A stretch of 64,000 bases of DNA from assembly GCA_033065855.1 (NCBI GenBank), contig JAVXUO010000948.1, forward strand, positions 34,302 through 98,301. Direction: 5' to 3'. This document shows, one piece after another, positions 1 to 64,000 of this stretch (positions are counted from its first letter, which is position 1; each line of letters opens with the position of its first letter). This DNA comes from Escallonia rubra. Lineage: Eukaryota > Streptophyta > Magnoliopsida > Escalloniales > Escalloniaceae. Below the pieces are notes generated by a model that was not told the origin of the DNA, made no database searches, and worked only from the letters and a program-made list of their open reading frames with translations. The translations under genes and the position numbers were made by a program.

Positions 1-187
1 CCCACCACTTTACACTTTTTTATTCTATTTCTCTCCACATTTAATACTCTACCAACCAATTTTCTCTCTCATGGCCCACTTCCCTCCTCTCTCTAAAGGA
101 TAAAATGGGAAAGACACAATATATAAGCTAAATCCTTAATATACGTGCAAAGTCAAATGGACCGATCTTTTAGGGACGGAGGGAGTA
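1..187. mobile_element. Stowaway-type MITE, right part only
   Basis: The segment ends in GGGACGGAGGGAG followed by TA, the classic terminus and target dinucleotide of plant Stowaway-like MITEs of the Tc1/mariner group. Its interior (a run mentioning CTCCACATTTAATACTC, then a CACAATATATAA block) matches the interior of the complete copy at 31466-31799 in the same orientation. The left terminus lies outside the window, so the copy is cut by the window edge and not necessarily truncated in the genome. Confidence 0.75.
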
Positions 188-466
188 TTTAGTATTTACT
201 GTTTTTATTTTGTGTCATTTTTAAGAAATTTCTCATGGTGCCAAGTGTCACCATTTTAGATAGTTAGTTATGATCTTTTGGATGTATTTTGACTGCATTT
301 TTTAAAATAATTTTTAAATTTTAAGCACCTAACATGTCTTATTATTCAAATATTATGTTTTGTGTTATTTTAAAAAAATTCTTATGATGCCAAGTGTCAA
401 CATTTTAAGTGGGTATTTATGTAATACCAAGAGGTGTTACACCAAAAGAGATTTTCTCTTTATATA

Positions 467-1446
467 CGAGCTGCCGTGCACACGCGATGCGCGTGCGACT
501 CATTCATATTAACGGATTATTGCTTGGGAGTTAAGGGCTGATCTAGCCCTGTTGTATATGCCTCCTCAACTTTAGTTTTGGATGCTCCCTAGTCATAACA
601 TCATGGAGGATGGCTGGATTACAAATTATCACCACTGCTTCTTACGAAGCTTCCCTACTACTGCAATTTGTACTACATCGTGTATATGGTTCACTGCCAA
701 CATTTGGTTGTTTAAGTGACAATGAGACAACTTTTTTGTCAGCAGTAAAGTCTGTTGTACTGAGAGGCAAACAAATTGGTCGCTTTTAGTCTACAGCACC
801 TCCACTTGCAGTCCACGGCCTCCAACCGCCACCACCACTGCCTCCAACAATTGCACACCCACGACCGTCATCAGTGACCAATCGCGCACCCACAACCACC
901 AAGCACCCACCCACCGAGCCTGGAAATGAGATCAGCGCACATTTACTTTGAGCAAGCCATTTTGCAGAACCCATTGACCAAGTTTTTTGGCCCATTTTGT
1001 AGAATACATTAAGCAAGTTTTTTGATTGTCCTCTCAGATTGAATAAAACGTAGGGGAAAATAATGCAGCTTAAAAAATGCATGCCAAATACAAAATAAGG
1101 CAGGCTTACCGTTAGATTGTTGAAGAGAACAATTCTTCCAAATTGCAATGAAGATGGATGAAGGGAGAAATGGAGGAAGTTTGGCTGATTTAGGTAGTTA
1201 CGTGCAGTAGAGGGAGAAAGCCAGTCTTTGGAGAGTGGGTTAGTGGACAGTGGGATAGTGGTTTTTACGGTTTTACCCTTATAGTTGTCTAAGTTTTACC
1301 CTGTGGTAGTATAAATTTTGTGAAGAGGATGGGTAATTATGTAAAAGTCCTAATTTTGGACACTGGTCAGCATCAGATTGACTTTCAGTGTAACACCAAA
1401 ATGGATGTTACACCAAAAGCCCTGTTCTCATTATTAGTAGTATAGA
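467..1446 (-). mobile_element. Mini-Helitron candidate (non-autonomous)
   Basis: Read on the minus strand, the element starts with TCTATACTACTAATAATGAG just after an A (1447) and ends near 467 just before a T. A GC-rich hairpin (about 478-496, CACACGC/GCGCGTG around GAT) lies 8 nt inside the 3' end. These are Helitron hallmarks (5' TC, subterminal 3' hairpin, insertion between A and T). The last four bases read CTCG rather than the usual CTRR, which lowers confidence. The subterminal 5' sequence with GGTGTAAC resembles that of the Helitron at 39026-39832. No Rep/helicase coding is present. It appears inserted into the 5' end of a third, similar element (about 420-466). Confidence 0.5.
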
Positions 1447-1780
1447 TATAATGTCGATGTGGAAGACCTTTGAAGTGGTGGAACTTCGAGGGATAAAAAA
1501 TTTGAAATTGTACAATAGGGAACTAGGGTTTGAAAGATCCTTTAAAGGTGGCACTCCTTTCTTGGTTTTCGTCTTTCCGGAAGACTATGGCCATTAATAT
1601 TGCAGGAAGTTATAATACTTGGAATGTCGTGATGAATGTGAGATGGGAGTAGAAGATGGTAAGTCTCTCCTTCCTCGTTGTTCAGCAGCAAGGCTGTGAA
1701 CTCCATTGTCCCAGAGCAATCCCAAGTCCTAAGCCTCAGATTCCCTGCTAACTCTCCCAATAGTAGTAGCATAAATTAAA

Positions 1781-2936
1781 GGGTTGATTACGCGAGGCGC
1801 CCCAAGTTTACCTACGGTAGCGTTTGGCACAAAGTTTATTGTAGCTATCTCACACCACAAACTTGCTTAAGTGTGGCATTTAACATCCTCCGACCATTTT
1901 CCAGGCAAAGATCTCACCCAAGAGGTGATCAGGCTCAACTTTTGGGTGGCATTTTTGGCAAATCATTCTTTTTCACTCTTCATTTTCTAATCTGGCACCA
2001 CCTCTCTCTCTCCACCACACCACCACCACCATCATCTCCACCGTGACCACCCACTCCGAGTTCGCCACCCTCCTAATCCTCTCCTCAAATGTCTCCAAGA
2101 TCAGGAGGCCATCCTCGATCTTAGATTCGTTGACATCGCTGCCCGCGCTGGTCCACCGCAGCATCACCATCGGCAAGAACCCCTTTCCCAGAAGAAAATC
2201 AACCGCGCTTCCCAAGCATGGCTTCCAGCGCGACCCCCTCCGCCTGGCGGCAGCGGTGACGTCTTCGGCCCAAGCCCTGCAACACTCACCTTACAACCAC
2301 TGCACAAATCACCCCATGCCACACGCTGCCGCATGAACCACCACAGACCACATTGATCTTCAATAACCACATGCTGACAAATCACCGCACGTTACACCAA
2401 ACGCACAACCGGCATCACCATACCATTATACTCACTACTCAGGAACCACAGCGTCAGTCACCATACACACCACCGTCGGTGATTGGGTTTTGGGATTTCG
2501 ATTGAGTTTTAAACTGGCAGGCACAAGTATGGTAGTTGACAGGGAGGAGGTGGTGGCGGTAGTGTGGTGGTTGATACAGAGGTGGTGGCGGTAGGTGTGG
2601 CCGGTGTGGGTTGCAATGGTGGTCGAGGCAGTCCAGTGACGGGTTGGAAGCTGGAAGAATGACGTGAGGGGAAAAAAAAAGAAGAAGAAGAAGAAGAAAA
2701 GGAAGCCAAAAAAAGAAAGTTAAAATTTTATAATTATACAATTTGTGAACTCTCCATAATACCTTTAAAAATTTTGCAACCTCATCACTCCGATGAAGAT
2801 TTTGACCGGAATTTGGTCGTAGGAATGTAGATGCCACACTTATGCAAGTCTGTGGTGCGAGATAGCTAAAATAAACTACTTTATGGTGCCCAACGCTACC
2901 ACGCGTAGACTTGAGGGCGCCTCGCGTAACTGATCC
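1781..2936. mobile_element. Long-TIR (Mutator-like, MULE-type) non-autonomous element
   Basis: The two ends are inverted copies of each other over about 155 bp (1781-1933 against 2775-2936), starting GGGTTGATTACGCGAGGCGC on the left and, in reverse complement, GGATCAGTTACGCGAGGCGC on the right. The flanking nine bases TAAATTAAA (1772-1780) and TGAATTAAC (2937-2945) match at seven positions, consistent with a decayed 9-bp target duplication. Long TIRs with 9-bp duplications are typical of Mutator-like elements. The interior is richer in GC and in CCACCA/GGTGGT runs than its surroundings. No transposase is visible. A short ORF on the plus strand (2043-2336) may be captured sequence but has no recognised domain. 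Confidence 0.65.
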
Positions 2937-5658
2937 TGAATTAACGTAAGAATGTCTTCTTGGGCTTTGAGTCTAAATATCCTCTTCTCCATCCTTTTTT
3001 TTTAGACATTGCCTTTAGACACACTACCAAGACTTGCCTTGACAAGTAACCACATATACAGTGACCCATTGGTGGTACAATTTATGACTTAATACCTGCA
3101 TGTTTTAGGGCAGTATGTGTACTTAGCAAAAGTGTTCTATGTTGTGCTATCACAGAAAAACAGTTTATTATAACTGATACGCAAACTAGGGACCTCCTGC
3201 ATCCAACTTCGGAACAAAATGATGACCAATCCTATTCCCTCTGACGCTCACATCAATCCTTGCACCAGTGGTGGTCTGATCCTATCTAGACTACCCAGCA
3301 TAGGCTGATCTTTTTGGTTTAGCGGATGTTTTTGTTCACTTGTCTTCTGCTGTTGCTCCTATCATGAGCTTTTATTTTGATATGTAGCTGTTCAATTATT
3401 GGTGATAGATATTCATTTGTGAGGTGCTCTGCTTTGTGTTTATGCAGCTTACATGTTCTGTAACTCGTGACTGCTTGCAGTCCATCTTCATATGTATGTC
3501 TTTACTATTTCACCGAAAAAAAGTAAAAAAGATCAGCTCTTGCAAGAATCCAACATTTCATAGTTTTCTTCTAATCAACCTGATTTTCTAGGTGTCTTAC
3601 TAGATGTAAATGCAAAAGAAACAGTATCTGCTTCCCTGCTCACTGGTTTTCACTGAAAAGGCAGAAACTGCTCCCCTGCTTCCTACTGCTCGGTCAGTCC
3701 TCGTAGGTCCGAAATTTCCAGTTGATCTTGTGTGCAGAGGACGCAAGTTATAAAGCTTGTCACCATGCATGCCACCAGAAGCAACCAAGACTTTCTATAA
3801 GCAAGTTACAATCAAAGACAACGCGAAACCTAGAGGGCACACTTGATCTTTGGCAGTAAGCCATCGGCTGATGCAGTGGAAATGGCAAGCATAATTGCAG
3901 ATACCTAAACTATATCAATCAATTGGCTTCGAATCACTGGGAAAACTATGCACAAGCAAAGATTAGATAACACTAAAGGGAACTGTATTTCATCCTGCAA
4001 ATGTTTCAATCAACTATACGTACCCCAAGCTGGAGTGCACTCCTTGCCGGTGAGACCATCCTCACAAGCTTGGCACTCGTTGCAGTAGCAAGAGTTTGTA
4101 CATTGGTTTATAATGAGATGTGCCCTAAAAACTAAATGCCCAAGAGGTGTTTGATGAAATGCGCAACATTTTGTGGCTGCACAGGCTGACAATCGAGTCT
4201 CATCTCTCATTTTTGGCAAAAAAAATTTGATGTAATTAACAAGCCTGAGCCTTTGCTTTTGCTAAACGATCGGCAAGTCAAAAGTTTTTGATTTGATTCA
4301 AAGAGCAATCCAAGGGGAAATGATAAGTTTAACCGGGCAATAATTGAGTATTTTGACAATATTTACATCTCAGTTCAAGTGGGTGGACACCACCATTCAA
4401 AATTCAATCCAAATTGTAGATAATGGTGTTGACATTTAAAAGCACAAATCTGTAGCAGATGAAATGTAAAACTCAATGGCAGAGACGACCATCGTAACAG
4501 GTTGGGCCCTTTTCTTGCTTGGGGACCAAACTTGACAAATTGGTCTTCCATTCTCATAAACAAGTATTCTAGCTAAAATACATTCTATTTTAGATCTCCC
4601 ATCGTCGGTCCAAACTATACCCAAGACTATGATGAGAAATTAAAATTGTCTTTACAAAGGATATAAGCCTTTGACGGTTGACTTGCGTAACGCACGGAGG
4701 GAGGCGTGACTGTGTGTTGTGTACGTTTGTGAGTGCAAAGTTACAATTATAAACTTGTGGTTCAGGTCAACCAGGGTTAAGCAAAGGAATGTAGCTGACA
4801 TTTGACCCACATTCCTATTAATTATAACTTGTTGTCATAATATTAGTGATAAGTGATAACCTAATACCACGTAAGCTGATATCGTGGTGTTAGATAACCA
4901 CTGAATATTTGTCTCTCATTCTCTGCGAGGCCACCTATGTTGTAAGGAGAAATTAAGTCGTTTTCATCGTTAAGAAGCTAAAAACATGGGATTATGGATC
5001 AATTTGTCCACCTTGTGATTAGTGAAACCAGAATCGCCCACCGTGTATTAAAACTCTAAAATCAAGGTCGAGTTTGAAAAAATAATTCCGTTCTCGTATG
5101 AGTAGAAGTTTTGAAGGCAAAATTGATTCGTAACAGTTATTTTCTGCCCACCACTTTTACATCTTGAATTAATTTAACCTCATAAATTGGTCGTGCTTTG
5201 TGAATTTGGTACACGGGCTTTGGTACGTTCACATGGAAGCCCCCAAAATAAGGAAGCCGAAAGGTAAATTGGGTCAAAAGGTAAGTTGGGCCCTCTGTTA
5301 ATGGCTAGCAACAAGGAACCGAAGAAATGGGCCGAAAGGTAAAATTGGAAATGTACCACTTTTAATAGTAACAATTAAAGATTAACCATTTTCTGTGCAA
5401 GGTCAATGAACTCGTTTTGTATACAAAACCTCACGAGGAGCCTTTTATCCTTATACCCTAATAAAGTGTTTTTATCCATCTCGGGTTTCGTTAACAGGTT
5501 AAATTTTTTTTTTTTCAAAATAAAACCTTCAAGAACATAAATGAGGTATGAAAAAACATAATGCAATGTAAAAATATGAATTCTTGAAAGAAATATTAGT
5601 ACAATAAAAAATACATCAACACTGTAATTTAAGTGTAACATACTTTCACGAGGTAGTA
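2937..5658. other. Gene-poor stretch
   Basis: AT-rich spacer with only short random-looking ORFs. One 69-codon minus-strand ORF at 4010-4219 is rich in cysteine (nine Cys) but lacks a signal peptide and a recognisable family pattern; it is treated under findings and not called as a gene. Confidence 0.5.
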
Positions 5659-5789
5659 TGTAATATCCCGAACTTCGGGAATCGGTTAAAATAACCATCT
5701 GAGCTCTGAAAAATAAACGGGCGTTAAATTTGAGTAATGTTTGGGTATTAGTGGAGAATGTAAGTTTAAAAGAATTTTGGGGCATTACA
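5659..5789 (+). mobile_element. Small solo LTR with target-site duplication
   Basis: A 131-bp segment begins TGTAATATCCCGAAC and ends GGCATTACA, the TG...CA frame of an LTR, and is flanked on both sides by the same five bases TAGTA (5654-5658 and 5790-5794). Its first roughly 120 bp match the start of a longer copy at 54626 onward. The second copy keeps going where this one jumps to its terminus, so this copy is probably an LTR with an internal deletion. Excision of the internal region by LTR-LTR recombination would explain the lack of gag/pol. Confidence 0.6.
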
Positions 5790-6313
5790 TAGTAACTGTC
5801 AAAAAAGTTCTATTCAACGTCAGGAACTCGACAATCATCCCTAGTTTTGTTGTATAATCTCACATAACTTCAAGCACCCCTAAAAATAATCACATGACGC
5901 ATTCAACTAATTAGAAACATGTATTATTCCCTTGCAACATGTGCTTTAGAAAATATTTAATGCTTCAAGACCGGTGGTCCCGACCATCCAAGATTACAAG
6001 AGATACTATAGACTAACCTTTTACTTTTCTTAATCTCAAATTTAACGATTCCGTTGTCAGTAGTAAATGTCAAAGATCGTATAATATCTACTCACAGAAT
6101 ACACATATTGAAGCACTTTTTAGACCGTCCTCCTATCTGTCCCTGCAAGAATGAAGAAGCCAACTCTCAAACAAGCAAATTAAATATCCCTAATCATCCT
6201 CAATTATTATCCTTAATTAATTCTGAGTTTCTAAGCCAACCATCATCTTTGTCTCAAGAACATCATTATTATGTAAACACAAAAAGGGCCTTTAGGTAAC
6301 TCCACACAAACAC

Positions 6314-6340
6314 AAACCCAAACCCAAACCCAAACCCTAG
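6314..6340 (+). promoter_or_regulatory. Telo-box with AAACCC repeats
   Basis: A short run of AAACCC-type units ends in AAACCCTAG (6332-6340), the telo-box frequent upstream of plant translation and ribosome genes. It lies about 110 bp upstream of the TATA box of the MA3-domain gene. A GGGCC motif follows at once. Function is inferred from position and motif only. Confidence 0.5.
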
Positions 6341-6390
6341 CCGGGCCTACACACAACCCCATCTTTAACAACTCACTTTAGCGACAAAGC

Positions 6391-6422
6391 CACGTGTCCG
6401 ATCTTATGCCATAATGACGTGG
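6391..6422 (+). promoter_or_regulatory. G-box and second ACGTG element
   Basis: A CACGTG palindrome (6391-6396, context CCACGTGTC) and an ACGTGG core (6417-6422) lie within 60 bp of the TATA box. Such ACGT-core elements bind bZIP and bHLH factors in plants and often confer ABA, light or energy-stress response. That would suit an MRF gene, since the Arabidopsis MRFs are reported to respond to energy deficit; the link here is inference. Confidence 0.5.
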
Positions 6423-6442
6423 ACATGTAACCGCAGCCTCCC

Positions 6443-6450
6443 TATATATA
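6443..6450 (+). promoter_or_regulatory. TATA box of the MA3-domain gene
   Basis: TATATATA in a C-rich context, about 375 bp upstream of the ATG at 6823. Transcription would start near 6475-6480, giving a leader of about 340 nt that may hold a small intron: a donor-like GGGAGGTAAT lies at 6718-6727. Confidence 0.6.
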
Positions 6451-6822
6451 CCCCCCTCCGTTCTCATCCATTTCCAACATTCCGTCTCGATCCATCTCCA
6501 ACTTCACGCACACACTGTGTGAGAAAAAAAAACACACAACTCACATACACTCGCTGTTATAAAAAAAAACGCACTTCGAATCGATCTAGGGTTTCAAATC
6601 ACAGTTTCGCATAGCAAACACACCCAGTTGATTGAATACAGTAGTTGAAGATCCGATTCTATTGCTTGGCTCGAGATCCGGGCCAAGCAACTTGTTCCGT
6701 TTAGCGGCCAATCGCAGGGAGGTAATGCCGACGGTGCAGATTAATTAGTGAGGCTTAGTTAGGTTTCTGTGTTACTGTCGTTTAGTTGAATCGATTTGGT
6801 GTGGCGTGGTGTTAGGGTAAAA

Positions 6823-9800
6823 ATGGCGGCGAGCGAGGGATTCTTGACGGAGGAGCAGAGGGAGGTGCTGAAAGTGGCGACGCAGAACGCGGAGATACTG
6901 TCGTCGTCGCCAAAATCCCCGACGTCGATGCTGTTTGCGGATAACAGCATCAAGGCTCCGTGGGGCGGCGGCGGCGGGAAGGCGTCCACGGCTGGGATTG
7001 CGGTGAGGCATGTGCGCCGCACGCACTCGGGGAAACTCGTTCGAGTCAAGAAGGGTAAGATTTTTGCTATCTTGCTTCTTGGTTATATGGAAGATTGGTT
7101 TCTTTTTTTAGGTCGTTTGTTTGCACTCTGTCGTTATCATGTATGATGTACTCCCTCTGGATTTTTTCCATTTGAAGTTTTGCAAATTCCAAGGATCAAT
7201 TTAGTTAATGTAAATACCGACTTTACCTGTTGCCCTAGCTTCACTTGCAAAGTGATACTTATTTTATATGTGAGTTGAATCCCATTTTACGTGGTACGAA
7301 AGTTATCTTAGGAGTTATAGCCTATGCCTCGATGGGAAAGTCCAATTGACGGGAGGCATTACGTATTTCTGGTGATTTAAAGCTACTTTCATTTCGTTAT
7401 TCTAAAAGCTTTAGACGTCTTATGGCGTGATGTGGCCGTTTGAATATTGAACTAGGGTTGTTATGGAACTACTTTGAGAACTACATCAAGGGCCTTACTT
7501 CATATGTGCACCTTATCTCCAAATTCCTGATCTCCTCTATTGGCAATGGCTGGAAATGCTGTATCATTGGTGTACATGTATGAGGAGTACAATTATTTTG
7601 TAAGGCATGAACCCGTATACTGTGATTAAGCTTCCCAAGTTCGCACCATTAGGTGTGTTTCTTTAGTTTTTTTCTTTACACAGGAAGGGTACAAATATTT
7701 AGGGGCAATTTGTATTATAATGGTTTATTACAGTTCAAATGATGAACGAGAGTTCTCTTTAGGGTGCTCGTGGAAAAAATTAACGACATTCTTTTATTTC
7801 CATTTTGAAGACACAATTGAACAGATTTTTCCTAATAGGTTTAAAGTATTAATTGTATTGGGAGTGCGAGACTGGTCGTCTTTTGACTGAGTTGGTATCA
7901 ATGAAGCACGAGTGTGGCAGTTTGGGTGAAGCACCAGCACCGAGTGTGGCATGGATGCATGTCTAGAATTAATCTTTTCTTAATTAAATTTCTGGATCTT
8001 GGGTGCGGCTAGGATACGGCAGGGATGTGCACGTAGGGTGTCTTTGCAGAAAGGAGAGAGGTAGAAGGAGGAGAAGAGAAGAAAGAAGGAGAAGGAGAAG
8101 AAGGAACGATTTATGTTGGAGAGCGCCGATATCGGGGATGGTCTTTCAACAGTAGCGGCGACCTGCGATGTCCGACGGCAGAGCCGGCTTGCGGCGTCTG
8201 GCCGCAACGACGACGGGTTCTCATTGAAGAGCTATAATCGATCTACAGAGGTTTTCGATGTTATCAATGTGAAGTTTTGTTTAGGGTGGTAGCTGCTTAT
8301 AAGAGAGGGTGGCAACTATATTTAAGTTTTTGTTTATTACGTTTTGGTACCAGCTTTATCGACAATCTTTTGAACTAGCCCCAATACTTTCAAGAAGTAA
8401 CAGAACTTGTAAACTTTACTACTGTGAACTTTACTACCATATCTAGCTACGCACTTTCAATATTTCTGAAGCAGCCCACCAAGCTAAAAAACTATCCTAT
8501 TGTTTGTTTGAAATATTTATTATCTTTGTTACAAATAGTATCTATGTTAATAAATTTTTGCCATATCTCCGCCGCACCCATATCCTATTTTTTGAAAAAA
8601 GGGACACATCTGCACCCGTATCGCACCCGCGCCCGCGCCGGGGTCCGTGCTTCTTAGTTTGGTATGAAGCAAAAAAGTTATGTTTTGTAAGAGTAACAGT
8701 GTTTCTCTCTCATCATTTATTTCCCCCCGGGAACCTAATTGGGTTGCTAGCGCCCTTCATGTGTAGCCTACTCGGGGTGTTTATGTTAAATCATTCGCTT
8801 GAAGGCACCCCTTCCAACGTTCTCTTCTCCTTTTGGGGAAAACTTTGCAACAATATATCTCTATTACTATCTGTTCTGTACATCTAAGCACACATCCTGT
8901 ACTCATTTGTTAAGTAATCATGTGTCGGCATGTACTAATAAGGCATATTCTACTTTATGGTTTTTTTGTCAATAGGAATGGCATCAACTAGTTTTCATTT
9001 GTTACTCCGAAGTTAAGCTTACATTCCGTAATTTATGGCTTTGAGGAAAATTATATTAGAAAAGGGTTGCAATTGGATGATATATTCATCTTTATCATCC
9101 AATATGCCTTGTTAGCAAAGAGTTGCATAAACCCTTTAGGATAATACATTCATTTTTATTTCTGGTGTTTCAAGTCATAGTTTCGATGGATAAAGTTCAT
9201 GCCCAAGTTATGTTGATATGTGTTTTGTTCTTCCTTTCGCTATCTAGAAGCTTTAGACATCTTATGGCATTATGTGATCGTTGAATATCGTTCTAGGGTG
9301 CTTATATGGTATGGATGTTATCTTTTGGGATGAGTCGCTTGTTTACGTGACGTATAGACAACTTCGGGTGTTCTAATTTGTAGAATGGGAACACTTAATT
9401 ACATCGAAGGGTTAAGGTGGATTTTCTCTATGAAGTGTTGTTAGTCTGTAATGTGATAAAGAAAATGGCGCTAAGCCATTCAATTTATAATCTTTCTGCA
9501 CACATCTAAAGCTGTATACATGCACCTATGACTTGTTTCTGGTGTTCAAATGGGCTTTTCGTATCATTAGGGGAAGAGTTTCTGTTTACTCTCCATTTCT
9601 AGAAACATTTCAAATATTCAATATGTAATTTGGAATTACCTTATCTTATATAATTTGTCTTCAAAATGCCGTAGAAGCATACCTGGAGGAACTATTTCGA
9701 TAAACACTTCAACAGCCTTACTTAGCTGTGCACCATATCCATAATTCCTCAACAGCCTTTATTGTGAATGGCTGCAAGTGTTTTGTGACTGATGTACAAG

Positions 9801-12800
9801 AAAGAGGAATAAATTTATTGTTTAAGAACTGGATAACTTATGTAGACTTGAAATATTTGGTGTAAATGGAGGGGAGGGGGATTGATGCTTTTGACCTGGG
9901 TCCACTACAATTAAAGTTAGAAACTCCTAAGTTTCCTTCGTTATAAGAGGTTGGTCTGGACCTGAAGTGTTTCTAGATTTTTTCCTTTGCTTAGGATGCG
10001 TACCTGAAGAAGGGGAAGGAATTTTTAATTGGCTATATTTGTTGTCACTGCCCTCATAACCTGTATGATGATGGTTATTGTTATTCAGTCATGGATGAGT
10101 GTATTGATTTCTGGAAATAATTAATAACATTCAATTGCTGTTAATGTTTCTTTTTCTGCATCCCTTTCCGCTATGACAGAACTCCTTTCCTTTTGGTTTT
10201 AGATGACATGGTTAATTGGATTTTGCTTTGTCCAGCTCACGCATCAATTCTATTAGGACTGGCATTTGATATTGCTATTGATTGAGGTGGCATGTGGCAG
10301 AGAGGTTTTGTCTTGAGTGATTTCAATGGGAATAACTTTTTATGTAGCCTGCTCGGAGCAAATAACTGGCTTTGTTTATTTCAAAACGTTTGCTTATGGG
10401 ACCTCTTTGCAGCATTCTCTTCTCCTTTTCCCATTCCCTTTTTTTGGGAAATCCTGCCACAGTATCTATCTGTTACTATCTGATCTGGACTATGAAGCGC
10501 GCGTTCTGTTCTCGTCAATCATCATTTTATAATTTATCATGTACCCCATCCTAACCACTAGCTCAAGTTCTGTACCCGTCAGTCATCACTTTTTTAACTT
10601 ATTATGCGCCCTACCCTGTAGGGTTAATAGGGAAGAATTTTTACTAGGCCATAAGAGTGCTACCAACTACTATTTATTAGGACACTGTTGTTCGGTTTGA
10701 ATTAATGCTTAGGAGATTATGGTCCATAGCTTACGCCGCGTAACTTGGTGGCCTCAAGTTAAGTTGAGTTAGAACAGAGTCTGCAACAATTAGAAGAATT
10801 TAGGAAGTGGAAGCTCCATGCTTAATTGAATCTGAAAGTAGTCAAATATTTTGTTTGGTAAGGTATTTCTCTTGAGTTTTGATTTGCCGGTGAATGTTCT
10901 ACATGAACTTAGGTTGTTGCTAAGGGCACATTCCAGATAAATGCTGCTTTACTTGAAAAATGGCTATGGAGGTATATGCACAAAACCAGCTCCCTGTGGG
11001 AAAAAATTCTGACGGGAAAGTTAGGGGGTGGTGCCGAGGCTTGCTCCCCATGTGTGGTTTTCAGAGCTCATTGCTCGAGTTTATGGTTGGGCGTTGGTAA
11101 GTGGTGACAATGGTAAAAGAAGCACATCTGTTCATCCTTTTTTCCAGTTGGCGAGGGTAGACTGGTTCTTTTCTGGAAGGATATATGCTGTGGTGATGAA
11201 AAGCTATGCAAGTCTTTCCTGATTTTATTAGCTGTCGCAATGAATGTTATTGATTTGATTTCCTTTACCAGGAATGTCTATGTTTGGAGTCCTCTTTTAA
11301 GAAGGAATTTCAACGACCGGAAACTGGGTTCAGTTTTTTTTTTGTTTTTTGAGCGCATTCAGTCTGATGCTACTCCTCAAGGCGAGGAAGTTCGGATGTT
11401 ATCGAGTGGATGTAATAATATCCTAAAGATAGAAATAATTAATAATAAACGTAAAATATGCCTGTGTATTTCGCGTATCTTGCACAGATGGAATTTTTGT
11501 TAAAAGCTAATCTTTTGTTGGTTACTGTTTCTATGTCCCCCTGTTCTCTTCTTCTATGAGATGCTTGTTGTCTTGTTTTCTACTCTTGAACTGTTTAATA
11601 GTTTTATATTTTCGCTGATGGGCTAACTGAACTACTGGTAACAACAGATGGTGGTGGCGGCAAGGGCACATGGGGTAAACTGCTTGACACTGGTGCTGGT
11701 GAATCTCATATTGATCGAAATGATCCGAACTATGACAGTGGCGAGGTAATTTCCACACGTGAATTCAGTTTATCTTTCTGCATTTTTTATCAGGCTAACC
11801 CGTTCTCAGGAGATTCCTCCTTTGCTTGGTTAATTTATGTACTGTGTCTTTCTGTTTCCGGTATTATGCCTCATTTACTATCACCATCTAAGTGTTCTCT
11901 TGCCCACATATTCTGCAGGAACCGTATCAGCTTGTTGGATCAACTGTATGCGATCCCTTGGATGATTACAAGAAAGCTGTTGTTTCCCTAATAGAGGAAT
12001 ATTTCAGCACGGGTGATGTGGAAGTGGCGGCCTCTGACCTCAAGGAATTGGGGTCAAGTGAATACCACCCTTACTTCATAAAGAGGCTTGTCTCCATGGC
12101 CATGGACAGGCATGACAAGGAGAAGGAAATGGCTTCAGTTCTTCTTTCAGCATTGTATGCTGATGTCATCAGCTCGCCGCAGATCAGCCAAGGGTTTTTC
12201 ATGCTTCTTGAATCTGCTGATGACCTCTCGGTGGACATATTGGATGCTGTTGACATCCTTGCTTTATTTATTGCTCGTGCTGTGGTTGATGACATCCTCC
12301 CCCCAGCTTTCCTCACAAGGGCAAAGAAATCACTGTCGGAATCCTCCAAGGGATTCCAAGTTCTTCAAACTGCTGAGAAAAGCTACCTCTCAGCTCCCCA
12401 CCATGCAGAACTGGTAGAGCGGCGGTGGGGAGGTAGCACCCATGTTACCGTCGAGGAAGTCAAGAAGAAAATTGCATACCTTCTCAGGGAGTATGTAGAG
12501 AATGGAGACACTTCTGAGGCCTGTAGGTGTATTAGGCAACTTGGGGTCTCATTTTTCCACCATGAAGTTGTGAAGAGGGCTTTAGTTCTAGCCATGGAGA
12601 TCCGTACAGCAGAAGCGCTCATTATGAAGTTATTGAAGGAGGTGGCCGAGGAGGGTCTGATAAGTTCTAGTCAAATGGTGAAAGGGTTTTCTCGGTTTGC
12701 TGAGAGCCTTGATGACCTTGCTCTTGATATCCCATCTGCAAAAGAGTTGTTTCAGTCATTGGTTCCCCAGGCAATCTCTGAAGGGTGGCTTGATGCATCA

Positions 12801-13703
12801 TTTTTGAAGTCCTCGAGTGAAAATGGGGAGGTACAGGACCATGAAAAATTGAGGCGGTACAAGGAAGAGGTGGTCACGATCATTCATGAATATTTCCATT
12901 CAGATGACATTCCTGAACTTATTCGGAGTCTTGAAGATCTTGGGGCACCTGAGTTAAACCCGATTTTTCTGAAGAAGCTGATAACACTTGCCATGGATAG
13001 GAAGAACAGAGAGAAGGAAATGGCTTCTGTTCTGTTATCTGCACTTCATATCGAGATCTTTTCAACTGACGATATCGTCAATGGTTTTGTCATGCTTCTG
13101 GAGTCTGCAGAAGATACTGCACTTGATATTCTAGACGCTTCTAATGAACTTGCACTATTTCTGGCCAGGGCAGTCATTGATGACGTCTTGGCTCCGTTGA
13201 ATTTAGAAGAAATTGGCAGCAAGTTGGCACCAAATTGCAGTGGGAGTGAGACTGTGCACGTGGCTCGGTCGCTTATAGCTGCTCGTCATGCTGGTGAAAG
13301 GATTCTGAGGTGCTGGGGAGGTGGTACTGGCTGGGCCGTGGAGGATGCAAAGGACAAGATAGTAAAGTTGCTAGAGGAATATGAAGCTGGGGGTGTTGTC
13401 GGCGAAGCTTGCCAGTGCATTCGTGATCTTGGAATGCCCTTTTTCAATCATGAGGTCGTGAAGAAGGCCTTGGTGATGGCAATGGAGAAGAAGAACGATA
13501 GGATGCTGGATCTTCTGCAGGAGTGCTTCAGCGAGGGACTCATCACTATCAATCAGATGACCAAAGGCTTTGCCAGAATCAACGATGGTCTCGATGATCT
13601 GGCCCTCGACATTCCAAATGCCGAGGACAAGTTCAGGTTTTATGTCGAGCACGCCAAGAAGGGAGGGTGGATCCTTCCTTCATTTGGTTCGGCAGATGTT
13701 TGA
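6823..13703 (+). CDS. MRF: MA3 domain-containing translation regulatory factor (MRF / PDCD4-like)
   Basis: Coding exons 6823-7054, 11648-11745 and 11919-13703 join in phase (GT-AG introns) to give 704 aa, close to the length I recall for Arabidopsis MRF proteins (about 700 aa). The start ATG lies in AAAATGGCG context. After a low-complexity N-terminus come four MA3 domains, roughly at residues 127-245, 290-405, 427-545 and 590-700. Each carries the helical repeat signature, for example EYFSTGDVEVAASDLKELG in domain 1 and the LDDLALDIP motif in domains 2 and 4. Domains 1 and 3 resemble each other, as do 2 and 4, indicating an old duplication of a two-domain unit. MA3 domains in PDCD4 and eIF4G bind the helicase eIF4A. 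Plant MRFs associate with the translation machinery in the cytosol and are linked to TOR and energy status; one is known as an EIN2-interacting protein (ECIP1). The 4.6-kb first intron holds an internal duplication (see findings). All four MA3 domains lie on one exon. Confidence 0.95.
7055..11647 (+). other. Large intron 1 of the MRF gene, with an internal tandem duplication
   Basis: No exon or TE with clear ends is visible. Two halves share diverged blocks in the same order: 7400-7480 with 9240-9305 (both with the AGCTTTAGAC...TTATGG block), 7490-7590 with 9690-9800, and 8750-8890 with 10330-10480 (GTAGCCT.CTCGG and CATTCTCTTCTCCTTTT blocks). The pattern indicates an ancient tandem duplication of about 1.6-2.2 kb within the intron. 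Confidence 0.55.
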
Positions 13704-15499
13704 CTGATTCCACCTGTGCTTCGCGGGGACATTTTTCTCAGTCTTGTATGTTGTTGCCCTATTCCCCCCTTTGTACTGCTCTGTCACCTTCTTCAGATAT
13801 GGGATGCTCCGGTGCCTTCTCTACTTTCTTTCTTTTGCTTTCCTGCTCTGTTTCTTTTCTTTCTGATGGAGATGAATGTATAAAGTAGGTTTCTGTGGTT
13901 CCTTTTTAACATTTTCTTAGGCTGATGCCGCTCATCTTGAAGTAAAAGGATAGATTATACAATGGTCTGGTGAAGTCTGTTTTGCATGATCGTGTTTCAA
14001 GCTTTTATCTGAAGATCGCTGTGAGTTCTTCGTTCGGAGAACGATAGCACTGACAACTCTGGTTTTGCAGAGCTCGCTGTTCAGTTCTCAGGCTTTCTTT
14101 CTTTGGTTCTAATTTGTTTATGCGTTGCAACTTTTGGTAGCAACCGGAGGTCACTGTACCGCCACAGTTTATTGCTCCGGCATTGACCCTTTTCGTCCTA
14201 TTCTGGCACAACTCACATCCTTTTGTTCTTTTTGGTACATATGAAGATGCCCCGGCCCGGCCTACTCCCATAATATCAGCCTCTAAAATCGTTCTAATAC
14301 CATGTTGTGGTGGTGGTAACTGTTCCTGCGATGAACCAACTTTGCTACACGGTAGACAGTCGGCACATGCATTGCCATTAGCCCATTGAGCCGCCGCCTC
14401 TATGGGCTGTTACTTGTCCAGTTTGAACCACCGAACCCATCAATAAATATGTTTGGGCCTGCGCTTGCCGAAATCATCACGAGGAACTAGTATTCGTGGA
14501 AAAAGATGCCCATCTTGACCCAAAACGGGGAATGTTTTTGTGCCTCTAGAACCTGGGATTTGAGATCATCTTATCAATGATTTGCGGTAACAGAACCTTT
14601 CCTTTGAGTTTGTTGGACAGATCATGATCCACTTTCCATTTATCAATCTGTAGTTACCGGCAACTTGTTTTTTCTCGTTTTGACAATAACCGAAGCCACT
14701 GTAAGGAAAAAATTCTCATATAAGATTTTTTTTTTTTTTTGAGAAGTCAGAAAGTGGGTTAAATAGCAAATGGTTCTTTCTTTGAAGGAGACTGCTAATG
14801 TTCATTTTTACTATACACGAATCCAACAAGAACAACTTTCTTGAGCTCGTCTATTTAAATGGGTGACCCGTCTCCTTTGTTTCCTTTTTGCGTCTGCCAA
14901 GAATAACGTTATTTACATTGAAAAACTTTCTCCATTGATGGGATGCTGCCAAGAATCGGCCCGCAAAGTATGTTGATCAAAAAGATGAGCGCCAAATAAG
15001 CAAACTATAACTCGTGAGAGAATTTTTGTGCTCTTTTTGGTCTTCGAAAAGGAGAATGTAACCATAAGAGGCAAAAATGCCTTGCAGTATTACTTCGCAA
15101 CAAGTTTAAGTTGGACAATGGTTATTTTTCTTGGTAAAACCAAAAGTCAAGAAAATTAACAACCGGAGTTCATTTTTCTATATTTGCACTCTACTTTTGT
15201 CACTCAAAGATTTTTCAGTGACACTTTTACATGGTTCATAGTGACAGTCCAATACTTTTAGCAACGAAATAGAGCATCAGCAGTAAAAAACATTTAAGTG
15301 CCGATCAAACAGCCAAACGTATGTCCAAAACGAAACATATCTCAATCATAAACCTAGAAATTTGCACCTTTCCTTGAAGCCAAACAACCTAGTATGTATG
15401 ATATATATTGTACGAGACCCTTTTCGTGTCATCTTTTTCCATGGTGTGGCTCGTTTAGCACTGCCCATTCGAGTGTGCTCTTATTCTTATATTGTGCAG
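13704..15499. other. 3' flank of MRF and gene-poor spacer
   Basis: The first 200 bp after the stop are T-rich and probably form the 3' UTR. No further gene is supported; short ORFs here lack coding bias or domains. Confidence 0.4.
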
Positions 15500-15640
15500 G
15501 AACTGCATCAGCTTGTTGGGTCAACTGTCTGCGATCACTTGGATGATTACATGAAAGCTATGGTCTCTCTAGTAGAGGGGTATTTCAGGCTGATCATGTG
15601 GAAGTGGCAGCCTCTAACCTCAAAGAACTGGGCTCAAGTT
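15500..15640 (+). pseudogene. Truncated duplicate of the MRF exon 3 start
   Basis: The segment matches the first 140 nt of MRF exon 3 (11919 onward), encoding a close variant of QLVGSTVCDPLDDYKKAV. The similarity extends upstream over the splice acceptor and part of the preceding intron (TGCTCTTAT...GTGCAG against TTCTCTTGC...CTGCAG). Near 15589 two bases are missing relative to the gene, which shifts the frame, and similarity stops near 15640. The retained intron sequence shows that it arose by DNA duplication and not by retroposition. It cannot encode an MA3 domain. Confidence 0.8.
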
Positions 15641-17898
15641 AGTCAAGATGCAGCATGAAAGAGATTAAGAAAACGTTAACGGAACCAGAAACCCACTTTC
15701 TACATTCATCTCGATCAGAAGGAAACAAAAGTACGAAAAAGAAAGAAAGAAAGAAGCCACCAGGGCATGCACCCCATCACACTGGTTACTGATGGTGATA
15801 AGCACCTAAGCAGGGGTGATTGAACTATCTCGAAGGGAAGGCCTGCTGGTGATTTCATAGAGTTTGACAAGCCTCAACCCTCATAGAGTGATCTCACCTA
15901 GTGGTTTGTCAGAGCGGAGCATTAAATGGTGACAAAGATACGAACACTGATAATCTTCTAGCAGAGGTTCCCGATCTACTATCTTTTGGGTTACAATATT
16001 ATCACCTTAAATGTTTCATCTAATAAAAAACGAGCATGTGACCTTGCACAGTAAAAGAAATTAACTTTTATCAGTGCGGAGCCTTGCTTTATCTATTGAG
16101 AAATATGTGTATTCAGAGAGCGACAACAATAATGAAATTCATACTGCAAACCTAATCAGAAGAACACCATAACTTGGGTGAAGCCCATAAAAACCGTGTA
16201 CAACGGTTTGCATATTTATCCAGGACATGTCCTGCTATTTAGAAGAAGAGGTTAATTCACCTTGTTTACAGGCTGATTCAGAAGAATCATAAATTTGTAC
16301 TTGTCACAATTATGTAATTCTTATTCAACTAAAGGGAGAGATTGATAACCCAAGTTGAACCATTATTATTAGTAATACATTTCTATATCATCAGTTAACT
16401 AGGCGATAATTGATAGGCACAATTCCTGAGCTGTTTTTAGCAGAAGGCAAGGATCCTGCTCTTTTGGCTACTGGCAAGGATCCTCTCTGTCCTTTTCGTT
16501 CTATTCGCTGGTGTAGCTGAAAGAAAAGATTTGACTACAGCTGTGATACTTCATGTACTAGGTTTTAATCAACGCATTTGACAGCCTTTGGTAATCGGCA
16601 CAGCTCACACTTTAAAGTCTGTTATATCAACAAGAGTATTGGACCCTCCACGATCATGTCCACAGTGAACCATCAAACCCAACGATACATGGATTAGGGC
16701 CTGCGCTTCCTACTGCCTTTTTGGCAGGATTAGGGTGAGGATTATACGCAAAATGAGATTCGAATCATGGCGAGAAAGGAGTAGTTCTGGGAGTAGTTGT
16801 GCTGGAAAATCAATATATTGGTATATACTAATGGAACAAGATACTGATCCCTTACAGAATTACAATTTCTAGGTTAAGTAAGAATTTTTTTTGCTGACAA
16901 AAAGCCTTCTTGTTGCTAAAAGAAGTAAACAGACCCGAAAAATTGCTTTAGTGCTAATTAGAGGCTAATACACCACCTATGGAGCTGTCGTAACTCGTAA
17001 CCTAGTAGTCTCACTCTTGTCATCATCTAAATGGAGTTTTTGAAAAACCTGGCATGATAGTGCTTTTTTTATTATTGAGAAGTTACTGCTTTAATAATAG
17101 GATAAATTGTACTATACCCTTAAAGGTTAACATCATTTTCTCACCTAAAACCCTATAATTTCAATTGTAACATATAACAGCCTAACGTTTGAGAATTGAT
17201 TCCAGTTGGACGCAAAATAGAATCTATGTTAGAAGAAAGGTGAATAGTCGTCTACATAGAGGGGCAAACATGTTTCCTCAAAACACACACACATAAGTAC
17301 ACCCAACACTCCAGTCGCCGACTCCCCCTTCAAGTACTTTGTAGGAAATATTACCAGAAATCTGAATACAATAACAAACTTCCTAAAGATCACCCTAATA
17401 CATAGCATAATAGACAGCACATTTGCACATTAACTGCTCCTAGATTGTGTTCATAAGAATCTCAGTTTTGATTCCATATTTTTAGTTTTACGTGCTACAA
17501 TAGGCCATTTTGAAGCTTAAGAAAAGTTTACATAGTAGCTTAATCTGAGTGTGTGGATAATAGTTTCTCTGTTGTGACTCCTATAGCTGAACACTTGATC
17601 ACGAATGAGCAAATGGTGCCTGAAATGGCATATAGATCGAACAATGTTGGACAGTAGACACTAATTCGGCGGATCGTAATCAAACAAAATTTTCTCATAA
17701 GAGTAACGCACATCATTCATCTGTGATATAATGTGGAACAATAGCAATAGATTCTGATACAAGATCACCTTAAGCGAAAATTATGCATAGTGTGTCTTAA
17801 GCAATGGCATGGAAGTATTAGTAGAACAAGCATAAAAATAAAAGAGCAACTAACCTCATGTGTGCTGGAACTGGGATCTGTACGGAGGACATCCATCA
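15641..17898. other. Gene-poor spacer
   Basis: AT-rich DNA without supported genes or elements with clear ends. A minus-strand ORF at 17229-17420 shows no domain and is taken as chance. Confidence 0.4.
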
Positions 17899-20800
17899 TT
17901 ATCTTTGTTTCCTCTTTGGCCTTTGAAAGTTGGGTTTGATAGGCTGGCTTGATGTTGGGGCCCGATCAGCAGCATGACTCGGCCCAAATGGGATCAGAGG
18001 CTTCTTTGTCGAGACACACGCATCCGCAATACTGGGCGAGGCCACTTTTGTTTTCAGCTTTCTTGGTACCTCCAGTCTCTCTAATATCCTTGATGTTTTT
18101 TCATCTAGTTGCCTATTATTCTCCGGTAATGAGAGGACTAGTTGATCCAACTTGGGTTTGGAGATACATGTGGGAGAATATCTGTTGGGGACTTCGTTGA
18201 CAATCAACTGTTCCCATTCTTCTGTAATGCATTCAGTGCTTATGTGTTCTCCGACTTTCAAGTCCATCTGTGGAATTTCCTCCTCTATGACTACAACTTG
18301 TGTTGCTTCCACTGCTGGAACACCGTCTTCTGGAAACTCTTGTTGGGTTGAGTTTAGTTCAGAGGTTACATCTTTCATTTTAGGAGGTAATGACCTGCGG
18401 CAAATAGCCCATATGTCAATAAAGTTCCTGGAACGGTCCATCAGATGTATGAACTCTAGCCTGAAGCTGATGACTCCATGGTGTGCCATAATAAAAAGGA
18501 GGTAAGCGAGGCTCCTTGCTCGCGGAGCGGCATACCGGAAAAAAAAGAATTAACTCCCCCCATTCATGCTCGTAGTCATGATTACAACACGTCAAACAAA
18601 CAAAGCCTGAGCTTATTTCTACATGCAAAATAACTTGCTGCAACTTTACTCGATTTTGCACCATTCTCTGGAAACGCATTTACTGGAAGAAGACGCAACT
18701 TTATTCTTTGGGGATGTCTTATGCCAAGACAAGAAAAGCTTTTGCCTATGCAAGGTATAAATGAAAATTAAAAGGCACAACACCTCATAACTGTGCTCCA
18801 ACTGCTTTGGCAATAGCAACTCCCTTGCATACTATAGGAGAAAATATTAAGGATCACAGGCAAGGTATGAGGATCCTATGCATATTGCTGAAAAACATTG
18901 AACAATTCTAGATGTATAGAATGCTAAACATGTCATATATGAATAATTTTAAGCGTCTAAAAGCAAAGCCTCAAGGCAAATGGAGAAGATAGTTACCCAA
19001 ACTGTAAGCTCTCTTTCACAAGCAAGTTTAGTTTCTGATGGAATCCTCTTTCATGCAGGAGTGGATTGTAATCACTTACTTCCATCTGCAAAGTAAAAAG
19101 TATGAAAAAAGAACAACTATTGCCCAAAAAAAAGCAGAAAGTTGAATTCACATTTGCCAAGAAAACAAGTGTCAATTGCAAGTTAAACTGAATACTGCAA
19201 AATAACCAACTAGCTCTTATAAAACCATTTATAAGCTTAATAGTTGCAAACAGGTTAAGTGTCATCTCGTTTTATTTGTTTTGGGGGCATTAGCATGTTC
19301 AATTAAGTTTATCTCCATGATGCCTAGACATTGAAAATAACTTTAAAAAGGCACTTATCAAGCATGTGCAAATCAACAAAGGGGATAAAATTTGCAAGTA
19401 GTGTGAGTGAACTGGTTGCATTTCAGACAATATCCAACCTTTTTTAATGAGGCTCGAACAGAGTTTTCGATATCCTTGGGTACCATAGAATCAAATAACT
19501 GACTGACATCAGGGAGAGGCAAGGCTTCCTCTGATCCTGCGAGCCGCTGCAATGTCATATGACACTGGTGAAATCAAACTGAGACGAACAAGGAAATTGG
19601 AAACCAGAACAATGTTCTTTCCTTTCTAAATTGCTGTGATTTAATTTCTGCCTAAGATTACCAATAGTACCAAGACATGCACTGTACTACAACCATTAGG
19701 TACAAACTGGGTAAAGTGAACATGCTTATTCCCCAAATTAACTTGCAAATCATTGCCAACACATTTTTTGTTGATAATCGTTCTTTCTGATACAATCTGC
19801 ACATATGCTTGCAATTAGCTAGATTGATTCAAGCTGTGTAGATCCAGGTTGAAGCTTCAGAAGCTCATGAGCAAAACTGAAAGGAAAGGCAGAAGAAAAG
19901 GCGGAGAAGGTTGATCAAGATGGACATAGTTGGAGAGGAGGGACCAGAGTATCAACAAGATGGTTCAGTGAATTTGTTGATGTTGCACCGCTTAGGTACG
20001 AAAAGTGCCAAACATAGGGAATTGCCCCAGGAAGAGTGGGGAACAATATTAAGGAGAGCCGAGAACCACTTAAATCCAGGAAGCTGTAACTGGGGAGTAA
20101 AAAGCACCAACTTTCATGACTTTTGAGCATGCTATTGAAGACGTCATTACAACAAATAAGCTTATGTGAAAGTGTGTGGCAGAGGAAGGGAATTGTCGGA
20201 GACCTCGGAACTACAATGCAAATTCACCTAAGTAAACAAAAACCAAGGTGGATTACTTACACGGAGAAGCATCAATCCGGTGTCCGAAGGAAGAAGAATA
20301 TAATAACAGCGGAAGGAAGTCTCGCCCAGTGTTTCTATGTTACTAGTTGAAGAGCAAACTAAACCCTGGTCGAGTGAATGCAGCACGCTGCAAAGCCCCT
20401 GAAATACTGTTAAACAAGACAAGCCAAATCAGAAGATGGTATTGGCACCAAATTCATAAGACCAACTGGCAAGTGCAATCAGATATAACCAAGTGTTCAA
20501 TTTCAAGACAAGCCAGAAAATTCGATCATTAAATAAGCTCTAGACTTGTGATTTAACAATATTCTGGCCAAAGTATGAACTCAAAGGCAGCCTCCTCTGC
20601 ACCTTGAGTATTTAGCTCTGACTTGTCAACCTCATCTGACTCGTGCCAGGTTGATGGAGTAACAATACAGGAAGTCCCTAAGATAGCACCTGTTAAAAAA
20701 TGCTAAAAAGGGTGAGTTAGTCAGGAGTACATACTGAAACTGCTGCTGAAAGGATATACTGCATACTGTCTCTGTTGCTCAATTGTTTCTCTACCAGACG

Positions 20801-23800
20801 CTCACGTGCCAGTGCAACTACCAGTTTGACCTCAATAAAAGAAAGTAAGGGGAAAGTTGGATGGCTCTTTATACTACTTGCCAATGCTTTTTTAATCTGA
20901 TTGTTCGAATTCCCCTGACGAATGGCACCCCTACTTATAATCCAGAGTTCTATGGAGTGTCACAGCTTGCAAGTAAAAATAGGAGGAGGACAGTTCTACT
21001 TTAACAAAAGGACATCAGAGGCAGGCAACAAAAGATTTGGACAACTCCAGAATGCTAGAACTTGAAGAGTGGAGTGTCTATAAAACTTGTATTGGGCTTG
21101 CAGTTTGGCCGTGAACGTAGGGGCATGGCTCATCACAAGGCAATGTTACAGTGCAAAGTAAGCAGTTCAGAAGTTCAAATGTACAACTCAAGGCTAATAA
21201 ATATTAGGCTTGAGACTTTACGGTTGAGGCTCAAGGTGATTTTACGTGAAAAAGCACCAAAGCAGAAGCATCTCAGGCAACAGATTGATGTTGATGAAGA
21301 AATAGTAGCTCCACATTTTCCACAAAATGCAACTAGCTCGAGATACTATCTATTGGCTACCTTCACTTAGAGACATTAAGCTGGTCCTCTTAATAACGTC
21401 AAAGTCAATAGGTGAAGAGACTTGGTGGAGCTCTTCACAGCAGTGGAACGAGGGCATAAACAGGATTGTTTGTTCTCCAACCTTCACAGAATTTTCAATC
21501 AAATCAAAATCTCCCAGACTATCACCTGTGACGGGACAAGCAGAAGGCATCTTTTTATATCTGCGCTCCTCTAATGGCATGCCGTGACACCTGCATGTCT
21601 ATTTGTGGTAAATCAAAGTACAATTATAGCTTCTGAGATCAAATCTAGGATATAAACAGAAACATGCCCAAAAGAATATAAGGAACAACATCAACCAATT
21701 TATAATAGTTGTGGAGGGGTATGCAAAGCACAATAGAATGCTACATATCATTATTATTCCAGATTTGCGGTATATGATATACTTTCTTTTGTCAGCAACA
21801 CAGATATAAACCTCCACACTTAGTAGAAAATGGCGAGGGATTTTGATCTAGCTGATTTCTTTTTTGTTTTTATGTTCCTGACAATAAATGGTATGATGAG
21901 AAGAAACAGAGGGCAATAAGAAAATCATGTTTATAGTTGAGAAGACAGGGTAGGGAGGCACATCCCAAATTTCTGACCCGCAATAGGAGAAAGGGAAGAA
22001 GGGAGGGAGGGGGGGGGGGGTGGGGTTGTTCTCAAAAGCAACAATATGCATGTCTAACACAAGGAGAATCACATAACTTTGAAATTTGTATCCTAGACAG
22101 TTTGACCCAAGGGGGAAATGTCGACCTCAAGATCGCCGAGTCTTGAAGTCTGTGTTCCTAGGCATATACCATATCCTCTAATTAATCAGTTACACCTAAC
22201 ACCAAGCAGGATAAGTACACCTGATATTTGTTTCTTCTTGATGAATGTGAAATTCTTTACCAGTCATTGTTGAAATGCAACAGACCAAGTAGAAGCCATC
22301 AAATCAAAAATAAATTCCATTTATATGAAAATGCATTAAAAGAAAAACTCGACAAAGATAGCTACGCTACTTGGGAGCTGATTTCATATCCAATACCTGA
22401 CAAGTAATGAACCCATCGAGTATTTGATTGAAAGATGTGCCCAAATTGCAGGATATATGACTCAAAGTGCCTACAAGGTTGTTTTTAAACATGAAACGAG
22501 CATGTAGCTGTTCTTCCATGTCATCCTTCAGGTCCTGTAGCCATCGCTTTACCAGGGCATTGAATACCTGTGCATCTGCATATATGTTCTTTGTTCAGTA
22601 CTTTTAAATATTATTTTCAGCTTAATTTTTTCTCCATCACATATCAGTTTCCCCTCTTCATGCATAGAGGGGGGTGGCGGGGGTCAGGAAATTACGAAGC
22701 TCTCACCATATTAGCTTAGGAATGACTTCCGCAGATCAGTTTGTTCAAGCAGTACAAAATCAATGGACTATACAATCACTTGGGTTAAAGAGGAGTCTAG
22801 CTTATAGAATCATCTTAATGCTGATTGGCAAGTGAAGATACTTGAGCTATTTTCAACCACATATATTACAACGTGATAAAACAGATTTGGCTGACACTTT
22901 ATGCTATGAATCACACGTATTCATATATGTCATTCGTGGGTTAGCCTAAAGTTTGATCAGGAATTCAGACACCTGAATTGATGGCAGATGTTAGTTTATA
23001 TTTCATATCCATGAAAAGGTGTTTTATTTGATATTTAAAACATATAAATACTGCATGATACTCAAAGCGTTTAACCTGGAAGATAGGTTCGAAACGAGCA
23101 GTTCTCAAGCTCACAGATGTCTTTAACAAAACTATTAATACTTTCTGGAAGATCACCGACATAGCTTGATCTTTGCTCCAACAAAAGAAACTCCACTGAA
23201 ACACATTTTTCTGCTGCATCCTAGCAACAAATTCATCAGAACATTCAAAAAATTTATAATTATCACAGAAGATGCAAATAGGACTAAACTATGATACACG
23301 ATCAAAGATATTGGTGACGTTATCCTCACCATGAGAGTCTTTTTCGTTACAGTGTCCAGACTTTCAACTGGACATGAGCCAACGACAATCACTTTTCTGG
23401 CAATGTCTTTCTCATGACCACCCCAGGAGTATAAAAATTGATTGCTGAGGATGCTGGAAAGTTTTGCATCTTCAAGACAATCATCGAAACAATTAAAATA
23501 AAACCATAGGAAGGGATCATACAGGCAGATCCAAAACGTATATATTACCATCACAACACATAGCTCCACAACTGCTGAATTCAGGCGAGAACGCATCAGT
23601 TGGGATGTTATTGACAGCATGGTGAAAATCACGGAGACTGAAATTTCCTCTTGGACTATATGCAACCTTCAGCTGTTCGAGAATTTCACCAGATTAGATA
23701 GCATACATTTGGAACATTTCAACTTTGTGATTTTCAAGAGAGCAACAGTGTTTAACACACATGCACACATAGAGACTCTCTCGTTCTCTCTCACACACAT

Positions 23801-24478
23801 GCACGCACTCGCTCATGCAAACAGACACGAAATCAGTCACATACACGTATAGATTCCATTATACTAATCTTCCAAACCCTAACTTAAAAGAAGAGTTTCA
23901 ATTCGCATAGGTATAACTCCAGCATATCATAAAGCAAAACCTAATTAAGCAGTTAACATAGATTCGACGAGAATGCACAGACACGCGCTCACAAGCATGC
24001 ACAGAATCATTGTATCAATCTTCAAAACCCTAACTCGAATGTCAAACTGTAATTGAAAATCTGATTTTCCATTCTCCTATTATCCGTTTCTTCACATATA
24101 TTCATCACATAAGAACAAAACCTAATGAAGTAGAAAGCAGAAACTTCCAATGGATCACGTACCTCACTGGACCGCGAAATTCGACCTGTTACAACATAGC
24201 AAACTCCGATCCGATCGAGAAGCGGCTTCGAACCAGCTCTTCCACTTCCACTACTAGGTGATGAAATGGCGTAGAAATTTGCAAGCTGCAACAGTGACTA
24301 ATATCAAAGCGAAGGAATCAGATTAGATCATTAGCTCCAAATTTTCACGATTGCTCAATTTTCTCACACACTTACACACATACATATATAGGTAGTTTAG
24401 TTGAGACACCTGTTTGAGGTCTCTAAGTAATGGCGACGAGAGGCTCCGCAGATCCAATACGAAGCACATCATCACCAT
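17899..24478 (-). CDS. Multi-exon protein of uncertain family (vWA-like start; Treslin/TICRR-like is a guess)
   Basis: Exons that join in phase on the minus strand: 24410-24478, 24163-24285, 23549-23672, 23330-23469, 23076-23220, 22397-22575, 21361-21598, 20631-20689, 20261-20398, 19439-19546 and 18997-19085 (about 470 codons). A final exon region follows, from about 18480 down to the stop at 17899-17901; its junction and any exon between 18997 and 18480 are unresolved. The protein starts MVMMCFVLDLRSLSSPLL, a beta-strand then a helix as in vWA-like folds, with a second buried strand KVIVVGSCP. The middle has a Cys/His cluster (TCRCHG...CPVTG) that could bind metal, followed by VGEQTILFMPSF. 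The C-terminus is acidic, then very basic, ending KPNFQRPKRKQR, a likely nuclear localisation signal. These traits would fit a nuclear replication or repair protein, but I do not recognise the family. Exon 8's donor (GAG|GTTGAC) is the least certain internal junction. Confidence 0.75.
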
Positions 24479-24539
24479 TGTTGGCTTTTCTCTGATCTCT
24501 CTTTCTGCTGTCACTGTGTGTAAAGTGTGTGTTGTCTGC

Positions 24540-25880
24540 TAAACTTTTGGCGCGCAGTGATTTGCTTCAATTTTTGCTATACGATTTAGTGGTGCGTTTG
24601 GATTCATTTATACGATACCAACTAACTCGTCGTTTTATGTATCGCGACAACCTGGGATTTTGTGACGATTCTCACGGACTTAAATTGCGTAAAATTATCA
24701 GGGGCTTAGATTTCCGTAAAAATCAAATGCGCCCTTGGAGTTGTATAGGAACAAAATTTTACATCTTTCTATCCGGATAGCTTTGAAATTAATAATTGAA
24801 TCATTCTGAAAAATCATGATTTCATTTAAAAAAATTAAACCGCTCCTATTATTAACTTATGTACAACTCTCGTAGCATCAAGCGGTGCAACATTGAGACT
24901 GCTACTGAAAGTTTCCTCAATTTTTAATAACTTCTCATTCCATTTCCTCAGCATCCATTAAAAGACCTCCCTTTTTGAAAAAAAAAATTCAAATCTGCTT
25001 GCAAACTCTGAATTTGGTCCCCCTGCAGTTTGGAGTATAACAACACCCTTGCTTTTGATTCTAAAATTCTACGAGGAAAAAATTTCTATGGGGAAAAAGG
25101 ATGCCAAATTTCATTCATTTGAAGTTACTCGTTACTTTTCTGTGGCAATGATTTTTTTTTCTTTTTTGTTGCTTTAGCGAAGAAATATTACACTTTTTAG
25201 AAGTGATATAACTTTTAGCAACCAACAACATGGGTTTCGTTATACACCCAATTACTAGGATCCAAATTGGCAAATTGTTGCCCATTATGTACCTTATATT
25301 TTTTGGCTTTGGACAAAATTCATACAAATCATATCATAAATAAGCATATAGTACAACGTATAATGAAAAATAAAACTACATGATTCCGCACTACCAACGT
25401 CGGAACTTCAGACAAGAAGCAGTAAGCCTCCTTATATAATTAAAACCCTAACCCGTAGAGATGCCAATAAAACCCTTAGAGACAGCGACGTGCAAATGAT
25501 CAGTGGTCCCTTACCATAACCAAGACAGTAACTATAAATAAACAGAACAACTTTGTCCCTAGTTTATTCTACGTAACAGAAAATAACCAAGCAAATCATA
25601 CATCAAGTCAACTACACTAAACTAAAGATAAAGTCAAATAACCAAAAGAAATTGACTATTATCGGTTTGGATTAAATAAAAAACCATCTTCGGCCAAACA
25701 AAACCTAACAGCCTAACACCACCTGTCAGCCTAGCTAACAAGATATGGCCAACGAAGTCAACATCTCCGGGTAACACATGATATCTGTCTGCCAAGCCCT
25801 GTGCCCCGAAGCCACCACGGCCAAGAATCAACTCGCCTCACCAGCACTAACTGCAGAGCCATGACCCGATAGAAACTGGG
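24540..25880. other. Gene-poor spacer
   Basis: AT-rich spacer between the unrecognised minus-strand gene and LINE debris. No promoter element or gene could be supported. Confidence 0.4.
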
Positions 25881-27090
25881 ATGCCCATGCCATCAAACTT
25901 CTTATTCCTCAACACATCTCTGCCCAGATCCTTGATATCCCGATACCTCTCCACCATGACCCGATGGACACTATTGTGTGGCCCTTGGATCGAGGAGACT
26001 TCTGCTTACAACTCTCTAATCGAAAATGATTCCACGTACCGTTCTCTTTTTTTTTGTGCAAAAAAAGGTTGACCGTAAGCTCTAATCTAACCGGCAGGAT
26101 GTTGCGCTCGGGCCTAAGGCGCATACCTCTAAGCCGATTCCCGCACGTACCGCTACGATTGGAAGTGGATTTGGCAACTCCATCCCCCGCCGTGTAAAAT
26201 TCTTTCTCTGGAAATGCAGTCACCTAGGCATCCCGGTCCGATCCAAACTTCCTTGGCTTCAAAATCAGCTTTGTCCTCACAACTGTGGAAAACTTGAAAC
26301 TATAGACCATGCCATTCGCCACTGCGTTGTCTGGCAGGCTGTGGCCCCCACTATAGCGTATACCAACTATAGAAACCTACCTTTTTAGCCGTTGGTGTAA
26401 TCTCTTGCCAATATTCAATCCTATACGAGCCCCTCGAAGATCCATTAACCTACGTTCTTCAGTTTCCAGCTATCTGTTATTTGGCACCATTCGGAACAAA
26501 CTCGCAATTCTTCAAACTCCTTTTCCCACCCATACCGAAAATCATTCGGGAAACTACCAACTTGGCTAGAGACTACATGTTTTTGGTTAACCATCTAATC
26601 AAGGTTACCCCTACTTTACTTTCCTGTCAAATCAAATGGAGTCCTCCTCCTGAGGGCTGGGTCAAACTCAACACGGATGGTAGTGTGAATCAACGTATCG
26701 GTCGTGCTGGAGCGGCCACCCTCATCCGAGATGCTACTAGCCGGTGGGTGATCGGTTGTTCTAGAAATCTACAAACCCTTAATACTCACATCACCGAGTG
26801 GTGGGCTGTTCGTGACGGCCTAAGCCTAGTTTGGGATTGCAGGGCTCTTGAGATTGATGACATTAGTGTGGTTCACTATCTGTTAACTGATGTGGGTATT
26901 TGACATTTTCATTCTACAAGGCTCTTTAGGGCAAGTGCGAAACTTTGTGATTGGGACAAACTGGCGAAGAAAGCAGGTGATCAGCAAAGTGCATACCATC
27001 TGTGGCGCACGAGTCGATCTTTTTGCGAAACCTATTGTTAAATGATGTTAGTGGGACAGTACCAACAACCAGTGTGGCTCAAGTGTTGTT
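25880..27090 (+). mobile_element. Decayed LINE (non-LTR retrotransposon) 3' part: zf-RVT and RNase H-like regions
   Basis: At about 26190-26345 a frame encodes FFLWKCSHLGIPVRSKL followed by a Cys/His cluster (LCPHNCGKLETIDHAIRHC), the pattern of the zf-RVT domain of plant LINE ORF2. At 26630-26900 another frame encodes KWSPPPEGWVKLNTDGS, then GAATLIRD and ITEWWAVRDGL, the RNase H-like (RVT_3) domain, with the Asp of NTDG and the downstream Glu in place. Stops and frame changes lie between the two parts, so no functional protein is made. Both ends are uncertain. Confidence 0.7.
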
Positions 27091-27899
27091 GCCTCCAAGG
27101 AAAGTAACCACCACCATAAACAACCCCAAGGTCCACCATCGCAAAGCTGGACACCACAAACCCACCCAGCAACCCCACCAAGCAAAGACCAACAAAGCCT
27201 TCCATAAACGCAACAACACCCACCACCACCAAATCTATCCAGACAAACCTTTCGGTGAAAAAGGGAAAGAGAAGGCAACACGTGAATAGAAAAAGCCTTT
27301 TCTACAATCCAAGTTAGGGTCCAACCAGCGGCACCACCACGGCCGATAAACCAATGTAATAAGAACCCACCACCCCTTTTCAGCAGTTCACTCCATCAAA
27401 TCCAGACAAACCTAGCCAACACAACTGCATACACCGCTATCCGAGGCCCATTACAAAGATTGACCGACAACCTCAGGCAACAGATCAAGCCTATCAAGAT
27501 CCATCCACAAGGATGCCCAAACAAATTAAACACACTACGAACTTCAAGTTGAGGGGAAATAAAAAATTTTGAGTATATTCATAGCATTTTATTCAAACCC
27601 TTTGAGAGGATTTTTTATTTATTTATTATTCTTTTAGTTCTCCCGGAAAAAACACTAAATACCTTTTTGTTTGGCTTTTGCCGTCAATGTGTCCTTTGTT
27701 TTAATTTGTATGGGTCTTACAACCATATTATGTATTTTCCTTTCTTATTAATGCAATACTACTATTTAAACAAAAAGACCTCCAAAGATTCTTACTTTCC
27801 AACCGTATAAGCATGTAATCAAACTGCTGCTGCTATGGTTTGCCAAAAAAGAGAGGAAGAAACTGCTTCTGCAATTAGCATTGACCACGCAGCTGCATG

Positions 27900-28140
27900 C
27901 CAACAAGGGTTGGTTCAGCGGTCTCCATAATCTCAATCCAGGTTCTCCACCTGGGTTTGAATCATGTCTGCCGTACTTGTTGGTGGCAAACTTACGTCCT
28001 CGCTTTGCATGTGCTCCACACACGGGTCCTTGTGCGCTTCGGCCTCAACATAGGTGTGGGAATCGGGGGTTCAGATGTATGTGGCGGTCTTGTAGGTCTC
28101 CGAGGCGCAATACTCTTTGCCGGTTGGATTAGAACCTTAC
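27900..28140 (+). mobile_element. tRNA-derived SINE candidate
   Basis: TGGTTCAGCGG (27911-27921) fits the pol III A box and GGGTTTGAATC (27953-27963) fits the B box, about 40 nt apart as in tRNA-related SINEs. The following GC-rich 170 bp differ in composition from the AT-rich surroundings. I could not identify a simple tail or a target duplication, and the cloverleaf is too poor for a tRNA gene. Confidence 0.4.
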
Positions 28141-28315
28141 AGTCCAGCGTTTTATTTCCATTAAAAAAACCCGCAGTTGCCAACATGGAATGCAACGTTT
28201 CCACCATTGAGGCTGAACTTCAAGCCAATTTCAAAAAATTAAAAGCCATATTTACACAAGTATATGCTTTTACATCAATCAAACAATGCCTCTTAAAGAT
28301 TACAAGACCAGAGGC

Positions 28316-28996
28316 CTAAAACTGATCAAACAAAGTCACATTTTCAACGCGATCGGCCTTCAACTTCGAGAGAGAGATTAATCTCGTCATTAGCATTTTC
28401 ATGGCATCTGAATCATCGGTAGCAAGCATAGCACCTGCAATGCTCACCATGCCAGGGTTTTGGCTATTGAACACAGAGAAAACAGTAGCCAACTCGAAGC
28501 CAAAATTCACGAAGTAATGAAGCAAGCCCCTTGGAAACACGTAGACATCACCTTCTGCAAGAGTCCTCTGGAACAACTGGTTATTGCTATCCATGAATCC
28601 AGCAATCACCACGCCTTTGCTAACAAAGCACATCTCGGTAGCCCTGGGGTGAGAGTGTGGCAATACCTGGCCATCCAATTCTATGTCGGTTCTGGCAGTC
28701 GATAAGCCTAACGTGTTTAGGCCTGGGAAGTCCGCTGCAGTGACAACAGTGGTGGATGAGCCGAAAAAATTTCCCGTGTCACCTTTCTGGTTTAGTAGCG
28801 ATGTTTTGAAATCTGAAGCAGTCACGTTGGCCGGATTCTTGCATGGGAGGCCGTTGATGAACGTGGTCTGTCGCGGGGATATGTCTGTCGGGCACATATC
28901 CTGGATGTTACCACTGTCCACTGCCAAGGACAGCTTAGTGCAAATGTAGAGAAGTACTACTGAGAAGGTGCTGATCAAGAGAACACAGGACTTCAT
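28316..28996 (-). CDS. Germin-like protein
   Basis: Intact 226-aa single-exon ORF. Residues 1-25 form a signal peptide (hydrophobic core VLLISTFSVVLLYI, likely cut after SLA), so the protein is secreted to the apoplast. Cys35 and Cys52 are the conserved N-terminal disulfide pair. Germin box 1 reads LPHSHPRATEM, giving manganese ligands His114, His116 and Glu121; box 2 reads GDVYVFPRGLLHYFVNFG, with the fourth ligand His160. N-glycosylation sequons are visible at N57 and N219. Family members are hexameric cupins; some are superoxide dismutases or oxalate oxidases, others have no known activity, so the reaction cannot be assigned. It stands alone here, although germin-like genes often occur in tandem arrays. 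Confidence 0.95.
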   Translation of the reverse strand: MKSCVLLISTFSVVLLYICTKLSLAVDSGNIQDMCPTDISPRQTTFINGLPCKNPANVTASDFKTSLLNQKGDTGNFFGSSTTVVTAADFPGLNTLGLSTARTDIELDGQVLPHSHPRATEMCFVSKGVVIAGFMDSNNQLFQRTLAEGDVYVFPRGLLHYFVNFGFELATVFSVFNSQNPGMVSIAGAMLATDDSDAMKMLMTRLISLSKLKADRVENVTLFDQF

Positions 28997-29045
28997 CTTG
29001 AAATATATCTTCTTCTCTGTCTTAATTTATTTTACACATTGTTGA

Positions 29046-29056
29046 GTTTATAAATA
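29046..29056 (-). promoter_or_regulatory. TATA box of the germin-like gene
   Basis: On the minus strand the site reads ATATTTATAAA, about 50-60 bp upstream of the ATG at 28996. The implied leader is short (20-30 nt). No other clear TATA lies closer. Confidence 0.55.
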
Positions 29057-29594
29057 TGACATGGTTTTTGAGATTGCACCAAATGGAAGTAATATTGTTG
29101 AGAGCTAGGCTTGGAGTTCACTTCACTATATAGGTTTTGAAGTGGATTATATTGGAAGAAAGAGTATTGCTTGTAAGAAAGGCACTAATCAGCTGAAAGG
29201 TTGGATGTCTTTGGCTATGCACAAGAATAGATCAACTTGATAACTTTGCACCAAAATTTTCGCACTCTATGCTTGGCCACATTGTGATCGACTTTATGCT
29301 AAACGGAGGAAGTCATACTGGGCAACCCGTTATGTTCAGACTGGCCCTTAAAGTCGACAAATTATCAAATAATGCAGTGGTAACGATGACATGTTATCAG
29401 TGTGCAATTTCATTTTGAAATGGTTTTAGCGAATGAAACACATATTGGCGATGATATATAGTATTGTAACCAATCTGAAGTTGAAAATTTTGAGGAAGAA
29501 TTATGGTGGTTGAGATCCTTCCTTAGCTGGCTTCTTACTCTGTTAAGAACGGGTTGGCATAATGCCCTCTTTACAGCATTGGTGGTTGATCATC

Positions 29595-30586
29595 ATGGTT
29601 AGCAGTGGCAGAGCCAGAAACGTTGACCGGGGTGGGCACTTAATTTTTTTTTTTTTTTTTTTAAGATTCAGCGAGAAAAATATTCCCAAAACTCATGCCC
29701 CGATATGCTTGTCCATGCTTTTACATTAGCAAAAGTTAAATTTTCATGGAATTAAGTCCACTTTCAAACTAATGGAATGGTGAAATTTGAATTCCTTTGG
29801 TTCTGTCTAGATGACTCAAGTAAAAGCTCAAAAGAGAATTATTTGGGTGTTAAAGGCTCAATTGCTATTGCAGTTAAACATGTAAATTATAAGTTCCAAA
29901 CACGGATCTCACCGTAAAAATTGTTGCCATGACCTTCGAGTGTTAAAATACAAACAAGGAGTGCACCGTGAAATTGCCACAAGCCAACAAGCAGCACTTC
30001 AGCTTGATTCAGGCATCTCAAAAAACAAGATAGAAAACTTCCTTCTGTTACAATACCAATCGAAGGAAGCAATTTTTACCCTAAAGCTTCTAGACGGGGC
30101 TCGACTTTATTGGATCTTACGTAACGTGTAGACAGGCCGGAGGAGGGAGAGAAGAAAACAAGTGAGGCCAAAGGCAGAGAATGCGGTGTAGCAGTCAAAG
30201 CCCAAATGCGGAGAATGCGGTGTAGCAGTCAGAGCCCAAATGCGGTATACTCTGTCGCCTTGTAAAGTCTAAACTGTGGGGTTAAATACGTTGACTTTAT
30301 ATGTTTACTTAAACGGAGTTTGAACTTTGTTTTTTTTGTGTTTATTTGTATAAGTTTTAGCTTTTAAATGACTAAAAGGACATTTCTTTTAACTTTCGCT
30401 AAATTTTTTAGATACTTTAACATGTAAAATAATAATAAAAAATCTCATTTAAGTAATTTTAAAATTTTTAGGTGGACACTTTTATCATTGTGGGTAAAAT
30501 ATACCACATAAGAAGGAAAAATTTTTAAGGAGCAGGTGGGCACCAGCCCAACGGTGCCACCCATCAGCTTCGTCACTGATGGTTAG
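29595..30586. mobile_element. hAT-like non-autonomous element with perfect 8-bp TSD
   Basis: Element 29603-30578 (976 bp) starts CAGTGGCAGAGCCAG and ends, in reverse complement, CAGTGACGAAGCTGA. It is flanked by identical ATGGTTAG octamers (29595-29602 and 30579-30586). An 8-bp duplication and a CAGTGGC.GAGC terminus fit the hAT superfamily. The interior holds a T homopolymer (29644 onward) and a 34-bp tandem duplication, but no transposase. Confidence 0.75.
30177..30244 (+). repeat. 34-bp tandem repeat, two copies
   Basis: The unit beginning GAGAATGCGGTGTAGCAG occurs twice head to tail (30177-30210, 30211-30244) with one base difference, inside the hAT-like element. Confidence 0.85.
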
Positions 30587-31463
30587 CCCTACTGATACTG
30601 CTACTTCAAGATCATATTCATAGGTGGTTTGGCGAAATCTAGGCTTTAATGATTTCGCATCCTGAAGGTTGAAATAGCCAACGAACACTCTCAAACTTTT
30701 AGCCGTATGAGGTGAAAATCTCATGTACGATTTTAGAGTGGCAATAAGGGTGACTTATCTGTCAACTTTTCCACTATCAACCCCAAAAAACCAAACTCTG
30801 TCTTACGTAAAGTTGTCAGAGTACAATTCGATTTGAAATCACTGCTTGTATATCCGATATTGGCCATAAGTCACAAGAATGATTTACTTCCCGTGGTACC
30901 CTGCAATTGATCTATAACTGAGACAAAAGTGGTAGCATGAGATACAGAATTGAGATCAGCAGTATCAGTACGAGACAGAAAAATAGTAATTGCAATATAG
31001 CTTCTTTGAATGTTCGTTGATTAGGAAAATCATGATAAGTTCTTTCATGCTGGAAACAGGAGATCATGGTTACTTCATAAATACTGAGGGGGCGCTTACA
31101 AACAGGAGTTCATCTAGCGCACAGCGAATATCTATGCTCGTATCATATCTTAATATATGTACTTGAATTTGGTTGGTAGCTTCTATGTCTTTCAAATTTC
31201 AAATCTCATTTTCTTAATTTCTTATAATTTTAAAATAGAGCTAAAAAGGTGTTAAATTTTAATTGGTCACAGAATAACCTTTCAATCCCGCGATCTCCAT
31301 TCACCGACTTCATAATTAACTAACACACTTCTCCTGCATAGCACGTGATTTAAGCTAGTTTTGTCAAGAAACATTAAAATATACACACATGTTCGTTCGT
31401 TAGAATGTTCCATGCCCTTTGACTCCCCTTGGACTTTTAGGTTGTTTGGTTTTTATTAGGTTG

Positions 31464-31801
31464 TACTCCTTCGTCCCGCATAAATTGATCATATTTTTTT
31501 GGGCTGTCCCGCAAGAATTGCTCACTTTTCAAATCAAGAAAGATTCTATAGGTGTTTTTTTACATTTACCTTTTTACACTTTTTTTATTCATTTTTTTAC
31601 TCCATATTTAACTCTTCATCGACTCATTTTCTCTCTGTGGCCCACTTTCTTACATTGTTTTATTCTATTTATCTCTCCACATTTAATACTCAACTTTCCC
31701 TTTTCTCTCTAAGGAGTAGAATGAAAAACACACAATATATAATTTAAACCCTTAATCAAAAACAAAAAAAAAATATAGATTTTTGTGGGACGGAAGGAGT
31801 A
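31464..31801. mobile_element. Stowaway-type MITE, complete
   Basis: Element 31466-31799 starts CTCCTTCGTCCC and ends GGGACGGAAGGAG, imperfect TIRs, with TA on each side. Its interior matches the copy cut at the window start. At 334 bp it has no coding capacity. Confidence 0.8.
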
Positions 31802-33322
31802 AAATAAATACAGAGATAAGATATATAAATTCCCTTTAAACTCGTAAATAACCTTGGTGCATCCTCCTTCCGCTTTTACCCGAGGAAGATCCCATAAAAG
31901 ATACAACCAGCCGCCCTCCACCGGTGACATTGACTTAATTTCGTCAACCACAGAGGTTCTTCTTTCAACTGATTAAGCATCCTCGTATCTGTCCTAGGTG
32001 AAGGCCGACGATATTCCCGGGGTAACGTCATCCTACCACTCGAAAGCGAACAAGTAAGAGTCTTCACTGTTGCTAATGTGTATAGGAACTTAAACAATTT
32101 GAGCACATGGAATGCCATGGTTTTTTTTTTTTGGTTGTTGATAAAGTTGCGAATAACATTGATAATAAAAATAAAAATAAAAAACGCTTTTGCAGCGATT
32201 ACAAGAAATGCCATGTGGCTAAAAAAGGTCACGACATTCCCGTGACTCGTTATACATGACCAAAAAAGGTCGATACAAACAACAAACCTAATAAACTTAG
32301 ACACATTACAATTGAATTAGAGCAGAGCATATCCTACACTTTAATTCAACTTAAAGTAACATGTAAAATTTATAAGTTTAAACGGAACAGAAATGAGAAC
32401 AAAATTAATGGTGGTAACAATAACGCATACAATCAAGAACCGCACGACACCAAGGTGAGTACACTGTATAAGAGGCGCATCTCACTTCCCAGGATCTACA
32501 ACGCCGCAATGTCCATCGTTCGACTAACCCGTAACAAATCCGAAACAAACTGTTGCAATACAGGGCTTTGGAAACACAAATCATCCACGATTTACCAAAC
32601 TTACCTAAGTAGACACACACATGATGCTCGAACCTAGAAAAGATCCTTAAAACCCCACCCCCACCCCCACCCCCACCCCCCCGCCCTCGATCCTGAACTG
32701 ATTGCCCAAAAACCCTAAGACAAATCTCTTCCCCCCTCCCCCACCCTCCCTGGGTCCCAAAAACCCCCCACTTCATCCCAACAGAAATTACCCCACCCCT
32801 TCCCCCTATCCCCCCCAACCCCCCTCCCTAGACTCCACGGACTCCTAGAACCAACCCCAGAACCACGGCTAAGCCCCTCTAACCCGAGATCTACGTAGAT
32901 CGACCAAGATCGGAGACATACCTTGATGTCGCCGTCTCCGATCAAATTCCGGTGAGACGCCTCGCCACTGTCCTCCCGCTTCTTGTACCGCCGGCCACCA
33001 ACTGTTCATTTCGTAAATGTATTCACCGATTAATCGGGCCAAAATGTATGTACACAAAACCCACAAACTTGTCTAGTTATTGGCTTATTGCACCATTGAA
33101 TCTGGTGTTACTTGTTCAAACATTCCGTATGAGCTCAAATAATTGAGTATGTGAACTGTGAACCATTGGTTCGATCATTGTTTTTATACATCCCCTGCTG
33201 TGAAAAAACTGGTATGTGCATTATGTAGGTCTCGAAAGTACCGACACCTCATATGGGGGGAAGTATGGTATCTACTGACACCCTGACACCTCCGGACATG
33301 TGTTGGACACCTTTTAGTGGTG

Positions 33323-33327
<5 letters not shown>
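31802..33327. other. Spacer with C-rich tract and possible minus-strand orphan exon
   Basis: 32650-32830 is a strongly C-rich (CCCCCA)-type tract. Just right of it, on the minus strand, a GC-rich stretch from about 33010 to 32924 ends at a good donor (CATCAAG|GTATGTC) and could be a 5' exon, but no downstream partner exons are convincing. I leave it uncalled. Confidence 0.3.

Positions 33328-33366
<39 letters not shown>
33328..33366. repeat. (TA)n microsatellite
   Basis: Uninterrupted TA dinucleotides immediately before a dispersed repeat copy; unlike other TA tracts in the window it does not hold a foldback element. Confidence 0.9.
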
Positions 33367-33368
<2 letters not shown>

Positions 33369-33730
33369 ACCTGTCACGGCACTTAAGACTTTCCTAAGTC
33401 GACGGTGCGACACTTAGTTAAATCAAGCCCCCGCTTGCATGCTAAGTCAATCTATCTCTCGCGCTGGATGATGTTAAGAACATATCAACAAAGAAAAACG
33501 AGAGTTTGGGAGAATGTTGATCACTATATCGCTTGGAGAACGCTGCAATGTTCATCACTCTATGCTTTTGCCAAGTAAGTTCTTAGTTATTTATACTACT
33601 CCACCTTCTCAACAGACGACGGAAATACATTTGATCTAATTGTCTACATTCCGTCTGTAGAACTATATAAAATGTTATATATTTACATGTCTCCCTACCT
33701 TTTAAGAATTGTCTCTAGAATTATCTCTTA
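33367..33730 (+). repeat. Dispersed repeat, copy 1 (LTR-like)
   Basis: It starts CCACCTGTCACGGCAC and includes AAGCCCCCGCTTG, CGAGAGTTTGGGA and a later ACGACGGAAATACAT block. The same blocks recur in the same order and orientation at 58829-59200. Its two ends are not resolved. The structure, without coding, suggests LTR sequence or a non-autonomous element. Confidence 0.6.
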
Positions 33731-33959
33731 TGTACAAAAAATATGTATTGAGAGTTAGTGAACATTCTGGAGACCTTGTCCATTCATCGCTTCGTAAGCG
33801 TTTGTCTCTGACACTGCATGACACTGCTATATGGGGTCAAAGTATAAATTTTCAAACTTATTTCGGGGGTTTGTGTGCAATAGTTGACATTTTTGGAGCC
33901 TTTTTAGAAATAAACTTTTAAGGAAGTCCTAATTAGATCGGCCCATTACCGTTGTCTCC

Positions 33960-34596
33960 TGAGTCTTCTTCTTGCGGCGCCAAGAGCAGAGAACGAAGCA
34001 GACGACCCACCCAAAGTCCCAAACTGGTCGGAGGATCTAGCCTTCTTATCTCGCCTCCGTCGCCGGATTCCAGCGACAGGTACCTTCGTCTTTCTCTCTC
34101 ATCTATTTCCTTTTTCCTTCTTTACTGAGGTCTCCTTCTTTCTCTCTCATCTCTCTCTCGTTTCGGTACATTCCAAGATTACGCTATTGATGTAGATTGA
34201 GCCCTTGGTCGAAGGAAAGAGATAATAGTTGTGTGACTTTGTAAGAGTTAAGTAGTGAAGTAATTTCTTATGAATTTGCAAGAGTTCCCTGTTTCTGTTT
34301 GGGCGGTGAAGAAGAGGGCGCTATACTTGTTTCTGTTACCTGTTTGCATGACTTAGTAAAAGTTGAGTAGTGAAGTACTTTGTTATGTTATGTACCATGT
34401 TTTTTTGTACTATATTGCATTAAATTTTTTTAAGTATTGACTTTTATTTGAGTTGCTTTTTTTACGGTTATTGATTATTGTCTACTAAACAAGCACTAAG
34501 TTGTCTAATTCATGAATCTGGTGGTACTTGGAATTGGTTTAATGGTGGTTTATATGTGCACGGGCATTGAAGAAAATTGGTTTATGAAATATGCAG
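33960..34596 (+). promoter_or_regulatory. 5' leader exon and leader intron of the TPR gene
   Basis: A GC-rich stretch ends at CAGCGACAG|GTACCT (donor at 34080). The intron is T-rich with TCTCTC runs and ends at ATGCAG (34596), four bases before the ATG. The precise transcription start is not visible and I see no good TATA. Confidence 0.5.
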
Positions 34597-34600
34597 GTTA

Positions 34601-37600
34601 ATGACTAGTGAAGAAGATAAAAACAGCTTAATGACGAGTAAAGAGACAGATAGTTGTTGGGATGCAGAAAGTAAGCAGTCGAAAAGATCAGCGAAATGGC
34701 GTTCGAGGAGTGGTAAGATGATGGACTGTTCCGTTGATTCTGGGGCTGATCCGGATGCTGATCAGAATGGTCAAGGTGGGGCTCCATCCTCTCGCGAGGA
34801 GAAAGTCAGCAGCCTTAAAACTGTAAGCTCCTGCTCCTCAAACTTCAACGCGTCCGTTTTTTAATATATTCCTGCTTCACATAGGTTTTTACGGGTACTG
34901 TTTACAATTTACTAAGTTGTAGTTGCCATGGCGGTCTTATCAACTTTATGATATACTAGACAGTTATATTCACGACTAGTAATCTGTGAGTTTCGGTTTA
35001 AGAATGACTTGTCTCTTGATGCTATTTCATCACGGTATTCTGCGCCTGAGACTTTTAGCCGCTTAAGATAAAAGATTTTAGTCGCACTCTCTACCCCTTC
35101 TACTCAGAAGCCTAGATGACTTGAACATGCTTGATCATGAATAAGCCTAAGATTTATCTAGCTTGGCTCGTTGAAATATGAAAGGGCATAGGGTGACTTC
35201 ATGAACCTAAGTGAGTTAGTTGGCCGGGTGACTTAACGTTGGAGGGGCTGCATGTTTCAAAAAAGAGGCCAAAAATTGCCTAGTCAGTAGAGAAAGCAAT
35301 TTTTATTTTTCAGATGTTATGAAATTATCTCTTTAGTAAGAATATTGCACGAGGCCACTTGAATACCTTTATCCATAAAGTAAGATAACTGGCACTTGCG
35401 AAATTCATCTGTAATATTTCTCCATCTTGTCCGAGGCAGAGATGTCGGCAGAAGCAGCATTCAACATATGGATACGGAAAAGAAAATGGTCATTCCATCT
35501 AATGGCTTTCAACTTACTTTATATTTATAAGATTCAGAAATGGAGGAAAGCGGACATTACTATTACTGTTCCTGGGACATGCAGTAGCAGCTTCAAATTC
35601 AACATATTAGGCGCATTCATTGTGAATTATATATGCTTTCCTCCATTAAGGAAAGCCTAAATGAATTGAATACACTTGACAATCCCCCAGCTTGGACTTC
35701 CTACGCAGGAGCCCGAGTCAGTGCATTGGTTCGTTGCTCCACTCGATAAATCACCAATTACGCCAACATAAACTATAGTTGCAGAAGCTTATTGTCCTGA
35801 TATTCCAATTGAAAATAATTCAACTTTGCTTTGCCAAATTTGACACTCTTCAGCTTATGCCCAATATTGTGTACATTCGAAGTACCTTTAAAAATGCCAG
35901 GTGCTACATTCTCCCCTTCTTAAAAGAATTTCGTCCCCAAAATTCAAAACCGGACCAGTTCTATTTTGAGCTCACAAGATATAGCACTGCATTACTCTGA
36001 TACTATATAAATCAACTCCCTAATAATTTCTCTAAGATTGTAACTTAAAATTTTATACAAAGTCTCATCCATTACTATCGAGCAGTTAAATGTATACTTA
36101 GGTCAAGCTAAACTATTTATTGCTCAGGCTTGGCTCTTCATTTCACCTATTCGTAAAGTAAGAACTGGATGCATCTAATTTCCTGCATAGGGTGGCTTCA
36201 GAAGGTTATGCAAGTCATTTGACCGGTTTGGATAATGCTTGTAGGGCTTGGTACATGTTGCAAGAAAGATGCCAAAAAATGCTCATGCTCATTTTATACT
36301 TGGCTTGATGTATCAAAGGATGGGTCAATCGCAAAAGGTAGGTTTTCAATCTTGAGAAAACCTTATCTTATCGTGGGTTATATGCATGTTTTCCGGTGCA
36401 CTCACTCCAGTTAACATTCAAGGCAATCCTGGCATATGAGAAGTCAGAAGATATCTTACTTCGTACGGAAGAAGAAATTGACAGGCCAGAGTTGCTTTCA
36501 CTGGTTCAGATTCACCATGCTCAGGTGCATAATCTTTTGAACTATCTTTCATCTTTATTCACATTTCAGATGATTTTCGTCTCGTTTAATGCAGTATCTG
36601 GATCACTTTTTAAATTTTCTCTACAGTGTCTACTGCCAGGAAGTGCAGAGGACAGTAGTTCAGACAAAGACCTTGAACCTAACGAGCTCAAGGAAATTCT
36701 TTGTAAATTGACCGAGTCAATGAAATCTGATGTAAGACAGGCATCCGTTTGGAATACTCTAGGCATGATACTTGTTAAAACTGGCCGTGTACAGGTATAT
36801 ATACTTCGAGCGGCTGCTTCTCTTTTTAAATAGCACTAAATGATCTGATTTTGGAGTACATGGTTTCTTCTAGAGTGCTGTATCAATTTTGTCACGTTTG
36901 CTGGTTTTTACCCCTGACAACTTGGATTGCCTTGGAAACCTTGGGATCGCTTATCTTCAAGGGTAAGCAACATCATAACTATGATTGATCATTATTGTTG
37001 TTGTTTCTTGTTCTTCTTTCTAATTGTTAAGTATTTAAGTTGTTCTGGTCCGCGCTAAGCTGTGAAACCATCATATACTAGCAACATGTGTGCTGAGCTA
37101 TAAGCAATAACATAGAATAGAAGCTGGTACTGTAAGACAAGTTTGAGAAGACCTTAAAGAGCAATAAGTGAAGTGGTTTGTTGTTCCTAGGTACCGATAC
37201 TACATAGGGACTTACATCTTCCACCCCGCACCCCCACCACCCTTCCTTTGTTCTATTTTGTATGGACTTGACACTTTGGGGCAAAGTACCATGTTGGCAC
37301 GACACAACGCGGTGAAACGGGTATAGGATCCATACTGGACACACCATGGGCCGGACAGACACTCCACATTGTCAACTGGAGAGGCATCTCTGCAAATCTG
37401 TCGCCATGGACGATGGAAGATGAAGGTCTAAGGAAGAAGGCGTAGAGTCCAGGGAGAGAGGGAGGGAGGGAGGAGACGAAGAGTCCAGATCTGGGTAGAG
37501 GAGTGAGAGAGAGAGAACCATACCTCACTTGTGGATAGGCATGTGGGTCATAATAAATGACCTTCACGTGTTTTCCTTTTCTTTTTCAGCCGATAGCATG

Positions 37601-40600
37601 ACAGCATCATCAGACTACTTTCTACTTTTTCATAATATCTATATCCACCCTAATAATTTGTTCCAAGTTCGGATCCGTGTCGCCGTGTCCTATAATTTCA
37701 GAAGTAGGCGAGTTCAACACTTGGACACGAGTCCGATCTGGACTCCGACACCGAGTCTTTGTAACATAGCCGTTAACTTTATTTTGAAACTTGAAACTGT
37801 GGATTGTGCTTTATTTATTTCAGTAATATTAGATGTCAATACAGGCATGGCATTTGATTCAGTCAAAAGGTTTATGGTGACAAGTAACCTCGAGCTGTTC
37901 TTTGATGCTTAATCATGTTCTTGACATCTGATGAGAAATTCATACAAAGTGCAAACTTGCCACCATAAAGCTCTTTTTTATATATTTGTCTAGAGAAGGA
38001 GTTGCTGGATAGCTATCTAACTCAGTAGCGAGAGTCTGTCCAGTGGTCCAGTGCGAATGATACTCACTCAGAACCACTAATGGGGAAAGACCCAAATTAC
38101 AGCACCAGCGGGGAAGGGGGGGGAGGAGGAGGGGAATATGCGCCATGTTTAATACAACTCTGGACGTTTGTGGGGACCACGTGTCTGAGGGACTTCTCCA
38201 CCATTTGTCATAGATGGTGTTTATGTATATATCAATGTCCATGTGCTCTGGCCTGCTTAATTCGTGCAGAGTGTCAACATAGTTTCTCAAATTTTCTGAA
38301 TGATTTGGGTAATTTTTTTTCCTTTTAAGTAGAAGCACGTTTTGCAAAGAATTTGGGGATCTCCTGGAACTTTACTTTTTTCTCATCTCTATATATTGGA
38401 GCGTTGGCAAAGAGGGATATCTTATGGATTTGTCGCACAACAGTGAAGTGCTGACATGGCATCTAACGAGACAGGTGGCATCTCAGGCTCTACCTATAAA
38501 AATTCCATACTTTTGAATCACCCTTGCTAATGGTGGTGCATTGGGGAGATGTGAGGTATGGCGGTGGAACGACTAAAGGGTTCAGTTCCATGTCGATTGA
38601 AGCCAAATTTGTCGAAGGGGATGAAGGAGCAGGAGTTGGAGCCGACGATGTGGTGAAAGTCTATCTGCACCTTAGTGTAGTTCGCAATCATGCTTTATTG
38701 CCTTTTCCACCACCAAGTTGGACAGATAAGTAGGATTGATGAGAGGTAGTTCAGGTATGGTACTAGGCTTTATAATTTTTGGCGAGGGTGGTGCTGGTGG
38801 TGGAGCAGATTTAGTGAGGGTGGTTTTGGTGGAGACAAGGTGTGTGGTGGCGAAGAGGTAGAAGAATAAGATGGAACTATTGTTACAGTTGATGGATAGC
38901 ACACCTCACCAATGAGGACAGTTTGCATGCGTTTTTGTTAATCTATGACAAAAAAATGCAAAACACCAATATCTTTCACTTACGGATGGAAATGCGACGA
39001 TAAGGCTGATTTTAGTTATTACCAACTAGTTTTTGTGGCACATGCGATGCATGTGCAAAGTTGGTTATTGAAGAGTAGTTATCACTTTTTTCAAAGCTTC
39101 AATCTGTAATAGTCTTAAGTGCCTTGTGTCACTTAGTTAGTGTGACAATTGTCGCTCAAGGAAGCAGGTAACACAAAAAGAGGTCTTACACCAACAGGGC
39201 TAGGGGTGAGCACGGTTCAGTTTGGGGTCAAACCGCAAACCGAACCGTTACCCTTCAGTTTGAAAATTTGTGAACCGAACCAAACCAAACACCATCGGTT
39301 TGGACGGTTCAGTTTGGTTGGTTTAAACGGTTCGGCTTAATCAGTTTGCCCACTTAAAGACGTTGTTCCTTTGTACACTGCTAATTGAAGTTATATTTTT
39401 TCTAAATTGCATGTAATCTTGTTTCATTTGATATATAAGTTTTCATTGATGAATGAGAAAGAATGAGTAAATATAAACTAGATATTGGTTATAAAATTTT
39501 TGTGTTCTAAGTGTTGTCAATTTTTTTGTTTCTTTTAACTTTCAAGATTTGTTTATTTGGAGTTGCTTAGTACCTTATATGTGTAATTATCAATGGAATG
39601 TTACTAAAAATACATTAACATATCATAGGTCGGTTCGGTTCGGTTTAAAAAATGTGAACTGTGAACCAAACTGAACCAAGGTCGGTTTGGAAAATGTGAA
39701 ACCAAACCGTTTAGATCTTTAGACGGTTCGGATTGGATTGGTTCGGTTTGATCAGTTTGAGCGGTTCGGATCGGTGTGAACGGTTTGGTGCTCACCCCTA
39801 AACAGGGCTAATCTCTTTATAAGTAGTATGGATTAAGCTATTACCAATGGGGAAATGAGTAAGAGGTCGGAGACCTCTGGTGGAATTACGATACAGGGCA
39901 GCACCCTTTCTCTCCCAAGAGCTTGTGCTTTCAGGAAAGGCACAAGTAATCCTTATAAAGGCACTTGGTCTTAGGCTTCTCATTGAAAAGTTCTCCGACG
40001 ACCTTAGTGGGCTTGATGCATGGTCCAGCCCACTGCAGGATGTCGTAGCTCATAGGCTACTTCACCAATGGGACCATGCCCAGTATGCTTCCGTAATAAA
40101 TTGTAAAAAGGATGTCAATTGGAAAGATGAATAATTAAGCCGGTTACAATATTGCAGTAACAGAATGTAAAAGAACCTCATCAAGCGAGTAAAACTGAAA
40201 AGGTTACACTTCTTAGATTTAGGCTGTGTGGTCATGCATAACAGCCATATAAATATGACGATGAGACTTACTATTGTGTTGAAGTGGAGCACTTTAGCTT
40301 AGTAAAACTCAATAATGAAAAACGCAAGAATCTTTCATAATTAAAATTTTCAAAACTCGTGTTCTAGTACCAGTTCCTAATTCCACCATAGGGCTTTAAG
40401 TCTGCATAACAAGGAATTTAGATTTGGCGTATGGAAAAATATAGACTAGAGATGACAAGTAAAGGCCAATGCCTTTGAGATGCTGGTATGCCTACTTTGA
40501 TGGGATCCCTCGTATACTAGTGTAGGCAGGTGATACTGTCTCAACAGGCTAGCACCATCTCTTTCTTATGTTAGTTCGCCTCCAATTTTGTGATTTGTCA

Positions 40601-41675
40601 TTAGTATATTAAAACATGTGAGCACCTTATTGCTTCATACAAAATGTTTCTTCAGGTATTTTTATGATATATCTCTTAAGCCTTGTCTTCCAGTGGGAAT
40701 TTGGAGCTTTCAGCAAAATGTTTTCAAGATTTGATCTTAAAAGATCAAAACCACCCTGCTGCTCTAATTAACTATGCCGCCATTCTTTTGTGCAAATATG
40801 GTTCAGTTGTTGCAGGTAAGAATATGAAATATTCATACATACAGTTTGATTTCCATTATATTGTGGCTTAAATTTCTTATCCATTAAGAAATAAATGCTA
40901 CCTTTGGATTGCCTTTTTTGTGTTTCCGCAAAGATGAAGAAGATTCCTTGTCAGAAAAAATAAAAACATGTATTAACTTGTTTGGATACCATTTTCAGAG
41001 TATTATAGAGATGAAATTTAGTTGATTGTGATCTAAAAAATGAAATCACCTCTATCTCCTTTGGATAGACCTTTATAAGTCAAACCGAAATTTAGTTGAT
41101 TGTTATCTAAAAATTGAAATCACCTCTATTTCCTTTGGATAGACCTTTTTAAGTCAAACTGAGTGGGGTGAACGCCAAGAGGGGTTGATAATACATCGGT
41201 AATAAGTTGCTGAATAGTGCTTGAATATGATGTTTGCTGGAAAGAGAATATTAAAATGTTAAGCAAACACAACCACTAAGGAAACGCGAAATGAAAACAA
41301 TGACAAGGCTTTTTAAAAACAAGCTAAGTAATACATTAAAGGGCCCAGCTCTTCCAATTTTTCAGGTGCTGGGGCAAATGCGAATGAGGGGGCTTCCGAG
41401 GAACAAGTGACTGCAGCCAGTGTTGCGAAAGAATGCCTGTTAGCTGCTGTAAAATCAGATCCTAAAGCAGCTCACATATGGACTAATCTTGCTAATGCAT
41501 ATTCTATGATTGGTGATCATAAAAGTTCTGGCAAGTGCTTGGAGAAGGTGCTCATGACTCATTGCTACAATTTTCTGTTCACTTCTTTTTGAGGTTACAC
41601 ATATGTTGTCTTCTTCTTCTTCTTGTTTTCTTTTTCTGCACATATATATACATACATATATACACACATATATGT

Positions 41676-41706
<31 letters not shown>

Positions 41707-43681
41707 GGGAGCTGATCCATTGTTAGCGCTAGCAACTTAACCCAAGTTGTTAGCGCGATCTGGCCGCCACGTGCGAGAATGGACGGCCAGATCGCGCGCC
41801 ACGACCGCCATTTTTTTCACCGTCCGCTACATAGTGTAGCGGACGGTAAATTATCGTCCACTACATAATGTAGCGGATGGCCAGATCGCGCTAGCAACTT
41901 GCTAGCGCTAGCAATGGATCACGACCCATATATATATATATGTATTCCTCTTAGGTTTGTAACAATGCGGAGTCTTTATTCGCGGATTGTATTTTTCTAT
42001 GAGGTTCTATGGTCCTACCTTCATAACAGGGAGGTCATAGTTTCCTCCCGATTGTCGTGCTACTTTTGCTTGTTGTCTTGTCATTGGCTTATATGTTAAT
42101 TTTTATGCTTCCTAGGCAGCAAAACTGGAGTCCAATTGTCTGGCCACCAGATATGCTGTTGCTGTTCACAGAATCAGGGATGCAGAAAGGTCTCAAAATC
42201 CCAGTGAACAGCTTTCGTGGGCTGGAAATGAGATGGCTTCTTTACTTCGAGAAGGAGATTCTGTTCAGGTTGAGCCTCCCATAGCATGGGCAGGGGTTGC
42301 CATGGTTCACAAGGCTCAACATGAGATTGCAGCCGGTTTTGAAATTGAAAAAAATGAATTGATGGAGGTTGAAGAGCGTGCTTTGTGCAGCTTGAAGCAG
42401 GTTAGAAACTGTCACCAGAACATCCCAACTGTAGTTTGAAATCGATGCATAGTACTTCATTTCTGATTAGGGTGAAGTTTCTTGGGCATGTGCCCAACTG
42501 TCTCGAACATGTAAAACAAAATGTTGGTCATCACTCAAATCGTAGGTTGATTTATATGAAAAAAAAAATGCTATTGAGATGCTCTTTTGCAATCACTCGA
42601 ATTGGGCATATGTCGTCTGATATGAGTTAGGTCGTGCTAGTACTCGGCACACCTGGTATTTAAAATGGAGGGTGACTATGACCTGGCTGTGGCTTTGACC
42701 TAGTTCGTGTAATACTATAGACTGTTTTATCATCTGAAGGTCATGAAAGAGGTCATACGATATTTTAGTTTTATACTTATGTCACAATGTGGTTAAGTAT
42801 CTATCCATAACGTATTATGGGGAAAAAGTTTAGTCTTTGACAAATTCAAGTTATACATAAAGGACACATAACTAAAACATTTGAAATGTTCTCGAAACAT
42901 CATATCTGTTTGCTAAGACTTCTCAAACATGGATAGGGTAAATGTATTGCTACGTGGATAGTGATTCCTTCATATAATACTCGATGGAGATGTGGGCTTC
43001 ATATTGAAAGCATCTCATGGCCATTGGTAGTATTCTAATTTATTCCATTTTGCACTTTCCAAATCAGGCGATAGCTGAGGATCCAGATGATGCAGTTCAG
43101 TGGCACCAACTTGGCCTTCATAGGCTATGTTCACGACAATTCAAGACATCACAAACATACCTTAAGGCTGCGATTTCCCGTTTTACGGACTGTAGTTATG
43201 CATGGTCAAATCTTGGTATCTGCAGCTTCATTAAATTATCGAGTGTTCTAAACTGTTTTCTCTTGGTACTTATAGTTCCGTGCTTGATACTTTCTTGGAC
43301 TTGTGATCTTAATGTGCATCACTAGGTATCTCGCTGCAGCTATATGAGGAGTCATCTTCACAAGCTGAAGAAGTTTATAAGCGTGCATTGTCATTAGCGA
43401 CAGCTCAACAGGCGCATGCCATATTTTGCAACCTTGGAAATTTATACCGCCAACAGAAGCAAAACGATTCTGCCAAGGCGATGTTTACAAAGTCACTTGA
43501 ACTGCAGCCTGGTTATGCTCCTGCATATAACAATCTAGGGCTGGTTTTTGTCGCCGAGGGTCGGTGGGAAGAAGCCAAATTCTGCTTCAGTAAGGCGCTT
43601 CAGGCAGACCCGTTGCTGGATGCTGCCAAATCCAACATGATTAAAGCAACGGCCATGTCTAGATTGTGTACAGGTACCTGA
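34601..43681 (+). CDS. Tetratricopeptide repeat protein (At5g63200-like)
   Basis: Ten coding exons join in phase: 34601-34822, 36245-36337, 36423-36524, 36627-36794, 36874-36962, 40694-40815, 41366-41547, 42116-42400, 43068-43215 and 43326-43681, giving 588 aa. A non-coding first exon probably ends at 34079, with the acceptor at 34594-34596 just before the ATG. The acidic/serine-rich N-terminus (1-74) is followed by TPR-like helices: HAHFILGLMYQRMG (near 87-100), VWNTLGMILVKTG (180-192), NLDCLGNLGIAYL (about 211-223), AHIWTNLANAYSMIGD, DAVQWHQLGLHRL, and the classic pair NLGNLYRQQKQNDSAKAMF / AYNNLGLVFVAEGRWEEA. Such repeats scaffold protein partners. Annotation of relatives as SPINDLY-type GlcNAc transferase reflects the TPRs only: no glycosyltransferase domain is present. 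The reading ends MSRLCTGT; CAG|GTACCT at 43671-43679 could be a splice donor, so the true C-terminus may be longer. Introns carry a Helitron with a hAT element and a TA-flanked element. Confidence 0.9.
39026..39832 (-). mobile_element. Mini-Helitron with CTAG end, in a TPR intron
   Basis: On the minus strand the element begins TCCATACTACTTATAAAGAG and ends CTAG (39026-39029). It lies between A (39833) and T (39025), as Helitrons require. An 8-bp-stem hairpin (39038-39056, GCACATGC/GCATGTGC with a GAT loop) sits 8 nt inside the CTAG end. Without the nested hAT element the Helitron is only about 200 bp and codes for nothing. It lies in the intron 36963-40693. Confidence 0.75.
39193..39808. mobile_element. 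hAT-family MITE, 600 bp, perfect TIR and 8-bp TSD
   Basis: Element 39201-39800 has exact terminal repeats TAGGGGTGAGC / GCTCACCCCTA and identical flanking octamers AACAGGGC (39193-39200, 39801-39808), the hAT signature. The subterminal regions are packed with GGTTCGGTTTGG-type motifs in both orientations, a pattern expected of transposase-binding repeats. Identical TSDs suggest a fairly recent insertion. It is nested in the Helitron. Confidence 0.9.
41707..41927. mobile_element. TA-microsatellite foldback element A (Micron-like)
   Basis: A 221-bp inverted-repeat element in an intron of the TPR gene (between 41547 and 42116). Ends: GGGAGCTGATCCATTG and, in reverse complement, GGGTCGTGATCCATTG; both continue into TAGCGCTAGCAA and GCGCGATCTGGCC. 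Left flank is a CA/TA microsatellite, right flank TA repeats. The middle holds two near-palindromes around GTAGCGGA (41820-41846 and 41854-41880). It is non-coding and pairs with copy B at 52781. Confidence 0.8.
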
Positions 43682-44837
43682 TCGTTCCTCATTCAAGGTT
43701 AAGTCATAATCAAATGAAGGTGGGCATGCTTCCTTCTTTAAGGTTGCAGGATTGTATATAGTTCGTATACTTGAAATTAGAAGCCTGCCTTCTTTGAAAC
43801 TCAGAAAACTAAAAAAGTCAAATTAACATGATAGGTCAAGCATTTTTGTTAGTCTACAGGAGTGTCAATTTTTTTTTGACAGAGTGACCATTAGTATTAC
43901 TAGTTTTTCATCTTCCGGGCTCGCGAGGGAGATGAAGGAAGATATTGAAATTCTTTTTATAATCTTTTCATGTATGAAGTTGTAGAGTTGTTAGGCAAGT
44001 AGTGTATCAAAAGCTGCAGAACAATGTTGAAGGCCAGGATGATTTCCCTACAGAACTGGGAAGGCTGTCCAGTCTTTTCATTTTATCACTAGTTTTGATC
44101 TCGTGCGTTGCATACGAGAACAACAACTATCAGAGATCTCGTATTTGTATGTCTAATAACAATTTCAAAATTAGTAGTGACAATAAGATAATCAAATATT
44201 TATTTTTACCTTTGAGTTCTGCTACCAATTCTTATTGTTAGAAATGACCTTGAGTAATAATTGTTCGTTTTTAGTGACAAATGAAGATGAAAAATAGTGT
44301 ATGAAATAATAGAAATGATATCTACTAACTAACAACAATTGCGGTGATAAACTATTACTCAAGACCGCCAAGAAAAGAGTAACACTACATAATAAATGAT
44401 TGAAAAAAAATGGGAGTGTAAACTATGAATTAAACTTGTAATGAAATAAAATGAAGGAGATTAGGGTAGTTTAAGAAAAAAATTGATGATCTTGTGTTTC
44501 CCTAAACAATAAAAAATATTTAAGATTAAAAATGAATATATATAGAATTACTTTTGTCAAAATATAGGAATTAATGGAATTATCAAGATATAAATAAATC
44601 TTTTGAGTGATGCATGTTAACATAGAAGAGAGAAAAATGTAAAATTTATATAATTGGTTGAATTTCAAATGGAAATAAGGAATTCAATTCGAGAGAGAGA
44701 GAGAGAGAGTATAAATCCAAATCATTATTAAAAAGGTAAGTTATAAATTTAAAATATTCAAAATAAGAAAGTTCATATGGCGAATTAAGAGAGTGTCCAA
44801 GTAAGCGATAACTGGACATCATTCTCTCAGCTTCGAC

Positions 44838-44876
<39 letters not shown>

Positions 44877-45978
44877 AGGGGGAAAGGTGGGCTTAAACTA
44901 ACTATATCGCATAATTACATGACCTTGCATAATAATCGTCTTAACTGGGTATGTTTTAATGGCTTGGCAAAATGGGCGAGTGGGGTGGGTTTTGGTGTGG
45001 GTTAAACGGGTTGGGTTTAGATGGGTGGATGACCCATCCAGACTCATTTATTTGTGGATGAAGTCAAATAATAAATGGGTTGGTATAACCCATTACCCTA
45101 ACATTCACCTATTTGGACCAAGAGCACTGTTATTGCCATATTTATTAGCTGCCAGCACCGCCACTGCCGCCAGAATCATGGCACCATCGCCATTAGCACG
45201 AGCACCAGGTTCCTCTAGTTTGAAACACGAATACTGTTACTACCATATTCTCTCTTACCACCAAAACCACCATGGCTGCCACTGTCATGCCAGCACCGCC
45301 ATCATTGGCACGAGCACCACACTGCTCGCCACTGTCATGCCACCATGGTATGAGCACCACACTGCTGCTGCCGTATTCGCACCAGCCCAACAATTTGGCA
45401 CCTCCAATTTCCTTTAGCCCCAAACCCCCCGGAAGAACCTCCTCAACTTTAGGTTGACTTCCAAGTTCACCGCTATTTAAGTGGGTAAATGGATTTGGGT
45501 TGTGATTGCCACCCTTACTTTTTTATCAAGAGATAATTGTGATACACACGAAACATGGAGACAATGAGAAGGCTCCCAATTCCTGCGAGTAAAACCAGCT
45601 CCCAATTTCTGCGGGTAAAACCAGCCATTATATGAGCCGTCTCATTTCCTGCTCCTTTGATGAACAATAACTTTGGAAGAATTGAGGCGTTACAACTTTA
45701 TGGGCAGAGTGTTCATTCCATGGGGTTTCTAGGATTTATCCTGGAAAATGAAAGGAAGGACTCAATAGAAAAATTCCCTCTTAGCATTAAGGAAGCTCAA
45801 TGTACATTGATGATGAATTTGGCACTGAACTTGGTGATATCAGTGTATCACATTCTGATGTTACAAGACATAGTATTAACATCTTTATTTTCTTCTTTCC
45901 AGTGCAAGTAACTTCTTCGAATACATTGATGGCATACAAATGAAAATGACTGATAAAGTGTGCTGTAAAATTTGGAAG
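43682..45978. other. Intergenic stretch between convergent TPR and CBBY genes
   Basis: It holds a GA microsatellite (about 44692-44710), a TA microsatellite (about 44841-44872) and a low-complexity CCA/CAC-rich part (45140-45420). No gene is supported; the 45193-45423 ORFs reflect the simple composition. Confidence 0.5.
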
Positions 45979-48900
45979 CTAACTGACATATTGTTTCTCA
46001 AGAAGGCTTCCACAAAATGCAAGGTCAAACCTTTCCTCTGGAGGATCTCCAATGCAATCGAAAACCGCATCTGCATTCTTGAAGTCTTCATCGGCAGTGT
46101 AACTGCAGTCCATCAATGGAGCCAATTAACACAGTCTACTCGACAAAAGTACGAGTATACAAGAATTTTCAATGCCATTGCAGATTCCATTTTGATTAGA
46201 AAGTGTGCATGTGGTGCATTTTGGTGTTGCCAAGAAGCAAAACTACAATCAATAGTTTCGTTCATCCTAGGGAACAAAGGATATACCTTTGAGTTGATAT
46301 CAACACCTCATTCATCACTCTTATGCATATGGATGCAAAATTATACCGACGAAGTCATAGTTATGCTGGAATTAACTTTCCTTTCTCCTTAGTTTTAGTA
46401 AGTAGAGTCGTCAAAAAGCAACAATCAGCGCAACAGATTTCAACCAACAAAAGTTAGATTACACCAGAAATCCGTAACGTATATTGGTGTAAGTTGATGA
46501 TTACTCGGGCATGGACGTGAAATCGGGTAAGGGACTTGTACACAGAAAGTTCCGATCAGGAAAGGAAATAACTCACCCACTCTTTGTTACAATACATGTC
46601 ATTCCTGCAGCTTTGGCAGCAGCAAGACCTATGCCACTGTCTTCGATCACAACGCAACTGTAAACAGAGAATCAATGTACAACTGTTACGAAAAATGAAG
46701 AATTTGGACCAACTATTTATGATGGTGTGCAGTTGAGTTCTCAAGTTCAAGTTGTCAACAGCATTATAATGAAAGACGGCTGCTTTGGCCTAATATGAAG
46801 TAATGCATCGTTGTTATATTGCCGAGAGTTCTAGAAATTGTGTATAACAAGTTATTAAAGGTATCGTGTTGTACCTTGAAGGTTCAACACCCAGAGTGCT
46901 GGCTGCTAGCACATAGATGGCCTGCCAAGATTAGGGAGGGAGTTAAAAAATTATCAGCTCATCTTCATTCCTTTCATCGATAAGATATCTACATTTCTGG
47001 GTGTCTTCAACTTAAGAACAAGGTAAATTGGCACTAAAACGCCGAATAAATAATAAAGTCCAACGATACTCCATTGCCAAGAAAACCATGTCATGTCATT
47101 CTCACTAGTCCATGAAAATGCAGGAACTCTTTGAGGACTCCGAAATAGTGTGGTGTTACTGGTGGATGGATTATCACAAGCATTATGTTGATCTTACTGG
47201 ATCAGGCTTTTTTCGAGGAACCACATCTCCAGCAAATATCTGAATCTTTTCTGCTCTATCAGGCCCTAGCAGAAATGAAACTATAGCAGAGACCTGAAAT
47301 GACCACATTAATTTAGTTTTCACACCGAGTAGTCGATCTGTGTGCTAGAAATAATAATCTTGAGTAATGAGTAACAACAAACAACTCAGTGCAACCACAT
47401 AGGTCACCGTATGCCTTAAAGATGGGAGGAAAACATTGATAGAGAGGAAGTTTCTGGTGCGGGATGCCATCCTTAATTTTATTCGTCACATAAGGTGCTT
47501 CAGTTATAATCCTTTGATGTGAATTGCAAATGCAGGATACAAAAAATGGGCCCTTAGGAAAATTTGGCTTAATTTATAGATTTGCAAAATATTAGTACGG
47601 TACTCGCTGCAAATTGTAGTGAAATGCACTACAAGTAGCATGATTTAAAACTTTAGAACCTGATGGTGCATACCGCCTTCTCATTGGATGTGCTGCAGAC
47701 AGCAACTTTGACTCCTTTTGCCAAAGCCTGATCAATTAGCCTGTAAGATTTAGTACAAAAACCTCATAACTGATAAGCCCCAAAACCATTTCGCAATCTA
47801 ACCAATGAAGGGTTATTTGTCAATCGTTATGTTACTCGTATCAGTATGAGAAAATGGACAAATCTGCATAGCCATTATAGTAAAGCCACTCCAAGAGGAC
47901 TTCAGAATCAGAATTTTACTTAATCATTATAATGATTTTCTGGAGCGCATGAGGAATGCAATCTACAGACTACAGTATGCATTGAAGAGAGAAATTGACT
48001 CAAACAAGGAACCTGATATCCTTCAATTAAATGATAAATGCAAATCTTCTTTTCATGAAAGGCTAATACAAATCAACTTAGTTCCAGCACTATCAGCTAA
48101 GTATCAGTTTACGCATTCTTCCTCTTAAAAGACTCAAAAGTCTTGTATGTTGTTCTTGTTTGCCATAGAAACTGTTGGATAGAATCAAAAGACAGAATCA
48201 GCAGGATGGCGGCACTAATATCATGCTCTGCTAGAAATACTGAATAAGGAAGAAAATTATGGCCGCAGAGGTGGGGGATCACATATGATAGCTTAAATCA
48301 TGTTTTGCTAGAAATTCAAAATAAGCAAAAATGCCTACCTTCAGATGATAGCTTTAGCCTATCTCCGTTTAACATATGTAATTTGGTGAATAGACATTAA
48401 GCAATGCACATGTTTTGATGATAGAACAGGATCCACTGACATGCTCCTATACGTAATGCTGAAATTGAGCAGGCAAACACCAGTGCATCCATGGTCTTAT
48501 GCTAATGTTAGATTAGACTACTAGCCTCTTTGCGAGTTTTTTTTAGGAGAGAAAGGGAAGGAAAAGAAATGAAAGACTACTTTCCTCCCTTTTTTTTAGT
48601 TTGTGAGTTTTTTTAAGAAGAGAAAAGAAGAGAAAGGGGAGGAAAGTTTGGGCTTCTTTTGTCTCTAAATCTTTCCTCCCAAAATTGGGAAGAAACGGAG
48701 AGAAAGGAAACTCTCATAAGTAACATTTTAATAATGCCCATATTACCCTTAAGACAATGAAGACTAAATTTTGAATGACTTCTAGGTTTTAAGGTTTCTT
48801 ATGGAAGCTTATCACTTTATTTACAATTAAGTGATTGTTTTAGATGTTAGAGTTGACTCATAACTGATTATTTTGCTTTTGGTGTGACATTAATTAGATT

Positions 48901-50762
48901 TAGACGTTGGGATGCTTGTCGTGATCTCATGGTTATTTTTGTTTTTTTACATGATGAAATTAATCAACTATGTAAGGCTTATGACATTAGTATGATATGT
49001 ATTTTGTACGATTTATCGATAATTAAATTATTTTACAAACAAAATCATGTTTTTTTAGGATCATACATTCTTAATCTTTGTTAGAATCATCACAAATTAG
49101 TATAAGGGTATATACGTAACCATAGTATAAGGGCATATACGTAACCATGTGTCTTTTCTTTTCTTTTCTGCTTAACTCACAAACAAGAGAAAAGAATGAT
49201 ACTTTCTTTTCTCTCTTAAACTCACAAACAAGAGGAAGGATAATTGTTTTCCCTTCTCTTCCTTTCTCTTCTTTTCCCTTCTCTTCTTTTCTTTTCTTTT
49301 CTCTCGTCTCAAAACTCACAAACAGGCTATACATGTATGCCATGACTTACAGGTTACACCATGATAAGTAGTACGCAATACGCAGCAATATTCAAGTGCA
49401 GCCAACAGTTAAACAGTAGCTTACTTCGCAACACCAGGCCGGAGGGGCAGCAACTTTTTCTCAATGAGGGCCATAAATAACTCTGTCTTTCGTTTGTGAA
49501 GCGAAGCTATAAAACTCTTTCTTTCTTCTTCGCTCTTTGGAGCGTTTTCTGGCCAGCCCGTCTTATTAAAGTAAGCAGTCATCCTGAAAACACAGACCAA
49601 GCACTGAAACTTAACCCAAGCAAACTTTACAAGAAAGCAGAATCCAGGTTGCATATAGACACACTTAAGTTAACCTTCCATGTTCCGAAAGCATCAACTT
49701 GAATCTATGGCAGCCATACATAAAGTTATGTGGCTGTGCCTTAAAATAGTGTATGTTCCACCCTTGTGAAGCCACAGAACTGCCATTAATATGGTTCACA
49801 TTTATGAACAAAGTACATCGTCCTAAAATTAGAATACTAGTTTTCTGAAAAACAAAAGTACCTTTCTTTTCCACCCCCAATTTTGAGCAGTTCACCATAC
49901 AAGTCCACATCCCAGGAAACACCCAATTCTTTCTGTGTAATCAATTTGAAGTACGTGATCAGCCCAAACTTACACCCAGGCATTAAACTACAAACATGAA
50001 GGTAGTTGCATTAACATACAAACTTTGAAACAACCCATTTCAGCAAACATCAAATTACTTCAAAAGAAAATGAAAAAATAATGGCATAAAAGTACTCTCA
50101 AGTTTCATACTTTTTGTCCTCTTTGGCTTTTTGCACGTTTCTAGAATTGAATTAAACTATCTAACCATCGAATTGAACTCTCATACAACGAGTAAAGTCA
50201 ACATTTACATGTATACATTCTATTTTAAGAATTGCAAAAGGTCAAACCGAACAAGAATTAGGAAAATGAGGAAGTATCAACAATTGCAGTACTGAATGAA
50301 CCTGCACTAAATGAAAAGGAAAAAAAAAACCATTTCACTAGTGGATAACACTAGAGTTTATAGCCTCCACACAAACGATTTAGCAAAAGAAAGAAACAAA
50401 GGACAAAGAGTGAGCGAGTGTACTTCGGCGAAAGTGTCGTTGAAAGAGATGCGATGGCCGTCCTTCTCCGTGTCAACGAGCACTCCATCACAGTCAAACA
50501 GAAGTGCGGACGGCACAACAGAAGAAGCGGACGAGCATCTGGTGGCGCCAGTCTTGCTGCTCTTTCTATCTTCAGTCAGTTGGCTTGTGCTCCTACTCGA
50601 AACACTCCTTTTGATGCTTATTCGTCTACCCAAGAAGGAACACGGTGGGTTCCTCGCATTGCGCCAAAGGGTGGAGGGAACAGAGGCTTTTGTGCGGGAG
50701 CAGAGGCTTGCTGTTGAAGAAGAAGTCGGAGAAAATGATGCGGCAATGGCCGTTGAAGACAT
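45979..50762 (-). CDS. CBBY: CBBY, xylulose-1,5-bisphosphate phosphatase, chloroplastic (HAD family)
   Basis: Exons 50424-50762, 49862-49932, 49425-49583, 47674-47740, 47198-47293, 46875-46921, 46577-46657 and 45979-46102 join in phase to 327 aa, near the Arabidopsis length. Residues 1 to about 80 are Ser/Thr/Arg-rich and poor in acid, a chloroplast transit peptide. HAD motif I is LLFDCDGVLVDTE (nucleophile Asp90, acid/base Asp92); motif II VAVCSTSN (Ser206/Thr207); motif III VPRKKPDP (Lys241); motif IV VVIEDSG (Glu265, Asp266). The cap region GGGKERMTAYF matches CbbY. The enzyme hydrolyses xylulose-1,5-bisphosphate, a by-product and inhibitor of Rubisco, to xylulose-5-phosphate in the stroma. 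The gene converges on the TPR gene. Intron 3 holds an inverted-repeat element; two TA-flanked foldback elements sit upstream of the promoter. Confidence 0.95.
48524..49327. mobile_element. Inverted-repeat element in CBBY intron 3
   Basis: The left end GCCTCTTTGCGAGTTTT and the reverse complement of the right end GCCTGTTTGTGAGTTTT are imperfect TIRs. Inside each, further GTTTGTGAGTTT motifs are embedded in AGAGAAAAG (left) or CTTTTCTC (right) purine/pyrimidine tracts, so the whole 800 bp can fold back. TA or TAC abuts both ends, which leaves the target duplication ambiguous (Tourist/Harbinger-like is possible). No transposase is visible. Confidence 0.6.
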
Positions 50763-50853
50763 TGGGCTCTCGCGCTAGCTAGCTCTGATCAGTTTCTCGT
50801 TTCCTGAAGCTTTGATTTTAATGGCTCCTGTCGATAAACACATCCACACAAAT

Positions 50854-50863
50854 CTTTATAAAT
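50854..50863 (-). promoter_or_regulatory. TATA box of CBBY
   Basis: On the minus strand TTTATAAAGA lies about 95 bp upstream of the CBBY ATG, predicting a leader of about 60-65 nt. Foldback element C begins about 360 bp farther upstream. Confidence 0.5.
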
Positions 50864-51218
50864 CCCCCTACCAAAATTGGGCTGTTTTCGCACTTTTAAC
50901 TCCTACCTTTCATCCTTTTACGTTCTATTTAGGTTTTTATTTAAAAACAAAAAAGGCATGCGGTGATTGTCTTCAAAATTCTAGATGTTCGAAGGTTGGC
51001 TATTGAGCATGTTTTTTTTTTTCTTTTTTTTGCTCTTGTTATGGTTAAAACTGTAATTTTATATGGTCAGTCAGTATATAATTGTAACCAGCAACTTGGG
51101 GCTATCTCTCGAGATCTCTGTCATTTCTCCTACCTTGGGGACTATTAAGTTTGGTTTAGTACTTAAATGCTCAAAGAGAATTCTAAAAATTTGCAAAGAT
51201 CAAAATTTATATATATAT

Positions 51219-52736
51219 AGCGCATGCAAAATAAGAGATCTTGCAAACGCGATCTGGCCGTCCATCCTGAAAGATTTACGGCCCAGATCGCGCATTTTTC
51301 GAATACTCTCAGTCGTATGCGACACTATGTCGCGGATGGACTTTTTTACATTTTTGCCCCTCCGCCCGTCCACTACATTGTATCGCGGACTGTCCAAATC
51401 TTTTTTTTTACGTTTTTTTTAAGTTCGTTAGCTACATAATGTAGCGGACGATTTTTTGACAAAAATACAGTCATGTTCCATCCGCTACATTATGTAGCAG
51501 AGGAGTAGGCAACACTATTTTTTTTTCTGTTGCGCATTCTGAACCATCATTATCAGCACCCATCTTTCCATCAATCTGCCGCCACTGTCTTCACACCCAC
51601 CCACACACACACCCATTAGCACACACATCACACGTTTGCCAGTCGCGCCCCCACAACTACACCTCCGTCAAGCGCAGACCCACGGCCTACAGCGGCCACC
51701 AACAAAGACGGTGGTAGTTCGAGAAGATCACGATTGTCGGACTTTATCTTAGGCACAGAGACGGTGATAGTTTGAGAAGATCGGTGCCAAGCACGTCATC
51801 GTCGGTGATGTATGGGTCGCTAATTCGATGGTGATGATCTTGTCGTGGCGTCGGGCCTGAGAGTCCCCGCCTCCGGCATAAGGACGTCCGCAGGCAGTGA
51901 AGAGGCAGTCAAATCTTCATCTTCTCCGACGAGGAAGCCGACGGATCTGGTAGAAGGATCAAATCCAGAGGTCTTCTGCGCCGACATTGACGACTTCGGG
52001 TCCTAATGCTACTCCCCTCTCCTTCTTTTTTCACACACAGGCGCACCAATCCCCTCGCCCTCACCTTCTCACGGCAGCCATGGCTGCTTACCCACGAACC
52101 CATCACTGTATCTGATTAGAGCCGGAAGCGGAGCTGCCTTCCTCCGTCGTCACCGGAAGCGGAGCTGCCTTCCTCGGTCGTCGCCGGAAGCGGAGCTGCC
52201 TTCCTCCGTCGTCGCCAGAAGCGAAGCTGCCTTCCTCGGTCGTCGCGCGCCAAGAGGCTTCCTCTTCCCTTCGGTTTCTGGCATGGACGAGAGAGAGAGT
52301 CAAAGAGTTAATTAGAGAAAGAGAAAACGATGATGAGAGAGATGAGAGAGAAAGGAAAAATGTCAGAACATTAAATGAGGAAAATGAGAGAGAAAGAGGA
52401 AAAAGTCAGAAGATTAGTCCGCTACATAATGTAGCGGAAGGAAGCTAGAGGGTATTTTTGTCAAAAAATCGTCCGCTACCATACTTAAAAAAAACGTAAA
52501 AAAAAATATTTGGACCTCCGCGATACAGTGTAGCGGACTTGAATGCTGTCCGGGAAACAATGTAGCGGAAGGGGCGGAGGGGCAAAAAGGTAAAAAAGTC
52601 CATCCGCGACATAGTGTCGCGGACGACTGACAGTATTCGAAAAAGGCACTATCTGGGCCATCCATCTTTCAGGATTGACGGTCAGATCGCGTTTGCAAGA
52701 TCTCCTATTTTGCTAACGCTCTCGACGGATCAGCTC

Positions 52737-52738
<2 letters not shown>
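51219..52738. mobile_element. TA-microsatellite foldback element C, 1.5 kb, long TIRs
   Basis: TA repeats flank both sides. The left arm (51219 to about 51500) and right arm (about 52415-52738) are inverted copies of about 280-320 bp, sharing AGATCTTGCAAACGCGATCTG, a tract of T with TACGTTTTTTTTAAG, and several GTAGCGGAC near-palindromes. The right terminus reads, in reverse complement, GGGAGCTGATCCGTCGAGAG, like the end of elements A and B; the left copy lacks these outer roughly 20 bp. The GC-rich centre (51540-52320) has no recognisable protein. It lies upstream of CBBY. Confidence 0.75.
52122..52245 (+). repeat. 31-bp tandem repeat, four copies
   Basis: The unit starting CCGGAAGCGGAGCTGCCTTC repeats at 52122, 52153, 52184 and 52215 with few changes. 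A unit of 31 is not a multiple of three, so it does not suggest coding. It lies in the centre of foldback element C. Confidence 0.9.

Positions 52739-52780
<42 letters not shown>
52739..52780. repeat. (TA)n microsatellite joining foldback elements C and B
   Basis: Forty-two bases of pure AT/TA repeat are all that separates element C from element B. Confidence 0.95.
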
Positions 52781-52782
<2 letters not shown>

Positions 52783-53002
52783 AGCTGATCTACTGGTAGC
52801 GCTAGCAACTTAACCCAAGTTGCTAGCGCGATCTGGCTGTCCACGGGCGAGAATGGACGGTCGAATCGCGCGCCACAACAACGAATTTTTTCACCGTCCG
52901 CTACATAATATAGTGGACGGTGAAAAAATTGTCCGCTACATTATGTAGCGGACGGCCTAACAACGCTAGTAACTTGCTAGTGCTAGCAGTGGATCATGAT
53001 CC
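52781..53002. mobile_element. TA-microsatellite foldback element B (Micron-like)
   Basis: A 222-bp element, almost the same length as element A and closely similar throughout: GGAGCTGATC start, TAGCGCTAGCAACTTAACCC, GCGCGATCTGGC, two GTAGCGGAC near-palindromes (about 52893-52921 and 52929-52957) and a GATCATGATCC end. TA repeats flank both sides. Confidence 0.85.
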
Positions 53003-54625
53003 ATATATATATATATATATATGTGGGAAACATTAAACAATTGACAACAATCATATTTCAACTTTCTGTAATCAGTAATACGGGTTAAAAGTACATGTCT
53101 AAATCACAAGACACGTCATACGCATATCACGTTTTGATTATGACAAAATTAGTATTATTAGATATCCTCTAATCAGACGAGATCATCTCCTTCCAAGTAG
53201 CTTTCGTGATCAAACCCTAGTGGGAGAAGATAGCCTCTCCTTCTCATTATAATTACTCACACCAGCGCTAGGGTAAGGTAAGTTTTTTTGATCCAATTTA
53301 AAAGTTTTCATACTCTTTTTGAGTTTTTGCTTCTCATGCTCTGACCTAGGCATAGGAGATTCCTATCAGATCTTCATTTGGCAAGTCACCGTTATCCATT
53401 TTGTGTTATGTAGATCTGTTCCTTAGCTCGTTATAAATACTCGCATGAATAATAATATTGCATGCAACTATGGTTTAGTAACACAACCAACATATTAATA
53501 CAATGTACTGAACAAAAATATACATGCAACTATGGTTTAGAATCTGAATTTTAGGATTTATTTTGTAAACGAATCATAAAATCAAGTCTAAATTGTTTGT
53601 AATTTTATTTCTTCATAAATTTGATAATCAAATTAGTAACCGTCTCTCTTTTCCTTTCCTTCTTGTGCAAGTGTGTTCTCTCTCTCTCACAACACCTTTT
53701 TTTCCCCCTTGTTTGTGGTACCAGAATAATGTTCAAAAAGTAAAATTATTACTTTTTATGTTACCTAAATTTCAAAAAGAAAAAGTTTTCATCTTAAAAG
53801 TTAATATTTAGCAGTGCTTATTCACACATTACTTTAAGATCAATTATGGCGCTCTTATCAAGTGGTTGAGAAATGCTAAACACAACCTCTATCTTTTACT
53901 TTTTTTTGGGTACTAAAATGTATTTTAAAGACAATTCTAACTTTTTAGCAACAACAAAAAAATCATATAAAGGGGCGGTGTTCAGTGTGTGTCACGATGG
54001 CCAAAGAAGGGGGCTTTGTGTGGGATGTGTGTGTGTGTGGGGGGGGGAACGTGTTTGTGTGTTGATCTGTGTGCGGGTGGGTGATGGGTTTGAGGGGGCG
54101 TAGGGGGATGAAAAAAAAAAGTTAAAAAATGGTTTTGGTTTGAAAATTTAGTGTATAAAAGGGGTGGTTATGACATTTCAACAGGATTTGTTACGATCCG
54201 TCCAATGTGCGCACTTTCAAGGAGTACACGTAGGTTTAGTGTAACTTTTTATAGAAGACGGGGCTATATCGCTCTCGGCATAGTACATAGATCTGAAGTG
54301 CATTTACCCCAACATCGAAAGCTTTGGATAAAGTACTGACCATAGTCTGGCGCGTAATAGTCTTTGTTGAACGCGTCATCCTGATCCCTTATCTCAAAGT
54401 CATCCGTCTTATCGCTTCCTCTGATTTTCGATCAATCTTCATAAACCAGGATGTAATGAAAAAGTAGACAAAATGAAACTTTGTGAGTATTGTTTGATTC
54501 TTCAGAGTGAGGGACAGAGAGAGAAATTTCAAGGTACTTGTGTTTGCACTCCAAAGTTTGGATGATGTGGCTGTCAACTAAGATATCTTAATGAAATGTC
54601 CATTTTAACCTTAAAATTATAACAG
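53003..54625. other. Gene-poor spacer
   Basis: AT-rich DNA with a GT-rich patch (about 54020-54070). No supported gene. Confidence 0.4.
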
Positions 54626-55510
54626 TGTAATATCCCGAACTTCGGAGCCGGTTAAAGTAACCATCTGGGTTCCGAAAAATAAACGGGCGTTAAATTTGAG
54701 TAATGTTTGGGTATTAGTGGAGAATGTAAGCTTAAAAGAATTTTTGGACAAAAATGTAATTTTTGAAAATTTTAGGGTTATTTTGTAATTTTGGAAAAAT
54801 ATGGTGAACAAGATGCATATTTTTATTAAGTATCATTATTTTGATGATAATTTGGTGTTAAGGGGTTAAATGAGGGGTTAATATGGCTTTGGGGTCAAAG
54901 TATAATTTTTCTAAACTAGAGGGGTCAAAATGTAATTTTAGGAACTTGATGGGCCAAAGTGTAAATTTTGAAAGTTTGCAAAGGTGTCACAATTTGGGAA
55001 GAATTCAGCCGAGTGTTTGCTTTCTCTTGATTAATTGAGTTGACTAAGTGTTGGGAAATAATAAACTATTGTGGGATAAGAATCATGAAGTGAAAATACA
55101 AAAGAAAATTGGTTGGGGTGTAAAGTGTAAATAAAGGGAAGTCAAGAACAACCAAAGAACATGGACAAGAAGGAATCAGCGGGAAGAATAAAAAAAAGGG
55201 AAGGAAGAAAAAGAAGGAAGGGAAGAAAAAAAGGGAGAAGAACCTAAACCCATCAAGGGATGATTTTGAACCCTAATTGCGAAATTGTGGAAACTTAGTT
55301 GAAATTCGGTTGAATATACATGGTGTATATACATGTGTGTGTATTTCAGGTTGCTAGTGGGTATGATTGTGTGTTTAATTGTGTGTAATGGTGTAAATTA
55401 AATGGGTTAGGGCATGAACAATTGGATTGTAGTTGAATTGGTGGACAATTAATAGTTCAGGATTCAAGTGGCAAAAAATTTATGACGAAAGTTCGAGTAA
55501 CCTGGGTAAA
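54626..55510 (+). mobile_element. LTR fragment related to the solo LTR at 5659
   Basis: It begins TGTAATATCCCGAAC and follows the 5659 copy for about 120 bp (ATAAACGGGCGTTAAATTTG, then AGTAATGTTTGGGTATTAG), then continues with A-rich sequence typical of LTR or leader regions. The right end is not defined; the change in character near 55510 is a guess. No gag/pol is seen downstream. Confidence 0.5.
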
Positions 55511-57535
55511 TTGCACTTCTCGTCCTTTATCATTGGCCCTAGTTTTTAAATGGTCCCTCGATTTTGATTTGTTTTACATCAGTCCCTAATTTTGTTCCGT
55601 GGATCGATTGGTCCTCCGTCGATTGACTCTTTGTTAAATGATGACATGGACGTAAGTGAGTGGGAAAAAGATTCAGGGTCCATTAATGACTTGGACACCA
55701 CTTGGATGCCTATATGGCAAAGTCGAGGGAAATTTTCCCTCCATAACTTCCCACCCTCTCTTCATGTGGGTGGCAGGTGAATAAAAATGGAGAATGTTGG
55801 GCTAGGTTTGACCCTCTTTTTTTTTCAGTTTGAAAAATTGAAAAAAAAGGAGCGTTTGGTAACCATTTTTTTTTCAATTTAAAACAACAGTTTTAAACTG
55901 AAGAGTAAAAAAAAACTCCAAAAACTGGTTTTTTTCACTTTTTTTTTTAGACCACCACCATCACCCTTCTACCGCCGGCAGCCACCTCAGGCGACCACCA
56001 CCGGCCACTGCCGGCGACCACCGCCGGCAGACACCGCCGGCCGTCGACAGCCACCTCCAGCCGCTGACCACCACCGTCGATCACCGCTACGCCCCACCAC
56101 CGCCACCCAAACCACCAAAAAAAAAGTCAAAATAAAAAGGGATACCAAACACCAAAAAAAAAAAAAAACAAAAAAAAGGGTTATCAAACACCCAATACAG
56201 TAAACTACAACTGTGGGATTCTGGTCAATTGAGGACGTCGTGGACTGTGGCCAACCCTGGAACCAAGGGGTGCTCTAGACATGGGGTATATGCTTGATTT
56301 GTTGGTTATGGCTTCTAATTGGAATCAAAGCCCTAATTAATTTTTCATCTTTCAGATTTGTCAATCATGTGGCTTCTTTGTGTGGGCTGTCTCGCTCATC
56401 CTTACTTTTATGATAAGGATTCGAAGATACGAGAAGGTAAAAAAGAGGTTGTGGGTTGTGATCATTCTGACTTGGTTGATGATCATCAAAGTATTGATGA
56501 CATGAGTTTGAAAAAAAATCGGTTGGTTTATTACGGGTAATTGTTGAAGAGGAGGTTGTGCAATGTTTTGGGGGTCTTTTGGTAGAATTATGGCAAGACA
56601 GTGTAACCTATATATGGAACGCAAATTATTGTAAGGATTGCTTTCTAACGAGTCAAGTGCATGTGATAAAATTCAAGTGTTCTACGTCTTTGTAATTTAC
56701 ATTTGACTGGAATGCCTTGAAGTGTCTATATAAATGCTACTTTTAAAATTTTCCTTTTCCTTTACCAAAAATTTGAAACACCAATGTCTCCCCAAAAAGC
56801 AAAGGATGCTTCCTTTTTATTATTTCATATATGTATATGTATATGTATTAGGCCTGATTTTAATTTTTGAGTCCATATGGTAGGCCCCATTTAGTTTGTC
56901 TAGTCCAACTGGTAAGTTCTTTAAGGTTGACCCAGGTCAAGGCCTAGATAGGATAGATAGTCTGGGTAATTGGTTTCGCTTTGATATGGATGGTTGTTCC
57001 AAAAGCTTCATTCGTTGCCAGAATGAAGCTTGCATTTAGGCAAAATCTGGTACTTTTCTCGGTCCGAAAATGGCATCAAATACTGCATGCAAGCATTCTT
57101 ACAATGTTGTTACTCCAACACCAAAAGAAAGGTGCCTGTCAAATCAAATCTACAGTAGAGATCTTAGAGAGACGAGTGACACCTCTTCAATAATTTTCAA
57201 AGCTACCCGACCTCTTTCTCTGGAACAATGAACTTCGTGAACATGCTCTTCTTCTTGCGTTAAAGTTTTGAAATAATAATAATAAAAAAAGTAGATCCAT
57301 CGATCATAATTTACGTACTCAATTGGTCACCTCTCTTTTCTGTACCACTGGAGTTGAGGATCAACAAACCCTCAAAACTACTTAATTAGATATCGACTTT
57401 TAATAACTCTCACCTTTGAGAAGCTATGTAGGTAAGAAATTCTTAAGTAATACATGAAGAAGCAGAAATGACCGGCAATAAACAATATGTTATAAAGGGT
57501 CACAAAGTTACCTTGCAACATCCAATGAAGAAGTA
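55511..57535. other. Repeat-like spacer
   Basis: It includes a CCACCG/GCCGGC-rich patch (55950-56110) flanked by poly-A/T runs and a short ORF at 56358-56540 of unknown nature. No gene is supported. Confidence 0.35.
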
Positions 57536-57538
57536 ACA

Positions 57539-57778
57539 TCAACGGTCAAAATTGAGTTTGAGAGCAACACCAACAGGCGATGTCGTTCGTACAAGTTTTG
57601 CATTTCTTTCTTGCCATATGCCATTAGCTGTGGCAGCCACTACTAGCTTCCCTAATTTGGCACTAAGCTTCCCTAATTTGGCACTAAAACTTTTTCCTCT
57701 AAAGAGAGTTGCAGCATAAGCACTAAACCGTGGCCATGACACCAAAGTTAATTGTGCCTGCATTTTCTCAAAGGTCAA
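57539..57778 (-). mobile_element. LINE ORF2 C-terminal remnant
   Basis: A minus-strand frame encodes a stretch with KLVVAATANGIWQERNAKLVR, the motif found just after the zf-RVT domain near the C-terminus of plant LINE ORF2 proteins. A 21-bp segment (around 57648-57689) is directly repeated, doubling FSAKLGKL. Upstream RT sequence is missing. Confidence 0.5.
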
Positions 57779-57968
57779 TTTCCACAGTTCAGTAACAAAA
57801 GGGACTCGTAATTTTGTTTTCTTATAATTCTAAATATGCGTCTATAACTTTTTTCTGCAGTAATAAGAGGTGGTGGATCTAAAACGATCAACCAAGAATG
57901 TCTTAGAGTTAATGTTTCAAAAAATCGACTTGGAGCAATTGGAGTTTGAACTTCGCACATAGGGTCCA

Positions 57969-58211
57969 TCAGAGCAGCTGAACCGCGACATCCGGAAGAA
58001 CAGGGCCACTCTGGAAGACTTGGCCGCCGCGGCTTGTGAGAACATCACGATCGTTATTGATCGATTGTCGGTCATTGATGCTGTGCTATTTCGTTCGCTA
58101 CACCACGGCTTTGATGGAGATGTTCGTATACATGGTGACCTCGAGCCGTCTGAGAGGAGGGACCTGGGAAGAACGACCATAAGCAAAGGTCTAACAGTCC
58201 AGGAGCTCTAG
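57969..58211 (+). other. Unrecognised open, GC-rich segment
   Basis: About 80 codons are open (SEQLNRDIRKNRATLEDLAA... through HHGFDGDVRIHGDLEPSERR) in a much more GC-rich context than the flanks. It looks like a gene fragment or captured exon, but I recognise no family, and the opposite strand is open as well. Confidence 0.25.
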
Positions 58212-58828
58212 GGCATTAGATTGTTGTTGTGTATTCCAACCCAACCCACCCCACCCCACCCTACTCTAAACGTAAATAAATCCCTTACCCCACCCCTTTA
58301 ATGGTTGATTTAGATCCCTGTAAGGGATTCTAAACCATACATAATACTTGTATGCAGAGTTTTCGTGACGGAATTCATTGTTTGTTCACTATATTTCAGT
58401 TTTCATTGATATTGCTGTGGCGATTCCATTCTTGAGGTTTCCTCCCAAAACTCAATTGAGCACATTCCAATCCTTTAAATCTGACTTTTATGAAGAACGA
58501 CATGGAAAGAGTTACAGAGTGAAATAAGGTACACACACATATACACTGTGTTGTATTGCTTTCTTAAAGTTCTATATTGTTAGCTGTGCTCTGACTTAAG
58601 CATCGGAAAGTTCTTCCGCCGGAACCCCACCCGGCGGTCAGGTCTATCCTCTGGCTATGGTTCTCGATCCAGTTTTTAGCAGGAACAAGAAAGAAACAAG
58701 TTGTGCGCTTTCAAGATTGGGAGGTTAATGAGGTAGGTTAGGCTTGATCTTTCTTTTGAGAAGTTGAATATAAGGGGAGATCAGCAGGGTGGTGTAGTGT
58801 TTGTTATCTTGTTTTGCACTAGATATAT

Positions 58829-59200
58829 ACCACCTGTCACGGCACTAATGACTTCCCTAAGACCGCGCGGGACTTAACTATCAAGCCCCCGCTTGTGCGC
58901 TAAGTCAGCCTACCCCTCGAGCTGGGCGATGTTAGAAGTAAACAAACAAGAGAACACAAGAGTTTGGGAAATGGTTGGGGAATGATTCCCACTAAAAAAC
59001 TTGGAGAAAGCTTTGTACAGGGATACTTGGATCACACTTCTCATGGATGCCTTGACTTTATATACTAGTCTACCTCCTTAATGGACGATGGAGATACATG
59101 CAATCCTACAATTCTCATTCACCCTCTAGAACTCTCTACAATATTTACAAGCCTCCATACATTTCCCTACCATTCTAGACTATTCCTAGAATGTTCTCCT
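58829..59200 (+). repeat. Dispersed repeat, copy 2 (LTR-like)
   Basis: It shares with 33367-33730 the blocks CCACCTGTCACGGCAC, AAGCCCCCGCTTG, AGAGTTTGGGA and GACGATGGAGATACAT in the same order and orientation. The copies differ by many substitutions and indels, so the insertions are old. Confidence 0.6.
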
Positions 59201-60838
59201 ACCATTCTAGAACTATCCACCAATACTCTACAATTATGTAAAGTCATTGTATTGTGCACAAAACAGCTTCAAAATGAAAATATGTATGTCCAATCAGGCA
59301 TCTGAATCCGAATGCAGAATCATCTCTTCCTGGCAGTTTTCTTGGAAATATTTGTATGTAATATTGAGTCTCAACTCTCAAGATTTCTGTTTTTATTTTG
59401 CATTACTTGAAAAGTTAAAGTCCAATATGATTGATGCCTCGCTGAAAAAGCAGTATTTAGAATCTTCACTACACATCAAATGACAAACACAAGGTCGCAC
59501 ACAAGAATAAGATTCAATAGACGAATAAAATCAAGACAATGAGGCTGGGGTCAGTTCATCTATTCTGTTTTGGATATTTTGTGTGTAAGCTAGAACTATT
59601 GGTGCTACCTTTCCTGACATGGGAAATGCTGTTGTTATGTCATAGGGTGAAGCAATGAGAAAAGGGCCATGAGCAAATCAGAGCAAGTTTGGCGCTTCTG
59701 ATTCACAAAGAATGCGAATGGTACACTTATCCTTGGTGGATATGGTTTTGGACATCGAAATTTTCTGGTCACAAACGAGGGTACATGAAACATCCTTATA
59801 TGGGTGAATAGTTTTTTTGCTTGCTTGTTCTCATATATTTAGTCTTCTCAATTTGCTTCTAACGGCAACTTTTGGCCTTCTTTTCCATCGGTTTCCAATT
59901 GATTGGTCATTTATTTATTACTTTCTGGAGTCTGGAGAACTCTCAAAGAACTTCTATAAGCGCACAAATTTATATAGGCCAATGACAGCCAATCTGAACA
60001 CACTGAAAAGGTCGATTTTCTTTCAGTTCTGCAATCTGGATTTTTTCCTTTCATGAATAATTCATCCTTTTCATCTTGGAGCTTTCTTTTAGTTCTTTTG
60101 CTTATTAGATTGGGCTTGCATGTGGCGGTGCCCGTTTGGATCTCTTGTCCATCTTGGAGCCTGCTGAGAGAAGGGCTGTTCAAGCTCTGTTCATAAACTT
60201 ATCAAGCTTTAGAATGATCAAGCTTGGCTTGTTCAGCTTTGAGCCAATTTCAAATGAGCCCGAGCTCGGCTAGCTTACTATTTTATGTATTTGCTTATAT
60301 AGCCAACTCTATTAGTTTCAGAAAGTGTTTGATCGACTTGTGTTAGTTTTACACGCGAACTGATAACTAACGAGTTGTAGCTTGGTTGATTATATACATG
60401 GCCCTGCTTTCTCCAAACAAGACCTTCGTTTCATGACTTGAAGTCGGATCCATTGCTTAGGGAAGTTGAGTTAGCGCTCTTGTCCTCAAGGGTTGGGCAG
60501 TGTAGGTTCATAGTTGGTTGTTTAGTAAGGGCATGGCGGCGTGACTTTAGATTGCTGATATAGCCTAGGTTAGTGTTGGTCGAGCAAGGTTTTCTTTGCC
60601 ATCTTTCTCCTGTTCCAAACATGAGGCTGCAAGGTACAAATATTTAAAGAAAGACTCACACGTGGATTTGTAAGAAGTCATGTAGGAGTAAAGGCAAGCA
60701 TACTGTAAAAGAAAAGGCCATGGCAGGCGTCATTCTGTCGAAATTGAAGAAGATCTTGCAATGGACTATGCTCCTGCACCTTTCAATGTGTAAATATTAA
60801 CTAACTTGACAGGCCTTTTTGTGTTGCCTTGGCATTAC
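59201..60838. other. Gene-poor spacer
   Basis: No supported gene; the short ORFs here have no domains. Confidence 0.35.
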
Positions 60839-60945
60839 AGGAGCTCGGTAAGGATGGCTTTGATCTTGCTAAAGCGGGGTACAAGAGGCTTAAACCAGTA
60901 CTTGATGAGGCAACTCTCTTGCTTAATTTTACGGAAGTTATGCAT
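60839..60945 (+). other. Possible orphan exon
   Basis: Behind a good acceptor (TTGGCATTACAG) lies a helical-looking frame, ELGKDGFDLAKAGYKRLKP then VLDEAT, that reads like real protein. No partner exon or family is recognised. What follows is a simple CCACCA/CATCAC-rich tract (about 61000-61080). Confidence 0.3.
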
Positions 60946-63094
60946 AATCCGTTCCTTTCCTCCTGTTCTCCCCAGTATCGATTTGCTTACATTAAACCAA
61001 ACCACCACCACCGCTACCACCATCACCATCACCCCCACACACAAATCCATCCACCCACCTCTCCCCCTCATTCTCCTTCCTTGTGGACACAGTTGGCAGA
61101 GCAAAATGTTGTGGAAGAAAGAGGACCCGAAGCTAGTAGCTCGCGGAGAAGGCAACAACAACAAGAAAGAGTTTGGCATCAAAGTAGTTTTTGATTCTCT
61201 CTGCAATTGGTGGTTATTAACTAATTAGCTTTGTGGTAATGTATCTTATAGGTGTGTCATGCACCCCTAATCTGGTGTTTTACAGGGCCTTGGATCGATT
61301 TTTTCTTTCTGAGCATTTACTTATCCAGTTTAACCAAATCCACAAGAGCTGTGTTGAAACCTTTAAAACCCACGACCTATCTGATGATTGTTTTGTGGAA
61401 TCAAATCAGGCTTATTCGTTGCGTTTTTTGAAGTTTGCTTTCCAAGGCGAGTACCTCCTAGTTATCATCTTTGGATTAGTTTCATTTTCAGGAATGCATC
61501 TCACTGACCCACTTGGAAAGAAATGCATGATTTCGGCAGTTCTATGCCTTTGAAGTTTGGTACATTAATCATCCCAAGATAATTAAAGAGAACACATGCA
61601 AATGAGTATGAACAAAGAATGAAGAAGCTCCATTGTCATGTATCCGATGCTTTGCCACCCATTGCATGTGGGGGCGTGGCTCTGCCTCTGCGACACGCCT
61701 CTCTCCAAGAAAGGAACTAACAAGTAGAACTAAAAGTCATTCAAGAACAAAGATCATGACCCAATACAGAAAGCTAGAGATAACTGCGAAGAACTATCAA
61801 TATTACGAACAAAGAAGCTCCAGTATCATGTATTTGGATTTACCTTGTCGAAGTTGTTTTAAGGAAACACAGCAATTGACTATGTATCTAGAAAAGATAA
61901 GGCCAGAACGAGATTATGGATACAGATTAATGTGATTTTCTGAGTTTGGGTATGGAAATATCAAGAGATTGTGGATATTTTAAAGGTATCTAACAATATT
62001 AGGAATATTTGGAGAAAATCTTGAGCGTAATGGTAATGTATATGATCTTGTGTAACGGACCGATGAGATCTAACAAGATAGAGAGATTCTCTTACATTAA
62101 GGGTGAGAGAATTAGGGTAAATTACATGCAGTACGCCTTTGATTATTTCTTAATACACTCGTTATTCCCTTAAAAAGTTATACTGACACCCCCAGTAGTT
62201 AGATTTTAGTGGATAGTCAAATTTTTTATAACAATGAGTTCATTGCCTTTATATGTGTAACAATTTTTTTAAGATTTCCAACCTAATACCATAAACTACA
62301 ACACCCACCATAAACACGATCATAGACCCATTAACCTAAGCAGATATGTCACCATAAACAGCCCCATCATTTTCTATCGATTACTCCAACACATATTGAT
62401 CACTAGCAATAGAAATCGAAAACCAGAGACCCACCACTACTAAGACAAACCCACCACAACAGATCCCTACCATCGACCAATCTCCTCACCCACCCCACCC
62501 CCCCAACCCCACAAAACGATCTAGCCACCACAAGTTTACAACCACCAATGGACCCGCTGCTACAAACCTTTCACCCCCAATTGATCCATCACCACTAATT
62601 AAAGCCACCATAAACTAATCTCTCCCACCAACAGAAACCCACCCCCAGTCAGATCCACTAACCAAATTCACAATGACCACACCAGATTAGCCACAAACTC
62701 GCTCTGATGTGTGTGTGCGCGCGCATGTGTTTGTGTTCGTCTGAAATTCTGAAAAGCCGTGACGGGGCATAACAAATGGGATGACGTTGGAAGCTTTGAT
62801 GGTGGACGATGGTGGTGTTGATTATTGGGTTAGCTCGAATTGCTAAGGTTATGGTACTAGAGGTATTTCTTAGGTTTTCAAAATATCTTAACGCTAAAAT
62901 AGATGGGAAGATAACAAAACGATAGAGGATCACCCTTGGGTGTGTACCCACCACTGACCACAGCCAAGCACGAAAGCTCACCACAACCCCATGACCACAG
63001 TCGAGCACAAAACCCCATCATCCACCACCACAACAACCAAATCCCCATCACTGCCACCGGTCAGCCCTCACACCCACAGACCACAACCATGCTC
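60946..63094. other. Spacer with simple C/A-rich tracts
   Basis: It includes low-complexity parts at about 61000-61080 and 62300-62660 and a partly repeated GAACAAAGAA...GAAGCTCCA block (61611 and 61806). No supported gene. Confidence 0.35.
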
Positions 63095-64000
63095 TGTTGA
63101 GATTTACATACAAATCTCATAGGTTGTTTGGTTATTTAATCAATATGAGAGCTTAAGTTTTCATTTAAAAACCTTGTCATCATCTTTTTTGGAAGAGAAT
63201 GGAAGCGGAAACAAGTGCATCTATCAAGATGATGAATCTAGACCTCATCAAGTTGGATCAATTTGATGGTACCAATTTTGGTCGTTGGCAAGACAAAGTC
63301 AAGTTCCTACTCACGGCATTAATTGTCTACATTTTAAATTGCGAGCCATTTTCGGAGCCCGATAATAATGCTGGTGAAAATAAAAAGAAGGAATGGCAAA
63401 GGAGGAACGATGATGAAGTCATGTATCGCGGCCATATTCTCAATGCACTTTCGGATCGTCTTTACAACTACTACAAGTCATTTGATTCGGCAAAGAAAAT
63501 CTGCAGCGCATATGTATAAAGTTCAAGAAGTTGGTACGTTAAAATCTTAATTTCTGTATGTGTATATATTAGACCCATGTTTTCCACCAAGTTCACGAAT
63601 TGCAGAAGTTGCAAATAAATTTGCGAAATTGATAGAAAACCGAAATATTTTGTTGGATGATAATTCAAGTTGCCACCAATCTGGAAAAAGCCTAGAAAGA
63701 AATTGTTGCATAGAAGAGTTTACGTTGGAGAATTCAGAAACATCTTCGTATAGAAATGTTCTTCTCAGATAAAGTTGTAAACTGAGAATGAATTCCAAGT
63801 GAATTTCATTAGCGCTAGTGAAAAATGATTTCATGCTCTTTAAGTTAAAGAAGACAACATGTTTAAGAGGAATACCAATCACAAAAAGAAGAGTAAATGT
63901 CATGTTTGCGGAGAAAGACATTATGCACGAGAATGCCGACATCGAAAGAATGGAAAAGGAGCCACCGACGAGTCCGCAAACATGGTCGAAGAGAATCTAG
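63095..64000 (+). mobile_element. Decayed Ty1/Copia retrotransposon start: LTR-like end and gag pieces
   Basis: TGTTGAGATTTACATACAAA at 63095 resembles the start of many plant Copia LTRs, but no primer-binding site lies between it and gag, so the LTR is incomplete. An ATG at 63199 opens a gag frame with KLDQFDGTNFGRWQDKVKFLL, typical of the Copia gag N-terminus, broken after about 106 codons. A zinc knuckle (63898-63936, CHVCGERHYAREC) occurs in another frame and has one residue fewer than CX2CX4HX4C. The element continues beyond the window. Confidence 0.7.

Follow-up and report, generated by a model that had tools for sequence, protein, structure and literature searches.

The window analysed here, a 64,000-nucleotide stretch of the Escallonia rubra genome (contig JAVXUO010000948.1, positions 34,302 to 98,301 of the forward strand), holds three foldback elements that we designate A, B and C. 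C and B lie next to each other across a TA microsatellite, and A is located 9.3 kb from this pair. The features are, in window coordinates:

41698-41706: the 9 bp on the left side of A, ATATATATA, bounded by a CA run
41707-41927, plus strand: element A, a 221-bp sister copy of B
41928-41941: TA run adjoining the right end of A, 14 bp
51208-51219: TA run adjoining the left end of C
51220-52738: element C, a 1519-bp foldback element, putative non-autonomous MULE
51220-51501, plus strand: left inverted-repeat arm of C
51502-52417, plus strand: interior of C, 53% GC
52121-52246, plus strand: 31-bp tandem repeat within C, 4.1 copies
52418-52738, minus strand: right inverted-repeat arm of C, with the intact terminus GGGAGCTGATCC, read inward
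52739-52780: TA tract linking C to B, 42 bp of pure TA, (TA)21
52781-53002, plus strand: element B, a 222-bp foldback element, putatively non-autonomous
53003-53022: TA run adjoining the right end of B

An earlier sequence-only reading of this DNA had described C and B as elements of 1.5 kb and 222 bp joined only by a TA microsatellite. The junction is indeed pure TA over its whole length, and the sizes are refined to 1519 and 222 bp; by homology B starts one base earlier, at the T of position 52780. The same reading had placed the pair about 450 bp from the ATG of a CBBY gene, in good agreement with the ~458 bp that separate C from the putative CBBY start codon, which was read by eye in ORF 50358-50774. 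Because this ORF gave no Pfam match, the CBBY name rests on the sequence-only reading and on a visible DCDG motif. In pineapple, microsatellite-inserted copies are described as having no or negligible effect on the expression of nearby genes (PMC8449440), which lowers the expectation that C or B affects CBBY. Elsewhere in the window, positions 11892-13703 contain a 603-aa open frame with MA3 domains that looks like a normal host gene, the minus strand at 28316-29026 contains a 236-aa cupin (germin-like) open frame, and a 74-bp unit is tandemly duplicated at 41013-41159 with 94% matches. The window has 33 ORFs of 120 aa or longer; a scan of 25 of them, in which a split gene could be missed, detected no MULE domain. 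Rfam returned no matches, A matched no plasmid, and exact-string scans of genome contigs and viral contigs gave none either. A viral contig (L001) matching the palindrome described below was discarded, all of the matches to the elements being short (25 bases or fewer).

The left and right arms of C align with 243 matches over 335 columns (90.7% of ungapped columns), and the left arm lacks the ~20 outermost bases that are present in the right one. In a fold of C with RNA parameters, run without a shuffled control, arm pairs with arm; the DNA fold of B reaches -66.6 kcal/mol, with a z-score of -10.8 relative to shuffled sequence. A and B match at 187 of 224 alignment columns. The terminal 95 bp of C, taken from the right arm and read inward, give 66 matches over 101 columns with the left end of A and 62 over 99 with that of B, and each of these two alignment scores was equalled by none of 2000 dinucleotide shuffles. 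The palindrome TCCGCTACATNATGTAGCGGA occurs eight times in the window at up to three mismatches, every time within A, B or C, and did not appear in 100 shuffles. These alignments and the confinement of the palindrome uphold the claim that C and B are related foldback elements. The accompanying idea that B is a minimal form of C is too simple: B and C are sister subfamilies whose resemblance lies mainly in their ends and in common palindromic modules.

C had also been thought to carry a GC-rich cargo. Its interior is indeed richer in GC than the window (53% versus 40%), but it is not unique. A search with C of the assembly of the window's own genome (566 Mb, 3222 contigs) gave 3291 first-look candidates, and among the 40 that were scored both the arms and pieces of the interior match other genome copies at up to 95%. 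Nothing in the interior exceeded a curated Pfam cut-off, all matches in the ten ORFs scanned, out of 21 listed, falling below it. The possibility that C recently captured a unique host gene was therefore rejected, given that the Pfam matches of the ten ORFs scanned are all sub-threshold and that pieces of its interior recur in other copies.

All six flanks of A, B and C adjoin TA runs at least 9 bp long, while alternating TA runs of this length make up 187 of the 62,039 bases outside the elements, or 0.3% of the window. The nominal probability of three out of three insertions in such runs is 2.7e-8, a value that assumes uniform, independent insertion, and C and B share a tract. Two long TA tracts, at 33327-33366 and 44842-44873, contain no recognised family member and are possible empty targets. 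When the same genome was searched with B, 1463 first-look candidates were obtained, of which the best-scoring 40 were scored; the 39 loci retrieved hold 40 aligned B-type copies, which represent the best matches and not a random sample. Among these best-scoring copies, a TA run at least 8 bp long is found at both flanks in 32 of 40, at one flank in 7 and at neither in 1, compared with 10 of 160 control stretches taken ~150-250 bp away. For C, right ends were sampled from the first 20 matches reaching C base 1517 or beyond (71 bp each, two matches that stopped short of this base being skipped), and all 20 adjoin a TA tract. Most of the best-scoring copies are thus TA-flanked, as in TA-targeted MULEs of the MuTAnT, SaTar and Ac-mMITE kind. 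The proposal that the elements target TA microsatellites is borne out by both samples; as to whether every copy sits in TA repeats, most scored copies do, and a single one has neither flank in TA.

The arrangement of C and B is also found at other loci. At 4 of the 20 sampled C-type right ends (L094, L098, L101 and L107), a second family end, as judged by eye, directly follows the TA tract, which makes the C-TA-B arrangement a recurrent one. Among the 40 B-type copies, 10 have a facing family end no more than 150 bp away across an A/T-rich tract. Uninterrupted arrays in the A/B/C family thus include B-type pairs, C-type right ends and two pairs of an element and a MULE (see below). These data bear on the origin of the C/B pair itself, which shares terminal sequence and palindromes and could on that basis have arisen by tandem duplication of one locus. 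This origin was rejected as extremely improbable, because C and B are unequal in length and their sequences diverge, with 62 of 99 columns matching over the terminal 95 bp, and family-end pairs across TA tracts recur elsewhere. Two B-type loci have unusual structures. L037 contains two copies in opposite orientation whose inner ends overlap and whose TA tracts lie only on the outer sides, and is either an exception to the array pattern or a rearrangement. At L028, the left end of the B-type copy carries what seem to be several tandem copies of a TAGCGCTAGCAACTTAACCCAAGTTG unit.

Target-site duplications in the MULE superfamily are 8-11 bp long. Within a TA tract, whether the two flanks match in phase allows an odd or even duplication length to be inferred, with the exact length not directly accessible. 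Flanks were therefore compared for matches at odd or even lengths from 4 to 14 bp in the 23 of 40 B-type copies with both termini legible, the other 17 being dropped. An exact 9-bp flank repeat was observed in 14 of the 23, a further 4 have a 9-bp repeat with one mismatch, and exact repeats of 8 or 10 bp were found in none; indeed, no even-length match between 4 and 14 bp was seen in any legible copy. A copy with a 9-bp match usually matches at further odd lengths as well, so that no unique length emerges within TA tracts. The same is true in the window, where the ATATATATA on the left of A is identical to the first 9 bp on its right and the flanks permit a duplication of 3, 5, 7 or 9 bp only. 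The sole copy outside microsatellites, L014, has a perfect flank match, TTTAAGTAA, at 9 bp only, as expected for a MULE. In the remaining five legible copies (L019, L034, L035, L043 and L045), the flanks differ from a 9-bp repeat at 2 to 9 positions, two of the copies mismatching at all nine; in L035 (TA/TG) and L045 (TG/TA), TG repeats are confined to one side. L014 and most of the legible copies thus place the A/B/C family within the 8-11 bp range of MULEs, with 5 of 23 departing. The flank data are consistent with a duplication of 9 bp, without singling it out, and in most copies they speak against a length of 8 or 10 bp.

The phase of the flanks also helps to weigh two other accounts of the TA tracts. 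The first holds that there is no target preference: the elements would have inserted at ordinary AT-rich sites, and the tracts would be made by the elements themselves or by later slippage. The flanking tracts are indeed long and variable, and post-insertion tract expansion has been reported for maize TAFT-type elements. However, most legible copies have flanks that are in phase with each other, and L014, the only copy at a non-microsatellite site, shows no expansion. We thus regard this account as unlikely, but tract expansion may add to an initial TA preference. The second, proposed in the SaTar paper (PMC5907723), is that circular intermediates carrying microsatellite filler recombine homologously into TA tracts. 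That paper argues from unlike microsatellites on the two sides of an element, and here L045, L035 and L034 fit a 9-bp duplication poorly; moreover, a filler of constant odd length could mimic the 9-bp pattern. Set against this are the exact 9-bp repeat in 14 of 23 legible copies, the lack of even-length matches in all of them and the textbook 9-bp duplication of L014 at a non-microsatellite site. Recombination of circles is accordingly judged improbable, although the five copies that break the simple 9-bp rule leave room for a second insertion route.

Candidate autonomous partners were sought by searching the same genome with the Pfam MULE domain PF10551. The search gave 3309 candidates, and each of the 150 that were scored exceeded the cut-off; the 20 loci returned form two sequence clades of ten. 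In one of these clades the palindrome is found near the transposase. Sequence of ~9 kb was retrieved around ten places (eight palindrome-clade loci and two of the other clade), and additional downstream sequence was retrieved for all eight palindrome-clade loci; M numbers follow the loci, M70 being L070 plus its downstream stretch, and so on. The terminus of C matches the 5' ends of these MULEs at 74-85% in seven of the eight loci and at 68% in M75. The match starts at the first base after the TA run in six of the eight, whereas in M75 it starts 13 bases past the run and in M71 the left end is irregular. Six loci also have a match at the 3' end, of 68-87%; for M73 and M74 the far inverted (3') end was not found within the stretch retrieved. 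The region of C matching full-length MULE ends, at 68-87%, comprises its terminal ~140-204 bp. Five of the eight loci have both inverted ends between TA runs, spanning 9.0-13.0 kb with end-repeat identities of 88.7-98.8%:

M70: full-length MULE of 10.8 kb, end repeats 93%
M72: full-length MULE of 13.0 kb, end repeats 88.7%
M77: full-length MULE of 9.4 kb, end repeats 98.8%
M76: full-length MULE of 9.2 kb, end repeats 97.6%
M75: full-length MULE of 9.0 kb, end repeats 97.4%

M77 is the only one of the five with an odd flank phase, read at the last legible base; the other four (M70, M72, M75 and M76) have eroded ends and an even flank phase. The 782-aa ORF of M77 contains FAR1, MULE (PF10551, 1.6e-33) and SWIM domains, and a plant mobile domain (PMD) is encoded in separate ORFs antisense to the transposase. 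PMD similarity was detected in all eight palindrome-clade loci. As an observation in its own right, the PMD lies on the strand opposite the transposase in these TA-flanked MULEs at 8 of 8 loci (L070-L077, L080-L087). In two cases a short element is linked to a MULE by a TA tract only, a B-type element in M74 and an A-type element in M75. These TA-flanked MULEs with matching ends are relatives of autonomous type and the likely autonomous partner of the short elements. The interior of C, on the other hand, has no match within the eight loci, indicating that C shares ends but not interior with them and is not a plain deletion derivative; that origin was rejected for the MULEs sampled. The two loci of the other clade contain no TA run of at least 10 bp and no match to A, B or C. 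This second clade is abundant and has uninterrupted frames of ~777 aa (L051-L054, L056-L061, L078 and L079). Along 5.9 kb, L078 matches L079 at 99.3%, which suggests recent amplification, and offsets between the alignments point to tandem copies of ~312 bp upstream.

The terminal repeats of C are common to elements encoding a PF10551 transposase, a mark of membership in the MULEs. This bears directly on the suggestion of the sequence-only reading that A, B and C belong to a distinct superfamily sharing merely the target choice of Micron. Short strings from the elements, when looked up in the literature, matched only papers on other subjects and no paper on the elements themselves, as judged by title and abstract. 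The suggestion is nevertheless contradicted by the ends shared with PF10551-carrying MULEs and by the 9-bp duplication, and Micron itself is placed in the MULEs in the SaTar paper (PMC5907723), which weakens the idea of a family distinct from Micron. A separate superfamily was rejected on the basis of the end match and the duplication, and we consider it very unlikely.

In our view, A, B and C are, with high probability, non-autonomous members of a MULE family that inserts into TA microsatellites, with the transposase likely supplied in trans. This interpretation draws directly on the observed target preference, common ends, duplication phase, multi-copy state and arrays, and on the TA-flanked MULEs with matching ends. 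From these we infer a functional transposase, transposition in trans and an order of insertion, as follows. The 9-13 kb relatives would supply in trans a transposase combining a FAR1 DNA-binding, a MULE catalytic and a SWIM domain, which most likely recognises the common ends (GGGAGCTGATCC...). The enzyme would excise an element and reinsert it, duplicating 9 bp of the target, and the TA tract would normally conceal this duplication. Because every insertion leaves TA on both sides, the tract would remain a target and arrays would build up, with elements piling up side by side and none interrupting another; C-(TA)21-B would be one such pair. A bolder picture, offered tentatively, is that the full-length members of this TA-targeting MULE family carry a PMD gene of their own, a possible counter-silencing factor, while swarms of non-autonomous elements dock in self-renewing TA tracts and form modular arrays. 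PMD-carrying MULEs and a speculation about anti-silencing have been described (PMC5418596, PMC8616336), and the retention of the PMD in full-length members makes that speculation testable.

Elements of this kind are already known, since MuTAnT, SaTar, Ac-mMITE, TAFT and Micron have been published, and the notion that A, B and C form a family apart from known kinds is not supported in view of MuTAnT, SaTar and Ac-mMITE, all described as TA-targeting MULEs. MuTAnT of Medicago truncatula (PMC4486113) comprises foldback MULEs that lie in TA microsatellites and have duplications of 9 nt; copies outside microsatellites with such duplications are a minority (14 of 218), and precise duplications within microsatellites are said there to be hard to determine. 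Like MuTAnT, the family described here consists of short foldback elements with modular inverted repeats in TA microsatellites, has variable terminal Gs and includes a full-length relative (PMC4486113). The published terminal mask of MuTAnT, GGGGTTTGCTAGAACA, differs from GGGAGCTGATCC, and its full-length relative AutoMuTAnT, with a mudrA-like transposase similar to Jittery, is 4.9 kb long with a single ORF, whereas the full-length members here are 9-13 kb long and carry a PMD (PMC4486113). SaTar elements, described from guayule, rice, sorghum and citrus, form uninterrupted arrays joined by microsatellites (PMC5907723). By description, they resemble the present family as TA-flanked non-autonomous MULEs, from a few hundred bp up to 1900 bp long, in microsatellite-joined arrays, accompanied by larger TA-flanked MULEs with similar ends, but guayule SaTar duplications are given as 10 bp compared with 9 bp here (PMC5907723). 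Also compared by description, pineapple Ac-mMITE-1 and -2 (210-270 and 510-570 bp) are two sister subfamilies with common ends, TA targeting and clusters linked through TA tracts, and their duplications outside microsatellites, 9/10 bp, are a further likeness; the pineapple study reports finding no autonomous element, unlike the situation here (PMC8449440). Rice Micron and maize TAFT insert into TA microsatellites as the present elements do, a likeness drawn from their descriptions, and Micron-like elements are reported to be widespread in Poaceae and Rosaceae (PMC12550479). The PMD was first described in a rice MULE, according to PMC5418596, which reports MULE-PMD transposase fusions in several grasses and Amborella; in M77, by contrast, the PMD is encoded in separate ORFs on the opposite strand. 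What we describe is therefore chiefly a new family belonging to a known kind, compared by description with SaTar, Ac-mMITE, Micron and TAFT, for which a likely parent transposon has been found. The TA-targeting MULEs thereby gain a further multi-copy family from plants, together with its likely autonomous partner. The additions to what is known of them, though modest, are the recurrent arrays, the PMD-carrying full-length relatives and the TA-phase test, by which the length of a duplication within a microsatellite can be inferred.
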